DNA of 45,238 bases from positions 1-45,238 of the forward strand of contig CALAIY010000102.1 in the NCBI GenBank assembly GCA_937922595.1. The letters are read 5' to 3'. The first letter of the stretch is position 1, and every line of letters begins with the position of its first letter. Shown piece after piece: positions 1 through 45,238 of this stretch. This stretch comes from an uncultured Verrucomicrobiales bacterium. Its GTDB lineage: Bacteria; Verrucomicrobiota; Verrucomicrobiia; Verrucomicrobiales; DEV007. The position numbers were made by a program, and so were the translations under genes. The notes beneath the pieces were generated by a model that was not told where the DNA came from, ran no database searches, and saw only the letters and a list, made by a program, of their open reading frames with translations.

Positions 1-2
1 TC

Positions 3-455
3 CCGGTGGTGGGTGTGGCGCGCGAGGTGCTGGAGGAGGAGATTGAGGTGGGGGGTGAGATTCTGCGATTTAGTGCTGCGAGTGTGGGGAATCCGCATTG
101 TGTGGTGCTGCGGGATGAGGTGACGAAGGAGGATGTGTGCAGGCTGGGGGCGCTTCTCGAGGTGGAGGAGCGGTTTCCGAATCGGACGAATGTACAGTTC
201 GTGAAGGTGGTGGATCGGAGTACGATTCAGATCGAGATCTGGGAGCGGGGCGCGGGATATACGTTGGCTTCAGGAAGTAGCAGTAGTGCGGCGGCTGCGG
301 TGGCGCACAAGCTGGGGCATTGTGATTCCGAGATTACGGTGCGGATGCCGGGTGGCGAGATCGGGATTTCGATCGGGGCGGATTTTGCAATCCGAATGGT
401 GGGTGGGGTGACTCGGGTGGGGAGTGGTTTCCTCCGTGAGGAGGTGTTGGCTTAG
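3..455 (+). CDS. dapF: Diaminopimelate epimerase-like protein, C-terminal part (cut by window start)
   Basis: The frame is open at the left edge, so only the C-terminal ~150 residues are present. DapF interconverts LL- and meso-diaminopimelate in the lysine and peptidoglycan precursor pathway by a two-cysteine, two-base mechanism. The family signatures GNPHCVV and IWERGAGYTLASG are visible, followed by a glycine-rich end typical of the second DapF half-domain. The oddity is the catalytic loop: the usual G-E-T-L-A-C-G-T-G reads G-Y-T-L-A-S-G-S-S (bases 255-281), so the second catalytic Cys is Ser (codon 270-272) and the Glu is Tyr. The first catalytic Cys would lie outside the window. Codons are strongly G-rich. 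It ends four bases from the convergent PAP2 gene. Family assignment is firm; epimerase activity on diaminopimelate is doubtful and another racemase role is possible. Confidence 0.85.
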   Translation, partial: PVVGVAREVLEEEIEVGGEILRFSAASVGNPHCVVLRDEVTKEDVCRLGALLEVEERFPNRTNVQFVKVVDRSTIQIEIWERGAGYTLASGSSSSAAAAVAHKLGHCDSEITVRMPGGEIGISIGADFAIRMVGGVTRVGSGFLREEVLA

Positions 456-459
456 CTTT

Positions 460-1251
460 CTAGAAGCGGAAGCGCCCGGTGAGCATGAGGCCGCCGTCTC
501 CGGTGGAGGCGAGGCCGAGGCGGAGCTCATCGGGGTGGCGGTCTTGGTAGACGCGCTTGGTGGCGAGGTGGGCGGCGATGCCGAGGGCGAAGCTTCCGAC
601 GAGGTCGGAGGGGAAGTGGGAGCCGTTTGAGATGCGCTGGAGGGTGGTGGCGGTGGTGAGGGCTGCGGGGATGAGTGCTGGCTTCCAGCCGTAGGCGTCG
701 AAGGTCTTCAGGGTGAGGATGGTGGGGGCAAGGACGTGGCCGGAGGGAAAGGAGGATTGGCCGCGGATGCCGGTGTCGAAGAAGCCGGAGGGTTCGTCGC
801 CAGCTTGGACGCGGGGGCGCTGGTGGAAGCCGAATTGTGAGAGTATGAGTGTCTCGGTGTAGACGAGGGTCATTGCGGAGAAGGTCTCGATGGAAAAACG
901 GCGCAGCTTTTCGTCGTTGAGCTTTCTTGCGAAATAGTGGGTGACGATGGGTGTGAAGGTGGCGAAGAGGGCGATTTCATCGCCGATGAAGTCGAGGGTG
1001 GAGCCTTCTTCGAAGGCTGAGTTTTGGTCGAGGGAATCGAAGAGCTGGCGGTCGTGGCGGTCGGTGGCAAAGGTGAGTGCGCCGCCGATGAGAAGGCTGT
1101 TTCGCGCAGCGGGGTCGATGAGTTGGGTGTAGGAGGCTTCGGTGGCGATGGAGAGGCTTTCTCGGAAATCGCCCCAAAAGGTAAAGGGGGCGTCTTCGGC
1201 GTGGGCGAGGGAAGAGGCGGCGGCGAGGATGGTGGCAAGGAGGATTCGCAT
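460..1251 (-). CDS. Secreted PAP2-family phosphatase-like protein
   Basis: A 263-residue protein with a signal peptide (residues 1-18, cleavage after AHA). PAP2 enzymes dephosphorylate lipid phosphates such as phosphatidate or undecaprenyl pyrophosphate, or act as acid phosphatases. Two of the three PAP2 motifs are clear: SSFPSGH (residues 167-172) and R206-x5-H212-x3-D216. The first motif, K-x6-R-P, is incomplete: R145-P146 is there but Ser138 stands where the Lys should be. This loss is known in some PAP2 relatives and leaves activity uncertain. The C-terminal ~25 residues end in an aromatic Arg-Phe-Arg-Phe pattern with alternating residues that could be a last outer-membrane beta strand (inference). 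It converges with the dapF-like gene and is preceded on its strand by CstA-like remnants. Confidence 0.85.
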   Translation of the reverse strand: MRILLATILAAASSLAHAEDAPFTFWGDFRESLSIATEASYTQLIDPAARNSLLIGGALTFATDRHDRQLFDSLDQNSAFEEGSTLDFIGDEIALFATFTPIVTHYFARKLNDEKLRRFSIETFSAMTLVYTETLILSQFGFHQRPRVQAGDEPSGFFDTGIRGQSSFPSGHVLAPTILTLKTFDAYGWKPALIPAALTTATTLQRISNGSHFPSDLVGSFALGIAAHLATKRVYQDRHPDELRLGLASTGDGGLMLTGRFRF

Positions 1252-1426
1252 GGGAAGGGGATCGGCAGGAGCGCGCGTCTTCTGGGACGCGGCTACGGAG
1301 TGGAGGAAGTGGGGGCTCTAGTATTCCCTTGGTTTTGGGCCAGGTGATGATGGCTTTGGTGGTCATCCAGAAGGAGATGATGAGAAAGGCGAGCCCACCA
1401 GCGCACAAAACAGCGCTGGAACTCAT
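1252..1426 (-). pseudogene. Probable C-terminal remnant of a membrane protein (possibly CstA)
   Basis: Starting at 1426, two bases after the stop of the upstream fragment, a frame encodes one hydrophobic helix (LAFLIISFWMTT) followed by a basic/Pro-rich tail (KAIITWPKTKGIL, then PPLPPL). It then runs without a stop into the PAP2 gene in the wrong frame, so no sensible C-terminus exists. The helix-plus-tail look resembles the end of a multi-pass transporter. Together with the CstA-like start just upstream it suggests a carbon starvation gene reduced to its two ends by internal deletion. A small independent membrane protein is the alternative. Confidence 0.3.
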
Positions 1427-1428
1427 CC

Positions 1429-1545
1429 CTATACGAGGGCTTCCGGATCGAGTTTGAAGATTTTGCGAGCGAGATACTTGCCGTAGGTGTGGTATGCGAT
1501 GATGTAGAGCAGCAGTGCACCGAGAGCGATCAGCAGAGTGGCCAT
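1429..1545 (-). pseudogene. N-terminal fragment of carbon starvation protein CstA-like transporter
   Basis: A 38-residue frame beginning ATG at 1545 and stopping TAG at 1429. It encodes one transmembrane helix with the pattern LLIALGALLLYIIAYHTYG followed by KYLARKIFKLDPEA. This pattern closely resembles the first helix and loop of CstA-family peptide/pyruvate transporters, which normally run to 500-700 residues with many helices. The conserved segment that should follow is missing. The simplest reading is a decayed or internally deleted cstA gene. That the fragment could be translated as a micro-protein cannot be excluded. The assignment rests on recalled family pattern only. Confidence 0.45.
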
Positions 1546-1618
1546 GGGTCGGAAGGGGAGGGGGATTTGTGTTCGCATCGTGTGGGGCGTCTGCTATGAA
1601 ATCTAACCGTTTTTTTCA

Positions 1619-3460
1619 ATGCTAGAAGGAATTATTTGGGAACAAGTCTTTGTCGGTGCAGTCGTGCTGGGCGTCTTTGTGGCGTTTCTTAAAGAGTGGT
1701 TTCCGCCGGATGTTACTGCGGTTGCTGCATTTGTGATTTTTCTCGTCACGGGCATGCTCGACGCTGAGGATGCCAGTGGTGTCTTTGGTAATAGCGCTCC
1801 GATCATTGTGGCGTGTATGTTTGTGCTCAGCGGTGCACTTGAGCGTACGGGGACGATTGAGGCTCTCGGGGGGTGGTTTGAGCGGGCTGCTGGCAAGAAG
1901 GAGACTCGCATTATTCTAGTCATGGCGCTGCTCGTGATTCCGCTCTCGGCATTTGTAAATAATACGCCGGTGGTCGTCGTGCTTATGCCCATCGTCATTC
2001 GGCTCTGCCGGAAGCTCGGGCTCATGGCATCACGCTTTCTCATTCCGCTCTCGTATGCGGCAATCGTTGGGGGCACCTGCACCATCATTGGCACATCCAC
2101 CAATGTCGTCGCCACAAGCACCGCTGCGGACATCGCTGGCACCGGCAAATATCCATCACTCGAAGAGCCTTTCGGGATGCTCGAAATCATGCCTCTCGGC
2201 TTGGCGTTCGTGGCCATTACGATGGTTTACCTGCTCACCATTGGCCGGAAACTCCTTCCTGACCGCACCTCGCTCGCATCGCTCATTGAGTCTGAAGAGG
2301 GTAAAGAGTTTCTCACGGAAGCTCGAGTTGCTGACAATTCTCCGCTTGTCGGTAAGCTCTTTACAGAAACACCGCTTAGTAAAATGCGGCGCGATCTCCG
2401 CCTCATTGAGGTCCGCCGTGATGGAATCCTTGTCCAGACGGCTCTCAATAAAGTTCGCTTTCGAGCTTCCGATCTCTTGCTCTTCAAAAGCCGACCCACC
2501 GGCGTCGTTTCCCTCAAAGAAATGGAGGGGATCTCCTTTTCCAATGACGACGACGAAGGCACCAATTTGGGGCTTGAAGACATGCACACCGAGACCGCGG
2601 TCCTTATGGAAGGCATTGTTGGTCCCCGCTCGCGCCTCCTTGGGCGCACCCTCAAAGAACTCAAATTTCGCCAGCGCTTTGGCGTCCTCATTCTCGCGGT
2701 TCACCGCCGGGGTGTAAACCTCCGAGAGCGCTTCGAAGACGTCCGCCTAGCCTTTGGTGACACCCTTCTCGTCGAAGGTCCACCGGATCAGATGCGCCGC
2801 CTCTTCACCGAAAAGGATTTCATCAACCTCAGCGTCCCTCGAGAGCGTCCCTTCCGGCGCTCCAAAGCCCCATTCGCCATCGGTGCTATCGCCATTTTTA
2901 TGGTGTTTGGAGCCCTCGGCACGCTTCCGTTTCTTCCGCTGGCCCTTGCCGCTGTCGTCATCGTTGTCGCGACCCGTGCCATCGAGCCTAACGAAGCCTA
3001 TGAATCTATCGAATGGCGTGTCGTCCTCCTTATTTTTGGGATGCTTGGCGTTGGGCGCGCCGTCGCTGAATCTGGCCTTGCTGCTAGTCTTGCTGTCGCG
3101 ACCGTCTCTGTATTTGAAGGCTATGGGGAAATTGTCGTCCTTTCCGTCGTTTATCTTCTCGCTGCCATTCTCACCGAGCTCATCAGCAATACCGCCGTCG
3201 CCGCCCTACTGGTGCCAGTCGCCGCCGCCGTGGCCGTAGCCCTTGGTTGTGATGCCCGCCCATTTGTCGTTGCCATCATGTTCGGTGCCAGCGCAAGTTT
3301 CTCGACGCCAATCGGTTATCAGACAAATACCCTCGTCTATGGCGCAGGTGGCTACAAGTTCGGAGACTTCGCTCGAGTCGGCCTTCCTCTCGCGATCCTT
3401 CTCTGGATCGTCGCCACCTTTCTTATCCCGATTCTGTGGCCACTCCATGGCTCTAATTGA
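1619..3460 (+). CDS. SLC13-family (DASS) transporter with two RCK_C/TrkA-C domains
   Basis: A 613-residue inner-membrane protein. SLC13/DASS permeases move dicarboxylates, sulfate or related anions, usually driven by sodium. The membrane core is split: helices at about residues 10-210 and 415-610. It carries the paired substrate/Na+ motifs, NNTP (114-117) with GTSTN (158-162) in the first half, and SNTAVAALLVP with TPIGYQTN in the second. Between the halves (about 225-400) lie two soluble RCK_C/TrkA-C type regulatory domains, the second around SRLLGRTLKELKF to GDTLLVEG. This layout is standard for the bacterial YfbS/SLC13-RCK group. Substrate is unknown. It stands alone, divergent from the CstA remnant. 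The plus strand is G-rich at its start and C-rich in its second half, an unusual switch inside one gene. Confidence 0.9.
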   Translation: MLEGIIWEQVFVGAVVLGVFVAFLKEWFPPDVTAVAAFVIFLVTGMLDAEDASGVFGNSAPIIVACMFVLSGALERTGTIEALGGWFERAAGKKETRIILVMALLVIPLSAFVNNTPVVVVLMPIVIRLCRKLGLMASRFLIPLSYAAIVGGTCTIIGTSTNVVATSTAADIAGTGKYPSLEEPFGMLEIMPLGLAFVAITMVYLLTIGRKLLPDRTSLASLIESEEGKEFLTEARVADNSPLVGKLFTETPLSKMRRDLRLIEVRRDGILVQTALNKVRFRASDLLLFKSRPTGVVSLKEMEGISFSNDDDEGTNLGLEDMHTETAVLMEGIVGPRSRLLGRTLKELKFRQRFGVLILAVHRRGVNLRERFEDVRLAFGDTLLVEGPPDQMRRLFTEKDFINLSVPRERPFRRSKAPFAIGAIAIFMVFGALGTLPFLPLALAAVVIVVATRAIEPNEAYESIEWRVVLLIFGMLGVGRAVAESGLAASLAVATVSVFEGYGEIVVLSVVYLLAAILTELISNTAVAALLVPVAAAVAVALGCDARPFVVAIMFGASASFSTPIGYQTNTLVYGAGGYKFGDFARVGLPLAILLWIVATFLIPILWPLHGSN

Positions 3461-3628
3461 GCCATTCTGTCGCGATTGAGAGAATAAACTGCTTGCTAGG
3501 ATTCGTCGCGAGGCCTACAAATCGCCGCCTCCGCCGTGCCGGAGGCGTTCAGAAACCCCCTGACACGCCTTCTCAGCGGCCATCACAGGCAGACTGGGAA
3601 GGGGACAGGGAGCAAAAAACTCCCCAAA

Positions 3629-4567
3629 ATGGCCAAGAAAAATCCTGCCAAGAAAACCGCGCCCGCGAAGAAGAAAGCTGCCTCAAAGAAAAAGAGCGCA
3701 GCCAAACCCAACGTGGCGAAGAAAAAAATCGCAAAGAAAGCTGCGTCAAAAAAGCCTGCTCCTAAAAAGAAGGCTCCAGTCAAGACCGCTTCTCCCAAGA
3801 AGAAAGCGCCCCCCCAAAAGGTCGCTTTAAAGAAAAAGGTGCCGAAAAAGAAAGCCGTACCTGCGAAGAAAAAAGTATCCGCGAAAAAGCCCGCCAAAAA
3901 AGCTGCGGCAAAAAAGAAGGCCGTCGTCACCACCGCCGTCGCAGCTGTAGCCGCCTCCACGGCAACCATCGCCGTAGCCCTCGGTGCCGGGAAAAAAGCC
4001 CCTGTGAAGAAGAAGGCCGCAAAGAAAGCCGCTGCCAGTGCTATCCCGGTGATGAGCGTGCAAGATGCCCTGGCCAATGGCTTTCTTGAGCCCGTCACCC
4101 CGCCAAAGACCCCTTACAAAGCGGCCTTCATTAAAAATCAGAAGCAAAAATTGTGGGATCTTCGCGATGATCTCATGGATGCCATGGCCGGCGTCACTCG
4201 AGACACCCTGCGCTCAGACAATGGTGGCAACGACGCCTCAGGCTCCGGAATGCACCAGGCTGATGCTGGCTCCGACGCCTACGACCGCGATTTTGCCCTA
4301 CAGCTGCTCGCCAACGAGCAAGATTCCCTCCACGAGATTGAATCCGCCCTCACACGAATCGAGCAGGGCTACTACGGAGTTTGTGAAATGACGGGCAATA
4401 AAATCGGTCAGCTTCGGCTCGAAGCCATGCCATTCTGCCGCTACACCGTGGAATACCAAGCTCAGTTGGAGCGTGAGCAAGCCCTTGTTGGCAAGGTGCA
4501 GACCCGTCCGCTAGAGCCCACATTTGGGAAAGATCTCACCGATAAACTAAAATCTTCGCTAGAATAA
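3629..4567 (+). CDS. DksA/TraR-like protein with long histone H1-like Lys/Ala N-terminus
   Basis: A 312-residue protein from ATG at 3629; an upstream GTG in frame (3536) would add 31 residues without family character and was not chosen. Residues ~1-150 are almost only Lys, Ala and Pro in KKAxxKK-type repeats, like bacterial H1-like nucleoid proteins, interrupted by a hydrophobic stretch (TTAVAAVAASTATIAVALG) near residues 99-118. The C-terminal ~145 residues match DksA/TraR: a coiled-coil region with LRDDLMDAM and NGGNDASGSGMHQADAGSD, then IEQGYYGVCEMTGNKIG and LEAMPFCRYTVEYQ. The zinc finger keeps only one Cys of each CxxC pair (CEMT, CRYT), so zinc binding is unlikely. DksA proteins bind RNA polymerase through the secondary channel; the tail could tether it to DNA (inference). 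Lies just upstream of rpmG and rpsR. Confidence 0.85.
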   Translation: MAKKNPAKKTAPAKKKAASKKKSAAKPNVAKKKIAKKAASKKPAPKKKAPVKTASPKKKAPPQKVALKKKVPKKKAVPAKKKVSAKKPAKKAAAKKKAVVTTAVAAVAASTATIAVALGAGKKAPVKKKAAKKAAASAIPVMSVQDALANGFLEPVTPPKTPYKAAFIKNQKQKLWDLRDDLMDAMAGVTRDTLRSDNGGNDASGSGMHQADAGSDAYDRDFALQLLANEQDSLHEIESALTRIEQGYYGVCEMTGNKIGQLRLEAMPFCRYTVEYQAQLEREQALVGKVQTRPLEPTFGKDLTDKLKSSLE

Positions 4568-4568
4568 G

Positions 4569-4596
4569 TTGCCCGGAGAAAATAACCGATTATACT
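4569..4596 (+). promoter_or_regulatory. Candidate sigma-70 promoter for rpmG-rpsR
   Basis: TTGCCC (4569-4574), a 16-bp spacer and TATACT (4591-4596) lie between the DksA-like gene and rpmG. The predicted start near 4603 gives a leader of about 27 nt before the rpmG ATG. Spacing and -10 are close to consensus; the call is by eye only. Confidence 0.45.
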
Positions 4597-4629
4597 CGCC
4601 GCCCCTCACTTTCCGACTTCAAAGAAGCC

Positions 4630-4803
4630 ATGGCCAGAGATAAGATCACACTAGAGTGCACCGAAGCACGCGGAGAAGGCAAAAGCCCTTCTCGCTACAT
4701 CACCACCCGCAACAAGAAAAGCCTGCGCACACCAGGCCGTCTTGAGAAGGTGAAATTCAACCCCGCGCTCAATCGCCGCACGCTCCACCGCGAGCTTCGC
4801 TAG
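4630..4803 (+). CDS. rpmG: 50S ribosomal protein L33
   Basis: A 57-residue basic protein, too short to stand out by length but clear by pattern: MARDKITLECTEA, SRYITTRNKK, RLEKVKFNPALNRRTLHRE. L33 binds 23S rRNA near the E site of the large subunit. This is the Cys-poor (C-minus) form: the two CxxC pairs of zinc-binding L33 are absent, with only Cys10 left. rpsR follows 39 bases later and a terminator ends the pair, so they probably form one transcript, perhaps also read from the DksA-like gene 62 bases upstream. Confidence 0.93.
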   Translation: MARDKITLECTEARGEGKSPSRYITTRNKKSLRTPGRLEKVKFNPALNRRTLHRELR

Positions 4804-4842
4804 TAGCCGGTTTACCCAACCTTTTCCTTTTTACCTCCCGCA

Positions 4843-5085
4843 ATGCCTGAGCCAAAAACAAAAGAGCGCCTCATCAGCTTCCGTAAGAACAATCGCCGTA
4901 TGCCGCGCCGCCGCATGGACGTGCCTCTTGTTCGAATCACTTTCATGGATCCTGAATTCCTTGCGCGTTTCACCTCCGAGACCGGCAAGATTCTTCCACG
5001 TCGCACCACTGGTGTCTCCGCGAAAATCCACCGCAAGGTCACTCGCGAGATCAAGCGCGCCCGCGCTGTAAACATCCTCCCGTAA
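4843..5085 (+). CDS. rpsR: 30S ribosomal protein S18
   Basis: An 80-residue basic protein with the S18 core: VPLVRITFMDPEFLARFTSE, then GKILPRRTTGVSAKIHRKV and REIKRARAVNILP. S18 pairs with S6 on the platform of the small subunit. It has no cysteine at all, so it is the zinc-independent form. It follows rpmG by 39 bases and is followed 31 bases later by a strong intrinsic terminator, making it the last gene of this transcript. S6 (rpsF), the usual neighbour, is not nearby. Confidence 0.94.
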   Translation: MPEPKTKERLISFRKNNRRMPRRRMDVPLVRITFMDPEFLARFTSETGKILPRRTTGVSAKIHRKVTREIKRARAVNILP

Positions 5086-5116
5086 CCACCACGGTTACGA
5101 GACCGGAATTTTCCTC

Positions 5117-5159
5117 ACCGCACCCGGGCTCTCTTATGATGCCCAGGTGCGGTTTTTTT
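5117..5159 (+). terminator. Intrinsic terminator after rpsR
   Basis: Nested hairpin: ACCGCACC (5117-5124) pairs perfectly with GGTGCGGT (5146-5153), and inside it GGGC (5126-5129) pairs with GCCC (5141-5144), followed by a run of seven T. It sits only 14 bases before the folE2 start codon, so folE2 needs either read-through or a promoter overlapping the hairpin (a TATGAT lies in its loop, 5135-5140). Confidence 0.85.
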
Positions 5160-5172
5160 ATGCCGTCTTAGA

Positions 5173-5955
5173 ATGAAGGAACTCAGCGACACCCAAAATC
5201 TCCCCGACGACCGCAACCTTGCGATCGACCGCGTCGGCATCTCCGAACTTTCTTGGCCCGTCGAGGTCGCCGAAAAAACCGGTAGCACCCAATCGACCGT
5301 CGCCAAGTGCTCGCTTGCCGTAGCGCTGCCTCACCACTTCAAAGGCACCCATATGAGCCGCTTCGTCGAAGCCCTCAGTCTTCACGGTCGCAGGCTCGAC
5401 GTCCGTGATATGGCCGAGCTTCCGCGCGAACTCCTCGCCCGCCTGGAGGCGGAAACCGCTCACGTCACCTTTCGATTCCCATTTTTCATCGAGAAAAAGG
5501 CACCCGTCACCGGCAAAGCCGGACTTCTCGATTACACCATCACCTTCGAAGTCGAGGCCAAAGCTGCTGCGGCTCTAGACTTCACCGTCACCGTCGAAGT
5601 TCCCGTGGCTACCCTCTGCCCCTGCTCAAAAGCGATTAGCGAATACGGTGCCCACAATCAGCGAGGTCTCGTCACCTTTGCCGTGAAATTCTCTGGTGAA
5701 CCTATTTGGATCGAAGATCTTATCCGCCTCGTCGAAGATTCGGCCAGCTGCGAACTCTACAGCGTACTCAAGCGCCCCGATGAAAAAGCCGTCACCGAGC
5801 GCGCCTACGAAAATCCCGTCTTCGTGGAAGACCTTGTCCGCAATGTAGCCTCTCGAGCCCAAGCGCATCCCGACATCGCCTGGTTCCGCGTAAAAGCAGA
5901 AAACTACGAAAGCATCCACAATCACAACGCCTACGCTGTGATCGAAAGCAGCTAG
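5173..5955 (+). CDS. folE2: GTP cyclohydrolase FolE2 (type IB)
   Basis: A 260-residue protein of normal length for FolE2, which converts GTP to dihydroneopterin triphosphate, the first step to folate and queuosine-type products. Family motifs are all present: HHFKGTHMSRF (residues 54-64), LCPCSKAISEYGAHNQR (148-164, with Cys149, Cys151 and His161) and ENYESIHNHNAYA (243-255). FolE2 replaces the zinc enzyme FolE and works with other divalent metals; in many bacteria it is induced under zinc limitation and sits with Cys-less ribosomal protein genes. Here it directly follows Cys-poor L33 and S18 and a DksA-like protein with a broken zinc site. A terminator 14 bases before the start codon suggests regulated read-through or an overlapping promoter. 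Confidence 0.95.
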   Translation: MKELSDTQNLPDDRNLAIDRVGISELSWPVEVAEKTGSTQSTVAKCSLAVALPHHFKGTHMSRFVEALSLHGRRLDVRDMAELPRELLARLEAETAHVTFRFPFFIEKKAPVTGKAGLLDYTITFEVEAKAAAALDFTVTVEVPVATLCPCSKAISEYGAHNQRGLVTFAVKFSGEPIWIEDLIRLVEDSASCELYSVLKRPDEKAVTERAYENPVFVEDLVRNVASRAQAHPDIAWFRVKAENYESIHNHNAYAVIESS

Positions 5956-5965
5956 CAACAGTAGG

Positions 5966-6000
5966 CCTTAAACCTTAAATCCTAAATCTTTGACCTTAAA
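5966..6000 (+). repeat. Short CCTTAAA-type repeats before murG
   Basis: Between folE2 and murG there are CCTTAAA (5966-5972), CCTTAAA (5973-5979), CCTAAAT (5981-5987) and CCTTAAA (5994-6000); the last overlaps the first murG codons. No function is evident; slippage or a binding site are both possible. Confidence 0.4.
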
Positions 6001-7093
6001 GATCCTCATCGCCTGCGGCGGAACCGGTGGCCATCTCTTTCCAGGAATTGCCGTAGCAGAAGCCCTCCGTGCCCGAGGCCACGAAACGCTCGCTCTGATT
6101 TCGGAAAAAGATATCGATGCGCTGGCTTCGAAAGGCTACAGCCATCTGAATTTTAAAAGCCTTCCTGCCGTCGGAATGCCGCGGAAGAAGCTCAGCCCCG
6201 CCATGCTGAAATTTGTTTTCCGCTATTTCGCTACCGTGAAAGAGTGCAAGAAAATCGCCCGCCAGTTCGGCGCAGACGCCGTCATCGGCATGGGTGGTTT
6301 CACCTCACTTCCGCCCGTGGCTGCTGGTAAAAAAATCGGAGCCAAAGCATTCGTCCATGATTCAAACGCCGTCCCCGGCAAGTCGAATCGCCGCACCGCC
6401 ACCTATTGCAATGAAGTCCTCCTCGGCTTCGAGGAGGCCAGTAAATTTTTCTCAGGCAGCAAAACCGCCGTCGTCGGCACACCCGTCCGCCCAGAAATGG
6501 ACGCGCTTCCCGATCGCGAAGCCGCCGCCGCAAATTTCCAGCTAGACCCTTCCAAGAAAACCGTCCTCATCATCGGCGGAAGCCAAGGCGCGCGCGGGGT
6601 CAATCTCGCCGTCGTTGAAGCCCTTCCCGCCCTTCGTGACGCCGGGGTTCAAGTGCTTCACTTCACCGGCCCCAAGGAATACGACGCTACAAAAATTCGC
6701 TACGATCGCGTCCCAGGCGGAGCAGGGAGCCACTTTCTAGCGCCCTTCTGCTCGGACATGCCCGCAGCCTACGCCGCTGCCCATCTTGTCGTCGCCCGCT
6801 CCGGTGCCTCCACTCTCGCCGAGCTTAGTTATTTAGGACTCCCATCAGTCCTCGTCCCGTATCCCTACGCCGCCGATAATCACCAGATGCGTAACGCCGA
6901 AGTATTCTCAAAAAAAGAAGCCGCCGTCCTCGCTCCCGAAGATACCCTCGTCGGTGGTCGCCTAGCTGAGATTCTCATCTCATTATTCGAAGACGAAGCA
7001 AAGCTTGCGAAACTCTCCACAAACTCTCGTAACCTATCCCACCGCGACGCCGCAGGAGCCATCGCCGAGCGCATCGAAAAAGCCTGCGTATGA
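5990..7093 (+). CDS. murG: UDP-GlcNAc:undecaprenyl-pyrophosphoryl-MurNAc-pentapeptide transferase MurG
   Basis: A 367-residue GT-B glycosyltransferase that turns lipid I into lipid II on the inner face of the membrane during peptidoglycan synthesis. The N-terminal glycine-rich loop GGTGGHLFPG (residues 10-19) binds lipid I phosphate; GMGGFTSLPPVAAG and HDSNAVPGKSNR follow. The C-terminal domain has GGSQGARGVN and the UDP-GlcNAc site around ARSGASTLAELSYLGLPSVL and PYAADNHQMRNA. Start is TTG at 5990, chosen because it immediately precedes the LKILIACGGTGGH strand; no ATG lies nearby. It overlaps murC-murB by four bases (ATGA), so the two are translationally coupled. Confidence 0.96.
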   Translation: MTLKILIACGGTGGHLFPGIAVAEALRARGHETLALISEKDIDALASKGYSHLNFKSLPAVGMPRKKLSPAMLKFVFRYFATVKECKKIARQFGADAVIGMGGFTSLPPVAAGKKIGAKAFVHDSNAVPGKSNRRTATYCNEVLLGFEEASKFFSGSKTAVVGTPVRPEMDALPDREAAAANFQLDPSKKTVLIIGGSQGARGVNLAVVEALPALRDAGVQVLHFTGPKEYDATKIRYDRVPGGAGSHFLAPFCSDMPAAYAAAHLVVARSGASTLAELSYLGLPSVLVPYPYAADNHQMRNAEVFSKKEAAVLAPEDTLVGGRLAEILISLFEDEAKLAKLSTNSRNLSHRDAAGAIAERIEKACV

Positions 7094-9426
7094 GCACCCA
7101 CTCCCTGGCTCAAATCACCAATGCAATCGCCTCCGGCGAAACGCCCCTCCGCCTGCACCTCATGGGCGTCGGAGGATCGGGAATGTGCGGCCTCGCCTCC
7201 ATGCTCATCGCCGCCGGCCATAAAGTCTCCGGCTCAGACCTAAAGCCATCGAACGTCTCCCGCGATCTAGAAGAAGAAGGTCTCACCTTCACCCACCCCC
7301 AGCTCGTAGATGAAGCTGCCGGGGCAGATGGCGTCGTCTATTCTTCAGCAGTCAAAGCGGGGAATCCCGCCTACGATTCGGCGGTAAACGCAGGCATTCC
7401 CATGATTCACCGAGCCGAGTGCCTCGCCGCGCTCCTTAATGGAAAGCGTGGCATCGTAGTCGCCGGCACTCACGGGAAAACCACCACCACCGGTATGCTC
7501 GCCTACCTCCTGCGCGGCGCTGGGCGTGATCCGAGCTTCTACGTGGGCGCAAGCGTGCCCTCACTCGGGCGGAGCGCCGCCCCCGGCACCGGTGAGCTGT
7601 TTGTCGCCGAAGGCGATGAAAGTGATGGCACCCTAGTAAATTATCGCCCCGAGATTAGCATTCTCCTCAATGTAGAAGCCGATCATCTCGATCACTACGG
7701 AGCCGGCGAGGAAGGCATCCAAGGGCTCCACAAAGTATTCACCCGTCTCGTGAAGCAGACGTCCGGTACCGTCGTCTATTGTGCGGATGACGCCGGAGCC
7801 TCTATCTTCGGAGAGCTTCATGATCGCACCATTAGTTACGGCCTCACCGGTAAAGCAAAGGTTCATGCCGAAGATACTAAGTTACTTCCCGGAAGCAGCG
7901 AATTCACTGTCGTCGCCCACGGTAAGAAACTTGGGAAAATCTCCCTAGGTCTCGCAGGATCACACAACGTCCAAAATGCCCTCGGAGCAATTGCCACCGC
8001 CCTTCATCTCGGCGTCGAGTTTCCCCAAATTGTAGAAAGCCTCGCCACCTACTCAGGAGCCAGCCGCCGCTTCGAGACTAAGCTGCGCACGGAGCACTAC
8101 CGTGTGATCGATGATTACGGCCACCATCCTACTGAAGTAAAAGCCACCCTCGCCGCAGCTGCAGGAATCGGAGGAAAACGGCTTCTCTGCGTCTTCCAGC
8201 CCCATCGGTATTCGCGCACCAAAGCGCTCATGGCAGACTTTGCCACCGCCTTCAGTGACGCCGATCACGTCTGGATTGCACCCGTTTACGCCGCCAGCGA
8301 AGCGCCCATCGAAGGCGCTACCGGCGAATCGCTGGCCAATGCCATTTCGGATGCCGGCCACCAATCGGTGTTCCCCGTAAGCTCGCTCGATGCCGCCACC
8401 GCCGCCGCCGGAAACGCAGCTCGCCCTGGCGACGTCATCCTCATCCTCGGCGCGGGCAACGTCGGGACAGTCGCTCCCGCTCTCGCCAGCGACTTAGGCC
8501 TGCTCTCTCGCCTCACTGATGCCCTCGATAGTGAACCCGCCAGACTTCGTCTCTACGAGCCAATGGCGCAGCACACCACCCTTCGTGTAGGAGGCCGCGC
8601 TCAGTTCTGGCTGCGCACCGAAACCGAAGCCGGCTTCCAGCGGGCTCTCAAATTCCTTCACGCCGAAACCATCCCCGTCCGCGTCATCGGTAGGGGATCC
8701 AATCTCCTCGTTCGTGATGGGGGAATCGCAGGTGCCGTGATCCAACCCGCCAAAGGCGAATTTGATCAAATTACGTACAACCCAGATGGCACGATTACCG
8801 CAGGAGCTGGAGTACGGTTCAAAAAGCTCGCCAGCGCCGCTGCTACCGCAGGTATTGGTGGCTTCGAATGGATGGAAGGTATTCCTGGAAACGTCGGCGG
8901 ATCTCTCCGCATGAACGCCGGAGCCATGGGGATTGAGACCTTTGATCAAGTAGTCTCCATGCGAACCATTTCGCCAAACGGCGAAATTACTGAACGCCAG
9001 CGTGATGAAATCGAAGCCCACTATCGGAGTGTCCCCGAACTCGTCACTAACTACGCTCTGAGTGCCACCTTCAAAGGCCAGCCAGATTCCAAAGAATCCA
9101 TTCAGCGTAAACTCGAGGAATCCAAGCTGAAACGCAAAACCGGCCAGCCCATCGCTGCAAGCGCCGGTTGTATCTTCAAAAATCCTGCCCCTGAAATTCC
9201 AGCAGGTAAGCTAGTTGATGAACTTGGCCTCAAAGGCCACCGCATCGGCAAAGCCGAAGTATCCCAAATTCACGCAAACTTCATCACCAACACCGGCCAA
9301 TCTTCCGCCGCTGATGTCCTCTCCCTCATAAAAGAGATTCGGACCCGCGCAAAAAAAGAACGTAATCTAGAGCTGCAAACGGAAGTGGAAATTTTAGGCC
9401 AAGACGCCTCTTATCTTGGGCTATAG
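7090..9426 (+). CDS. murC/murB: Fused UDP-MurNAc--L-alanine ligase / UDP-MurNAc dehydrogenase (MurC-MurB)
   Basis: A 778-residue bifunctional cytoplasmic enzyme of peptidoglycan precursor synthesis. Residues 1 to ~465 are MurC: nucleotide-binding MGVGGSGMCGLA (25-36), P-loop GTHGKTTTTG (126-135), AEGDESDGT and DDYGHHPTEV. Residues ~471-778 are MurB: FAD-binding RGSNLLVRDGG, GIPGNVGGSLRMNAGA, and the catalytic end AASAGCIFKNP, where Cys694 takes the place of the proton-donating Ser, a known variant of the short (type II) MurB. The chain closes with VSQIHANFI. Fusion makes MurB, which acts before MurC, part of the same polypeptide and may channel UDP-MurNAc. Overlaps murG by four bases. Confidence 0.96.
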   Translation: MSTHSLAQITNAIASGETPLRLHLMGVGGSGMCGLASMLIAAGHKVSGSDLKPSNVSRDLEEEGLTFTHPQLVDEAAGADGVVYSSAVKAGNPAYDSAVNAGIPMIHRAECLAALLNGKRGIVVAGTHGKTTTTGMLAYLLRGAGRDPSFYVGASVPSLGRSAAPGTGELFVAEGDESDGTLVNYRPEISILLNVEADHLDHYGAGEEGIQGLHKVFTRLVKQTSGTVVYCADDAGASIFGELHDRTISYGLTGKAKVHAEDTKLLPGSSEFTVVAHGKKLGKISLGLAGSHNVQNALGAIATALHLGVEFPQIVESLATYSGASRRFETKLRTEHYRVIDDYGHHPTEVKATLAAAAGIGGKRLLCVFQPHRYSRTKALMADFATAFSDADHVWIAPVYAASEAPIEGATGESLANAISDAGHQSVFPVSSLDAATAAAGNAARPGDVILILGAGNVGTVAPALASDLGLLSRLTDALDSEPARLRLYEPMAQHTTLRVGGRAQFWLRTETEAGFQRALKFLHAETIPVRVIGRGSNLLVRDGGIAGAVIQPAKGEFDQITYNPDGTITAGAGVRFKKLASAAATAGIGGFEWMEGIPGNVGGSLRMNAGAMGIETFDQVVSMRTISPNGEITERQRDEIEAHYRSVPELVTNYALSATFKGQPDSKESIQRKLEESKLKRKTGQPIAASAGCIFKNPAPEIPAGKLVDELGLKGHRIGKAEVSQIHANFITNTGQSSAADVLSLIKEIRTRAKKERNLELQTEVEILGQDASYLGL

Positions 9427-9527
9427 CCGAAAGTAAGGAATCTGCTCCTGTGCGGAGATCCGATCGGTCTCTGCCCAATTGCACGCCAAGCAGTAAAGCC
9501 TTGCCTAGGGCCATCTCCATTTTTATC

Positions 9528-10370
9528 ATGTTGAGCATGACTCACGCCTCCAAATTACTGGCCTTTATAGCCTCAAGCCTTCTCTGTGTTTACGGGCATA
9601 CTCAGCAAATCTCTTCAAGTGAGGAAGTTGAAGCCACCAATGATGCTGGCTGGGAAAACCTTATCGATGGTGAGCTTTCCAAATGGGACAAGTGGCTTAA
9701 AGAGCCGCTAGGGCTTAATAATGATCCATCGGGTATTTACAGTGTGATCGATGAGGAGGGGGTTCCCGTTCTTAAAATTACGGGAGAAATTTATGGGGCG
9801 CTTACCACGAAGAAATCTTATTCCAACTACCATTTGCAGATGAAGATGAAGTGGGGCGAAAAAAAGTGGCCGCCTCGTCTTGAGCGTAAACGCGATAGTG
9901 GTATTTGCTATCACTGCTACGGTTCCCATGGAGTCCACGGAGGATCGTGGAAAGCTTGCTTAGAATATCAAGTTCAGGAGAAGGATATGGGCGATTTTAT
10001 ACCTCTTGGAAAGACGAAAGCACAAGTTCGTGTCCGGCATGATTCAGCGCTCGAAGCGCGCCATTTGAGATACGAGCCATCAGCTGATTTCTCGAAGGTC
10101 GATTGGTATGTCCATTGTATTCTTGAACCCGATTTTCCAAATGGAGAATGGAATACGCTAGACCTCTATGTGATCGGTGATACTGCAATCCATGTTGTGA
10201 ACGGAAAATTCGTCTGCGCCCTCAAAGGCGCGGTAAAGAGCAATGGCGAGACTCTCACCGAAGGCCAAATTCAGATTCAATCAGAAGCCGCAGAGGTTTA
10301 CTATAAAGATATTCGCATCAAGAATATCGAAAGCTACCCAGCGTTGTTTGAGAAAGAAGCACGCTTTTAG
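9528..10370 (+). CDS. Secreted DUF1080 (3-keto-disaccharide hydrolase-like) protein
   Basis: About 280 residues. The start at 9528 (or ATG 9537, three codons on) was chosen because it places a signal peptide (LLAFIASSLLCVYG) at the N-terminus; extending to 9450 adds unlike sequence. The mature part fits DUF1080, a jelly-roll lectin/glucanase-like fold abundant in Planctomycetes and Verrucomicrobia; some members hydrolyse 3-keto-disaccharides. Typical features are WENLIDGELSKWDKW, the strand GALTTKKSYSNYHLQMKMKW, RKRDSGICYHC and the ending IQIQSEAAEVYYKDIRIKNI. Codon use is more A/T-rich than in the mur genes just upstream, marking a new transcription unit. Substrate unknown. Confidence 0.87.
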   Translation: MLSMTHASKLLAFIASSLLCVYGHTQQISSSEEVEATNDAGWENLIDGELSKWDKWLKEPLGLNNDPSGIYSVIDEEGVPVLKITGEIYGALTTKKSYSNYHLQMKMKWGEKKWPPRLERKRDSGICYHCYGSHGVHGGSWKACLEYQVQEKDMGDFIPLGKTKAQVRVRHDSALEARHLRYEPSADFSKVDWYVHCILEPDFPNGEWNTLDLYVIGDTAIHVVNGKFVCALKGAVKSNGETLTEGQIQIQSEAAEVYYKDIRIKNIESYPALFEKEARF

Positions 10371-10383
10371 GGCGACTGCGTTT

Positions 10384-10398
10384 CCTAGCGAAGCTAGG
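10384..10398. terminator. Small hairpin between convergent genes
   Basis: CCTAGC (10384-10389), loop GAA, GCTAGG (10393-10398). It lies 14 bases after the DUF1080 stop and before the end of the convergent fusion gene. There is no clear T tract, so terminator function is only suggested by position. Confidence 0.3.
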
Positions 10399-10434
10399 TA
10401 GAAGGGCTTAGTTTATCTCTTGAAACGGAGTTAT

Positions 10435-13299
10435 CTAAGCTGTTTTAGCAGTCTTTGTGCCTACGCGTACTCTGTGCAAATTTGGGCTAATTTCATTGCG
10501 CATGGCATCGAGCTTGTCGTTGCTTCCGATGAAATCTGCAATCTTCTGGAGAGGGGCATCAGGGCTATGAACGAGTTCCCCGAAATCTACACAGAGAGTC
10601 GGGATATTGTTTTTGCTGAGCCAGTTTTTAGCGTTGGTAACCTGTTGGACGTAAGCCTTGGATGCGTTACCCTTTGAGGTGTCTTTGCCCAGGCGAGTAA
10701 GCATCGCATTTTGGCTTTCCATCACTTCGGCGAGCGGTCGCTCCATAAATAGGACACGGTATTTCCATTGGCTGGGAAGCTTGGAAAGTATGGGAGCGAC
10801 TACTTTGAGCGCTTTCCCCTTCGCGCCTACCACCCAATTGGTATCAGGGTTTCTCCACATTGCTGATACAAGATCGTGCTCGAAGTAGCCTTTTTGGTTT
10901 GAATCATCTGCTTCACGCTTGCCATCGGTGAAGGCTGAAACTCCGGCAGCATCTAGCACTTGCATCATGAGCGAGGTTCCCGAGCGCGGAAGCCCCGAAA
11001 CAATCGTGATGATCTCCTCTGCTGGAGTATCCGAGAGACTACGAGTGTCCGCAGATAATTCGGGGATGGCCTGTTTTTCGGTAGATGTGTGTGCCGTAAG
11101 GCTATCTCTGACTTCGCTTTTATTTATTTTCAGTTCAGCAAGCCGTTTGCGAGATGCTACTACCTGCCTCCGATAAAAAATTGTGAGGGCTGGGTCATGC
11201 TGGAAATACTGAGCGAGTTGCGCTAATTTTTGATAGGCTGCGGAGAACAGCGGTGCTTGCTGGACACAATTCAAAAATGCTGATTCGGCCTCTGCGATCT
11301 TGCCCTGTCGGTAGCGGGCAACTCCTAATATATAATGGGCGCGAGGCTGGAAATAGAGGATTCCGAGTGAGGTTCGTGCGTGTTGCGCGGCTATTTCAAA
11401 TTCACGTTCTGCAAGGGCCGTCCGCGCTAGTCCGAGAAATGGACCCGGTGCCTCTGAATCGATTTCTAGTGATGTTTCGAAAGCTTTGCGGGATTCGGGC
11501 CACTTTCTGAGTTTTTGATAGATTTCGCCTTGGAGGTTGAGTGCTACTTGTCGCGCGCCAAAGTCACTACCGAGTTGGATTAGTTTAGTCAGTGCTTCCT
11601 CGTATTTTGATTCTGAGTAATCTGCCCACGCCTCAAGGTAGAGCAGAGAGAAGAGGTTGGGACGTGATTTCGCAAAGCGTTCGCGCATCTCAGCCAATGC
11701 TTTTTTCTGTGCTTTAGGTCGGAGTCCTTCAATGTGGCTCTGTTGTTTTTCCAGTCCTTCTTTAGTATCGAGGCCAAGCTCTGTTTGCTCGGCAATGGCT
11801 TTGTGAGCCTCTTGGGTTCGGCGCTCAATGATGGTGGCTATGATTTCCCGTAGCTTGCTCGGAGTCCTCAAGGATTGGTAGCAGATCGCTAGCATAAACC
11901 CGAAGCGGTGCTCCATCGGCCACCGTTCGTAGAGCCGTTCTAGAATGGCTTTTGCTTCCGTGAAGATGCCGCCATCGATATAGGCTTGAGCGAGGTTGTA
12001 ATCGAGCTCGCGAATGGTGCGATCCATCGCCACTGCTAGGTCTTCATCTGATGAGTCCTCGATGTAGCCCAAGGCTGCCAATTGCTGGAGAGCTGCTTGG
12101 GAGTCTTCAGGAGAGATTTGTTTATCGGGCGAATGCATCCCGTCATCCCCAGGGACAAGATCCCAACTTGGAATCTGTGTAACTGCGTTTGGAGATGCCT
12201 CGTAAATATCAGTGAGAACCTTGCCGTCCATGTCTTCTCCAATGGGGAGGCCGAAGAGATGGAGTAGCGTCGGGCAAATATCAAGAAGGCTGGCTCCAAA
12301 GATACTGTGATCTTGTTTTATACCCGGTCCGCTGGCAACAAAGATTCCGAGCTGGCGGTGCTCCGCGGCAGGGCCAGCTGGCTCACGGGGAATACTATCT
12401 AAGCGTAGATCATCCGGGTGAAATCCGTGATCAGACATTAGGATGACGGTTGTGTCATCGCCAGCCATCTCTAGGAGTGTTCCTAGCATCATATCGTGGA
12501 AGCGGTATCCAGCTTCGATGACGTAATTAAAAAGACGAAAATCTTCGTCACTTACTCCCGCTTTTTGGGGAGGGTGGTATTTCATGAATCCGTGACCGAA
12601 GTGATCAATGGCATCGTAGTAGACGCTCATTAGATCCCAGGATTCTGTCTGGATCAGTTTTGTAGCTGCCGCATGAACCGTGGTGCAATCCGCAATAGTC
12701 TTAGCGAGCGATTGTAAGCGTGGATCGGTAGCCACTTTGTCGAGCTCCTCTTGGGAGAGCCCGCGCATTCCGGGGAGGAATGCGAGAAAATCTTCTTCTG
12801 ACAATTCCGATGGGTGGAATCGAAGTGCGCTGAGGCTATCTTCGAGTCTAGAAGGATGAATGGAGCCCTCATTCAGCGGCCATTTCTCAGGATCTGACCC
12901 TGAGGCTCGTTGGTAGTCGTTCGCGACCATGATCCCCTTGGAAAGAGGTTCCGCTGGATTAGATGGCCACCACCCGACCGTGATTGTATCCTTCCCTTCT
13001 TGGTTAAGGATATTCCATATTGCCTTAGTTTTCCGGGAGAGATTGGTGACAGGGCGAATGCCGCCACTTACGGGATCCGGTTCAGAAAAGCCGTGAATGC
13101 CGTGTTTGTAAGGGCGCTTTCCGGTCGCGATTGACGACCAGAGCATCGGCGAGAGCACCGGTTGAAGGGTCGCGATGTTGCCCATCGTGCCCTTGGAAAT
13201 AAGCCTGCTCAATGCTGGCATTTTGCCAGCATCGAGCAGGGGAGTAATTGCGCGCCAATCGGCAGCATCCCAGCCGATGAGCAAGATTTTTCTGCTCAT
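10435..13299 (-). CDS. Alkaline phosphatase-like / TPR / sulfotransferase fusion protein
   Basis: A 954-residue three-part protein. Residues ~1-370: type I phosphodiesterase/nucleotide pyrophosphatase domain of the alkaline phosphatase superfamily, with metal ligand D in LIGWDAADWR, a nucleophile region LSPMLWSSIATGKRPYKHG, DAIDHFGHG and MSDHGFHPDDLR. Residues ~400-740: helical TPR-like repeats (for example LNLQGEIYQKLRKWPESRKA and ARYRQGKIAEAESAFLN). Residues ~761-954: sulfotransferase-type P-loop domain with PAPS 5'-phosphate motif SGLPRSGTSLMMQVL (768-782) and a 3'-phosphate-like RPLAEVMESQNAML. No signal peptide is seen, so it is probably cytoplasmic. The combination suggests addition and removal of phosphate or sulfate groups on a saccharide or lipid (inference). 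Convergent with the DUF1080 gene; starts 346 bases downstream, on its strand, of nothing obviously co-transcribed. Confidence 0.85.
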   Translation of the reverse strand: MSRKILLIGWDAADWRAITPLLDAGKMPALSRLISKGTMGNIATLQPVLSPMLWSSIATGKRPYKHGIHGFSEPDPVSGGIRPVTNLSRKTKAIWNILNQEGKDTITVGWWPSNPAEPLSKGIMVANDYQRASGSDPEKWPLNEGSIHPSRLEDSLSALRFHPSELSEEDFLAFLPGMRGLSQEELDKVATDPRLQSLAKTIADCTTVHAAATKLIQTESWDLMSVYYDAIDHFGHGFMKYHPPQKAGVSDEDFRLFNYVIEAGYRFHDMMLGTLLEMAGDDTTVILMSDHGFHPDDLRLDSIPREPAGPAAEHRQLGIFVASGPGIKQDHSIFGASLLDICPTLLHLFGLPIGEDMDGKVLTDIYEASPNAVTQIPSWDLVPGDDGMHSPDKQISPEDSQAALQQLAALGYIEDSSDEDLAVAMDRTIRELDYNLAQAYIDGGIFTEAKAILERLYERWPMEHRFGFMLAICYQSLRTPSKLREIIATIIERRTQEAHKAIAEQTELGLDTKEGLEKQQSHIEGLRPKAQKKALAEMRERFAKSRPNLFSLLYLEAWADYSESKYEEALTKLIQLGSDFGARQVALNLQGEIYQKLRKWPESRKAFETSLEIDSEAPGPFLGLARTALAEREFEIAAQHARTSLGILYFQPRAHYILGVARYRQGKIAEAESAFLNCVQQAPLFSAAYQKLAQLAQYFQHDPALTIFYRRQVVASRKRLAELKINKSEVRDSLTAHTSTEKQAIPELSADTRSLSDTPAEEIITIVSGLPRSGTSLMMQVLDAAGVSAFTDGKREADDSNQKGYFEHDLVSAMWRNPDTNWVVGAKGKALKVVAPILSKLPSQWKYRVLFMERPLAEVMESQNAMLTRLGKDTSKGNASKAYVQQVTNAKNWLSKNNIPTLCVDFGELVHSPDAPLQKIADFIGSNDKLDAMRNEISPNLHRVRVGTKTAKTA

Positions 13300-13345
13300 A
13301 TGAGAGAGGTGTGTAAGCGGGGCGAGCCTATTGTTTTATAAGGTG

Positions 13346-13954
13346 CTACGCGGCGCGTCTTCGGCGACGAGCAGCAAGTCCTCCTGCACCCATGGCAAGA
13401 AGAACAAGGCTTGAAGGCTCAGGTACTGGGGAAAATTCAGTCTCCATGGCGGCGAATGGTTCAGCAGGAGCTGCGGTGTTGGCATCATCGAAAATCACTC
13501 GGTTGAGTGTGATCTCATGGGACGTTTCCGAGATATTGCTTGCTGTGACATCAAGGAATGCATTCGTCAGCGCTCCTCCGTTGATCAGAGCATCGGTGAA
13601 GGTGAATGGAACGAGTGTATTCAGGCTTTGGGGGGCGGAACTAGAGCTTGATTCACCGAAGGCCAGCGCGTAAAAGCTACTAACATAAAAGCTTGCCGCT
13701 GCGAAACCATATCCAACGAAAGTGGCTCGAACACCAGCACTGCCGAAAGAATAGCCTTCGGTACCATCCATGAATTCAAGGTCAGGGTTGCTATCACCTG
13801 TCACATCGAGATTTAGCGAGTTGCCGGCTGAGTTGATAGTATTACCTGTGAGAGTAATTTGGACGACAGCGGCATCTGCAGCTCCGATACTGGCTGCTGT
13901 GAGGCCTGCTGAGCCTGCCAGTGTTTTGAGATTTGAATATTTTGAGGTTTTCAT
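13346..13954 (-). CDS. PEP-CTERM sorting domain protein
   Basis: A 202-residue exported protein. After a signal-like N-terminus (LAGSAGLTAASIGAADAA) comes a Ser/Thr/Asn-rich beta-type region containing LDVTGDSNPDLEFMDG. The end is a textbook PEP-CTERM signal: VPEPSS, a hydrophobic helix LVLLAMGAGGLAA and an Arg cluster. Such proteins are recognised by exosortase, which cleaves the PEP motif and anchors or releases the protein at the cell surface. No exosortase is in the window. The function of the middle part is unknown. It is a single gene, 391 bases before the next gene's stop region on the same strand. Confidence 0.9.
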   Translation of the reverse strand: MKTSKYSNLKTLAGSAGLTAASIGAADAAVVQITLTGNTINSAGNSLNLDVTGDSNPDLEFMDGTEGYSFGSAGVRATFVGYGFAAASFYVSSFYALAFGESSSSSAPQSLNTLVPFTFTDALINGGALTNAFLDVTASNISETSHEITLNRVIFDDANTAAPAEPFAAMETEFSPVPEPSSLVLLAMGAGGLAARRRRRAA

Positions 13955-14009
13955 GATTTAAAATGATTGGGGCATTTTGTTTACGTTTGTATTAGTGTTG
14001 GCGTGATTT

Positions 14010-15878
14010 TTATCTCCAGAGTGAGCGAAGAAGCTTCCAGGAGGACGCCAATCGCATTATAATGGCCGGTTTTGAGAATTCGCCATCATTTTTTTTATTT
14101 CGGAATGGGCTGGTCAGTTTTCCCTTAGATCCGTGTGCGATGGTGCTCACTAAACCGACGAGCCGATGATCCTTGTCGAAGACGCCGCAGCCACTGCCTC
14201 CAGTCGAATATTCAGCTGAGATTTCCATGTATGTGGTGTTGTACATGAACGAGTGACGACGTACGTAGCCACGATCGTAGGTGTAGAATCTTTCTTCCGA
14301 GTGATGGACGAGAATGACGTCATCGCCGCTTTTTGGTGCATGGGGGGCTAGCTGAACGAAGGGGAATCCGCTTCCTTCAATCTGGAGTAGAGCCACATCG
14401 CCTTCCTTGTGGGCGGCGAGAATTCTCGTAATTGGGTAGAGTTTCCCATCGGTTGTCATTACTGCGACTGGCTCATTTTTGCCGGATACGACGTGGTGAT
14501 TGGTGAGGAATAAACCTTCTGCGCTTACGAAAACGCCGCCAGCCGTCCAGGTGGAGCTGTCTCCCTGTCCGCCAACTACAATTCCTGTCGCTTGCGTGAT
14601 TTCAGTGAGGTTAGGAGTTTTTGCTTTTCCCCCGATGGGGGCTGGAAGGTCGCAGTGCAGCGGAGCCTGTTCTATATCAAAATTGTCCCAAGCCTTCGGG
14701 TGTTTCTCGATGAGTTTATCTCGACGCGGGATGAGTTCATTGAAGATTAGCGTATCGTTGATGGGTTTCGCTAGGCTTTGGAATGGCGAGAACGGTTCAT
14801 TTTTGTTTTTCTTGTGAAGTCCAAGTGCCCGTTTCACCGCGTCTTCCATTCCTTTGAGGCCTTCTTTTACCTGGATATGCTTGCCGTCCTGATTGAGTAG
14901 AACGTAGGTTGGGAATGCATTTATTTCATATCCTTCAACGAGTTTGTAGTCAGGATCGAGAATGTTGCGCCAGGTCACTGAGCCATATTTTTTATAGCAC
15001 TTTTGGAGGGATTCTTTCGTGTCCATTCCTGCGACGCCGAGTATTTCGAATCCGTGTTTGGAGTAGTCTTGATGGAGTTTCCTCAACTGAGGAAAGGCTT
15101 TGATGCAGGCTTTTCAGGTGGTTCCCCAAAAATCAATTAAGACTACTTTGTCTTTGTAGTCGGCAAGGGCGACTTGCTGATCATTGTCCGCGAGGCCGGC
15201 TAGAGGTAGGTCTTCCTTTTCAATGAAGCGCCACTGCTTTCTTTGTTGCTCAATGAAATCTTGGTCGGTGCCTGCATATTTGAGGGTTTCTCCATCTGGC
15301 TCAAACCGTAGGGGGATGTTTTCAATGTCATCATCGCCGTAATTGATAGCAACCCAGATTCGATTTGAGGATGGTTTGACTCCGTTTTTGGGGGGGACGA
15401 TTTTGGCACCTAGTTCTCCTGGTAAAAGTGCTTCGCTCATCAAGTAGAGGTCTTTTATTGCCGCGTTCCGGTCGGGGTTCTGCTTGAGCAGGGTTAAAAG
15501 GCTTTTTTCAAAGTGTTCGTTTTGTGTGGGAGAGCCTCCAATTCCGTTCTGATCGAGATACCATTTGGGAAATTCGAATGAATCGAAGCCGATGTTTTCG
15601 GGAGTGGCTGAAACAGGGGTGCCATCAAGCCATGTTTTTGGGATCTCCTCATCTGCGGCGACAGCTTCGGCTACGGTCAACATCGCCATTTGGAGGAATT
15701 CCTCAGCGGCGGTGTCGGTCATCTGCGCTAGGGCAGCTTCGCCTTCGCCCGATTTGAGTTGGGCTGCGATGCGGATGAATGTCTGCTCTGCCTTGGAGTG
15801 GGCTTCCTGGGCGCTTAGCGGCGTAAGTGTCGCGATAGTGAACCCTGCGAAAGCAAGTAGATGGGAGAGGGATGGCAT
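14010..15878 (-). CDS. Putative selenoprotein: thioredoxin (UxxC)-trypsin-like protease fusion
   Basis: Two open frames (15878-15117 and 15113-14010) are in one frame, split by a single UGA at 15116-15114. Read as selenocysteine this gives 622 residues. Residues 1-23: signal peptide (cleavage LSA-QE). ~25-220: unassigned helical region. ~220-350: TlpA/thioredoxin-like domain, DKVVLIDFWGTT-U255-KAC258, then FPQLRKLHQDYSKHGFEILG and the cis-Pro NAFPTYVLL (Pro323). ~360-622: trypsin-like protease, His462 (TNHHV), Asp494 (GDVALLQ), Ser562 (GGSGCG). The UGA takes the place of the first CxxC cysteine, the second Cys is kept, and coding continues unbroken for 367 codons. A SECIS-like hairpin follows the UGA. 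The product is exported, so it likely acts on periplasmic or surface proteins. The alternative is a Cys-to-stop mutation in a dying gene, but no other damage is visible. A paralogue of the protease half lies 546 bases away. Confidence 0.75.
15078..15116 (-). promoter_or_regulatory. UGA selenocysteine codon and SECIS-like hairpin
   Basis: On the minus strand, UGA (15116-15114) is followed by 18 nt, then TTTCCTC (15095-15089), loop AGTT (15088-15085) and GAGGAAA (15084-15078): a perfect 7-bp stem. The apical loop begins 25 nt after UGA, inside the 16-37 nt range described for bacterial SECIS elements, and has a G in its first two positions followed by U, as required for SelB binding in known cases. 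The hairpin lies wholly within coding sequence, as bacterial SECIS do. Confidence 0.65.
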
Positions 15879-16423
15879 ACGATGGTGTTATAAAATTGCT
15901 GTCCCCATGGCAAAGTCTGCGAAATGTTCTGACACGCAGTATGACGCGCCAGGACGGGGGGAGTCACTGGTGGGTGCAAGGTTTAGCGCTGTCTGGAATA
16001 CCGCAAATAGCGAAATTTCAGACAGTGATACCCTGGTAGGTGCTGTGTTCGGTGTCATTGGGGAAGAGTGGGAGGAGACCCTGTTTGACAAGAGGTTACC
16101 AATTTCACTTGAAAATGAGATTGTTCGCACTATAGCGGCTATTTACTGATTGCAGGCAAGGCGTTTTGTTGTTTTTCTGCGTAGGTGAGAGAGGGGAGTG
16201 GCTATGGTAATTGATGTAGGTTACTGGTTTTGATTTTTGGTTCAAAAATTTTAAAGAAGTGATTTCTCATGGCTTGAATACCGATGCCTATCCGGCTATC
16301 TGCTGATCGGCAGATGCTTCGCTGCCTTATTCGATTTGAATGAGACTGGGATGCAGAGCACAAAAAAACTTGGGATTGCGCTGATGAAGCGGCCTGCAAA
16401 AAAGTAATTTACTAGTAGTCACG
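15879..16423. other. Intergenic region between the divergent protease genes
   Basis: 545 bases shared as the upstream region of two divergent related genes. A frame at 15907-16149 (plus) could encode 80 residues (MAKSAKCSDTQ...) but has no recognisable domain and is listed only as possible. A 7-bp inverted repeat CTGTCTG (15989-15995) / CAGACAG (16019-16025) and an ATCTGC/GCAGAT hairpin near 16300-16315 are visible. Around 16230-16260 the sequence is A/T-rich and probably holds the promoter for the plus-strand protease. Nothing else was recognised. Confidence 0.5.
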
Positions 16424-17392
16424 ATGTTGAAAATTCGATTCACTTGTACCCTATCTGTCACCTTAGCATTCGCGATGGCGGCAGCGTCGTGGCTTCCGGC
16501 TCAGGAGCCGGATGTGAACGCAGATCCGGTGGTGACTGAGCCTGAGGGGGATAGTGGGGAGCCTGCGGCGGAGGAGGAGGCTTCCTTTATCCTGTTTGAA
16601 AATTTTGCGGAGCCGATCAATGATTTACTGATCATGAGCGAGTTGAAGTCGAGGCACTCAGCGCTCGTCGCAAAAAATCCGAAGGCGTGGGATGGATTTA
16701 AGTTTCTGGAGGCAGCGAAGCAATGCGACCTTGCTGCTCCGATTTCTAAAGGCGCGGGGCGGCCGAATCTTGAGATGATTGCGCATGCGACCGGTGTTGT
16801 GGTGGGTGGAAGTGGCAAGGGTGCCATCTGGACTGCTGGCGGCGTTTTTGTAAGCGCGGATGGGCTTTTCCTGAGCAATCACCATGTGGCCAAGAATGGT
16901 AAATGGCCACTATCTGTAATGACTACGGATGGAAAGCTGCACCGCGTCAGTGCTGTGCTTGCTGCTGAAAAAAGTAGGGATGTCGCTTTATTTCGGGTTG
17001 AGGGGGATGGTTTTCCTTTCGTCCCGCTCGCTGCTCAGGCGCCGGAAAGTGGGCAGGAAGTTATTATGATTCACCATTCGGAGGGGCGGTTTTACACGTA
17101 TGATCGTGGTCACGTGCGAAGGCATTCATTCATGGATGGGGCCACCTACATGGAAATCTCGGCTGAGTACGCGATTGGCGGAAGTGGGTGTGGAATTTTC
17201 AACAGCAATCATGAGCTGGTTGGGCTGGTGAGCACGATAGGCTATGGCTTGGGGGATGCTCTTCCAGATTTGGCTGATGAAGAAGTGGCATTAGAGAGTG
17301 AAGATGAGTATGAAGATGATGGGGTGCCAGATTTTGTGATTTTGGTAAGGATGGCGTCATCGTGGGAATCTATCCGTTCCCTCTGGAAATAG
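16424..17392 (+). CDS. Secreted trypsin-like serine protease (paralogue of the selenoprotein's protease half)
   Basis: A 322-residue exported protein: signal peptide 1-26 (cleavage near LPAQE), an acidic/Pro-rich linker (~28-53), then a DegP/trypsin-like domain. Catalytic residues: His154 (LSNHHV), Asp186 (RDVALFRVEG), Ser254 (IGGSGCGIF). Long stretches match the C-terminal half of the 14010-15878 protein: EPIND, NPKAWD, CDLAAPI, ATGVVVGG, WTAGGVFVSA, HHSEGRFYTYDRG, VRRHSFM, TYMEISAEY. It has no thioredoxin domain. No PDZ domain follows, so it is a short stand-alone peptidase. The C-terminus is acidic (EEVALESEDEYEDD). Its last 36 bases overlap the convergent nucleotidyltransferase gene. Confidence 0.88.
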   Translation: MLKIRFTCTLSVTLAFAMAAASWLPAQEPDVNADPVVTEPEGDSGEPAAEEEASFILFENFAEPINDLLIMSELKSRHSALVAKNPKAWDGFKFLEAAKQCDLAAPISKGAGRPNLEMIAHATGVVVGGSGKGAIWTAGGVFVSADGLFLSNHHVAKNGKWPLSVMTTDGKLHRVSAVLAAEKSRDVALFRVEGDGFPFVPLAAQAPESGQEVIMIHHSEGRFYTYDRGHVRRHSFMDGATYMEISAEYAIGGSGCGIFNSNHELVGLVSTIGYGLGDALPDLADEEVALESEDEYEDDGVPDFVILVRMASSWESIRSLWK

Positions 17393-18307
17393 TGCTCCGG
17401 GATACTCGCCGGCGGCAACTAATGTGCTGAGCGATTTCACGACACCGGGTCTGTCTTCCTTGTAGGTGACTCCGAACCAATCTGAGTCGGTGGGGAGGAC
17501 GGTGACGGAGGCGTCTCCCTTTCTAATCCGTGCATCAATGGCGGCGGGGATGTAGAATTCGCCGGTATTGAGTCGATTGGGGACGCTGAGAAAGGCTCGA
17601 AATTCTTCCTCGAGTTGGGCGAATATGGCGGGGCGTAGCGCCCAGAAATTCATTGAGGCGAGCTCTTCTCCGGTAAGTTCGCGGATTGCTCCATCGGGGG
17701 GTGTGTTACAGGCTCCCTTTGCGGTGCGTGAAATTTTTGTAAGCTCCTCGACTCCAAGTAGTTGATTGTTTTCTCCGATAGTGCAGATGCCTCGGGCGAC
17801 GGTGCCATTTTCTGAGAGAGTATTTGCGAGGCGGAATCCTGCCATGGCATAGGACGTTTCTTGGCCAGAGGTCTCCTGGAAAAATTGCGCTATTTTTGCG
17901 AATGAATCGCGACCGTAAAAATCGTCTGCGTTTACGACGGCGAATGGGGTGTCGATCATATCGCGTGCGGCAAGGACGGCGTGTCCGGTGCCCCATGGTT
18001 TCTCGCGCTGGGTGGGGATGGAGAAGCCCTGCGGGATATCTGCGGCGTCTTGAATGGCAAATCCTACCTCGATCTGGCTTCCGAATTTGGAGGCGACTTG
18101 TGCTTCGAATGCTTTGCGCATCTCGCTGCGAATGATGAAGATGACGCGGGTGAATCCGGCGCGGACAGCATCGAAGACGGAGTAATCAAGAATGGTCTCG
18201 CCACCGGGACCGACTGGATCCATTTGCTTCAGTCCGCCGTAGCGGCTGCCCATTCCTGCGGCGAGGACTAGGAGGGTGAGCGGAGGTGTTTCTTGGGAAG
18301 TCATCAA
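17357..18307 (-). CDS. Sugar nucleotidyltransferase (NTP_transferase family)
   Basis: A 316-residue cytoplasmic enzyme of the NDP-sugar pyrophosphorylase family, which joins a sugar 1-phosphate to an NTP. The N-terminus has LTLLVLAAGMGSRYGGLKQMD, the nucleotide-binding signature; the acidic metal site is VVNADDFYG, and EKPWGTGHAVLAA lies between them. GEFYIPAAID and WFGVTYKEDRPGV follow. The sugar cannot be told from sequence. It ends inside the 3' end of the convergent protease gene (36-base overlap), which is unusual and makes antisense interference possible. No sugar pathway neighbours are present, so it seems to be a single gene. Confidence 0.9.
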   Translation of the reverse strand: MMTSQETPPLTLLVLAAGMGSRYGGLKQMDPVGPGGETILDYSVFDAVRAGFTRVIFIIRSEMRKAFEAQVASKFGSQIEVGFAIQDAADIPQGFSIPTQREKPWGTGHAVLAARDMIDTPFAVVNADDFYGRDSFAKIAQFFQETSGQETSYAMAGFRLANTLSENGTVARGICTIGENNQLLGVEELTKISRTAKGACNTPPDGAIRELTGEELASMNFWALRPAIFAQLEEEFRAFLSVPNRLNTGEFYIPAAIDARIRKGDASVTVLPTDSDWFGVTYKEDRPGVVKSLSTLVAAGEYPGALFPEGTDRFPR

Positions 18308-18416
18308 TGATGGATAAGCTCACACCTGGGGGGAGCACTACCTCAAATGTGATGAAGGTGATGATTTAAGCTGGTGAGGCGACATTGGGAAAGGGGCGCC
18401 CGTGCTGAAGATGGAT

Positions 18417-19862
18417 CTAGAGGCGAATGACGTAGAGCCTTCCTTGAGAGACGTGTTTGGCTTCTGCGTCTACGACCCAGCGTTCGCGATACTGGTCGCC
18501 CCAGGAATCAGAGAAGGCGATTTCACCGGTCTCCTTGTTGTATCCGGTGATGATGACGACATGGCTATTGCCGCTTGCGGGATCGAGGGACTTCACTTCA
18601 CGGCGTGCCTCTTCTGTTGTTGCGGCCCAGGCTTTCCAATCATCGACGTCACGTCGAGCTTTGGTGTGGGTGTTTGCCTTTTTATTGAACCAGTCGGTGG
18701 AATGAAGTGTCCATATTATGGGGATTCCGTTGTCGATGTATTTGGCGAGTCGACTCATCCGGAGATCGTTGCCTGAAAGGATATCGAATTTCCTTCCTTT
18801 TCGTCGAACGTCGCGTTCGACTGCGGAGATGAGGCGACTGACCGATGTGCCGCCCCCGAGGCCTGATTGTCCTGCCATTGCGAGAAGATACATGTCGGCA
18901 GGTACATCAAGATAGCGCATGCAGCGCTCGAAGGTGGCTGGTACGCAGTAGCCTTTAGGTCCTTGATCTACCATGGGAAGGTTTTGGATGATCACGTCGC
19001 CATTTTCGCGGCGCTCGACATTTGCTCGGATGCGTGGACGCACTTCTGCATCCGTGACTTTTTTCGCTTTGCCTCCTTCATCGGCGAGTGTGGTCGGCTG
19101 GATGAGTAGGCCTACATATTCGCCTTCTTCGGCGGAAAGAAGCAATGCGTGCTCACCCCAGTCCCAGCGGGAGACTTTGCGTTTACTCTTTCCTTCACCG
19201 AAGCGCTGCACGGTCGGCTCGCCCAGGGCTGCGGTGAGAGCGCTGGTGAGAGCGGATTCGTCGTTTTCCATCGCCTCTTTGAATTTTTTGATCGCGTCCT
19301 CGGTGACTTCATCGTTATTGAAATGCGCTTCACCACTTTTCCCGCCGAAGAAATCGCCTTTGTTTGTGTAGACTAGGGAGAGACTATCGACGGCGCCTGC
19401 CACGCCGTAGAGTGCTGCGGAAAAAGGGCGTGCTCCGAAAAGGCGATAGTTGGAGCGGGGGTAGGCGCGGAAGCTGGATTGGCGTGGTGTCTTGGATTCC
19501 CTAGGCCACCCAAGTCGCTCGGCGACGTCTTTGGGGGCTTCTTTCCAAAGTGGCTTGGAGTTTATGAAAAGCGGTTGCCCGGCAGTCTCTAGGAGGGCTT
19601 CAAGGGCTGGGGTGTCCGTTTTGGAGGGGTTGTCCTCTAGTGCCCATTTTTTCACGGCCTCCTGTGATGCTGAATCTAGGCGTGAAAGTGGAACGGAAGT
19701 GCTCGTCCCATTCTCTAATGTCAAGAAAAGTGTGCCTTTATCCAGCTTGATCCATTCCGCGGTAATCGTAACGCCTGTACTGCTGGTGATTGCTTGAGGC
19801 GCGGAGATCACCGTGGTGGCTTGGAGCGCGATGGCTGAAATAATTGAGATCGTAGGCTTCAC
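18417..19862 (-). CDS. Secreted C39-like cysteine peptidase with SHD1-type N-terminal domain
   Basis: A 481-residue exported protein. Residues 1-20 are a signal peptide. Residues ~31-75 (ITAEWIKLDKGTLFLTLENG, VPLSRLDSASQEAVKKW) fit an SHD1-like beta-barrel module common in secreted Planctomycetes/Verrucomicrobia proteins. The middle (~100-285) is unassigned. Residues ~290-481 are a papain-like C39_2 peptidase domain: Cys306 in DQGPKGYCVPAT, His434 in GNSHVVIITGY and Asp452 in AFSDSWGD form the likely triad. Such enzymes cleave peptides or bind peptidoglycan-related substrates; the target is unknown. It is transcribed away from the small gene at 19954, with a palindrome between them. Confidence 0.85.
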   Translation of the reverse strand: MKPTISIISAIALQATTVISAPQAITSSTGVTITAEWIKLDKGTLFLTLENGTSTSVPLSRLDSASQEAVKKWALEDNPSKTDTPALEALLETAGQPLFINSKPLWKEAPKDVAERLGWPRESKTPRQSSFRAYPRSNYRLFGARPFSAALYGVAGAVDSLSLVYTNKGDFFGGKSGEAHFNNDEVTEDAIKKFKEAMENDESALTSALTAALGEPTVQRFGEGKSKRKVSRWDWGEHALLLSAEEGEYVGLLIQPTTLADEGGKAKKVTDAEVRPRIRANVERRENGDVIIQNLPMVDQGPKGYCVPATFERCMRYLDVPADMYLLAMAGQSGLGGGTSVSRLISAVERDVRRKGRKFDILSGNDLRMSRLAKYIDNGIPIIWTLHSTDWFNKKANTHTKARRDVDDWKAWAATTEEARREVKSLDPASGNSHVVIITGYNKETGEIAFSDSWGDQYRERWVVDAEAKHVSQGRLYVIRL

Positions 19863-19924
19863 TGGGGGATAGTAGGCGAGGAGAGGCGGTAAAAATAGGG
19901 TGTCGAGTGATTTTTAATGTGCTA

Positions 19925-19939
19925 TAATTACTGTAATTA
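19925..19939. promoter_or_regulatory. 15-bp palindrome in a divergent intergenic region
   Basis: TAATTAC-T-GTAATTA is a perfect odd palindrome between the C39 peptidase (minus) and the small exported protein (plus). It lies 15 bases before the plus-strand start codon. A related TTACTGTAGTTA occurs at 35273-35284 upstream of the OmpA-like gene. It could be an operator or a promoter element. Confidence 0.4.
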
Positions 19940-19953
19940 GACGATATATCCAT

Positions 19954-20220
19954 ATGAAACCTTCTCGCAAAACCGCTTTTGCGGCTGTGAGCGTTCTCAC
20001 AGTCCTCCTAGCATCCGCAGGAATTGCCATGGCTGCTGACCCGGGCGTGCAGACGTTTGCGGATGCCGTTGCCCGCCCGGCGGTGGCTGGTGGAACGGTG
20101 GCTGGAGCCGGTGTGCTTGGCTTCGTTACATGGGTGCGGCAGCGTCTTGGGGCGTGGCCGTTTGCAAAAAGAAGCAATCACCGCAGGAAGTACAGCGTGA
20201 AACTTCTCTATTTTCCGTAG
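19954..20220 (+). CDS. Small exported or membrane protein of unknown function
   Basis: An 88-residue protein with a good signal peptide (lysine/arginine start, then AVSVLTVLLASAGIAMA, cleavage before ADPG), a Gly/Ala/Val-rich second hydrophobic segment (VAGGTVAGAGVLGFVTWV, ~residues 45-62) and a basic tail. The second segment could be a membrane anchor, giving a topology with a cytoplasmic basic end. No family was recognised. It lies 72 bases before tRNA-Asn. The start is the only ATG giving a signal peptide; no clear ribosome-binding site is seen. Confidence 0.55.
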   Translation: MKPSRKTAFAAVSVLTVLLASAGIAMAADPGVQTFADAVARPAVAGGTVAGAGVLGFVTWVRQRLGAWPFAKRSNHRRKYSVKLLYFP

Positions 20221-20292
20221 GAAACGTGTAGTTTTTCCTTGCACGTCGGGATGATCTCGCGAGATTCGCGACCCACAAAGCTGGAATCAAAA

Positions 20293-20367
20293 TCCGACAT
20301 AGCTCAGCGGTAGAGCGGGTGACTGTTAATCACTAGGTCGTAGGTTCGAATCCTACTGTCGGAGCCA
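20293..20367 (+). tRNA. tRNA-Asn (anticodon GTT), CCA encoded
   Basis: The acceptor stem TCCGACA (20293-20299) pairs with TGTCGGA (20357-20363), followed by discriminator G and an encoded CCA (20365-20367). The D-loop AGCTCAGCGGTAGAGC, anticodon GTT (20325-20327) in GACTGTTAATC and T-arm TAGGTTCGAATCCTA are all regular. A perfect 12-bp palindrome (ATCTCGCGAGAT, 20254-20265) lies upstream. Confidence 0.97.
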
Positions 20368-20383
20368 GTTTTTTATTTTCTCA

Positions 20384-20626
20384 ATGTCTCCGGAACTCGA
20401 AACTCTTGCTCGCCGCATCGAAGTCTATACGACTGCTGGCAAGCGCTACAAGCTTCGTGAGGGGCGTGAGCAGGATGAGCTTCGTAAGCTCTCCTCTGAG
20501 GGATTGCAGGGCTTTGCAAAGGCCGCCAAGTGCCATGTGGTCTCCCGTCTTGGAGGCACTATTCTGGATTTCACTCGCGCGGGTGCGCTGAATGATAAGA
20601 TTCCTGGCTATCGCGACGTTGGGTAG
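20384..20626 (+). CDS. Small hypothetical protein downstream of tRNA-Asn
   Basis: An 80-residue soluble, charged protein starting 17 bases after the tRNA CCA end. It begins with a predicted helix (MSPELETLARRIEVY), then TTAGKRYKLREGREQDEL and a Gly/Leu region (SRLGGTILDFTRAG). No family was recognised. Codon use resembles the neighbourhood and the frame is clean, which supports a real gene; it may be co-transcribed with the tRNA. It converges with the secreted protease at 20664. Confidence 0.6.
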   Translation: MSPELETLARRIEVYTTAGKRYKLREGREQDELRKLSSEGLQGFAKAAKCHVVSRLGGTILDFTRAGALNDKIPGYRDVG

Positions 20627-20663
20627 GGAAGGGCGATGCGCCTGGTCTCTTTATCGCGAGCGG

Positions 20664-22244
20664 CTAGTTTTCGACCTTTAGCTTTAAGAAACGGCGGTCA
20701 CCGGTTTCGAATGGTGTGCTCGGTTCAAACGTTACTGTTTCGAAGTTGTAATCGAGGGGAGTGGTCGTTTCCGTTCCGGTGAGTGTTGTCCAGCTCGTTA
20801 AGTTTTGAGAAACCATGAGGGTTCCGGTGATGTCTGTGCGGCGGCGTCGGGTGTAAGTGAAGGTTCCGTCTGCGCTGGGGGCGAGATTGGGTTCGCTTGA
20901 GTGATTTCCGGCGTCGAGGCCTAGGAGGTATTCGGTGAGATTTGCGATACCGTCGCCGTCTGGGTCGCCATCTTCGGTTGTATTGGTGAGGCCATTGACG
21001 AAGTCTGAGAATGGTCGATACACCTGGGTCGTTTCCGAGGTTGTGCCGCTATTGGGGGCTCCCGATGCGCTGATTGTGCCGTTTAAGACGAGCTCGCTGG
21101 TGGTTTCCGCCGGAGGCGTGTAGGTGATCTGGAAATTTGATGAATTGTTTCCGCTGATTGAGGTGCGTGAGGCGGTGACGACACCTGATGTGTGGGAGGC
21201 GCTCCAGCCAGGTCCAGAAAAACCGCCGTAGACTCCTCCGGGGGGGAGGGTGATTTCGACGTTGATATTCATAGCCGAAAATGACGATGTGTTGTTCGCG
21301 GTGAAGTTGTAAGTGAAGGGGATTCCTCCTTGGGCAGGGTCGAGTGAATCGGTGCTTGAAAGCGTGAGCATAGGAGATGGGCCATTTCCTACGCTCGTTA
21401 CAGAATACCCTTCTGGAGCAATAAAGGCGTTTATCTGATCGATGTAGTGGGGGACGAAGGTATCGAAGGATCGCTTGAGGGTCGTCGTGACATCAACGGC
21501 TGTGTGGACTCCAATGACAGCGAGGTTGCCGTTGAGGATGATGAAAGTCGGATCGGATGAATCGCCGCTTTGAAAATAGACATCGTCTTGGCTTCGGCTG
21601 TTGTCGGTCGTGTCTACTCGAAATTCAAAGCCGCGTGTGGCATTGATTGGGGGGCTGGCGGATGGCACCGTGAAGGTGAGAAAGGGATTATTCGGATCGG
21701 AGGTGTCGTCCTTGATGGTGCCCGTTCCCCAGCGGGCATGGAGACCTTGGAGGAAGATGGGCTTATCGTAGTAATCGGATTCGTTAGGGAGGTCTGCGAT
21801 CGGGTAAAATGTGATACTACTGTGGACGTCTTGGGCGAGAGTGCCGATGAGGAGGTCGGTCGCTTCATTTGAGGTGTTCACTGTGGATTCTAGTGAATCG
21901 ATGACGTAATTGCGGATGGTTCCATCGATTCCGAGAAATCGAAGCGAGCCTCCAGAGACCATTGCAACGTGTTTCGCTGTGATAAAGTGTCGTGGTGAAA
22001 TCATCGTCGCGGTGTCGTTGCTATCAGCGAGGCTCCATCCGATCCCGGAGAGATCGTATCCGTTCATGAGGAAGTTGCTGTTCGTGGAGGCGGTGGCTGA
22101 TGTCCCTGGAAATCCAGAGGCAAAGCGATTGTGCTTCGTTGGGGTGTAGGTGCCAAAGACGAGGGCTTCGGCAGATCCCAGCGCGCTCAAAATGAAAAGA
22201 GCAGCGATGAACCATTGGGGGGAAAAGGTTGCCATAATTACCAT
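20664..22244 (-). CDS. Large secreted trypsin-like serine protease
   Basis: A 526-residue exported protein. The signal peptide is residues ~4-27 (the second ATG, at residue 4, is an equally good start). Residues ~60-290 are a trypsin fold: His92 (FITAKHV), Asp130 (NEATDLLIGTL), Ser229 (FQSGDSSDPTFI, a variant of GDSGGP) and IGVHTAVD. Residues ~295-410 form an Ig/CARDB-like beta domain (PFTYNFTANNTSSFSAMN). Next is a thrombospondin type 3-like calcium motif DGDPDGDGIANLTEYLLGLD. The last ~60 residues carry the Verrucomicrobia-type terminal module ending DRRFLKLKV. It is likely a surface or extracellular protease. Unrelated in detail to the two shorter proteases at 14-17 kb. Confidence 0.85.
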   Translation of the reverse strand: MVIMATFSPQWFIAALFILSALGSAEALVFGTYTPTKHNRFASGFPGTSATASTNSNFLMNGYDLSGIGWSLADSNDTATMISPRHFITAKHVAMVSGGSLRFLGIDGTIRNYVIDSLESTVNTSNEATDLLIGTLAQDVHSSITFYPIADLPNESDYYDKPIFLQGLHARWGTGTIKDDTSDPNNPFLTFTVPSASPPINATRGFEFRVDTTDNSRSQDDVYFQSGDSSDPTFIILNGNLAVIGVHTAVDVTTTLKRSFDTFVPHYIDQINAFIAPEGYSVTSVGNGPSPMLTLSSTDSLDPAQGGIPFTYNFTANNTSSFSAMNINVEITLPPGGVYGGFSGPGWSASHTSGVVTASRTSISGNNSSNFQITYTPPAETTSELVLNGTISASGAPNSGTTSETTQVYRPFSDFVNGLTNTTEDGDPDGDGIANLTEYLLGLDAGNHSSEPNLAPSADGTFTYTRRRRTDITGTLMVSQNLTSWTTLTGTETTTPLDYNFETVTFEPSTPFETGDRRFLKLKVEN

Positions 22245-22406
22245 AATCTACTCGAAACAAAGCTCTTCGGCAACTATGAGAAATTAAGGGTGTGCGAAAT
22301 GCTGCGGATTTTGATTCGCGAACTTGTTATAAGCCCCAAGAAACGAGTGGCGGGCGGCGTTCTTGCGGAGGGTGATTGCCACCGCTAGTCTTCGCTTCCC
22401 GATTCT

Positions 22407-24566
22407 ATGAAACTTTCTTCACGTATTTTGCAGCCGTTTCTCTGGCTCCTCCCGGTTGTTGCCATTACTTCTGCATTTGGTGATGTCGTCGCTCCGCAGG
22501 AGCTTGATGAGAAAGGGAAAAGGAAGAGAAATCTCGAAGACATCCCTGATCCTGCGCCTGCTGTGCGCCCGGCATCTGCGAGTGTGATTCGTGGGCAGGA
22601 GGTGGAAATTATTCTTCAGGCGATCACGAGTACGAGGAAGCAAGTGGTTTTCATCCTTCGCTCGAAGCCTCAGGTGGGTACCGTGCGGGGGCCGTTTCCG
22701 ATGACGCGTGATGGTGTTTTCGACCGTGCGAAAGTGATCTATTCGTGTCCTCCAAATACCGGGGCCACTGCGGATCTCTTTCACTTTGCCGCGCGTCTCG
22801 AGGGAGGCGTCATCTCCGCTCAGACGACCATTACGGTTCAGCTTCTGGATGCCACGCCAGAGCTTGAGCTACCTGCCTCGCTTAGTTTTGGGGATGTCAT
22901 CATCGGTGAAAGCGTTGAAAAAATGGTGAGGGTAAAAAATACAGGCACGGCGGGCTATCATGGTATCCCATCACTTCCCGCACCGTGGTATGCGGCTTTA
23001 CCTGGTGAGAAATTTCGGGTTCCGGTCGGTGAATCTGCTGATTTTCGTGTGCTTTTTGCGCCCACTGCTTCTGGAGGGCAGAGAGCGCGCTTTAGTCTTG
23101 GTGGAGAAGGTGCGAAATCATTTACCATTTTCGATGGCACTGGGCTCGCTCCTTTCACCGTTTATCCTCCGGCGCTTACACTTACCTACGATTCCGTGTC
23201 TGGAGTGCGTAGCGGCGTCATTCAGATCAGCAATACTACCGACGAGGCAAAAAGCCTTGATATCATTGCTGATGAAAGCGTGGGAATCGCGCGCAAGATT
23301 GATGTGCCTGCGGCAAAGTCGGTCACGATCCCTGTCTCCGTGATGACTACTTCTGATTCGGATGGCGTGAAAACGGAGCTTGCTGTTCGCTGGCAATCGC
23401 ACGTCCAGAAAGTGAAGCTTCGTGCGGGTCCAGAGCCCGCGAAGCTTACGGCGGCTGAAGAAAATTTTTCTGGCAGGCTCATTCTTCCTCGTGCTTTGGA
23501 GCGTAGCGAACGGCGCGCGGCATTTACTATTACAAATTCTGGCGGCAAGCCTGGTTCTGTTTTTGCTTCTGCCACAGCACCGTTTTCTGTGCGCGATGAA
23601 GATCGTGAATTTACTCTCGCTCCGGGCGATACTCGCGAAGTTCTTATCGGAATTCGCGCCCTTACCTCTGGTCTCCATGAAGGAACAGTCCGATTTGTAA
23701 GTGGCGAAAATACCTTTGAGCTTCCCGTGCGTGGATCGGTAGTGGCAAAACTCAGCGAATTAAATGCGCCCGAAGATCCCGAAGCTGCCCCAGTAGCTCC
23801 GGCGGCAGATGACGCATCCACTCCAGCGCCGGCTCCCACTCAGCCTGCTTCCGTGGTGACTCCCGAAATTGTAGATAGCGCCTTTTCAGGCCTGGGCGAA
23901 CTGGCTGACCCGAATGGCGGCAATAATGGCCCGGCCATCGTCTCATCCGAAATGCTAAACCTTGAGTCCGCCCTTGCCGAGGCTGAAGCTAGCGAACGCG
24001 ATGCCGAGGAAAGCTTCCGAAAACGAAAGACTGTTGGTACCGGTGATCCTGTAGCTGATGCCCGCCGCAAATTAGAGACTTTCATTTTCCAAAAGGGCTT
24101 TGGAAAGCCTCGCAAAATTGTTAAGTCCATTCCGGTTGTTAAAAATGCCCGTCTTGTTGAGCGGGGAAAACAGCACATTACCATCGCTTGGAAAGCTCCG
24201 GATGGAGGCACGTACGATTACGAATTCGATCGGCAGCGCTTATTCTATCAGGAGATGACTGGAAAAATGAGTAAGCTCTGGGTGCCTCACACGAGCGTGA
24301 AAATCACCCAATCCGGAGAGGATGTGACTGCGCGTATCGAAGAACTCGAATATGGCGGCCAGTTCAGCTTTCGTCTCTACACCCACGACGAAAGCCGCGG
24401 CTATTCCCCCTCTACTCCGGCGTTTAATATAGCGACTCAGGAAAGGAAACCTCCTCTTTCTTGGGGCTGGATCACCGTCATCGCCATTGGTGCTCTCCTC
24501 GTCGGAACCATCGGCTATCAAAAGCTCCGGAACCGAAATCTTGGCGGGCGCAAGGTGCGGAGGTAG
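22407..24566 (+). CDS. Large Ig-like surface protein with C-terminal membrane anchor
   Basis: A 719-residue exported protein. Signal peptide 1-25 (LWLLPVVAITSAFG). Residues ~50-150: beta domain including the repeated-strand region. Residues ~155-460: several ASPM-SPD2-Hydin/abnormal-spindle type Ig repeats, with LSFGDVIIGESVEKMVRVKN, FTLAPGDTREVLIGI and similar. A Pro/Ala linker (~470-500) and a charged helix (LESALAEAEASERDAEESF) follow, then a fibronectin type III-like domain (~590-680, HITIAWKAPDGGTYDYEF to SFRLYTHDESRGYSPSTP). A single transmembrane helix (WITVIAIGALLVGTIGY, ~688-705) and a basic tail end the chain. It is probably an envelope-anchored structural or binding protein; function unknown. 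Confidence 0.8.
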   Translation: MKLSSRILQPFLWLLPVVAITSAFGDVVAPQELDEKGKRKRNLEDIPDPAPAVRPASASVIRGQEVEIILQAITSTRKQVVFILRSKPQVGTVRGPFPMTRDGVFDRAKVIYSCPPNTGATADLFHFAARLEGGVISAQTTITVQLLDATPELELPASLSFGDVIIGESVEKMVRVKNTGTAGYHGIPSLPAPWYAALPGEKFRVPVGESADFRVLFAPTASGGQRARFSLGGEGAKSFTIFDGTGLAPFTVYPPALTLTYDSVSGVRSGVIQISNTTDEAKSLDIIADESVGIARKIDVPAAKSVTIPVSVMTTSDSDGVKTELAVRWQSHVQKVKLRAGPEPAKLTAAEENFSGRLILPRALERSERRAAFTITNSGGKPGSVFASATAPFSVRDEDREFTLAPGDTREVLIGIRALTSGLHEGTVRFVSGENTFELPVRGSVVAKLSELNAPEDPEAAPVAPAADDASTPAPAPTQPASVVTPEIVDSAFSGLGELADPNGGNNGPAIVSSEMLNLESALAEAEASERDAEESFRKRKTVGTGDPVADARRKLETFIFQKGFGKPRKIVKSIPVVKNARLVERGKQHITIAWKAPDGGTYDYEFDRQRLFYQEMTGKMSKLWVPHTSVKITQSGEDVTARIEELEYGGQFSFRLYTHDESRGYSPSTPAFNIATQERKPPLSWGWITVIAIGALLVGTIGYQKLRNRNLGGRKVRR

Positions 24567-24568
24567 CT

Positions 24569-24670
24569 TTATAATTCTGGAGCTAGCCCGATTTCGACGC
24601 GGTAGAATGCTCTCGAACTGGTAGTGGGATCGCGGTGAATGGGACCGGGTGCGTAGTAGTGATGGTGATC
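24569..24670 (-). pseudogene. C-terminal fragment of a secreted protein
   Basis: A 33-codon frame closed upstream by TGA (24673-24671) and ending TAA at 24569. It reads DHHHYYAPGPIHRDPTTSS then RAFYRVEIGLAPEL. The ending RAFYRVE is the kind seen at the C-terminus of Verrucomicrobia secreted proteins. There is no start codon. It is best seen as the tail of a gene whose body has been lost. Confidence 0.4.
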
Positions 24671-24701
24671 TCAGCGCTGCGGCGGAACTCTCTGAGATTC
24701 T

Positions 24702-24818
24702 TCCAATTCGTCGCCGGCCCTTGCATACGGCGAGTGACGCTTTTTTACGATCAAGGAGCTTGGTGCAAGCCTTCAGGAGGTCGTCGCGCCCTATATAATC
24801 AAGGGAATTGTAGGGCAT
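24702..24818 (-). pseudogene. N-terminal fragment of an AAA/archaeal-type ATPase
   Basis: From ATG at 24818 the frame reads MPYNSLDYIGRDDLLKACTK and continues LLDRKKASLAVCKGRRRIG. IGR...L..LL......L.V.KGRRRxGKS is the start and Walker A of the DUF234/archaeal ATPase family. The match ends exactly inside the P-loop, at the glycine before the expected Lys-Ser; the following sequence is unrelated. So the gene is truncated and cannot bind ATP. The fragment lies next to the tail of another broken gene. Confidence 0.5.
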
Positions 24819-24884
24819 ATGTCGATTTGGTGCAAAGCTTGGGTGGGAGTTGGCTTTGCGCGAAATCGACAAAACTGAAAGCTA

Positions 24885-25955
24885 TCAATTCCCAACAAGC
24901 GGCTCAGCGCCCACTTCCGCAGCAAGTTCATTAAACTCACCTAGCTCGGCATCGGTGAAAAGTAGCCCGCCGGCTTTTGCTGTTTCGGCGGCAGCCTGTG
25001 CTTCGAGCTGTCCGGGGAGGAGGCAGTTATCGTTGCCGTGGCCGAGGATGTCTTCGATTACGGCTTTGACGTTGCCGGCTTGATCACGGCCTGCGGCGAA
25101 GGCTCCGGAGTTCATGGCATCTGGGTGGATGACTTGGAAGTAGAAGTTCGGTGTGCGTTTTTCGCCTTCGGGTGTCTGGCGGCTACGAAGGGTGGGGAGG
25201 GAGCCGCCGATGAAGCCGCCTACGATTTCATTGATGAGGCTGAGGCCGTAGCCTTTGTGGCGGCCGAAGGGAAGGAGGGCGGAGACGGCGTTTGGGTCTT
25301 GAGTGGGGTTGCCATCTTTATCGACTGCTGAATCTGGAGGGAGGGTTTGCCCTTCGCGTTTGAATTGCTGGACGCGTCCCATGGCAACGGTGGAGGTGGC
25401 CCAGTCAATTACGATTGGGTAGCCTACGGCGTCGGTGGTGGGAAATCCCCAGGAGTGGGGGTTTGTTCCGAGGGTGGGGAACTTACCGCCGAAGGGGACT
25501 ACTTCGGCGAGGGCTGCTGTGCAATTGGTGTAGGCGATGTAGCCGCGCTTGGCGGCGTCCATCACGTAGCCGCCACCCCAGAGGTAGTGGAAGGCGTTGT
25601 CTACACTGACTTGGCCGATGCCGTATTTATCGGCCATGGCGATGCAGGCTTCCATGGCTTCGAAGGCGGTGGCTTGGCCAAGCTTCATATTCGCGTTCCA
25701 GACTTGGGAGGCTTCGAATTTACTTGGGAGCTTTTCAATGGTGGCTCCGGGAGTGCAGCCGCCGCCTTTGGAGCCGAAGAGTTCATCGAGGTGGAGGGCT
25801 TTGATTGCATTGTGCGTCCGGATTCCGTGGGTGGAAGCCATCTCGCAAAACTTGGCGCCTGCGGCGGCTTCTTCAGGAGTGAAGCCACGGTGCTCGTAGG
25901 CGGCTTGGACGAGGGCATTGTGTGCGGCGGCGGAGACGGTTTTGAATTCGGACAT
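24885..25955 (-). CDS. Ldh2/malate-lactate dehydrogenase family oxidoreductase (ComC/YlbC-like)
   Basis: A 356-residue NAD(P)-dependent oxidoreductase of the Ldh_2 family, a fold unrelated to classical lactate dehydrogenases. Members reduce 2-oxoacids such as oxaloacetate, 2,3-diketogulonate, ureidoglycolate partners or 3-sulfopyruvate. Diagnostic parts are MASTHGIRTHN (39-49, active-site His region), the glycine-rich nucleotide loop FGGKFPTLGTNPHSWGFPT, VIDWATSTVA and PFGRHKGYGLSLINEI. The length is normal. The gene follows a D-isomer-type 2-hydroxyacid dehydrogenase by 75 bases in the same direction, so the two probably form an operon acting on related 2-hydroxyacids, perhaps of opposite chirality. 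Confidence 0.9.
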   Translation of the reverse strand: MSEFKTVSAAAHNALVQAAYEHRGFTPEEAAAGAKFCEMASTHGIRTHNAIKALHLDELFGSKGGGCTPGATIEKLPSKFEASQVWNANMKLGQATAFEAMEACIAMADKYGIGQVSVDNAFHYLWGGGYVMDAAKRGYIAYTNCTAALAEVVPFGGKFPTLGTNPHSWGFPTTDAVGYPIVIDWATSTVAMGRVQQFKREGQTLPPDSAVDKDGNPTQDPNAVSALLPFGRHKGYGLSLINEIVGGFIGGSLPTLRSRQTPEGEKRTPNFYFQVIHPDAMNSGAFAAGRDQAGNVKAVIEDILGHGNDNCLLPGQLEAQAAAETAKAGGLLFTDAELGEFNELAAEVGAEPLVGN

Positions 25956-26030
25956 TTTGGAAGTGTTTAGTTTTCAGCGGCTAGAACTCGAGGGTTTCGA
26001 GGTGGCTGTGCAGCTTGTGATTTTTTGGGA

Positions 26031-27023
26031 TCACTCGGTGATTTTGATGACGCCTTCGGGGAGTGGTGCGTCGTTTGCCTGGAAGACTTCGCCGCTGCTG
26101 AGGGCGTTGATGAGGTTTTGGGTGGCTTTCATGGCTTGGCGGGGGACGGATTCGTAGGTGCGGGAGCCGATGTGGGGGGTGATGATGGTCTTGGGGTGCT
26201 GCAAAACCGGGTGGTCGGCTGGGGGGGGTTCTTGGTCGAGGACGTCTGCTGCGTAGCCGGCGAGGTGGCCGGAATCGAGGGCGGCTAGGATGGCGGCGTT
26301 GTCGGTGAGTTCACCGCGGGAGGTGTTCACTATGTAGCTGCCTTTGGGCATGAGGGCGATGCGTTCGGCGTTGATGAGGCTTTGGGTGGCGGCGGTGAGC
26401 TTGGTGTGGGGGCTGATGATATCGACGGCGGTGAAGAGAGTTTCGATGGAGTCGTGGCGGATGATGTCGTATTGCTCGGCGAATTCTTGTGGCCAGTAGT
26501 TCCCAAAAGCGTGGACTTCCATATCGAAGGCGCGGGCGCGTTTGGCGACTTCTTGGCCGATGCGGCCGAGGCCGACGAGGCCGATTTTTTTCTGCCAGAG
26601 TTCGTGGCCGGTGAGGCGGGTCCATTCGCCGGCGCGGCAGTGATTTGCCTCAGTGATGAGGTTGCGCACGAGGGCGAGGAGGAGGGCGAAGGTGTGCTCG
26701 GCTACGGTGGTGTGGTTTACCCCGGGGGTGAAGAGGACGGGGAGGCGGAGGTCGGCGCAGGCGGTGAGGTCGATCTTATCGAGGCCGATGCCGTATTTGG
26801 AAATTACTTTGAGGCGGGGGGAGCATTTTTCGAGGACTTGGCGGGTGAGGGCGTCGTCGCCGCAGAGGAAGGCATCGAAGTCTCCTGCGAGCTCCATCAT
26901 TTGGGCTTCGCTGAGGGGGCCGCGTTCCATGTGGACGTCGTAGCCTTGAGATTGGAGAAGCTCGTGGTGGGGACCGGGGGTGTCCTGGTAGGAGGTGGTG
27001 GAGAGTAAAACGCGTTGGCTCAT
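26031..27023 (-). CDS. D-isomer-specific 2-hydroxyacid dehydrogenase (phosphoglycerate dehydrogenase-like)
   Basis: A 330-residue NAD-dependent enzyme. The Rossmann motif GLVGLGRIGQEVA is at residues 148-160. The catalytic trio of the family is complete: Arg236 (NTSRGE), Glu265 (DQEPP) and His284 (TPHIGS). SKYGIGLDKID and GVNHTTVAEHTFALLLAL are typical of the phosphoglycerate/phosphonate/sulfolactate dehydrogenase branch. It lacks the C-terminal ACT domain of long SerA, so a serine-biosynthetic role is not implied. First gene of a likely two-gene operon with the Ldh2-family enzyme. Divergent from the small protein at 27078. Confidence 0.92.
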   Translation of the reverse strand: MSQRVLLSTTSYQDTPGPHHELLQSQGYDVHMERGPLSEAQMMELAGDFDAFLCGDDALTRQVLEKCSPRLKVISKYGIGLDKIDLTACADLRLPVLFTPGVNHTTVAEHTFALLLALVRNLITEANHCRAGEWTRLTGHELWQKKIGLVGLGRIGQEVAKRARAFDMEVHAFGNYWPQEFAEQYDIIRHDSIETLFTAVDIISPHTKLTAATQSLINAERIALMPKGSYIVNTSRGELTDNAAILAALDSGHLAGYAADVLDQEPPPADHPVLQHPKTIITPHIGSRTYESVPRQAMKATQNLINALSSGEVFQANDAPLPEGVIKITE

Positions 27024-27077
27024 GGGGGCGTGAGTGTGTGGTTTCCTCTGGGGCGAATCAAGTGTCTAGTGGTGGAT

Positions 27078-27320
27078 ATGCCAACCGATGAGATCGAACG
27101 AAACCTTGGATTACAACCTCTGGATGCTTTGCTGACGCGCCTGGAGCTGGGGAACCACGATCTGGTAGAGGCGTCGCCGGTGCAGCTGACGCATAAGCAG
27201 GTAGCGCGGGCGCGGAAGGGGCGGCGGCTGACTCGAAATATGCAGGATAAGATCCTGGTGGCAGTGAATAAGGCGGGGAAGGGGACGTTTGTGCAGGGGG
27301 ATCTTTTTAATTATCGCTAG
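27078..27320 (+). CDS. Small basic protein with a possible Cro/XRE-like helix-turn-helix
   Basis: An 80-residue protein; ATG at 27078 was chosen over the longer frame because conservation-like sequence begins at MPTDEIERNLGLQPLDALL. The second half, LTHKQVARARKGRRLTRNMQ then DKILVAVNKA, looks like a recognition-helix pattern of Cro/C1-type HTH domains, though the family was not identified. It precedes the FAD oxidoreductase and men genes by 30 bases in the same direction, so it might belong to that transcript or regulate it (inference). Confidence 0.6.
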   Translation: MPTDEIERNLGLQPLDALLTRLELGNHDLVEASPVQLTHKQVARARKGRRLTRNMQDKILVAVNKAGKGTFVQGDLFNYR

Positions 27321-27350
27321 AAGCGAAGCGGGAATACGGAACTTCACTTT

Positions 27351-28376
27351 ATGGAGACTGATTGGGTGATTGCTGGAGGTGGCTTGGCGGGCACTACTTT
27401 AGCTTGGGAGCTTTTGGGGCTGGGGCAGGAGGTGAAAATCGTAGACCCGCTGGAGCGGGAAACATCTTCACGGGTGGCGGCGGGATTAGTGACTCCGGTG
27501 ACGGGGAAGGGGCTGAATGTGAGTTGGAGGTTTGCGGAGCTGCAGCCGGTGGCGGTGGCGTTTTACCGTGAGCTGGAGGTGCGTTTGGGGGCGAAGTTTT
27601 ATTATGAAATGCCGATTGTGCGGGTCTTCGGATCGGAGAAGGAGCGGGTGAAGTGGGAGAAGAAGAGGGAGTGGCCTGAGATTGCGGAGTGGGTGGAGGA
27701 TGGGGATGCGGCGTTTCCGGAAACGGTGGATGCTCCTTTTGGAGGGTTTGTTATGAAGGGTGGTGGGTATTTGGATGTGGAGGCGTTTTTGGCGGCTTCA
27801 CATGGGAGGTGGCGTGAGGAAGGTGTTTTGGATGTGGGGAAGGTCGATCTTGAAAGCTTGCCGGAGAGTCGTTGTGGGACGGTGCTTTGTCTGGGCGCTG
27901 CGGCGGCTGGCGTCGCGCCATTCGATTGGGTGCCCTTTCGTGCGGCGAAGGGGGAGATCTTGGATCTGGAATCAGCTCATGATGCGTCCCAGGTAATGAA
28001 TCAGGTGGGAACGTGGCTACTGCCGGTGGGGCAGGGGAAATTTCGCACGGGAGCGACGTATTCGTGGGAGCCGCTGGATGCGATTCCTACGTGTGAGGGG
28101 CGGGAGGATGTGGAGCGTCGGGTGCGAGGATTTTTGAAAGCAGATTATGAAGTGACTGGGCACCGGGCGGGGGTGCGGCCGGTGATTGCGGCGAGTAAGG
28201 CGCTGATGGGGAGGCATCCTTCGCGACCGGAGGTGGTGTTTTTCAATGGCTTGGGATCGAAGGGGGTGTTGGTGGCTCCGTTTTTTGCGCGAATGTTGGC
28301 GAGGCATCTTGTGCTCGCGGAGGGAATCGAGGATGAGGTGAATCTTGCTAAGATACTTGCTCAAAGTGGAAGTTGA
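27351..28376 (+). CDS. FAD-dependent oxidoreductase (DAO family)
   Basis: A 341-residue flavoprotein with the N-terminal dinucleotide fold VIAGGGLAGTTLAWELL (residues 6-22) and an acidic end of strand two (VKIVDP). SSRVAAGLVTPVTGKGLNVSW and the C-terminal FFNGLGSKGVLVAPFFARML are typical of the D-amino-acid oxidase/glycine oxidase family. Substrate is unknown: amine or amino acid oxidation is the family norm. It sits directly before menH (15-base gap) and probably shares the menaquinone transcript; no menaquinone step needs such an enzyme, so the link may be only positional. Confidence 0.85.
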   Translation: METDWVIAGGGLAGTTLAWELLGLGQEVKIVDPLERETSSRVAAGLVTPVTGKGLNVSWRFAELQPVAVAFYRELEVRLGAKFYYEMPIVRVFGSEKERVKWEKKREWPEIAEWVEDGDAAFPETVDAPFGGFVMKGGGYLDVEAFLAASHGRWREEGVLDVGKVDLESLPESRCGTVLCLGAAAAGVAPFDWVPFRAAKGEILDLESAHDASQVMNQVGTWLLPVGQGKFRTGATYSWEPLDAIPTCEGREDVERRVRGFLKADYEVTGHRAGVRPVIAASKALMGRHPSRPEVVFFNGLGSKGVLVAPFFARMLARHLVLAEGIEDEVNLAKILAQSGS

Positions 28377-28391
28377 TCGTTAGATGTCGCG

Positions 28392-29087
28392 ATGATTTGG
28401 GCTCTTCATGGGAATTTGGGTTCGCCCGCAGACTGGAATGGTCTTGAGGAGGCGTGCGGGATGGAGGTGCGAGCGCTCGATTTGTATGCGGCGCGACAAT
28501 CGATGGAAAATGTGGGGGCATGGCTCCGCGAGATGGCGGCGGATGATGCTGAGCCGATTTTGCTCGGATATTCGATGGGAGGGAGGCTGGCGCTGGAGGC
28601 GCTGGTAGAAGATTGCTCGGCGTGGGCGGCGGCGGTGATCGTTTCGGCGCAGCCGGGGCTGGCAGATCCGGTGGAGCGGCAGGCTCGGCTGGTATCGGAT
28701 GGAGGCTGGGCGGGGATGCTGGAAAAGGGGGAGCAGGGATGGGCGAATTTTCAGACGGCGTGGGATCTTCAGCCGGTGCTTGCGGGGCGGGCGCGTGCCT
28801 CGGTGAGTCGGGAGTGGCGAGAGGGGCTGGATGCGGGATTTGTAGAGTGGTCTTTGGGGAATCAGCCTGATTTAGTGCCGATGTTAGATCGGGTGCGGAT
28901 TCCGGTATTGTGGGTGACGGGGGAGGAGGATGCGAAGTATTCGAAAGTGGCGAAGCGGGCGTGTGCGGTGCTGCCTGGAGCCGAGCATGTGGTGGTGGAG
29001 GGAGCCGGGCATCGGGTGCCGTGGGAGGCGCACGATTTTTTCCCAGTGATCGTGCGGACGTTTGCGGAGAAGTCCGGCTTGCTCTAG
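28392..29087 (+). CDS. menH: Alpha/beta hydrolase, probable SHCHC synthase MenH
   Basis: A 231-residue alpha/beta hydrolase. MenH eliminates pyruvate from SEPHCHC to give 2-succinyl-6-hydroxy-2,4-cyclohexadiene-1-carboxylate in menaquinone synthesis. The oxyanion strand reads ALHGNLGSPADW (4-15), the nucleophile elbow GYSMGGRLAL has Ser61, an acidic residue lies in VTGEEDAKY and the His is in EGAGHRVPWE. Sequence alone would only say hydrolase; placement directly before menB-menA-menC-menE makes MenH the natural call. The start ATG at 28392 lies 15 bases after the preceding stop. Confidence 0.82.
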   Translation: MIWALHGNLGSPADWNGLEEACGMEVRALDLYAARQSMENVGAWLREMAADDAEPILLGYSMGGRLALEALVEDCSAWAAAVIVSAQPGLADPVERQARLVSDGGWAGMLEKGEQGWANFQTAWDLQPVLAGRARASVSREWREGLDAGFVEWSLGNQPDLVPMLDRVRIPVLWVTGEEDAKYSKVAKRACAVLPGAEHVVVEGAGHRVPWEAHDFFPVIVRTFAEKSGLL

Positions 29088-29111
29088 GGAGCGTAGCACT
29101 CGCAACTTACT

Positions 29112-29924
29112 ATGTGGAATTCAGTAAAAGACTTCGAAGATATCCGGCTTGAAACGACGGAGGACGGCATTGCCAAAATTACAATCAACCGCCCGGAGGT
29201 GCGCAATGCGTTTCGTCCGCAGACGGTGAAGGAGATGCTAGTGGCATTTGAATGGGCTCACGAGGCTCCAGAGGTGGGGGTGATTATTTTGACGGGTGAG
29301 GGCGACAAGGCGTTTTGCTCGGGGGGCGATCAGAAGGTGCGCGGTGATGGGGGCTATGTGGGCGGTGATGGTGTGCCGCGACTTAACATCCTTGATGTGC
29401 AGAAAAAAATTCGAGGGATTCCGAAGCCAGTGATTGCGATGGTGGCGGGATACGCGATTGGCGGGGGGCATGTGCTTCACGTGGTGTGCGACCTGACGGT
29501 GGCGGCGGATAATGCGCGCTTCGGGCAGACTGGCCCGAAGGTGGGCTCTTTTGATGGAGGTCTTGGATCGAGCTATCTTGCTCGGATCGTGGGGCAAAAA
29601 AAGGCGCGGGAAATTTGGTATCTTTGCCGACAGTACGATGCGGAGCAGGCGCTGGAGATGGGGCTGGTGAATACGGTGGTGCCGCTGGCGGAGCTTGAGG
29701 CGGAGACGGTGAAGTGGTGTCGTGAAATTTTGGAGCATTCGCCGCTGGCGCTGCGCTGCTTGAAGAGTGCGCTGAATGCGGATTGTGATGGTCAGATGGG
29801 GCTTCTCGACATGGCGGGAAATGCGACGCTGCTCTATTACTTGAGCGAGGAGGCAAAGGAGGGGAAACAGGCGTTTATTGAAAAACGGAAGCCAGATTTT
29901 TCGAAGTTCCCACGTTTTCCGTGA
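29112..29924 (+). CDS. menB: 1,4-dihydroxy-2-naphthoyl-CoA synthase MenB
   Basis: A 270-residue crotonase-fold enzyme that cyclises o-succinylbenzoyl-CoA to 1,4-dihydroxy-2-naphthoyl-CoA. Diagnostic stretches: [37 protein letters not shown] (oxyanion hole and the MenB-specific loop), [40 protein letters not shown] and the C-terminal [21 protein letters not shown]. Length is normal. It ends in a four-base overlap with menA (GTGA), showing translational coupling. Confidence 0.97.
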
Positions 29925-30802
29925 GTCGGGTTCTTCCTTGGATATTGGCGGGGCGTCCTAAGACGTTGCCAGCTGCGGTGGTGCCGGTGTGGGTGGGGTG
30001 TGTGCTGGCGTATGTGCTCTATGGAGAGTTCTGCCTGTGGCTGGCGCTAGCCACGGCGGGGAGTGCGGGGCTGATTCAGATTGCGACCAATTTTTTTAAT
30101 GACGCAATCGATTTTGGAAAGGGATCGGATACGGAGAAGCGGCTGGGGCCGCGTCGGGTGACGGCGAGTGGAGATCTTTCGGCGAGCTCAGTGATGCGGG
30201 CGGGGGTTGTGACGCTTCTATTGGCTTGTGCGGTGGCGGTGCCGATGATTGTGGAGCGGGGGTGGCCGGTTTTGTTGATTGGGATTCCGAGTTTGTATTT
30301 TAGTTTTGGCTATACGGGGGGACCGCTGCCGCTTGCGTATCGGGGATTGGGCGAGCTTTTCGTAGTGCTGTTTTTTGGACTGATTGCGGTGGCGGGGACG
30401 GTGTTTGTGCAGTCTGGAGAGTGGGGAGGAGTGGATTCTGTGGTGCTTGGTTTGCAGGTGGGTGCGCTTTCGACGGTGCTGATTGCGGTGAATAATTTAC
30501 GGGATCGTGAAGAGGATGCGGGGACGGGGAAGCGCACGTTGGCGGTGCGTTTTGGAGAGGTGTTTGGAAAGGTGGAAATTATAGCGCTCTGTCTGTTTCC
30601 TTACGCTCTTGGGGTGTATTGGCTGCGGCAGGTGGAGATGGGGGGCGGCTTCTGGTGGCCGCTTGTGGCACTCGTTCCCGGAGCGATTGTGAGTGGAGTG
30701 GTGACGGCCAATCCTCCGGGGCCGGTGTATAATAAAATGCTGGGCGTTGCAGCGTTGCAGCTGGTGCTCTTCGCGGGGCTTTTCCATTTTGGTGTGCTGT
30801 GA
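29921..30802 (+). CDS. menA: 1,4-dihydroxy-2-naphthoate polyprenyltransferase MenA
   Basis: A 293-residue UbiA-family integral membrane prenyltransferase that attaches the isoprenoid tail to 1,4-dihydroxy-2-naphthoate, giving demethylmenaquinone. The two Asp-rich sites for the polyprenyl diphosphate and Mg2+ are [17 protein letters not shown] and [39 protein letters not shown] at the start is characteristic of MenA. About eight or nine hydrophobic helices follow. Start is GTG at 29921, overlapping menB by four bases; it also overlaps menC by four. Confidence 0.95.
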
Positions 30803-31695
30803 GCCTTTACATTCATCGATATGAAATGCGCTCTGCGGGAGCGCTCAATAGAGCTTCGGCTCGTGATGTATTTAATGGTGTGCTTGTAAGGATTGGGGAT
30901 GGTTTTGGGTGCTTGCATCCGTGGCCAGAGCTTGGTGATGTGCCGCTGGATGAGCAGCTTGCCGCTTTAGAATCGGGCGGGAAGACGCCTTTGATCGAGA
31001 GGATGATGGTTTGTGCAGCAGCTGATGGTGCGGCGAGGCGCGAGGGGCGGAGCCTTTTCGAGGGACTTGAGATTCCGGTAAGTCATTATTCACTTCCGAA
31101 TTCGGAGGTGGAAGTGCCGGATGAGTTTTCGGTGGTGAAGGTGAAGCTTGGGAAAGATGCGGAAGAAAGGATGCTCGCGGTTGCGGAGGCGAATCCCGCC
31201 CTGCGATTGCGGGGGGATTTTAATGGGACATCGAGTGCGGATGATTTTGTGAAATGGGCGGAGCAGCTTCCTGTGGCGGTGAAAGGGAGATTGGATTTTG
31301 TGGAGGATCCTTTTGCTTTTGATGCCGTCAATTGGGCTTTGGTGGAGGGGCAGACGGGGATTCCGCTGGCGATTGATCGAAAGGAAGGGAAGGCGCGGTG
31401 GCCGCTTCGGGTAATGAAGCCGGCGGTGGAAGATGTGTCTGCGGAGATCGTGGGGCGTCGTGTGGTGACGTCTTATATGGATCATCCATTGGGGCAGGTG
31501 TATGCGGCTTGGTGCGCGGCGGTAGATCCGAGTCTGGCGGGAGAGACTCATGGATTGGTCACACAGCACCTTTTTGAGCCGGACGTATTTTCTGAGGTTT
31601 TGGGTGAGGCTTCGCCGATTCTTAAAGTCCCGGATGGTGCTGGCTTGGGGTTTGGCGAAGTGTTAGAGTCGTTGCCTTGGAAGAAACTCTGCTAG
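30799..31695 (+). CDS. menC: o-Succinylbenzoate synthase MenC
   Basis: A 298-residue enolase-superfamily enzyme, on the short side for the family, that dehydrates SHCHC to o-succinylbenzoate. The active-site set can be followed: Lys114/Lys116 (VVKVKLG), metal ligands Asp140 (RGDFNG), Glu169 (VEDP) and Asp193 (AIDRKEG), and base Lys207 (VMKPAVE). The N-terminal capping domain is short. Start GTG at 30799 overlaps the menA stop (GTGA). Position between menA and menE supports the call over other enolase-family acid sugar dehydratases. Confidence 0.9.
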   Translation: MSLYIHRYEMRSAGALNRASARDVFNGVLVRIGDGFGCLHPWPELGDVPLDEQLAALESGGKTPLIERMMVCAAADGAARREGRSLFEGLEIPVSHYSLPNSEVEVPDEFSVVKVKLGKDAEERMLAVAEANPALRLRGDFNGTSSADDFVKWAEQLPVAVKGRLDFVEDPFAFDAVNWALVEGQTGIPLAIDRKEGKARWPLRVMKPAVEDVSAEIVGRRVVTSYMDHPLGQVYAAWCAAVDPSLAGETHGLVTQHLFEPDVFSEVLGEASPILKVPDGAGLGFGEVLESLPWKKLC

Positions 31696-32759
31696 GCGAA
31701 AATTGGGAAAACCGCGTGCTCCCGGGCGGTGCGGCTGCGGTGGAAGCGTGGCTGGCTCAAGAGTCTCGCCGGGAAACGGTCGTTTTTGCGACTTCTGGTT
31801 CGTCTGGAACACCCAAGTGGGTCGTGCATACGCGGAGGACGCTTGAGGCTTCGGCGCGCGCGGTGAATGCGCATTTGGAGGTTTCTTTTGCGGATCGCTG
31901 GTTACGTGCGATTCCGGCGGTTCATGTGGGCGGCTTCGCGATACACGTCCGTGCAGCTTTGGCGGGGATTGCGGCGGATGTATTCGAGGAGCGCTGGAAT
32001 GTAGAGGGATTTATCAATGCTCTGCGGGTGAATGGGACGACGCTGGTCTCGCTTGTCCCGGCTCAGATCTTCGACCTTGTGGAATTTGGTGTTTCGCCGG
32101 AGGCGGGGCTGAGGGCTGTCGTGGTGGGGGGAGGGCGGCTTGATTCCGATCTTGCGGCAAAGGCTCGTGCGCTTGGGTGGCCGGTGCTCGCAAGCTATGG
32201 ATCGACTGAAGCGGGCTCGCAGGTGGCGACTGAATTGCCAGGGCGGCCGGGAGAAATGGTGCTGCTTCCAGGGTGGGAAATTCGAGATGATGCGGTGCGG
32301 GGTGCGGCTCTGGCCGATGGAATATTGGTGGAAAGCGGGAGTGGGCTTCGGCTGGAGCGAATCGCGGATGAATTAGGCTGGTTTGTGACAGGGGATCGGC
32401 TCGAGATTGACGATCGCGGTAATATTACGGAAGTGAAAAGGCTTGGTCGCACAGTGAAAGTGCTTGGCGAGCTTGTGGATCTCGATGCTGTGGAAGCGGT
32501 TTACCGCTCTGCAGCTCCTTCTGGTGTGCGTGTGGCTTTGGTCGCGGTGCCTGATCTCCGGAGCGAAAATGCCCTCGCACTGGCGGTAGAAGGGGAAGTG
32601 GGATGGGTGCGCAGCGTCAAAATTACAGGGCTTTTTCGCCCTGCCAAAGTGCGTCAATTTTCAAGTATTCCGAGTGGGGCTCTCGGGAAACCTCATTATG
32701 GAGAAATTGCGTCTCAATTCCTCTCAGAAAGAGCTTGCAAACCCTCAGCCAGCCTCTAA
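31677..32759 (+). CDS. menE: o-Succinylbenzoate--CoA ligase MenE-like (short AMP-binding enzyme)
   Basis: A 360-residue member of the ANL adenylating superfamily, shorter than the usual 450-500. It would activate o-succinylbenzoate with ATP and CoA before MenB acts. Motifs: P-loop VVFATSGSSGTPK (35-47), ASYGSTEAGS (A5-like), FVTGDRLEIDDRGNI (A7), a degraded A8 region KRLGRTVKVLGELVDLDAVE lacking the usual GGE, and the C-terminal catalytic Lys in SGALGKPHYGE. The start is TTG at 31677, inside the 3' end of menC (19-base overlap); the first ATG is far too late. Last men gene of the run; rpsN starts 18 bases later. Confidence 0.85.
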   Translation: MEETLLGENWENRVLPGGAAAVEAWLAQESRRETVVFATSGSSGTPKWVVHTRRTLEASARAVNAHLEVSFADRWLRAIPAVHVGGFAIHVRAALAGIAADVFEERWNVEGFINALRVNGTTLVSLVPAQIFDLVEFGVSPEAGLRAVVVGGGRLDSDLAAKARALGWPVLASYGSTEAGSQVATELPGRPGEMVLLPGWEIRDDAVRGAALADGILVESGSGLRLERIADELGWFVTGDRLEIDDRGNITEVKRLGRTVKVLGELVDLDAVEAVYRSAAPSGVRVALVAVPDLRSENALALAVEGEVGWVRSVKITGLFRPAKVRQFSSIPSGALGKPHYGEIASQFLSERACKPSASL

Positions 32760-32777
32760 AACTCTCACCCCCTAATT

Positions 32778-33047
32778 ATGGCCAAGAAATCCTGGATCGA
32801 GCGCAATAAGCGCAAACAAGCAACCGTCGATAAATACGCTGAGCTCCGTCGCCAGCTGAAGAAGGAGAACGATTATACCGGTCTCACGATGCTTCCGCGT
32901 GATGCTAGCCCGACTCGTGTTGTGAATCGCTGCGAGGCCACTGGTCGTCGTCGTGGATACCTTCGTCGCTTCAAGCTTTCCCGTATTGCTTTCCGTGAGC
33001 TCGCTTCCGCCGGAATGATTCCAGGCGTTACGAAATCGAGTTGGTAA
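32778..33047 (+). CDS. rpsN: 30S ribosomal protein S14
   Basis: An 89-residue basic protein of the zinc-free S14 class: [33 protein letters not shown] and [20 protein letters not shown] are diagnostic. It lacks the CxxC pairs of zinc S14, having a single Cys. S14 binds 16S rRNA in the head of the small subunit. Here it lies outside the usual ribosomal operon, 18 bases behind menE. A GCAACC/GGTTGC hairpin (33067-33082) follows it but has no T tract. Confidence 0.96.
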
Positions 33048-33148
33048 CGACCTGTTGGTCGCTGAGGCAACCATGCGGTTGCTGGGATACATCAACTAGC
33101 GTGCATACGCTGGTTTGTGTACTGGCACCGTTACGATAATGTCCTGAC

Positions 33149-33400
33149 GTGCCATTTTACGAATATGTCGCGGTCGATCTTGAGAAAGGTTGCCGTATCT
33201 GCGTCAAAGGATTCGAGCTTCGACGCCCCATTGATCGTCCTGCTTTGGAGAATTGTCTCCTGTGTAAGCAGCCGGTGAAGAAGAAGATCACTCGGGTGAA
33301 TACCCCGAAGATCACGAAGCCGCTCTCAGTGAGCGATGCTAAGAAGGCTGGGTTTACCGTGCTGGAAAAGCGCGACGAGGGTGTTTACGAGCGCCAGTGA
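33149..33400 (+). CDS. FmdB-like zinc-ribbon protein
   Basis: An 83-residue protein from GTG at 33149. MPFYEYVAVD recalls the FmdB/CxxC_CXXC_SSSS family start (MPxYEY). The zinc-ribbon cysteines are Cys15-x2-Cys18 and Cys36-x2-Cys39. The rest is Lys-rich (VKKKITRVNTPKITK). FmdB-type ribbons are small putative regulators without a settled role. A promoter-like pair TGGTTT (33111-33116) and GATAAT (33135-33140) with an 18-bp spacer would start transcription about two bases before the GTG, so the mRNA may be leaderless. Confidence 0.72.
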   Translation: MPFYEYVAVDLEKGCRICVKGFELRRPIDRPALENCLLCKQPVKKKITRVNTPKITKPLSVSDAKKAGFTVLEKRDEGVYERQ

Positions 33401-33439
33401 GTGGTTGCTTCCTCCGCGTGGGATTTGGATTGGCTCCCT

Positions 33440-34240
33440 TTACGAAGCTATTTGGTGCTCGCTGGTGGTGAGACTTTTGGCCTGATCGACCCAGTTTTCG
33501 CGCTGAATACGACCGGTGAAGGCTAGGCGGCGATTGGCCATCCAGATGTTGTAGTCGGTCCAATCGGCGATTTGTTGGTAGCGATAAATGCCGAAGGTGT
33601 TGAGCTTTTCTTGGAGGATGGCTCCGATGCCTTTGATTTCGGTAAGGTCGTCGTGTCCGGTGGGGGGATCGGGGAAGATGATGCCGAGGCCGCTATCGAT
33701 GGAGACGGTTTCTCCGGGGTATTTCGCCAAGAGTGGTGCGTAATCGAAGGTGCCAGTAGGGGGCTTCTCGTCGGGATCATCCACGAAAGTGACTTCATCG
33801 AGGGGGAAGGCTGCGGGAGATCTTCCGTTGCGCTTTTTACTTTTCGTTGAAGCGAGCGCGGTGACGACGGCGACGCTGGAGCGAAGGCTATCGGATTCGG
33901 CGCGGCTAGCGGCGACCTCTTTGGTGCGCTCGGTGAGGGTGGTCTCAAGTGCGGCGATACGGGCGTCGCGTTGGGCGATTAGGTCTTCGAGTTCGGAGTG
34001 ATCAGATGTGGTAAGTCCAGGTTCGTCGGGAAGGGGGAGTGGGGCGTTTCCAAGGCCGAAATTAATCGGGCGGCACTCTTCGGGGACTCGTTTTAGCAAT
34101 GCATCACGCTCGGCTTCGAGGTGGGCGAGCGGGCGGTGCCAGCGCCAAAAGGCGTAGGCGAAACCGAGGAGTGCAAAAAGGGCGCATCCCCAGAGCTGGC
34201 TAGCGGTGAGATTGGAGATTACGAATTGGAGCTTTTCCAT
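33440..34240 (-). CDS. Membrane-anchored coiled-coil protein with helix-hairpin-helix domain
   Basis: A 266-residue protein. One N-terminal transmembrane helix (residues ~13-32, LWGCALFALLGFAYAFW), then a coiled coil (~75-125, SELEDLIAQRDARIAALETT) and a Lys/Arg-Pro linker. The C-terminal ~70 residues are a helix-hairpin-helix-like module: DDLTEIKGIGAILQEKLNTF, then GIYRYQQIADWTDYNI. The same module type is found at the end of some envelope proteins and NADH-quinone oxidoreductase E-like subunits. Function unknown. Last gene of a three-gene minus-strand run after the OmpA-like gene, so an envelope role is likely. Confidence 0.75.
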   Translation of the reverse strand: MEKLQFVISNLTASQLWGCALFALLGFAYAFWRWHRPLAHLEAERDALLKRVPEECRPINFGLGNAPLPLPDEPGLTTSDHSELEDLIAQRDARIAALETTLTERTKEVAASRAESDSLRSSVAVVTALASTKSKKRNGRSPAAFPLDEVTFVDDPDEKPPTGTFDYAPLLAKYPGETVSIDSGLGIIFPDPPTGHDDLTEIKGIGAILQEKLNTFGIYRYQQIADWTDYNIWMANRRLAFTGRIQRENWVDQAKSLTTSEHQIAS

Positions 34241-34266
34241 GGTGCAGGGGGGGGGCGGAGGGATGG

Positions 34267-34452
34267 CTAAGAGGCGGGGGAGTCTTCACTCATTGCTCGG
34301 AGGCGAGCGATTTCAGTGCGAAGGTCGGCGGCGCGGCGGCGGTGGGTGCGCCAGATGCGTCGGCCAATTCCAAGGCCGAGCCAGTAGAAGGCAAGCCCAA
34401 GGATGGTGATAACGATGGCGGTGATAAGAAAGTAGCTAGATACGGGGCTCAT
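34267..34452 (-). CDS. Small single-pass membrane protein
   Basis: A 61-residue protein: a hydrophobic helix (YFLITAIVITILGLAFYWLG, residues ~7-26), an Arg-rich juxtamembrane stretch (GRRIWRTHRRRAADLR) and a helical, acidic tail (TEIARLRAMSEDS). It lies four bases downstream of the OmpA-like stop and 26 before the helix-hairpin-helix gene, consistent with one operon. It resembles the N-terminal anchor plus start of coiled coil in its downstream neighbour, so the two may interact (inference). Confidence 0.65.
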   Translation of the reverse strand: MSPVSSYFLITAIVITILGLAFYWLGLGIGRRIWRTHRRRAADLRTEIARLRAMSEDSPAS

Positions 34453-34456
34453 CGGT

Positions 34457-35233
34457 TTAGCGGGGTGGGAAGAGGTGGAATTCTACGCGGCGGTCGCGCC
34501 AGGCATCGGAGGCTTTCTTGCGCTTTCCGGCAGCGGGGTAGTGGGCGGCTTCGAGGCGATCTGATGGGGCACCTGCGGCTATGAGTGCATCAAGTATTGT
34601 TCTTGCGCGAAGATCCCCGATTTCTGGGGCATTCGTGGCTTCCGAGTGAGCATCGGTATGGCCGCCAACGATTACGGATAGGCCATCAGGCAGGCTGGCG
34701 AGTCGGGCGGCAGCCTTGGTGATTCCTTCACGTGAATTCGCTGGTAGGTCGGTTTTGGCTGCTCCGAAATACACTGCGTGGAGATTGAGTGAGCGAATGA
34801 ATTTGCGATTCTCTGGAGTGTCCGAGATCTGACTACTAGTGGGCGGTGTCTTGGGCTCCGCAGCTGGTATTTCGCTGCTAGATAAGGTTTCAACCTCGGA
34901 TGAGAGGATCGCTTCAGGGGCGGCGGCGATGGCCATCTCGGTTTCCAGCTGCTTAATTTGCGTGGTTTCAGGGGTGGCTGCTATTTCGATGCCTGGCACT
35001 GCAATTGGCTCGGGGATTACTGCTGGCTTCGAGGTGGGGCTTGATGGCTGCTCCGGAAGTGCTGAAACCGGGATGATTCCTGTCGGGCTAGCCGGAGTGT
35101 TCGCTGCTGCAGTCTCATTTGAGGCCGTCGGATTGTTCCTGAAGGCGCGGGAGATAGCTTCCACTGGCGGGTGGGATGCCAGAGTGAGGATGGCGACTAG
35201 ACCGAAAAATAGGCTCGTGAAGAGGACTCGCAT
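34457..35233 (-). CDS. OmpA-family protein
   Basis: A 258-residue exported protein. N-terminal hydrophobic signal (LFTSLFFGLVAILTLAS), then a long Pro/Ala/Glu/Thr-rich spacer (~35-140) and a C-terminal OmpA/Pal peptidoglycan-binding domain (~145-258): NLHAVYFGAAKTDLPANS, VIVGGHTDAHSE, IGDLRARTILDALIAAGA and WRDRRVEFHLF. The Asp and Arg that hold diaminopimelate in this family (TD and RR) are present. It probably links the outer envelope to the cell wall. First gene of a three-gene run. Upstream (35234-35498) lies an A/T-rich region with TTACTGTAGTTA (35273-35284). Confidence 0.88.
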   Translation of the reverse strand: MRVLFTSLFFGLVAILTLASHPPVEAISRAFRNNPTASNETAAANTPASPTGIIPVSALPEQPSSPTSKPAVIPEPIAVPGIEIAATPETTQIKQLETEMAIAAAPEAILSSEVETLSSSEIPAAEPKTPPTSSQISDTPENRKFIRSLNLHAVYFGAAKTDLPANSREGITKAAARLASLPDGLSVIVGGHTDAHSEATNAPEIGDLRARTILDALIAAGAPSDRLEAAHYPAAGKRKKASDAWRDRRVEFHLFPPR

Positions 35234-35294
35234 AATCTTCCATTCGTGCGCGCCCTTTCAGGTGCGCTTGGTTTACTGTAGTTAAAAAATAGCA

Positions 35295-35312
35295 GGCCTT
35301 AATAGAAAGGCC
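35295..35312. other. Hairpin in the region between ompA-like gene and acnA
   Basis: GGCCTT (35295-35300), six-base loop, AAGGCC (35307-35312). Read on the minus strand it is followed by TGCTATTTTTTAAC, which looks like a weak terminator but faces into the OmpA-like gene's own leader. It may be a transcript-leader structure or a barrier against antisense transcription. Nothing else was recognised in 35234-35498. Confidence 0.35.
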
Positions 35313-35498
35313 GGCGGGGATATACATAGTTTTAGCAGGCGTTGGGGGGCGCTGGCTAGAGAAAACGAGACTCTTTTTCGGGAAAACTCTTTTTTCTGAC
35401 TCGGGCTCTTTTCTTGCGGCTCTCCGGCGTTTCGCTATGAGTAGTCACACCCTCCCTCTGAGGGCTTTCACCCATTTCTCTTACCCTTTCGATATTCA

Positions 35499-38291
35499 GT
35501 GGATCAGTACCTTCGTTCCTTCAAAACCGGCAGCGATGCCGATGGCAAATTTGTGTCACTTCCAGCGCTCCGTGATGCGGGTGTTGCTCCAAACCTTGAC
35601 CGCCTTCCTGTCTCAATTCGGATTGTGCTTGAGTCCGTATTGCGAAATTGCGATGGAAAGAAAGTGAGCGATGCGGATGTGAAGAATCTCGCGGGCTGGA
35701 ATGCGAAAGCCCCAGGTGACTACGAGATTCCCTTCACGGTTGCTCGAATCGTTCTTCAGGATTTTACGGGAGTGCCTCTTCTCGTGGATGTGGCTGCGAT
35801 GCGCGATGCTGCGGTGAAGCAGGGCGCGGATCCGAGTGCGGTGGAGCCGCTTGTGCCGGTAGACCTTGTGGTCGATCACTCGGTGCAGGTCGATTTTGCT
35901 GGCTCGCAAAACGCGCTCGATCGCAATATGCAGATCGAATTCATTCGTAACCGCGAGCGCTACGAGTTCCTGAAGTGGGGGCAGCAAGCCTTCGATACAT
36001 TTTCGGTGGTTCCTCCAGGGATCGGCATCGTTCACCAGGTGAATCTTGAGTTCCTCGCGAAAGGCGTGCTGGACAAAACGGATGTTTTCTATCCCGATAC
36101 TCTAGTGGGCACGGACTCGCACACGACCATGATTAATGGTCTGGGAGTCGTAGGCTGGGGAGTTGGCGGTATTGAGGCAGAGGCCGGAATGCTTGGCCAG
36201 CCGGTCACCTTCCTCGTTCCTGAAGTCGTCGGTGTTTACCTTCATGGCGCGCTTGCTGAGGGCGTCACGGCTACTGATCTTACTCTTAAGGTCACGCAGA
36301 TGCTTCGTGCGCACGGTGTTGTCGGTAAGTTCGTCGAATTTTATGGGCCGGGTGCTGAGGCGTTGTCTCTTCCTGATCGTGCGACGATTGCAAACATGGC
36401 TCCAGAATACGGTGCGACCATGGGCTTTTTCCCGGTTGATTCGGAGACGATTTCTTACCTCCGTGGCACTGGGCGCAGTGAGGAGCTTTGCCGCACTGTC
36501 GAAAATTACTACTCCGCCCAGGAGTTGTTCGGCATCCCGAAGAAAGGCGATATTGATTACACGGATGAGCTCGAGCTTGATCTCGGCACTGTCGTGCCAG
36601 CAGTCTCTGGCCCTAAGCGCCCGCAAGATCGCATTGACGTGCCAGATCTTGCTGATCGCTTCAATGCGCTGTTTGAGATGCCCGTTGCTGAAGGTGGCTT
36701 CGGTCTCCCCGCTGACGCGCGAAACACCCGGGTTCCCATTCACCTGGACTCCCCAGCAGGCGAGTTCGATAATCCGCTCATCGAAGGCGAGACCATCACT
36801 GCGATCGACACCCATACCGAACTCGGCCATGGCTCGATTCTCATCGCCGCCATCACCAGCTGCACGAATACTTCAAACCCAAGCGTGATGCTCGCCGCGG
36901 GACTTGTGGCGAAGAAGGCCAATGAGAAAGGCCTCAAAGTCGCTTCCTATGTGAAGTCCTCCCTTGGGCCAGGCTCCCGAGTTGTCACTGACTATCTTGA
37001 AGCCACTGATCTTCAGAAAGAGCTCGATACGCTCGGCTTCCAGACGGTCGGCTATGGCTGCACGACGTGCATCGGCAATGCTGGGCCGCTTCACCCCACG
37101 ATCGATGGAGCTATCAAAGAGGGCGATCTTGTCTGCGCCTCAGTCCTTTCCGGGAATCGAAATTTCGAAGCTCGAATTCACGGAGCGATCAAAGCGAATT
37201 TCTTGATGTCTCCGCCGCTCGTAGTCGCCTACGCACTTGCGGGCCGCGTTGATCTTGATCTCACCAAGGATCCTCTCGGCACAGATCAGGACGGGGAGCC
37301 CGTCTTCCTTGCTGATCTTTGGCCTACACTTCAGGAAGTAAAAGATCTCCTGTCCAGTGCACTCAAGCCAGAGGTTTACGAAAAACTCTACGGCGATTTC
37401 AATAGCGCTAATCCCAAGTGGGCTGAGATCCCGGGCAAGACCGGTGCCGCTTACGAGTGGGATGATTCATCCACTTACATTCAGCTTCCACCGTTCTTTG
37501 AAGGCTATGATGGTTCACTTTCTGATATTACAGATATCCACGATGCCCGCCCGCTGGGAATTTTCGGTGATTCGGTGACGACCGATCACATCAGCCCCGC
37601 TGGAGCAATCAAAGCAGATTCGCCCGCTGGTAAATATCTTAGCGACAATGGCGTCGCGGAAGCTTCGTTTAATAGCTTCGGCTCTCGCCGGGGCAACGAC
37701 CGCGTGATGACTCGCGGTACATTCGGCAATGTGCGGATTAAGAACCTTATGGTTCCCGGCACCGAAGGTGGCTACACGACCTACTTCGGAGAAACTGACG
37801 TTCCTGCGCTCGAGAATCCTAAGTCCACCGATACCGGCACGCCGACGCATATCTACAATGCTTGCAATGCTTACCAGGCTGCCGGCACCCCGCTGATCGT
37901 GATTGGTGGTGAAGACTACGGCATGGGCTCTTCGCGTGACTGGGCGGCCAAAGGCACGCGCCTTCTCGGTGTAAAAGCCGTGATCACAAAATCCTTCGAG
38001 CGCATTCACCGAAGTAACTTGGTGGGTATGGGCGTCCTTCCGCTGAATTTCAAAGACAGCGCCGACTACGATGCTGCCACCGCACAGCATGATGCTACCT
38101 TTAGCATCGTGGGGCTCAGTAATGACACACAGCCCCGTAGTGAAGTGACGCTAGTCGTGAAATTGGCTGATGGTAGCGAGAGTCGCTACCCGCTCATTGT
38201 TCGTATCGATACACCTGTCGAGATTGACTACTACCGTGCAGGAGGAATTCTTCCTTATGTGCTCGCTCAGATTTTGGAAGCCTCTGCGTAG
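35499..38291 (+). CDS. acnA: Aconitate hydratase AcnA
   Basis: A 930-residue [4Fe-4S] enzyme of the citric acid cycle that interconverts citrate and isocitrate. The iron-sulfur ligands are in [13 protein letters not shown] and [14 protein letters not shown]; other signatures are [44 protein letters not shown] and the swivelling domain with [17 protein letters not shown]. Start is GTG at 35499, which gives the expected N-terminus [10 protein letters not shown] before [11 protein letters not shown]; the ATG at 35437 is in another frame. It is monocistronic, followed by a long hairpin at 38331-38361. Confidence 0.96.
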
Positions 38292-38330
38292 CAGGGAGTT
38301 AGTGATGCTTCATTGACGGAGCCCTTCATT

Positions 38331-38361
38331 CCTCGTAACATGTCCATGACGTGTTACGAGG
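38331..38361 (+). other. 31-nt near-perfect hairpin after acnA, over the next start codon
   Basis: CCTCGTAACA (38331-38340) pairs perfectly with TGTTACGAGG (38352-38361); the inner TGTC (38341-38344) and GACG (38348-38351) add three pairs and one G-T wobble, leaving a CAT loop. That is about 14 bp of stem. It lies 40 bases after the acnA stop with no T tract and covers the GTG (38351) assigned to the next gene. It could end acnA mRNA, protect its 3' end or control translation of the next gene. Confidence 0.6.
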
Positions 38362-38977
38362 TCTTCCCCCAGAAAAACCTTCGCCACCAGCGGAAGTTAG
38401 CAAAGCGGATTCTGAAAAGAAGCCGCCCGAGACTGCGTCTGCCGATGTAAGGGATCCAGCTTCAATTAGGGTGCCTTTCGTAGCCTCTCCTCATAAAAAA
38501 GTTCCGGGGACGCAGGCGAGTTGGATAAAGATGGATCTTTCGCTCATGCCCGAAGAGATCGCTGAGGAATTGGGTGTGGAGTTCGATAGTGTGAAGGCGT
38601 CGGCGACCGGATCTACAAAGGCACTTCCTGAAAAGCTGCGGCCAGCAGAGATCGGCGTTGATTATACCGACGAAGATAGCGATTTCTTCGCGGAGCAGAC
38701 AGGTGGCCTCGTGAGCCAGCTTCTTGCTGCAAATTGGGAGAATGCCCCCGATTCGCTCAAGGAGGACATCAATAAATTCCTCGACGAGGAACTTTCACGG
38801 TCGCTGGCAATCGTGCAGCCGGTCTCCGGAGGCGTGAAGCTCAAGGATAAGCCTGCCCGCTTGCGGACGCCCGATCATAGCTCTGATGCTGAGGGAACGT
38901 CTTCCTCTGTCGTGAATTTTATGAACGAAGATACGTTGTGGGGAGAAGATTTAGATCTTGATGAGCTAATTTCGTAG
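38351..38977 (+). CDS. Acidic hypothetical protein
   Basis: A 208-residue protein without recognised domain. It is soluble and acidic: Pro/Lys/Glu-rich start (GLPPEKPSPPAEVSKADSEK), a middle with TQASWIKMDLSLMPEEIAEE and VDYTDEDSDFFAEQTGG, a helix LKEDINKFLDEELSRSL and an acidic end NEDTLWGEDLDLDELIS. The start is uncertain: GTG 38351 lies inside a strong hairpin; a later ATG (38528) would remove 59 residues that still look coding. It is 60 bases after acnA and converges with the secreted protein at 38990. Confidence 0.6.
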   Translation: MLRGLPPEKPSPPAEVSKADSEKKPPETASADVRDPASIRVPFVASPHKKVPGTQASWIKMDLSLMPEEIAEELGVEFDSVKASATGSTKALPEKLRPAEIGVDYTDEDSDFFAEQTGGLVSQLLAANWENAPDSLKEDINKFLDEELSRSLAIVQPVSGGVKLKDKPARLRTPDHSSDAEGTSSSVVNFMNEDTLWGEDLDLDELIS

Positions 38978-38989
38978 TTCTTCTTTTTC

Positions 38990-40948
38990 CTAATCCGAGA
39001 GCGTCACGCGGAGGAAGCAGCGGCCTGTATTTCTGGCTGAGCCGATGGTCTCACGAGCCACAATTTCTTGCATACCACCGCCGGTGAGCGTGGCACTGAT
39101 GATTTCTACATCGTCGGTCCAATTGGTGAGATCGGCTGAGACTTCTACTTCGAAATTTATGCCTGCTGCGGGAAGGCGGGTAGGGAAGGAGGCTTCGATT
39201 AGTGTCCCATTGGTGGGCGTTTGCAGGAGGACGATTTCGGGGGCGTTTCCGATATTAGGTGTCGTGGGATCGGTGCCTGCGGCGAATTCGGCGAGATTCG
39301 CGATGCCATCTTGATCGGGGTCATCGAGCGGAGCTCGTTCGCTGGTGCTGGGGATATTTACTGCGGCCCAGGTGGCGAAGTCATCAATTGATGCCGGCTG
39401 GATGGAGGCTCGGACAAGGGCGTTGCTATCATCGGTGAAGGTGGTGTTGATGATCATTTGGCCGCTGTTGCTGAAATCAGAGAGGGCGAGATCGGCGACG
39501 GTCTTTCCGGTAAGAGAGCCGCCGGCGTGGGCGATGCTGAGGAGGTCGCCGTTGGTGTCCATTGCCCAGACTCCAAAGGCACGTGAACCATCGGCGCGGC
39601 GGAATTTTGCAGGGAAGGCTACTTGGCCGAGTGCATTGATCCGGGGCGCTCCAAAATTTTCGAAAAGAGCGCCGCTGATACCGATGGCGGTTTCGCCCGC
39701 ACGGGCAACAAGTCGGAGGGCTGAGGGGGTGCTGCCGACGTAGACGGCAGGAATATCGCCGACCCTAGCAGTGAAAGTGGCAGTGCCGATCGCATTGATC
39801 GCGGGGTCTCCGAGGGAGCTAATGGTGGCGCCTCCGGTGAAGCCAGGGGCTGGTGCACCGGTGACCACTGTGGTGAAAATATCTCCGGATCTTTTAATGA
39901 AAATGGCCTCGCTGTCGGTAAGTCCCGCCCAGAAGGCGGCGTTACCTGAGGCGGCATTACTTGGCAATCCGAATTCATAATAGGTTCCCTCACTAGCGGG
40001 CGCACTATTTCCTGCGATGGCGAGTGGCGTGAGATTTCCGCCGGATGCTGTCCACAGGCCATCAGCCTCTAAGGCGGTGGTGCCTTCAAGTGATGAGGAG
40101 ACGATGCCGTCTCCGGAATCTGGAGCTGGTGTGGTGGAGGGGGAAACGAGGGTGCCCGAGGTGCCGGATGCGGTTGCACCGCTCACGGCGACGAATGGGG
40201 GGCGGCCCATAAATCGCTCGGGATCGAATGTATTTCCGGGCGAAGGGCGGCGATAGATCCATGTCCCTTGGATGAAGACATTTCCGAATACATCGGGCGG
40301 CGTCACAATGCGCCAGTCTCTGCCTACGGCGTTGAATGTGACTTGGCCGTTGGTGCCCACGACGGGGGCTCCGAGTTCGTAGTAACGGAAATCGTTGCCG
40401 TCTGAGCCGAATACTTGGACGCCATTTTCGATGAAGTGGTAAGTCCGCATGTTTTCCAGGCAGACGAGCCAGCACTGGAGGTGAGGTGCTTCTTCGGGAG
40501 AACTTCGATCGATGATGGTGCCATCTCCGGTGACCCAGATGGCACTGTCGTTGTAATCGCGGATGCGGTATTGATCGCCGGCGGGCTCGTTTACAAAATC
40601 GGTGATGAACGCGGCGTTGCCATCTTCACCGAGATCGAGATCGCGCACGGATTCAATGATCACTCGGTAGTCCGCGCCATCGGCTAGACTACTGAAATTC
40701 TGATAGCCTCGAAAGGGAGATGTCGTGGTGCCGGAGGTGGCCAGGAGCTGGGGAGTCGCGCTGCCTGCGGAGAGGCGCCAGGCGCTAGAATTATCGGTAG
40801 TCTCCGAGATGTAAGCGATATCTCCGCGGCTATTAATTTGAGCATCGGAGTATTCGGCTCCGGAAGTGATGGTCTCGTAGGTGACCTGCGCGGAGGCGGG
40901 GAGTGCTGCGGCGAGAGCGAGGAAGGTGGGGACTGTAGTTTTTTTCAT
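38990..40948 (-). CDS. Secreted repeat protein (DUF7453/choice-of-anchor type)
   Basis: About 652 residues from ATG at 40948, chosen because it begins a signal peptide (MKKTTVPTFLALAAALPASA); the frame is open further upstream but that part lies inside the DUF1501 gene. The body has repeated units of the kind N-x-x-G-x-x-x-F/Y: INSRGDIAYIS, VGTNGQVTFNAVG, INAIGTATFTARV, INALGQVAFPAKF. This repeat is common in Planctomycetes/Verrucomicrobia exported proteins and may form a beta-propeller. Then comes a DPDQDGIANLAEFAAGTDPT calcium-type motif and a terminal module ending RCFLRVTLSD. Third gene of an operon behind DUF1800 and DUF1501. Confidence 0.8.
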   Translation of the reverse strand: MKKTTVPTFLALAAALPASAQVTYETITSGAEYSDAQINSRGDIAYISETTDNSSAWRLSAGSATPQLLATSGTTTSPFRGYQNFSSLADGADYRVIIESVRDLDLGEDGNAAFITDFVNEPAGDQYRIRDYNDSAIWVTGDGTIIDRSSPEEAPHLQCWLVCLENMRTYHFIENGVQVFGSDGNDFRYYELGAPVVGTNGQVTFNAVGRDWRIVTPPDVFGNVFIQGTWIYRRPSPGNTFDPERFMGRPPFVAVSGATASGTSGTLVSPSTTPAPDSGDGIVSSSLEGTTALEADGLWTASGGNLTPLAIAGNSAPASEGTYYEFGLPSNAASGNAAFWAGLTDSEAIFIKRSGDIFTTVVTGAPAPGFTGGATISSLGDPAINAIGTATFTARVGDIPAVYVGSTPSALRLVARAGETAIGISGALFENFGAPRINALGQVAFPAKFRRADGSRAFGVWAMDTNGDLLSIAHAGGSLTGKTVADLALSDFSNSGQMIINTTFTDDSNALVRASIQPASIDDFATWAAVNIPSTSERAPLDDPDQDGIANLAEFAAGTDPTTPNIGNAPEIVLLQTPTNGTLIEASFPTRLPAAGINFEVEVSADLTNWTDDVEIISATLTGGGMQEIVARETIGSARNTGRCFLRVTLSD

Positions 40949-40955
40949 GCCCGTG

Positions 40956-42377
40956 TTAGGAAAATGCGTTGAGGAACGGGATGGTCGGTAGCGAGCCGGG
41001 GGTGCCTTGGAGGACTTGAGAGATGTTTCCCGAAGGGACTCCGAGCCATTGCTGGAGGACGGTTTTGTAGATCTGGCGGAAATCGACGGTGGCGGCAAGA
41101 CTGTCGTTTTTGATGCGGTTGGCTTCGTTGAGGTTTGGGAGACTGCCGTAGAGTCCGGCATTGACGCCGCCACCCATGACGAAGACGGGAGCCGCCGCAC
41201 CGTGGTCGGTGCCATTGGTGCCGTTTTCGATTACTTTGCGACCGAATTCCGAGACGGTGAAGATACAGAGGCGATCCCAATTTCCTTGAGCCTTCATTTC
41301 TGAGATGAAGGCATCGAGACCTTCATTGAGCTCGGTGAGGAGTTGGTTGTGGCGTCCGCCAAGGGCGGCGATGGCGGCATTTGGATCGATTTGATCTGCG
41401 TGGGTGTCGTAGCCACCTTGCTCGACGTAATAGACTTCGGTATTGAGCCCGCCATTGATCATCGAGGCGATTTCGCGGAGGCGTCGGGCGAAGTAATTGT
41501 TGTCTTCCACGTCGTCCCATTTGCTGGAAGTGGGGAAGGTGGTGGCACCTGCTTCGAGGGCACATTTTACTGTGCGTGAGCTGATCATTGCAGATTGAGC
41601 GGCTTGTTGGACGTAGGCGAGGGCTGGATCGGTGCCCGAAATTCCTGAGACGAGCGGGTGATCGATCCCGGTCGCGCGCCGGTAGAGCGATTCCATCGTG
41701 GGGTCTTCAACTTGATAGCCATAGTCCTCATCACGCCAGCGGAAGGCATCGGGGCGTTCCATGCTGATGCCAGCAGTGCCTTCTTCGGAGAAGAATGCGA
41801 GATTTGGGCGGGAGTCGATATTCACTCCGATGGTGGGCTCACAGCCACCGGTGCCACTGCATTGGTGGTCGAAAAAACGGCCGAGCCATCCATCACGGAC
41901 AGGGGCGTTTGGCTGCGCCGTGTGCCAGTAGTCTGTGGAGGCGAAGTGGGATAGATTTGGATTATTGTAGCCAACGCCGTTGATAATGGCGAGATCACCT
42001 TCGCCCCACACAGAGTGTAGGCTGGAGAGTGCGGGGTGAAGGCCAAAGCCATCAGATAGATTGAGTACGCTGGATGCGGGGACGGCGAGGTTGGGGCGCT
42101 CGTCGTAGTAAATACTGCTGGCATTCTGGGCAGATACGTTTGCCGGGACGACGGTATTGAGCCCGTCGTTTCCACCGGTAAGCTGGACGACGAGGACGAT
42201 CGGTCCGTCTGCAGATCCGGGGCCATCGCTTGCGGCCATCGCTTGGTTTAAAAATCCCTCCCCAATGAATGCGGGGGCGGTGAATTTTGCGGCTGCTCCG
42301 AGAAGCGAGGTGCGGAGGACGTCGCGCCGGGTGAGGCGTGACGCGCCGGGGAGATCGTGGATAGGGTTGCGGCGCAT
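40956..42377 (-). CDS. DUF1501 family protein
   Basis: A 473-residue exported protein of the DUF1501 family, distantly related to sulfatase/alkaline phosphatase folds and nearly always paired with DUF1800. The N-terminus RLTRRDVLRTSLLGAAA looks like a twin-arginine signal. Family landmarks: VLVVQLTGGNDGLNTVVP, NLAVPASSVLNLSDGFGLHP, DYWHTAQP, QGGYDTHADQ and TVSEFGRKVIENGTNGTDHG. It starts four bases after the DUF1800 stop and is followed seven bases later by the secreted repeat protein, so the three are one operon. Biochemical role is not established. Confidence 0.92.
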   Translation of the reverse strand: MRRNPIHDLPGASRLTRRDVLRTSLLGAAAKFTAPAFIGEGFLNQAMAASDGPGSADGPIVLVVQLTGGNDGLNTVVPANVSAQNASSIYYDERPNLAVPASSVLNLSDGFGLHPALSSLHSVWGEGDLAIINGVGYNNPNLSHFASTDYWHTAQPNAPVRDGWLGRFFDHQCSGTGGCEPTIGVNIDSRPNLAFFSEEGTAGISMERPDAFRWRDEDYGYQVEDPTMESLYRRATGIDHPLVSGISGTDPALAYVQQAAQSAMISSRTVKCALEAGATTFPTSSKWDDVEDNNYFARRLREIASMINGGLNTEVYYVEQGGYDTHADQIDPNAAIAALGGRHNQLLTELNEGLDAFISEMKAQGNWDRLCIFTVSEFGRKVIENGTNGTDHGAAAPVFVMGGGVNAGLYGSLPNLNEANRIKNDSLAATVDFRQIYKTVLQQWLGVPSGNISQVLQGTPGSLPTIPFLNAFS

Positions 42378-42381
42378 GGTC

Positions 42382-43980
42382 TTATTGCATCTGGAATTCT
42401 GGGAGGCTTGCGATCTGGCGAATCACTTCGCGGTAGACGCCTTCGAGATCAGATCCCGAGCGAGTGCGGCGAATGTGCTGGATCAGCGAGCGACGCTGAT
42501 CTGGGCGGAGGCGGTGGAATGGGAGCAGGCGATCATTTAAGTGATCGATGAGAAGTGCTGCGTCTTTTGGATCGCGCACGACTTTGGGAATAAGAGCATT
42601 AAGATCGATGAAATCGGGGAAGGGGAATTCGCTGGAATAGGGCGCATCACTCGCGTCCGGAATTCTCCAGGAGCGCTGGAATAGGCTGCGCTCTCCATGG
42701 GTGAAAAGGGAATGCAGATTGAGGCGGAACATCATGGAGCCGGTGCTTAGCCATTGGTTTCCCTCGCCATCAGGCTCGGGCCAGCCTGCGATATTCGGCG
42801 GAGCATAGAGGACGTAGCCGAGTTCTTCGAAAAGTTCTGAAGTGGTGGCAATTCCGGTATCGGCAGCACCAAGCATTTTTTGCGATGAGATGATAAGATC
42901 GACAGGATCTTTGATTTGGGTGCCGATGGCTTCCGGGGCATAGAAGGCGGCGCTGAGGAAAATATCTCGAAGAAGCGGGGTGATTTCGTAGTTATGATCG
43001 TTGCGAAAACGGTCGGCGAGATCGGCAAGGATGGTTGGAGGAATTTCCGGTGAAGCAAAATAGCGCCAGATTTTCTCTACCAGGTAGCGCGCGGTTTGCG
43101 GTTGATTGAGGATGATGGTGATGGCGAGCTCGCCGTGTTCGTTTGGGTCGCCACGGGTGATCCTTGGATCGCCAGGCAGCGTGCGCTCAAGGCTGGGAAG
43201 TGTTTCGCCTAGGAGTGTTTTTTCACTTTCATCGATGTAAGTGTATTGTTCGGGATGCCAGGTGCTTGTCTCGGCATCCCAGAGCCCAATTTGATTGTCT
43301 AAGTAAGCTTCGTGTCTGAAATTCGTGTAGGGCGGATTACTACGAAAACGCCGACCGGTGAAGGCGTCTGCGGCGGCTTGAACATCGGATTCTGTATAGC
43401 CCCCTTCGACTCCGAGAGTGAAAAGTTCGAGTAGCTCACGGCCGAAGTTTTCGTTTACGCGACCTTTCTGGCTTTGCTGTAGATCGAGCATCGCCATCAT
43501 TCCCTCGGACCACGAGACTTCGCGTAAAAGAGTATCGAAGTTCCCCACCGCGTTCTGACGGAGGAGATCCAGGTAGCGCGAGTAGACGACGAAGCGCGTG
43601 TCGAATGGGCTCGTCGCGATTTGGACTGGAAAGTGATCAATCCAGAATTTCCACATTTTTGCAGCGACGGGGGCACCGTGACGGCACTGCTGGTAGAACC
43701 ACCCGATGAGAGTCGATTCACGATAGAGATAGGGGAGTTCGGCGTCGCCTTCGAAATCGCCATTGGAAAACCCCTCGAGCCAGGAGGGGAGAGGATTTGC
43801 GGAGAGATCGGCAGTCTGATTGATCAGTGAATCTACCGCTGCAGCGACGCCAGAGGTGTTACCAAGTTGGTAAAACGCTTCATGTTCCTCGGGCGTGCCA
43901 CTGAAGGCTCCACGTGAGAGAAGATGTGAGGCGGTGCGCCTCGTCCATGAAGACTGTGGAAGTAATGGTGGAGCAGGCAT
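42382..43980 (-). CDS. DUF1800 family protein
   Basis: A 532-residue protein of the DUF1800 family, found next to DUF1501 across Planctomycetes, Verrucomicrobia and Bacteroidetes. Landmarks: RRTASHLLSRGAFSGTPEE at the start, KMWKFWIDHFPVQ, NENFGRELLELFTLGVEGGY, TESDVQAAADAFTGRRF and APPNIAGWPEPDGEGNQW. No clear signal peptide is present in the first residues. Function unknown; co-occurrence with a Tat-exported DUF1501 partner suggests envelope or extracellular activity. First gene of a three-gene operon. Confidence 0.92.
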   Translation of the reverse strand: MPAPPLLPQSSWTRRTASHLLSRGAFSGTPEEHEAFYQLGNTSGVAAAVDSLINQTADLSANPLPSWLEGFSNGDFEGDAELPYLYRESTLIGWFYQQCRHGAPVAAKMWKFWIDHFPVQIATSPFDTRFVVYSRYLDLLRQNAVGNFDTLLREVSWSEGMMAMLDLQQSQKGRVNENFGRELLELFTLGVEGGYTESDVQAAADAFTGRRFRSNPPYTNFRHEAYLDNQIGLWDAETSTWHPEQYTYIDESEKTLLGETLPSLERTLPGDPRITRGDPNEHGELAITIILNQPQTARYLVEKIWRYFASPEIPPTILADLADRFRNDHNYEITPLLRDIFLSAAFYAPEAIGTQIKDPVDLIISSQKMLGAADTGIATTSELFEELGYVLYAPPNIAGWPEPDGEGNQWLSTGSMMFRLNLHSLFTHGERSLFQRSWRIPDASDAPYSSEFPFPDFIDLNALIPKVVRDPKDAALLIDHLNDRLLPFHRLRPDQRRSLIQHIRRTRSGSDLEGVYREVIRQIASLPEFQMQ

Positions 43981-44106
43981 CGATATGGGTTGCGGGGGAA
44001 CCGTTCATGACGCCTTAGGGGGGTGCAATTAGTTTAGCAAATTGAGGGCGAAGAAACAAGGCTTTACTCGATTATATTGAATCTGCCTAAGGTGGTGGGC
44101 TGAGGT

Positions 44107-44496
44107 TCAGCGTGGTTGTGCTGGGTACTTTTTTTCGGAAATACTCTCGCCGTGCTCATAAATTTGTTCTTTTGCGAGTGAGCCGTCGGGATGCCAATAG
44201 GTGTTTTTGCCGTGGCGCTTTCCTGCCTCGAAATGTGTTTCTACGAGCAGTGTGCCTGCTTCGTTCCACTCGCGGATGATTCCATGGTGGAGACCATCGC
44301 GAAAGCGAAACTCCTGATGGCGTGCCCCTCCTGGAAATGTGGTGGTGGCCAAGCCAGTGAAGGGAGTTTCCTCGAAGACGTAAATGCCTTTTTTATAGTC
44401 GATGTCGTCGTAGCTCACTTCTGGCAGTGGCGAGTCGCGGGGGGTGCAGGCAGCAAGAAAGAGGGCGGTGAGAGCGGTGCTAATGATTCTGAGCAT
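44107..44496 (-). CDS. MORN/YwqK-type lipoprotein
   Basis: A 129-residue protein with a lipoprotein signal: ISTALTALFLAAC, lipobox Cys at residue 17. The body consists of YwqK/MORN-like repeats: PFTGLATTTFPGGARHQEFR, DGLHHGIIREWNEAGTLLVE, GKRHGKNTYWHPDGSLAKEQ. Proteins with these repeats are widespread and often annotated as an antitoxin component (YwqK), but no toxin partner is adjacent, so that label should not be taken literally. Probably an outer-membrane-attached small protein. Divergent from the small gene at 44579. Confidence 0.82.
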   Translation of the reverse strand: MLRIISTALTALFLAACTPRDSPLPEVSYDDIDYKKGIYVFEETPFTGLATTTFPGGARHQEFRFRDGLHHGIIREWNEAGTLLVETHFEAGKRHGKNTYWHPDGSLAKEQIYEHGESISEKKYPAQPR

Positions 44497-44543
44497 CCTT
44501 CACACTTGGGTAAGAACAGAGCCGAAGCAAAAACACAATAATC

Positions 44544-44572
44544 TTTACAATTATGGTTTTTATATATATGAT
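44544..44572 (+). promoter_or_regulatory. Strong sigma-70-like promoter, predicted start at the ATG
   Basis: TTTACA (44544-44549), exactly 17 bp, TATGAT (44567-44572). The predicted transcription start, six or seven bases later, falls at 44578-44579, that is on the A of the ATG of the next gene. This predicts a leaderless mRNA. Confidence 0.55.
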
Positions 44573-44578
44573 GTGTGT

Positions 44579-44794
44579 ATGACAAATCTCCCCCAATTGT
44601 CAAACGCCTCGGAGGAACTCCACTCTGAAGCTCTCACGATCACTGAAGACCTCAGCCTGATGCGCGTATTCCAGCACCGCGCCGCCCAAGGCGAGCCGAC
44701 TGCGGTCGGTGCCGCGCTGAGCATTCTTGGTCGAAAAACGCATCGTGTGATTCGTGAGACAGTGTTTGGCTTTCGAGTGCCTGCCGATCAGTAG
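44579..44794 (+). CDS. Small hypothetical protein, probably leaderless
   Basis: A 71-residue frame from ATG 44579 to TAG 44792-44794. It reads MTNLPQLSNASEELHSEA, then SLMRVFQHRAAQGEPTAVGA and LSILGRKTHRVIRETVFG. No domain was recognised; it has no signal peptide. The start is supported by the promoter directly upstream. The coding-like sequence continues after the stop in the frame shifted by two (see next entry), so this could be the 5' part of a frameshifted gene. Confidence 0.5.
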   Translation: MTNLPQLSNASEELHSEALTITEDLSLMRVFQHRAAQGEPTAVGAALSILGRKTHRVIRETVFGFRVPADQ

Positions 44795-45238
44795 GGATTC
44801 CCGTTTATGAGGACGGGACGCGTGAAGACGGTCTTGGTTTGACGACGGATCAGCTTTCGCGATTGTCCAAAGTGGAGGTGTTGAAGCTGCTGAGCGCTGT
44901 CTTTCAGCGATTATCTAGTAGCATTGCGAGAACGAGCTTAGCAAATTTAGCAGTCTGGCTAGAAGGAGATGCTGCGAGTAAATTTGTGGATGAAGGTGCC
45001 TTTAGGCATTTGGCTCACAGATGGGGGAGACAAAATGCGGTAGAGGCTGCTACCTGGGCAATTGAAAAAGAGGATCCGTCACTGCTACTTGATGTGGTCT
45101 CAAGCTCCAGTGATCACCAACTATCGGCTCTAGGAGAATGGCTTTCGACGCATGAAAATAATCCGAATTTCAGCAATGTGGCCTCAGCCTTCGCTGATCG
45201 GATCGCCGGGATCGATCCCGATTCATCCGAAAAATGGA
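44758..45238 (+). CDS. Coding frame running off the window, start unclear (possible frameshifted gene)
   Basis: From 44758 (after a TGA) a frame stays open to the window edge, 160 codons. It reads IPVYEDGTREDGLGLTTDQL, SRLSKVEVLKLLSAVFQRLS, then Trp-containing helical units such as EAATWAIEKEDPSLLLDVV and LGEWLSTHENNPNFSNVA. These recall the Ala/Trp-rich helical repeats of large Verrucomicrobia exported proteins. It has no ATG; possible starts are TTG 44839 or GTG 44872. Because coding character begins about where the 71-residue frame stops, a single frameshift in one gene is plausible. Confidence 0.5.

Follow-up and report, generated by a model that had tools for sequence, protein, structure and literature searches.

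Selenoproteins Related to the Locus

A UxxC thiol-disulfide isomerase-like selenoprotein with a TlpA-like domain (cd02966) has been described (PMC1088965; PMC13188914), and the 119 families or subfamilies of a 2026 review include both UxxC thiol-disulfide isomerase-like and UGC TlpA proteins (PMC13188914). The word protease has no occurrence in the main text of that review. Trypsin-like and MucD-like selenocysteine (Sec) proteases were predicted in the GOS ocean metagenomes (PMC2398784), and a trypsin-like selenoprotein family is also included in PMC9312934.

The gene analyzed here shares the UxxC motif in a TlpA-like thioredoxin domain with the isomerase-like selenoprotein; for that protein, however, the available text mentions neither a protease nor an N-terminal domain of the kind found here, whereas our gene encodes both (PMC1088965; PMC13188914). 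The GOS trypsin-like selenoproteins resemble our product in combining a predicted Sec with a secreted trypsin-like domain, but their Sec replaces a Cys within the trypsin domain itself, according to the text available, whereas in our protein U255 lies in the thioredoxin domain and the protease spans residues 448-576 (PMC2398784). The putative secreted serine protease MucD of GOS likewise carries a Sec redox motif in a protease-linked protein, but the available description gives CxxU in a Thioredoxin_7/PDZ context instead of UxxC in a TlpA-like domain (PMC2398784), and no PDZ domain was found among the Pfam matches of our protein up to an E value of 0.1. GOS MucD apparently corresponds to the PDZ / Trx7-PDZ entry of the 2022 and 2026 reviews. 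The NCBIfam family NF041054 (ResA-like WAxxUGC motif-containing protein) has a ResA-like domain as well, but our protein scores only 19.2 bits against its cut-off of 300 and falls outside the family.

The original prediction had presented a UxxC thioredoxin fused to an exported serine protease as an unfamiliar family. The architecture is indeed new, and no UxxC TlpA-protease fusion was found among the titles and abstracts listed from the open-licence literature; nevertheless, UxxC TlpA-like selenoproteins, Sec trypsin-like/MucD-like proteases and Cys-type TlpA-trypsin fusions already exist. The gene is very probably a real selenoprotein gene with a new architecture.

The Predicted Read-Through Gene and Its Product

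The window is the whole stretch of DNA analyzed, 45,238 nucleotides long, which constitutes contig C102 of a 3.27-Mb draft genome (174 contigs, 92.88% complete) of an uncultured Verrucomicrobiales bacterium. Its features relevant here are as follows:

14010-15878, minus strand: selenoprotein gene with a signal-peptide-like start, N-terminal domain, TlpA/ResA-like UxxC thioredoxin and trypsin-like protease
15804-15878, minus strand: probable signal peptide, about residues 1-25 (by eye)
15213-15803, minus strand: N-terminal domain, about residues 26-222 (profile search)
14856-15191, minus strand: TlpA/ResA-like thioredoxin domain, residues 230-341, with U255xxC258 and P323 (Pfam, PDB matches)
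15114-15116, minus strand: in-frame TGA, read as selenocysteine U255 (translation, paralogues, motif census)
14151-14537, minus strand: Trypsin_2 domain, residues 448-576, with H462/D494/S562 (Pfam, motifs)
15879-16423, no strand: intergenic stretch that separates the divergent gene pair (sequence and ORFs)
16424-17392, plus strand: divergent neighbour, a trypsin-like protease that stands alone and whose start resembles a signal peptide by eye

Under the standard code, the gene appears as two minus-strand ORFs, one at 15114-15878 (254 aa) and the other at 14010-15086 (358 aa). When the UGA is read through, conceptual translation of 14010-15878(-) gives 622 residues with one TGA, which becomes U255 in FWGTT-U-KAC, and no second stop occurs across the 367 codons downstream. 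The ORFs and the read-through translation thereby confirm the claims of the original prediction that a single in-frame UGA separates two long open frames and that it falls on the first position of a thioredoxin UxxC whose second Cys is kept (U255/C258). NAFPT and the triad H462/D494/S562 are also intact after the UGA, at the positions first given: FWGTT begins at residue 250, NAFPT at 320, TNHHV at 459 (H462), GDVALL at 493 (D494), and GGSGCG at 560 (S562). P323 of NAFPT, the cis-Pro position, is an invariant alignment column, and C564 sits two residues past the catalytic S562. The computed mass is 69.0 kDa for the full-length protein (with C in place of U) and 28.0 kDa for the product terminated at the UGA.

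The reading as a thioredoxin-protease fusion is backed by Pfam domains in one frame, namely AhpC-TSA, Redoxin and Thioredoxin_8 within residues 227-338 and Trypsin_2 at 448-576, all above cut-off. The best PDB sequence match of the thioredoxin domain is ResA (1st9, 1su9), and the best fold matches of the thioredoxin part of a structure model are ResA entries as well (those in the top 12 with TM 0.79-0.85 on the target). The model, built on a 26-row alignment, has a mean pLDDT of 54.5 and is good for the thioredoxin part only; its N-terminal domain is of low confidence, and we assign no fold to that domain. The ResA structures are those of Bacillus subtilis, whose ResA is a thioredoxin domain alone with CxxC, unlike our protein. 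With a thioredoxin fold in the model, the xxxC and the cis-Pro site, the domain is TlpA/ResA-like. The protease part gave weak sequence matches in the PDB (RsgI9, MucD and AlgW), and its His-Asp-Ser triad within a Trypsin_2 domain is indicative of a putative S1 trypsin-like protease.

Conceivably, the transcript could yield two proteins without any Sec, with translation stopping at the UGA and reinitiating at the TTG of 15084-15086, as the 358-aa ORF with its TTG start opens right after the UGA. That split, however, would cut through the active-site motif, and a complete thioredoxin domain would be found in neither half; the other three paralogues are split alike, with about 100 codons remaining, and the hairpin and sel genes described below would be left without explanation. 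We therefore regard reinitiation as highly unlikely.

Paralogues and the New N-Terminal Domain

Three paralogues in the same genome, which share the N-terminal and thioredoxin domains of our protein, each carry one TGA at the same codon, within FWGTWUAGC (C70), FWGTWURGC (C126) and FWGTWURGC (C28). The four UGA genes lie on four separate contigs, and none has a further stop. Identity to our protein over the N-terminal and thioredoxin region is 39% for C70, 37% for C126, and 30% for C28. The C28 protein (paralogue D) has a trypsin-like domain of its own, placed first with the thioredoxin last, the reverse of the order in our protein.

At an E value of 0.001, a profile of the N-terminal domain matched only one of the 387 genomes of the phylum set, the genome under study, in four copies. 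The matches listed outside this genome all begin at model position 179 (of 348) or later in the class set (286 genomes), and at residue 208 or later in the relatives set (95 genomes). The domain gave no Pfam match above cut-off and no convincing PDB match. It is a new domain of about 200 residues, seen within the 387 phylum genomes only in this one.

The UGA Column among Homologues

From a pattern census of 134 distinct TlpA-type motifs in the fetched loci, the first position of the motif was found to be Cys in 123 and TGA in 11 (four of them from the genome under study), while Ser, TAA and TAG were never found at this column although the pattern admitted them. The pattern demanded the second Cys and missed one gene with a divergent motif, L167. 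The expectation that homologues would show either Cys or UGA at this column was thus borne out, and the gene, with an in-frame UGA at a redox position where homologues carry Cys, would on sequence grounds qualify as a bacterial selenoprotein. Stop codons elsewhere in homologous frames had been named as an observation that would speak against Sec. We inspected seven of the TAA/TAG-flagged rows of the relatives-set matches, and all seven proved to be gene-end stops after a CGPC thioredoxin; the motif is also CGPC in the two TGA-flagged rows inspected (L176 and L177).

A second UxxC TlpA-like selenoprotein family, with FWGDWUGPCRAMYPHERSLV and near variants, was noticed in seven genes of five other genomes (loci L168-L172 and L167; genomes G330, G231, G345, G111 and G349). 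In six of the seven genes, the UGA is followed at a distance of 31 nt by a strict GAGCGGUCGCUC-type hairpin, and SelB was above cut-off in all five genomes. Besides, a planctomycete contig, UWMA-0294 (L126 6070), carries FWGTWUGPC with 332 codons open past the UGA and a weak hairpin.

A sequencing or assembly error, by which TGC or TGT was misread as TGA, might be suspected in a draft of 174 contigs. The TGA, however, occurs at four places on four contigs, and a UGA is found at the same codon in eight more genes of other genomes, so that the chance of such an error is negligible.

A bSECIS-Like Hairpin Downstream of the UGA

The sequence just past the UGA can fold as follows:

15078-15095, minus strand: bSECIS-like hairpin with a 7-bp stem and an AGUU loop that starts 25 nt after the UGA

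Spacing, 7-bp stem and AGUU loop are identical in our gene and in those on C70 and C126 (three of the four paralogues), and agree with the bSECIS model as given in the available text of PMC13188914. When synonymous codons were shuffled and the rules of section 5 of that review were applied, only 1, 7 and 3 of 2000 shuffles each matched the hairpin for our gene, C70 and C126, respectively. In the C28 gene, the hairpin is interrupted by a single C-A mismatch and fails the strict criterion. The hairpin alone has a computed energy of -7.4 kcal/mol, borderline against the published limit of -7.5, and the fold of the 61-nt region reaches -8.4.

Codon usage around the UGA is conserved in a peculiar manner. 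The codons CCT-CAG-TTG (codons 8-10 past the UGA), which lie exactly beneath the hairpin, are the same in all four paralogues, and TTG is a rare Leu codon in this genome; the remaining invariant residues with synonymous codons at positions -11 to +7 each show two or three codons. Y at +17 and E at +23 each use a single codon as well, although chance would more readily account for this (p 0.24 and 0.15). Across the four paralogues, 27 of the 28 cells of the helix are paired, against 36-71% in slid registers. A hairpin of at most -6.9 kcal/mol accompanies 9 of 12 UGA motifs versus 2 of 123 Cys motifs (Fisher p 3.7e-10), and the genome's own four genes taken alone (3 of 4) still differ from the Cys motifs (p 1.2e-4). 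Nevertheless, the 61-nt region shows no extra stability over dinucleotide shuffles (z -0.25, 63 of 200), and covariation in the hairpin, from four sequences only, is not significant (257 of 500 shuffles).

Genome-wide, the pattern TGA-N22-CTCAGTTG occurs at five places, of which four are the paralogues. The fifth, on C63, was rejected as a UGA gene and taken as a chance match because its TGA has no redox motif.

Selenocysteine Machinery of the Genome

The prediction called for the sel genes in the same genome, and selA (483.5 bits), selD (255.7 bits) and the tRNA-Sec gene selC (60.5 bits against a gathering threshold of 47; anticodon TCA, that is UCA) were found, the former two above cut-off; selB was not found in the assembly, either by HMM or by a search with the protein of a family member. 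None of the TIGR00475 matches in the genome reached the selB cut-off; they include EF-Tu, CysN and IF2 by eye, and the other GTPase-like matches, also below cut-off, were set aside by size only.

The tRNA-Sec with its UCA anticodon bears on another explanation, in which the UGA is read as a different amino acid through a suppressor tRNA or a changed code, and in favour of which we found nothing. TGA terminates 7 of 27 chosen genes of the window and homologues have a redox Cys at the site, all of which makes such decoding exceedingly improbable.

Of the 58 genomes in the family set, 34 carry selA above cut-off and 28 carry selB; 26 carry both and 22 neither. When the selA-positive family genomes are sorted by printed completeness alone, without regard to contamination, selB is present in 20 of the 21 that reach 90%, the genome under study being the sole exception, and 7 of the 13 below 90% have no selB match. 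The presence of selB in all 20 of the other more complete genomes could suggest that this species has recently abandoned its Sec system, with selB lost and the UGA genes now truncated. Against this, selA, selC and selD are intact, the four UGA genes have no further stop, and the assembly is estimated to be 92.88% complete; the 7 of 13 less complete selA-positive genomes without a match indicate that missing sequence does produce such a pattern. We consider a recent loss improbable. An assembly gap is the simplest reading of the missing selB, because four UGA genes remain intact.

The tRNA-Sec gene adjoins nusA/infB-like genes and lies near an integrase-like ORF (L001 1501-1595 and 2-997; names by eye), which suggests that selC may be an insertion site in this genome. 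The selD gene (L055 445-2763) is, by eye, fused to an NDH-like FAD domain and seemingly has Cys at its active site; a SelD fused to an NDH-like FAD domain is described for many marine SelD in the available text of PMC2398784.

Origin of the Protease Fusion and Selection Past the UGA

The product of the divergent neighbour is 56% identical to residues 361-622 of our protein, and the two come out as sisters (100/100) when 35 protease domains from the fetched loci are placed in a tree. A copy of this neighbouring gene, brought in by fusion, is the probable source of the protease part. In the same tree, the C28 protease forms a group (100/100) with those found in Cys-type TlpA fusions. By sequence, a protease is thus joined in two of the four paralogues, in opposite orders and from different protease subfamilies, which is new; from the separate placement of the two proteases in the tree, thioredoxin and protease are best read as having been joined twice independently. 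Such recurrence would support a functional coupling of the two domains.

Cys-type fusions, in which, as in our gene, a single frame encodes first a TlpA-like and then a trypsin-like domain, were found in 3 of the 10 loci fetched for long frames (L216, L219 and L221). They differ from our gene in having CGPC instead of UxxC and a protease of the paralogue D subfamily. Ahead of the fusion, these three relatives share an N-terminal region that is different from that of our protein.

Comparison of the thioredoxin part with that of C70 (paralogue B) gave a dN/dS of 0.35 before the UGA and 0.36 after it, and comparison of the protease part with the neighbour gave a pN of 0.29 against a pS of 0.80, with dS saturated. 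Constraint is alike on both sides of the UGA, and purifying selection acts past it. These observations bear on whether the TGA is merely a nonsense mutation that truncates a decaying pseudogene and leaves the remainder as a relic. TGA being the ordinary stop of 7 of 27 chosen window genes, and selB not being found, would suit such a relic; yet the same-codon TGA recurs in three paralogues only 30-39% identical to our protein, and the 367 downstream codons are stop-free, under purifying selection and with the triad kept. Decay is accordingly a very improbable account of the gene.

Taken with the three sel genes and a column restricted to UGA and Cys, the constraint past the UGA backs the selenoprotein reading, which is strongly supported, with export, Sec insertion and catalysis as predicted properties. 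Counted against it are the missing selB, the mismatch in C28, the unremarkable stability of the 61-nt region, the non-significant covariation of the hairpin, and its -7.4 kcal/mol. With high confidence, we regard the locus as a Sec-coding gene in which the UGA would be decoded as Sec by way of the downstream hairpin, yielding a product of about 69 kDa that would be exported and would comprise a lineage-specific N-terminal domain, a Sec-thioredoxin and a trypsin-like protease. It is one of four UxxC paralogues.

Possible Function of the Fusion

In the mechanism we prefer, albeit tentatively and at somewhat short of even chances, disulfide reduction or reshuffling is coupled to degradation. The Sec-thioredoxin would reduce or reshuffle the disulfides of proteins in the periplasm, and the protease tethered to it would degrade those that are opened in this way or are damaged. 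Given the gene order, and if Sec decoding is right, the protease would be made only upon Sec insertion; when selenium is scarce, translation would end at the UGA and leave the N-terminal domain alone.

The original idea of a redox switch acting on proteolysis could operate through C409 and C564, which match C101 and C256 of the neighbour, with C564 near the catalytic Ser. We give this switch less weight because the neighbour has no thioredoxin domain and a Cys is found at the place of C564 in some relatives only. More speculatively, and rather doubtful as a whole, these lineage-restricted exported Sec-thioredoxins, with their new N-terminal domain and two independent thioredoxin-protease joinings, may constitute a selenium-dependent redox-proteolysis module that would work either by opening disulfides or through the C564 switch, and whose protease would need read-through.

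If true, the gene would add a selenoprotein architecture that joins a Sec redox centre covalently to a serine protease, with synthesis of the latter contingent on Sec insertion, and its genome would hold four UxxC paralogues of this kind. As the gene consists of two truncated pieces under the standard code, genes of this kind may easily be missed. Because TlpA-like and trypsin-like domains have been joined repeatedly, in Cys and Sec types, the idea that disulfide chemistry is coupled to periplasmic proteolysis lends itself to testing. The window encodes a further protein, exported-looking and trypsin-like by eye, at 20664-22244 on the minus strand, a few kb from the gene.
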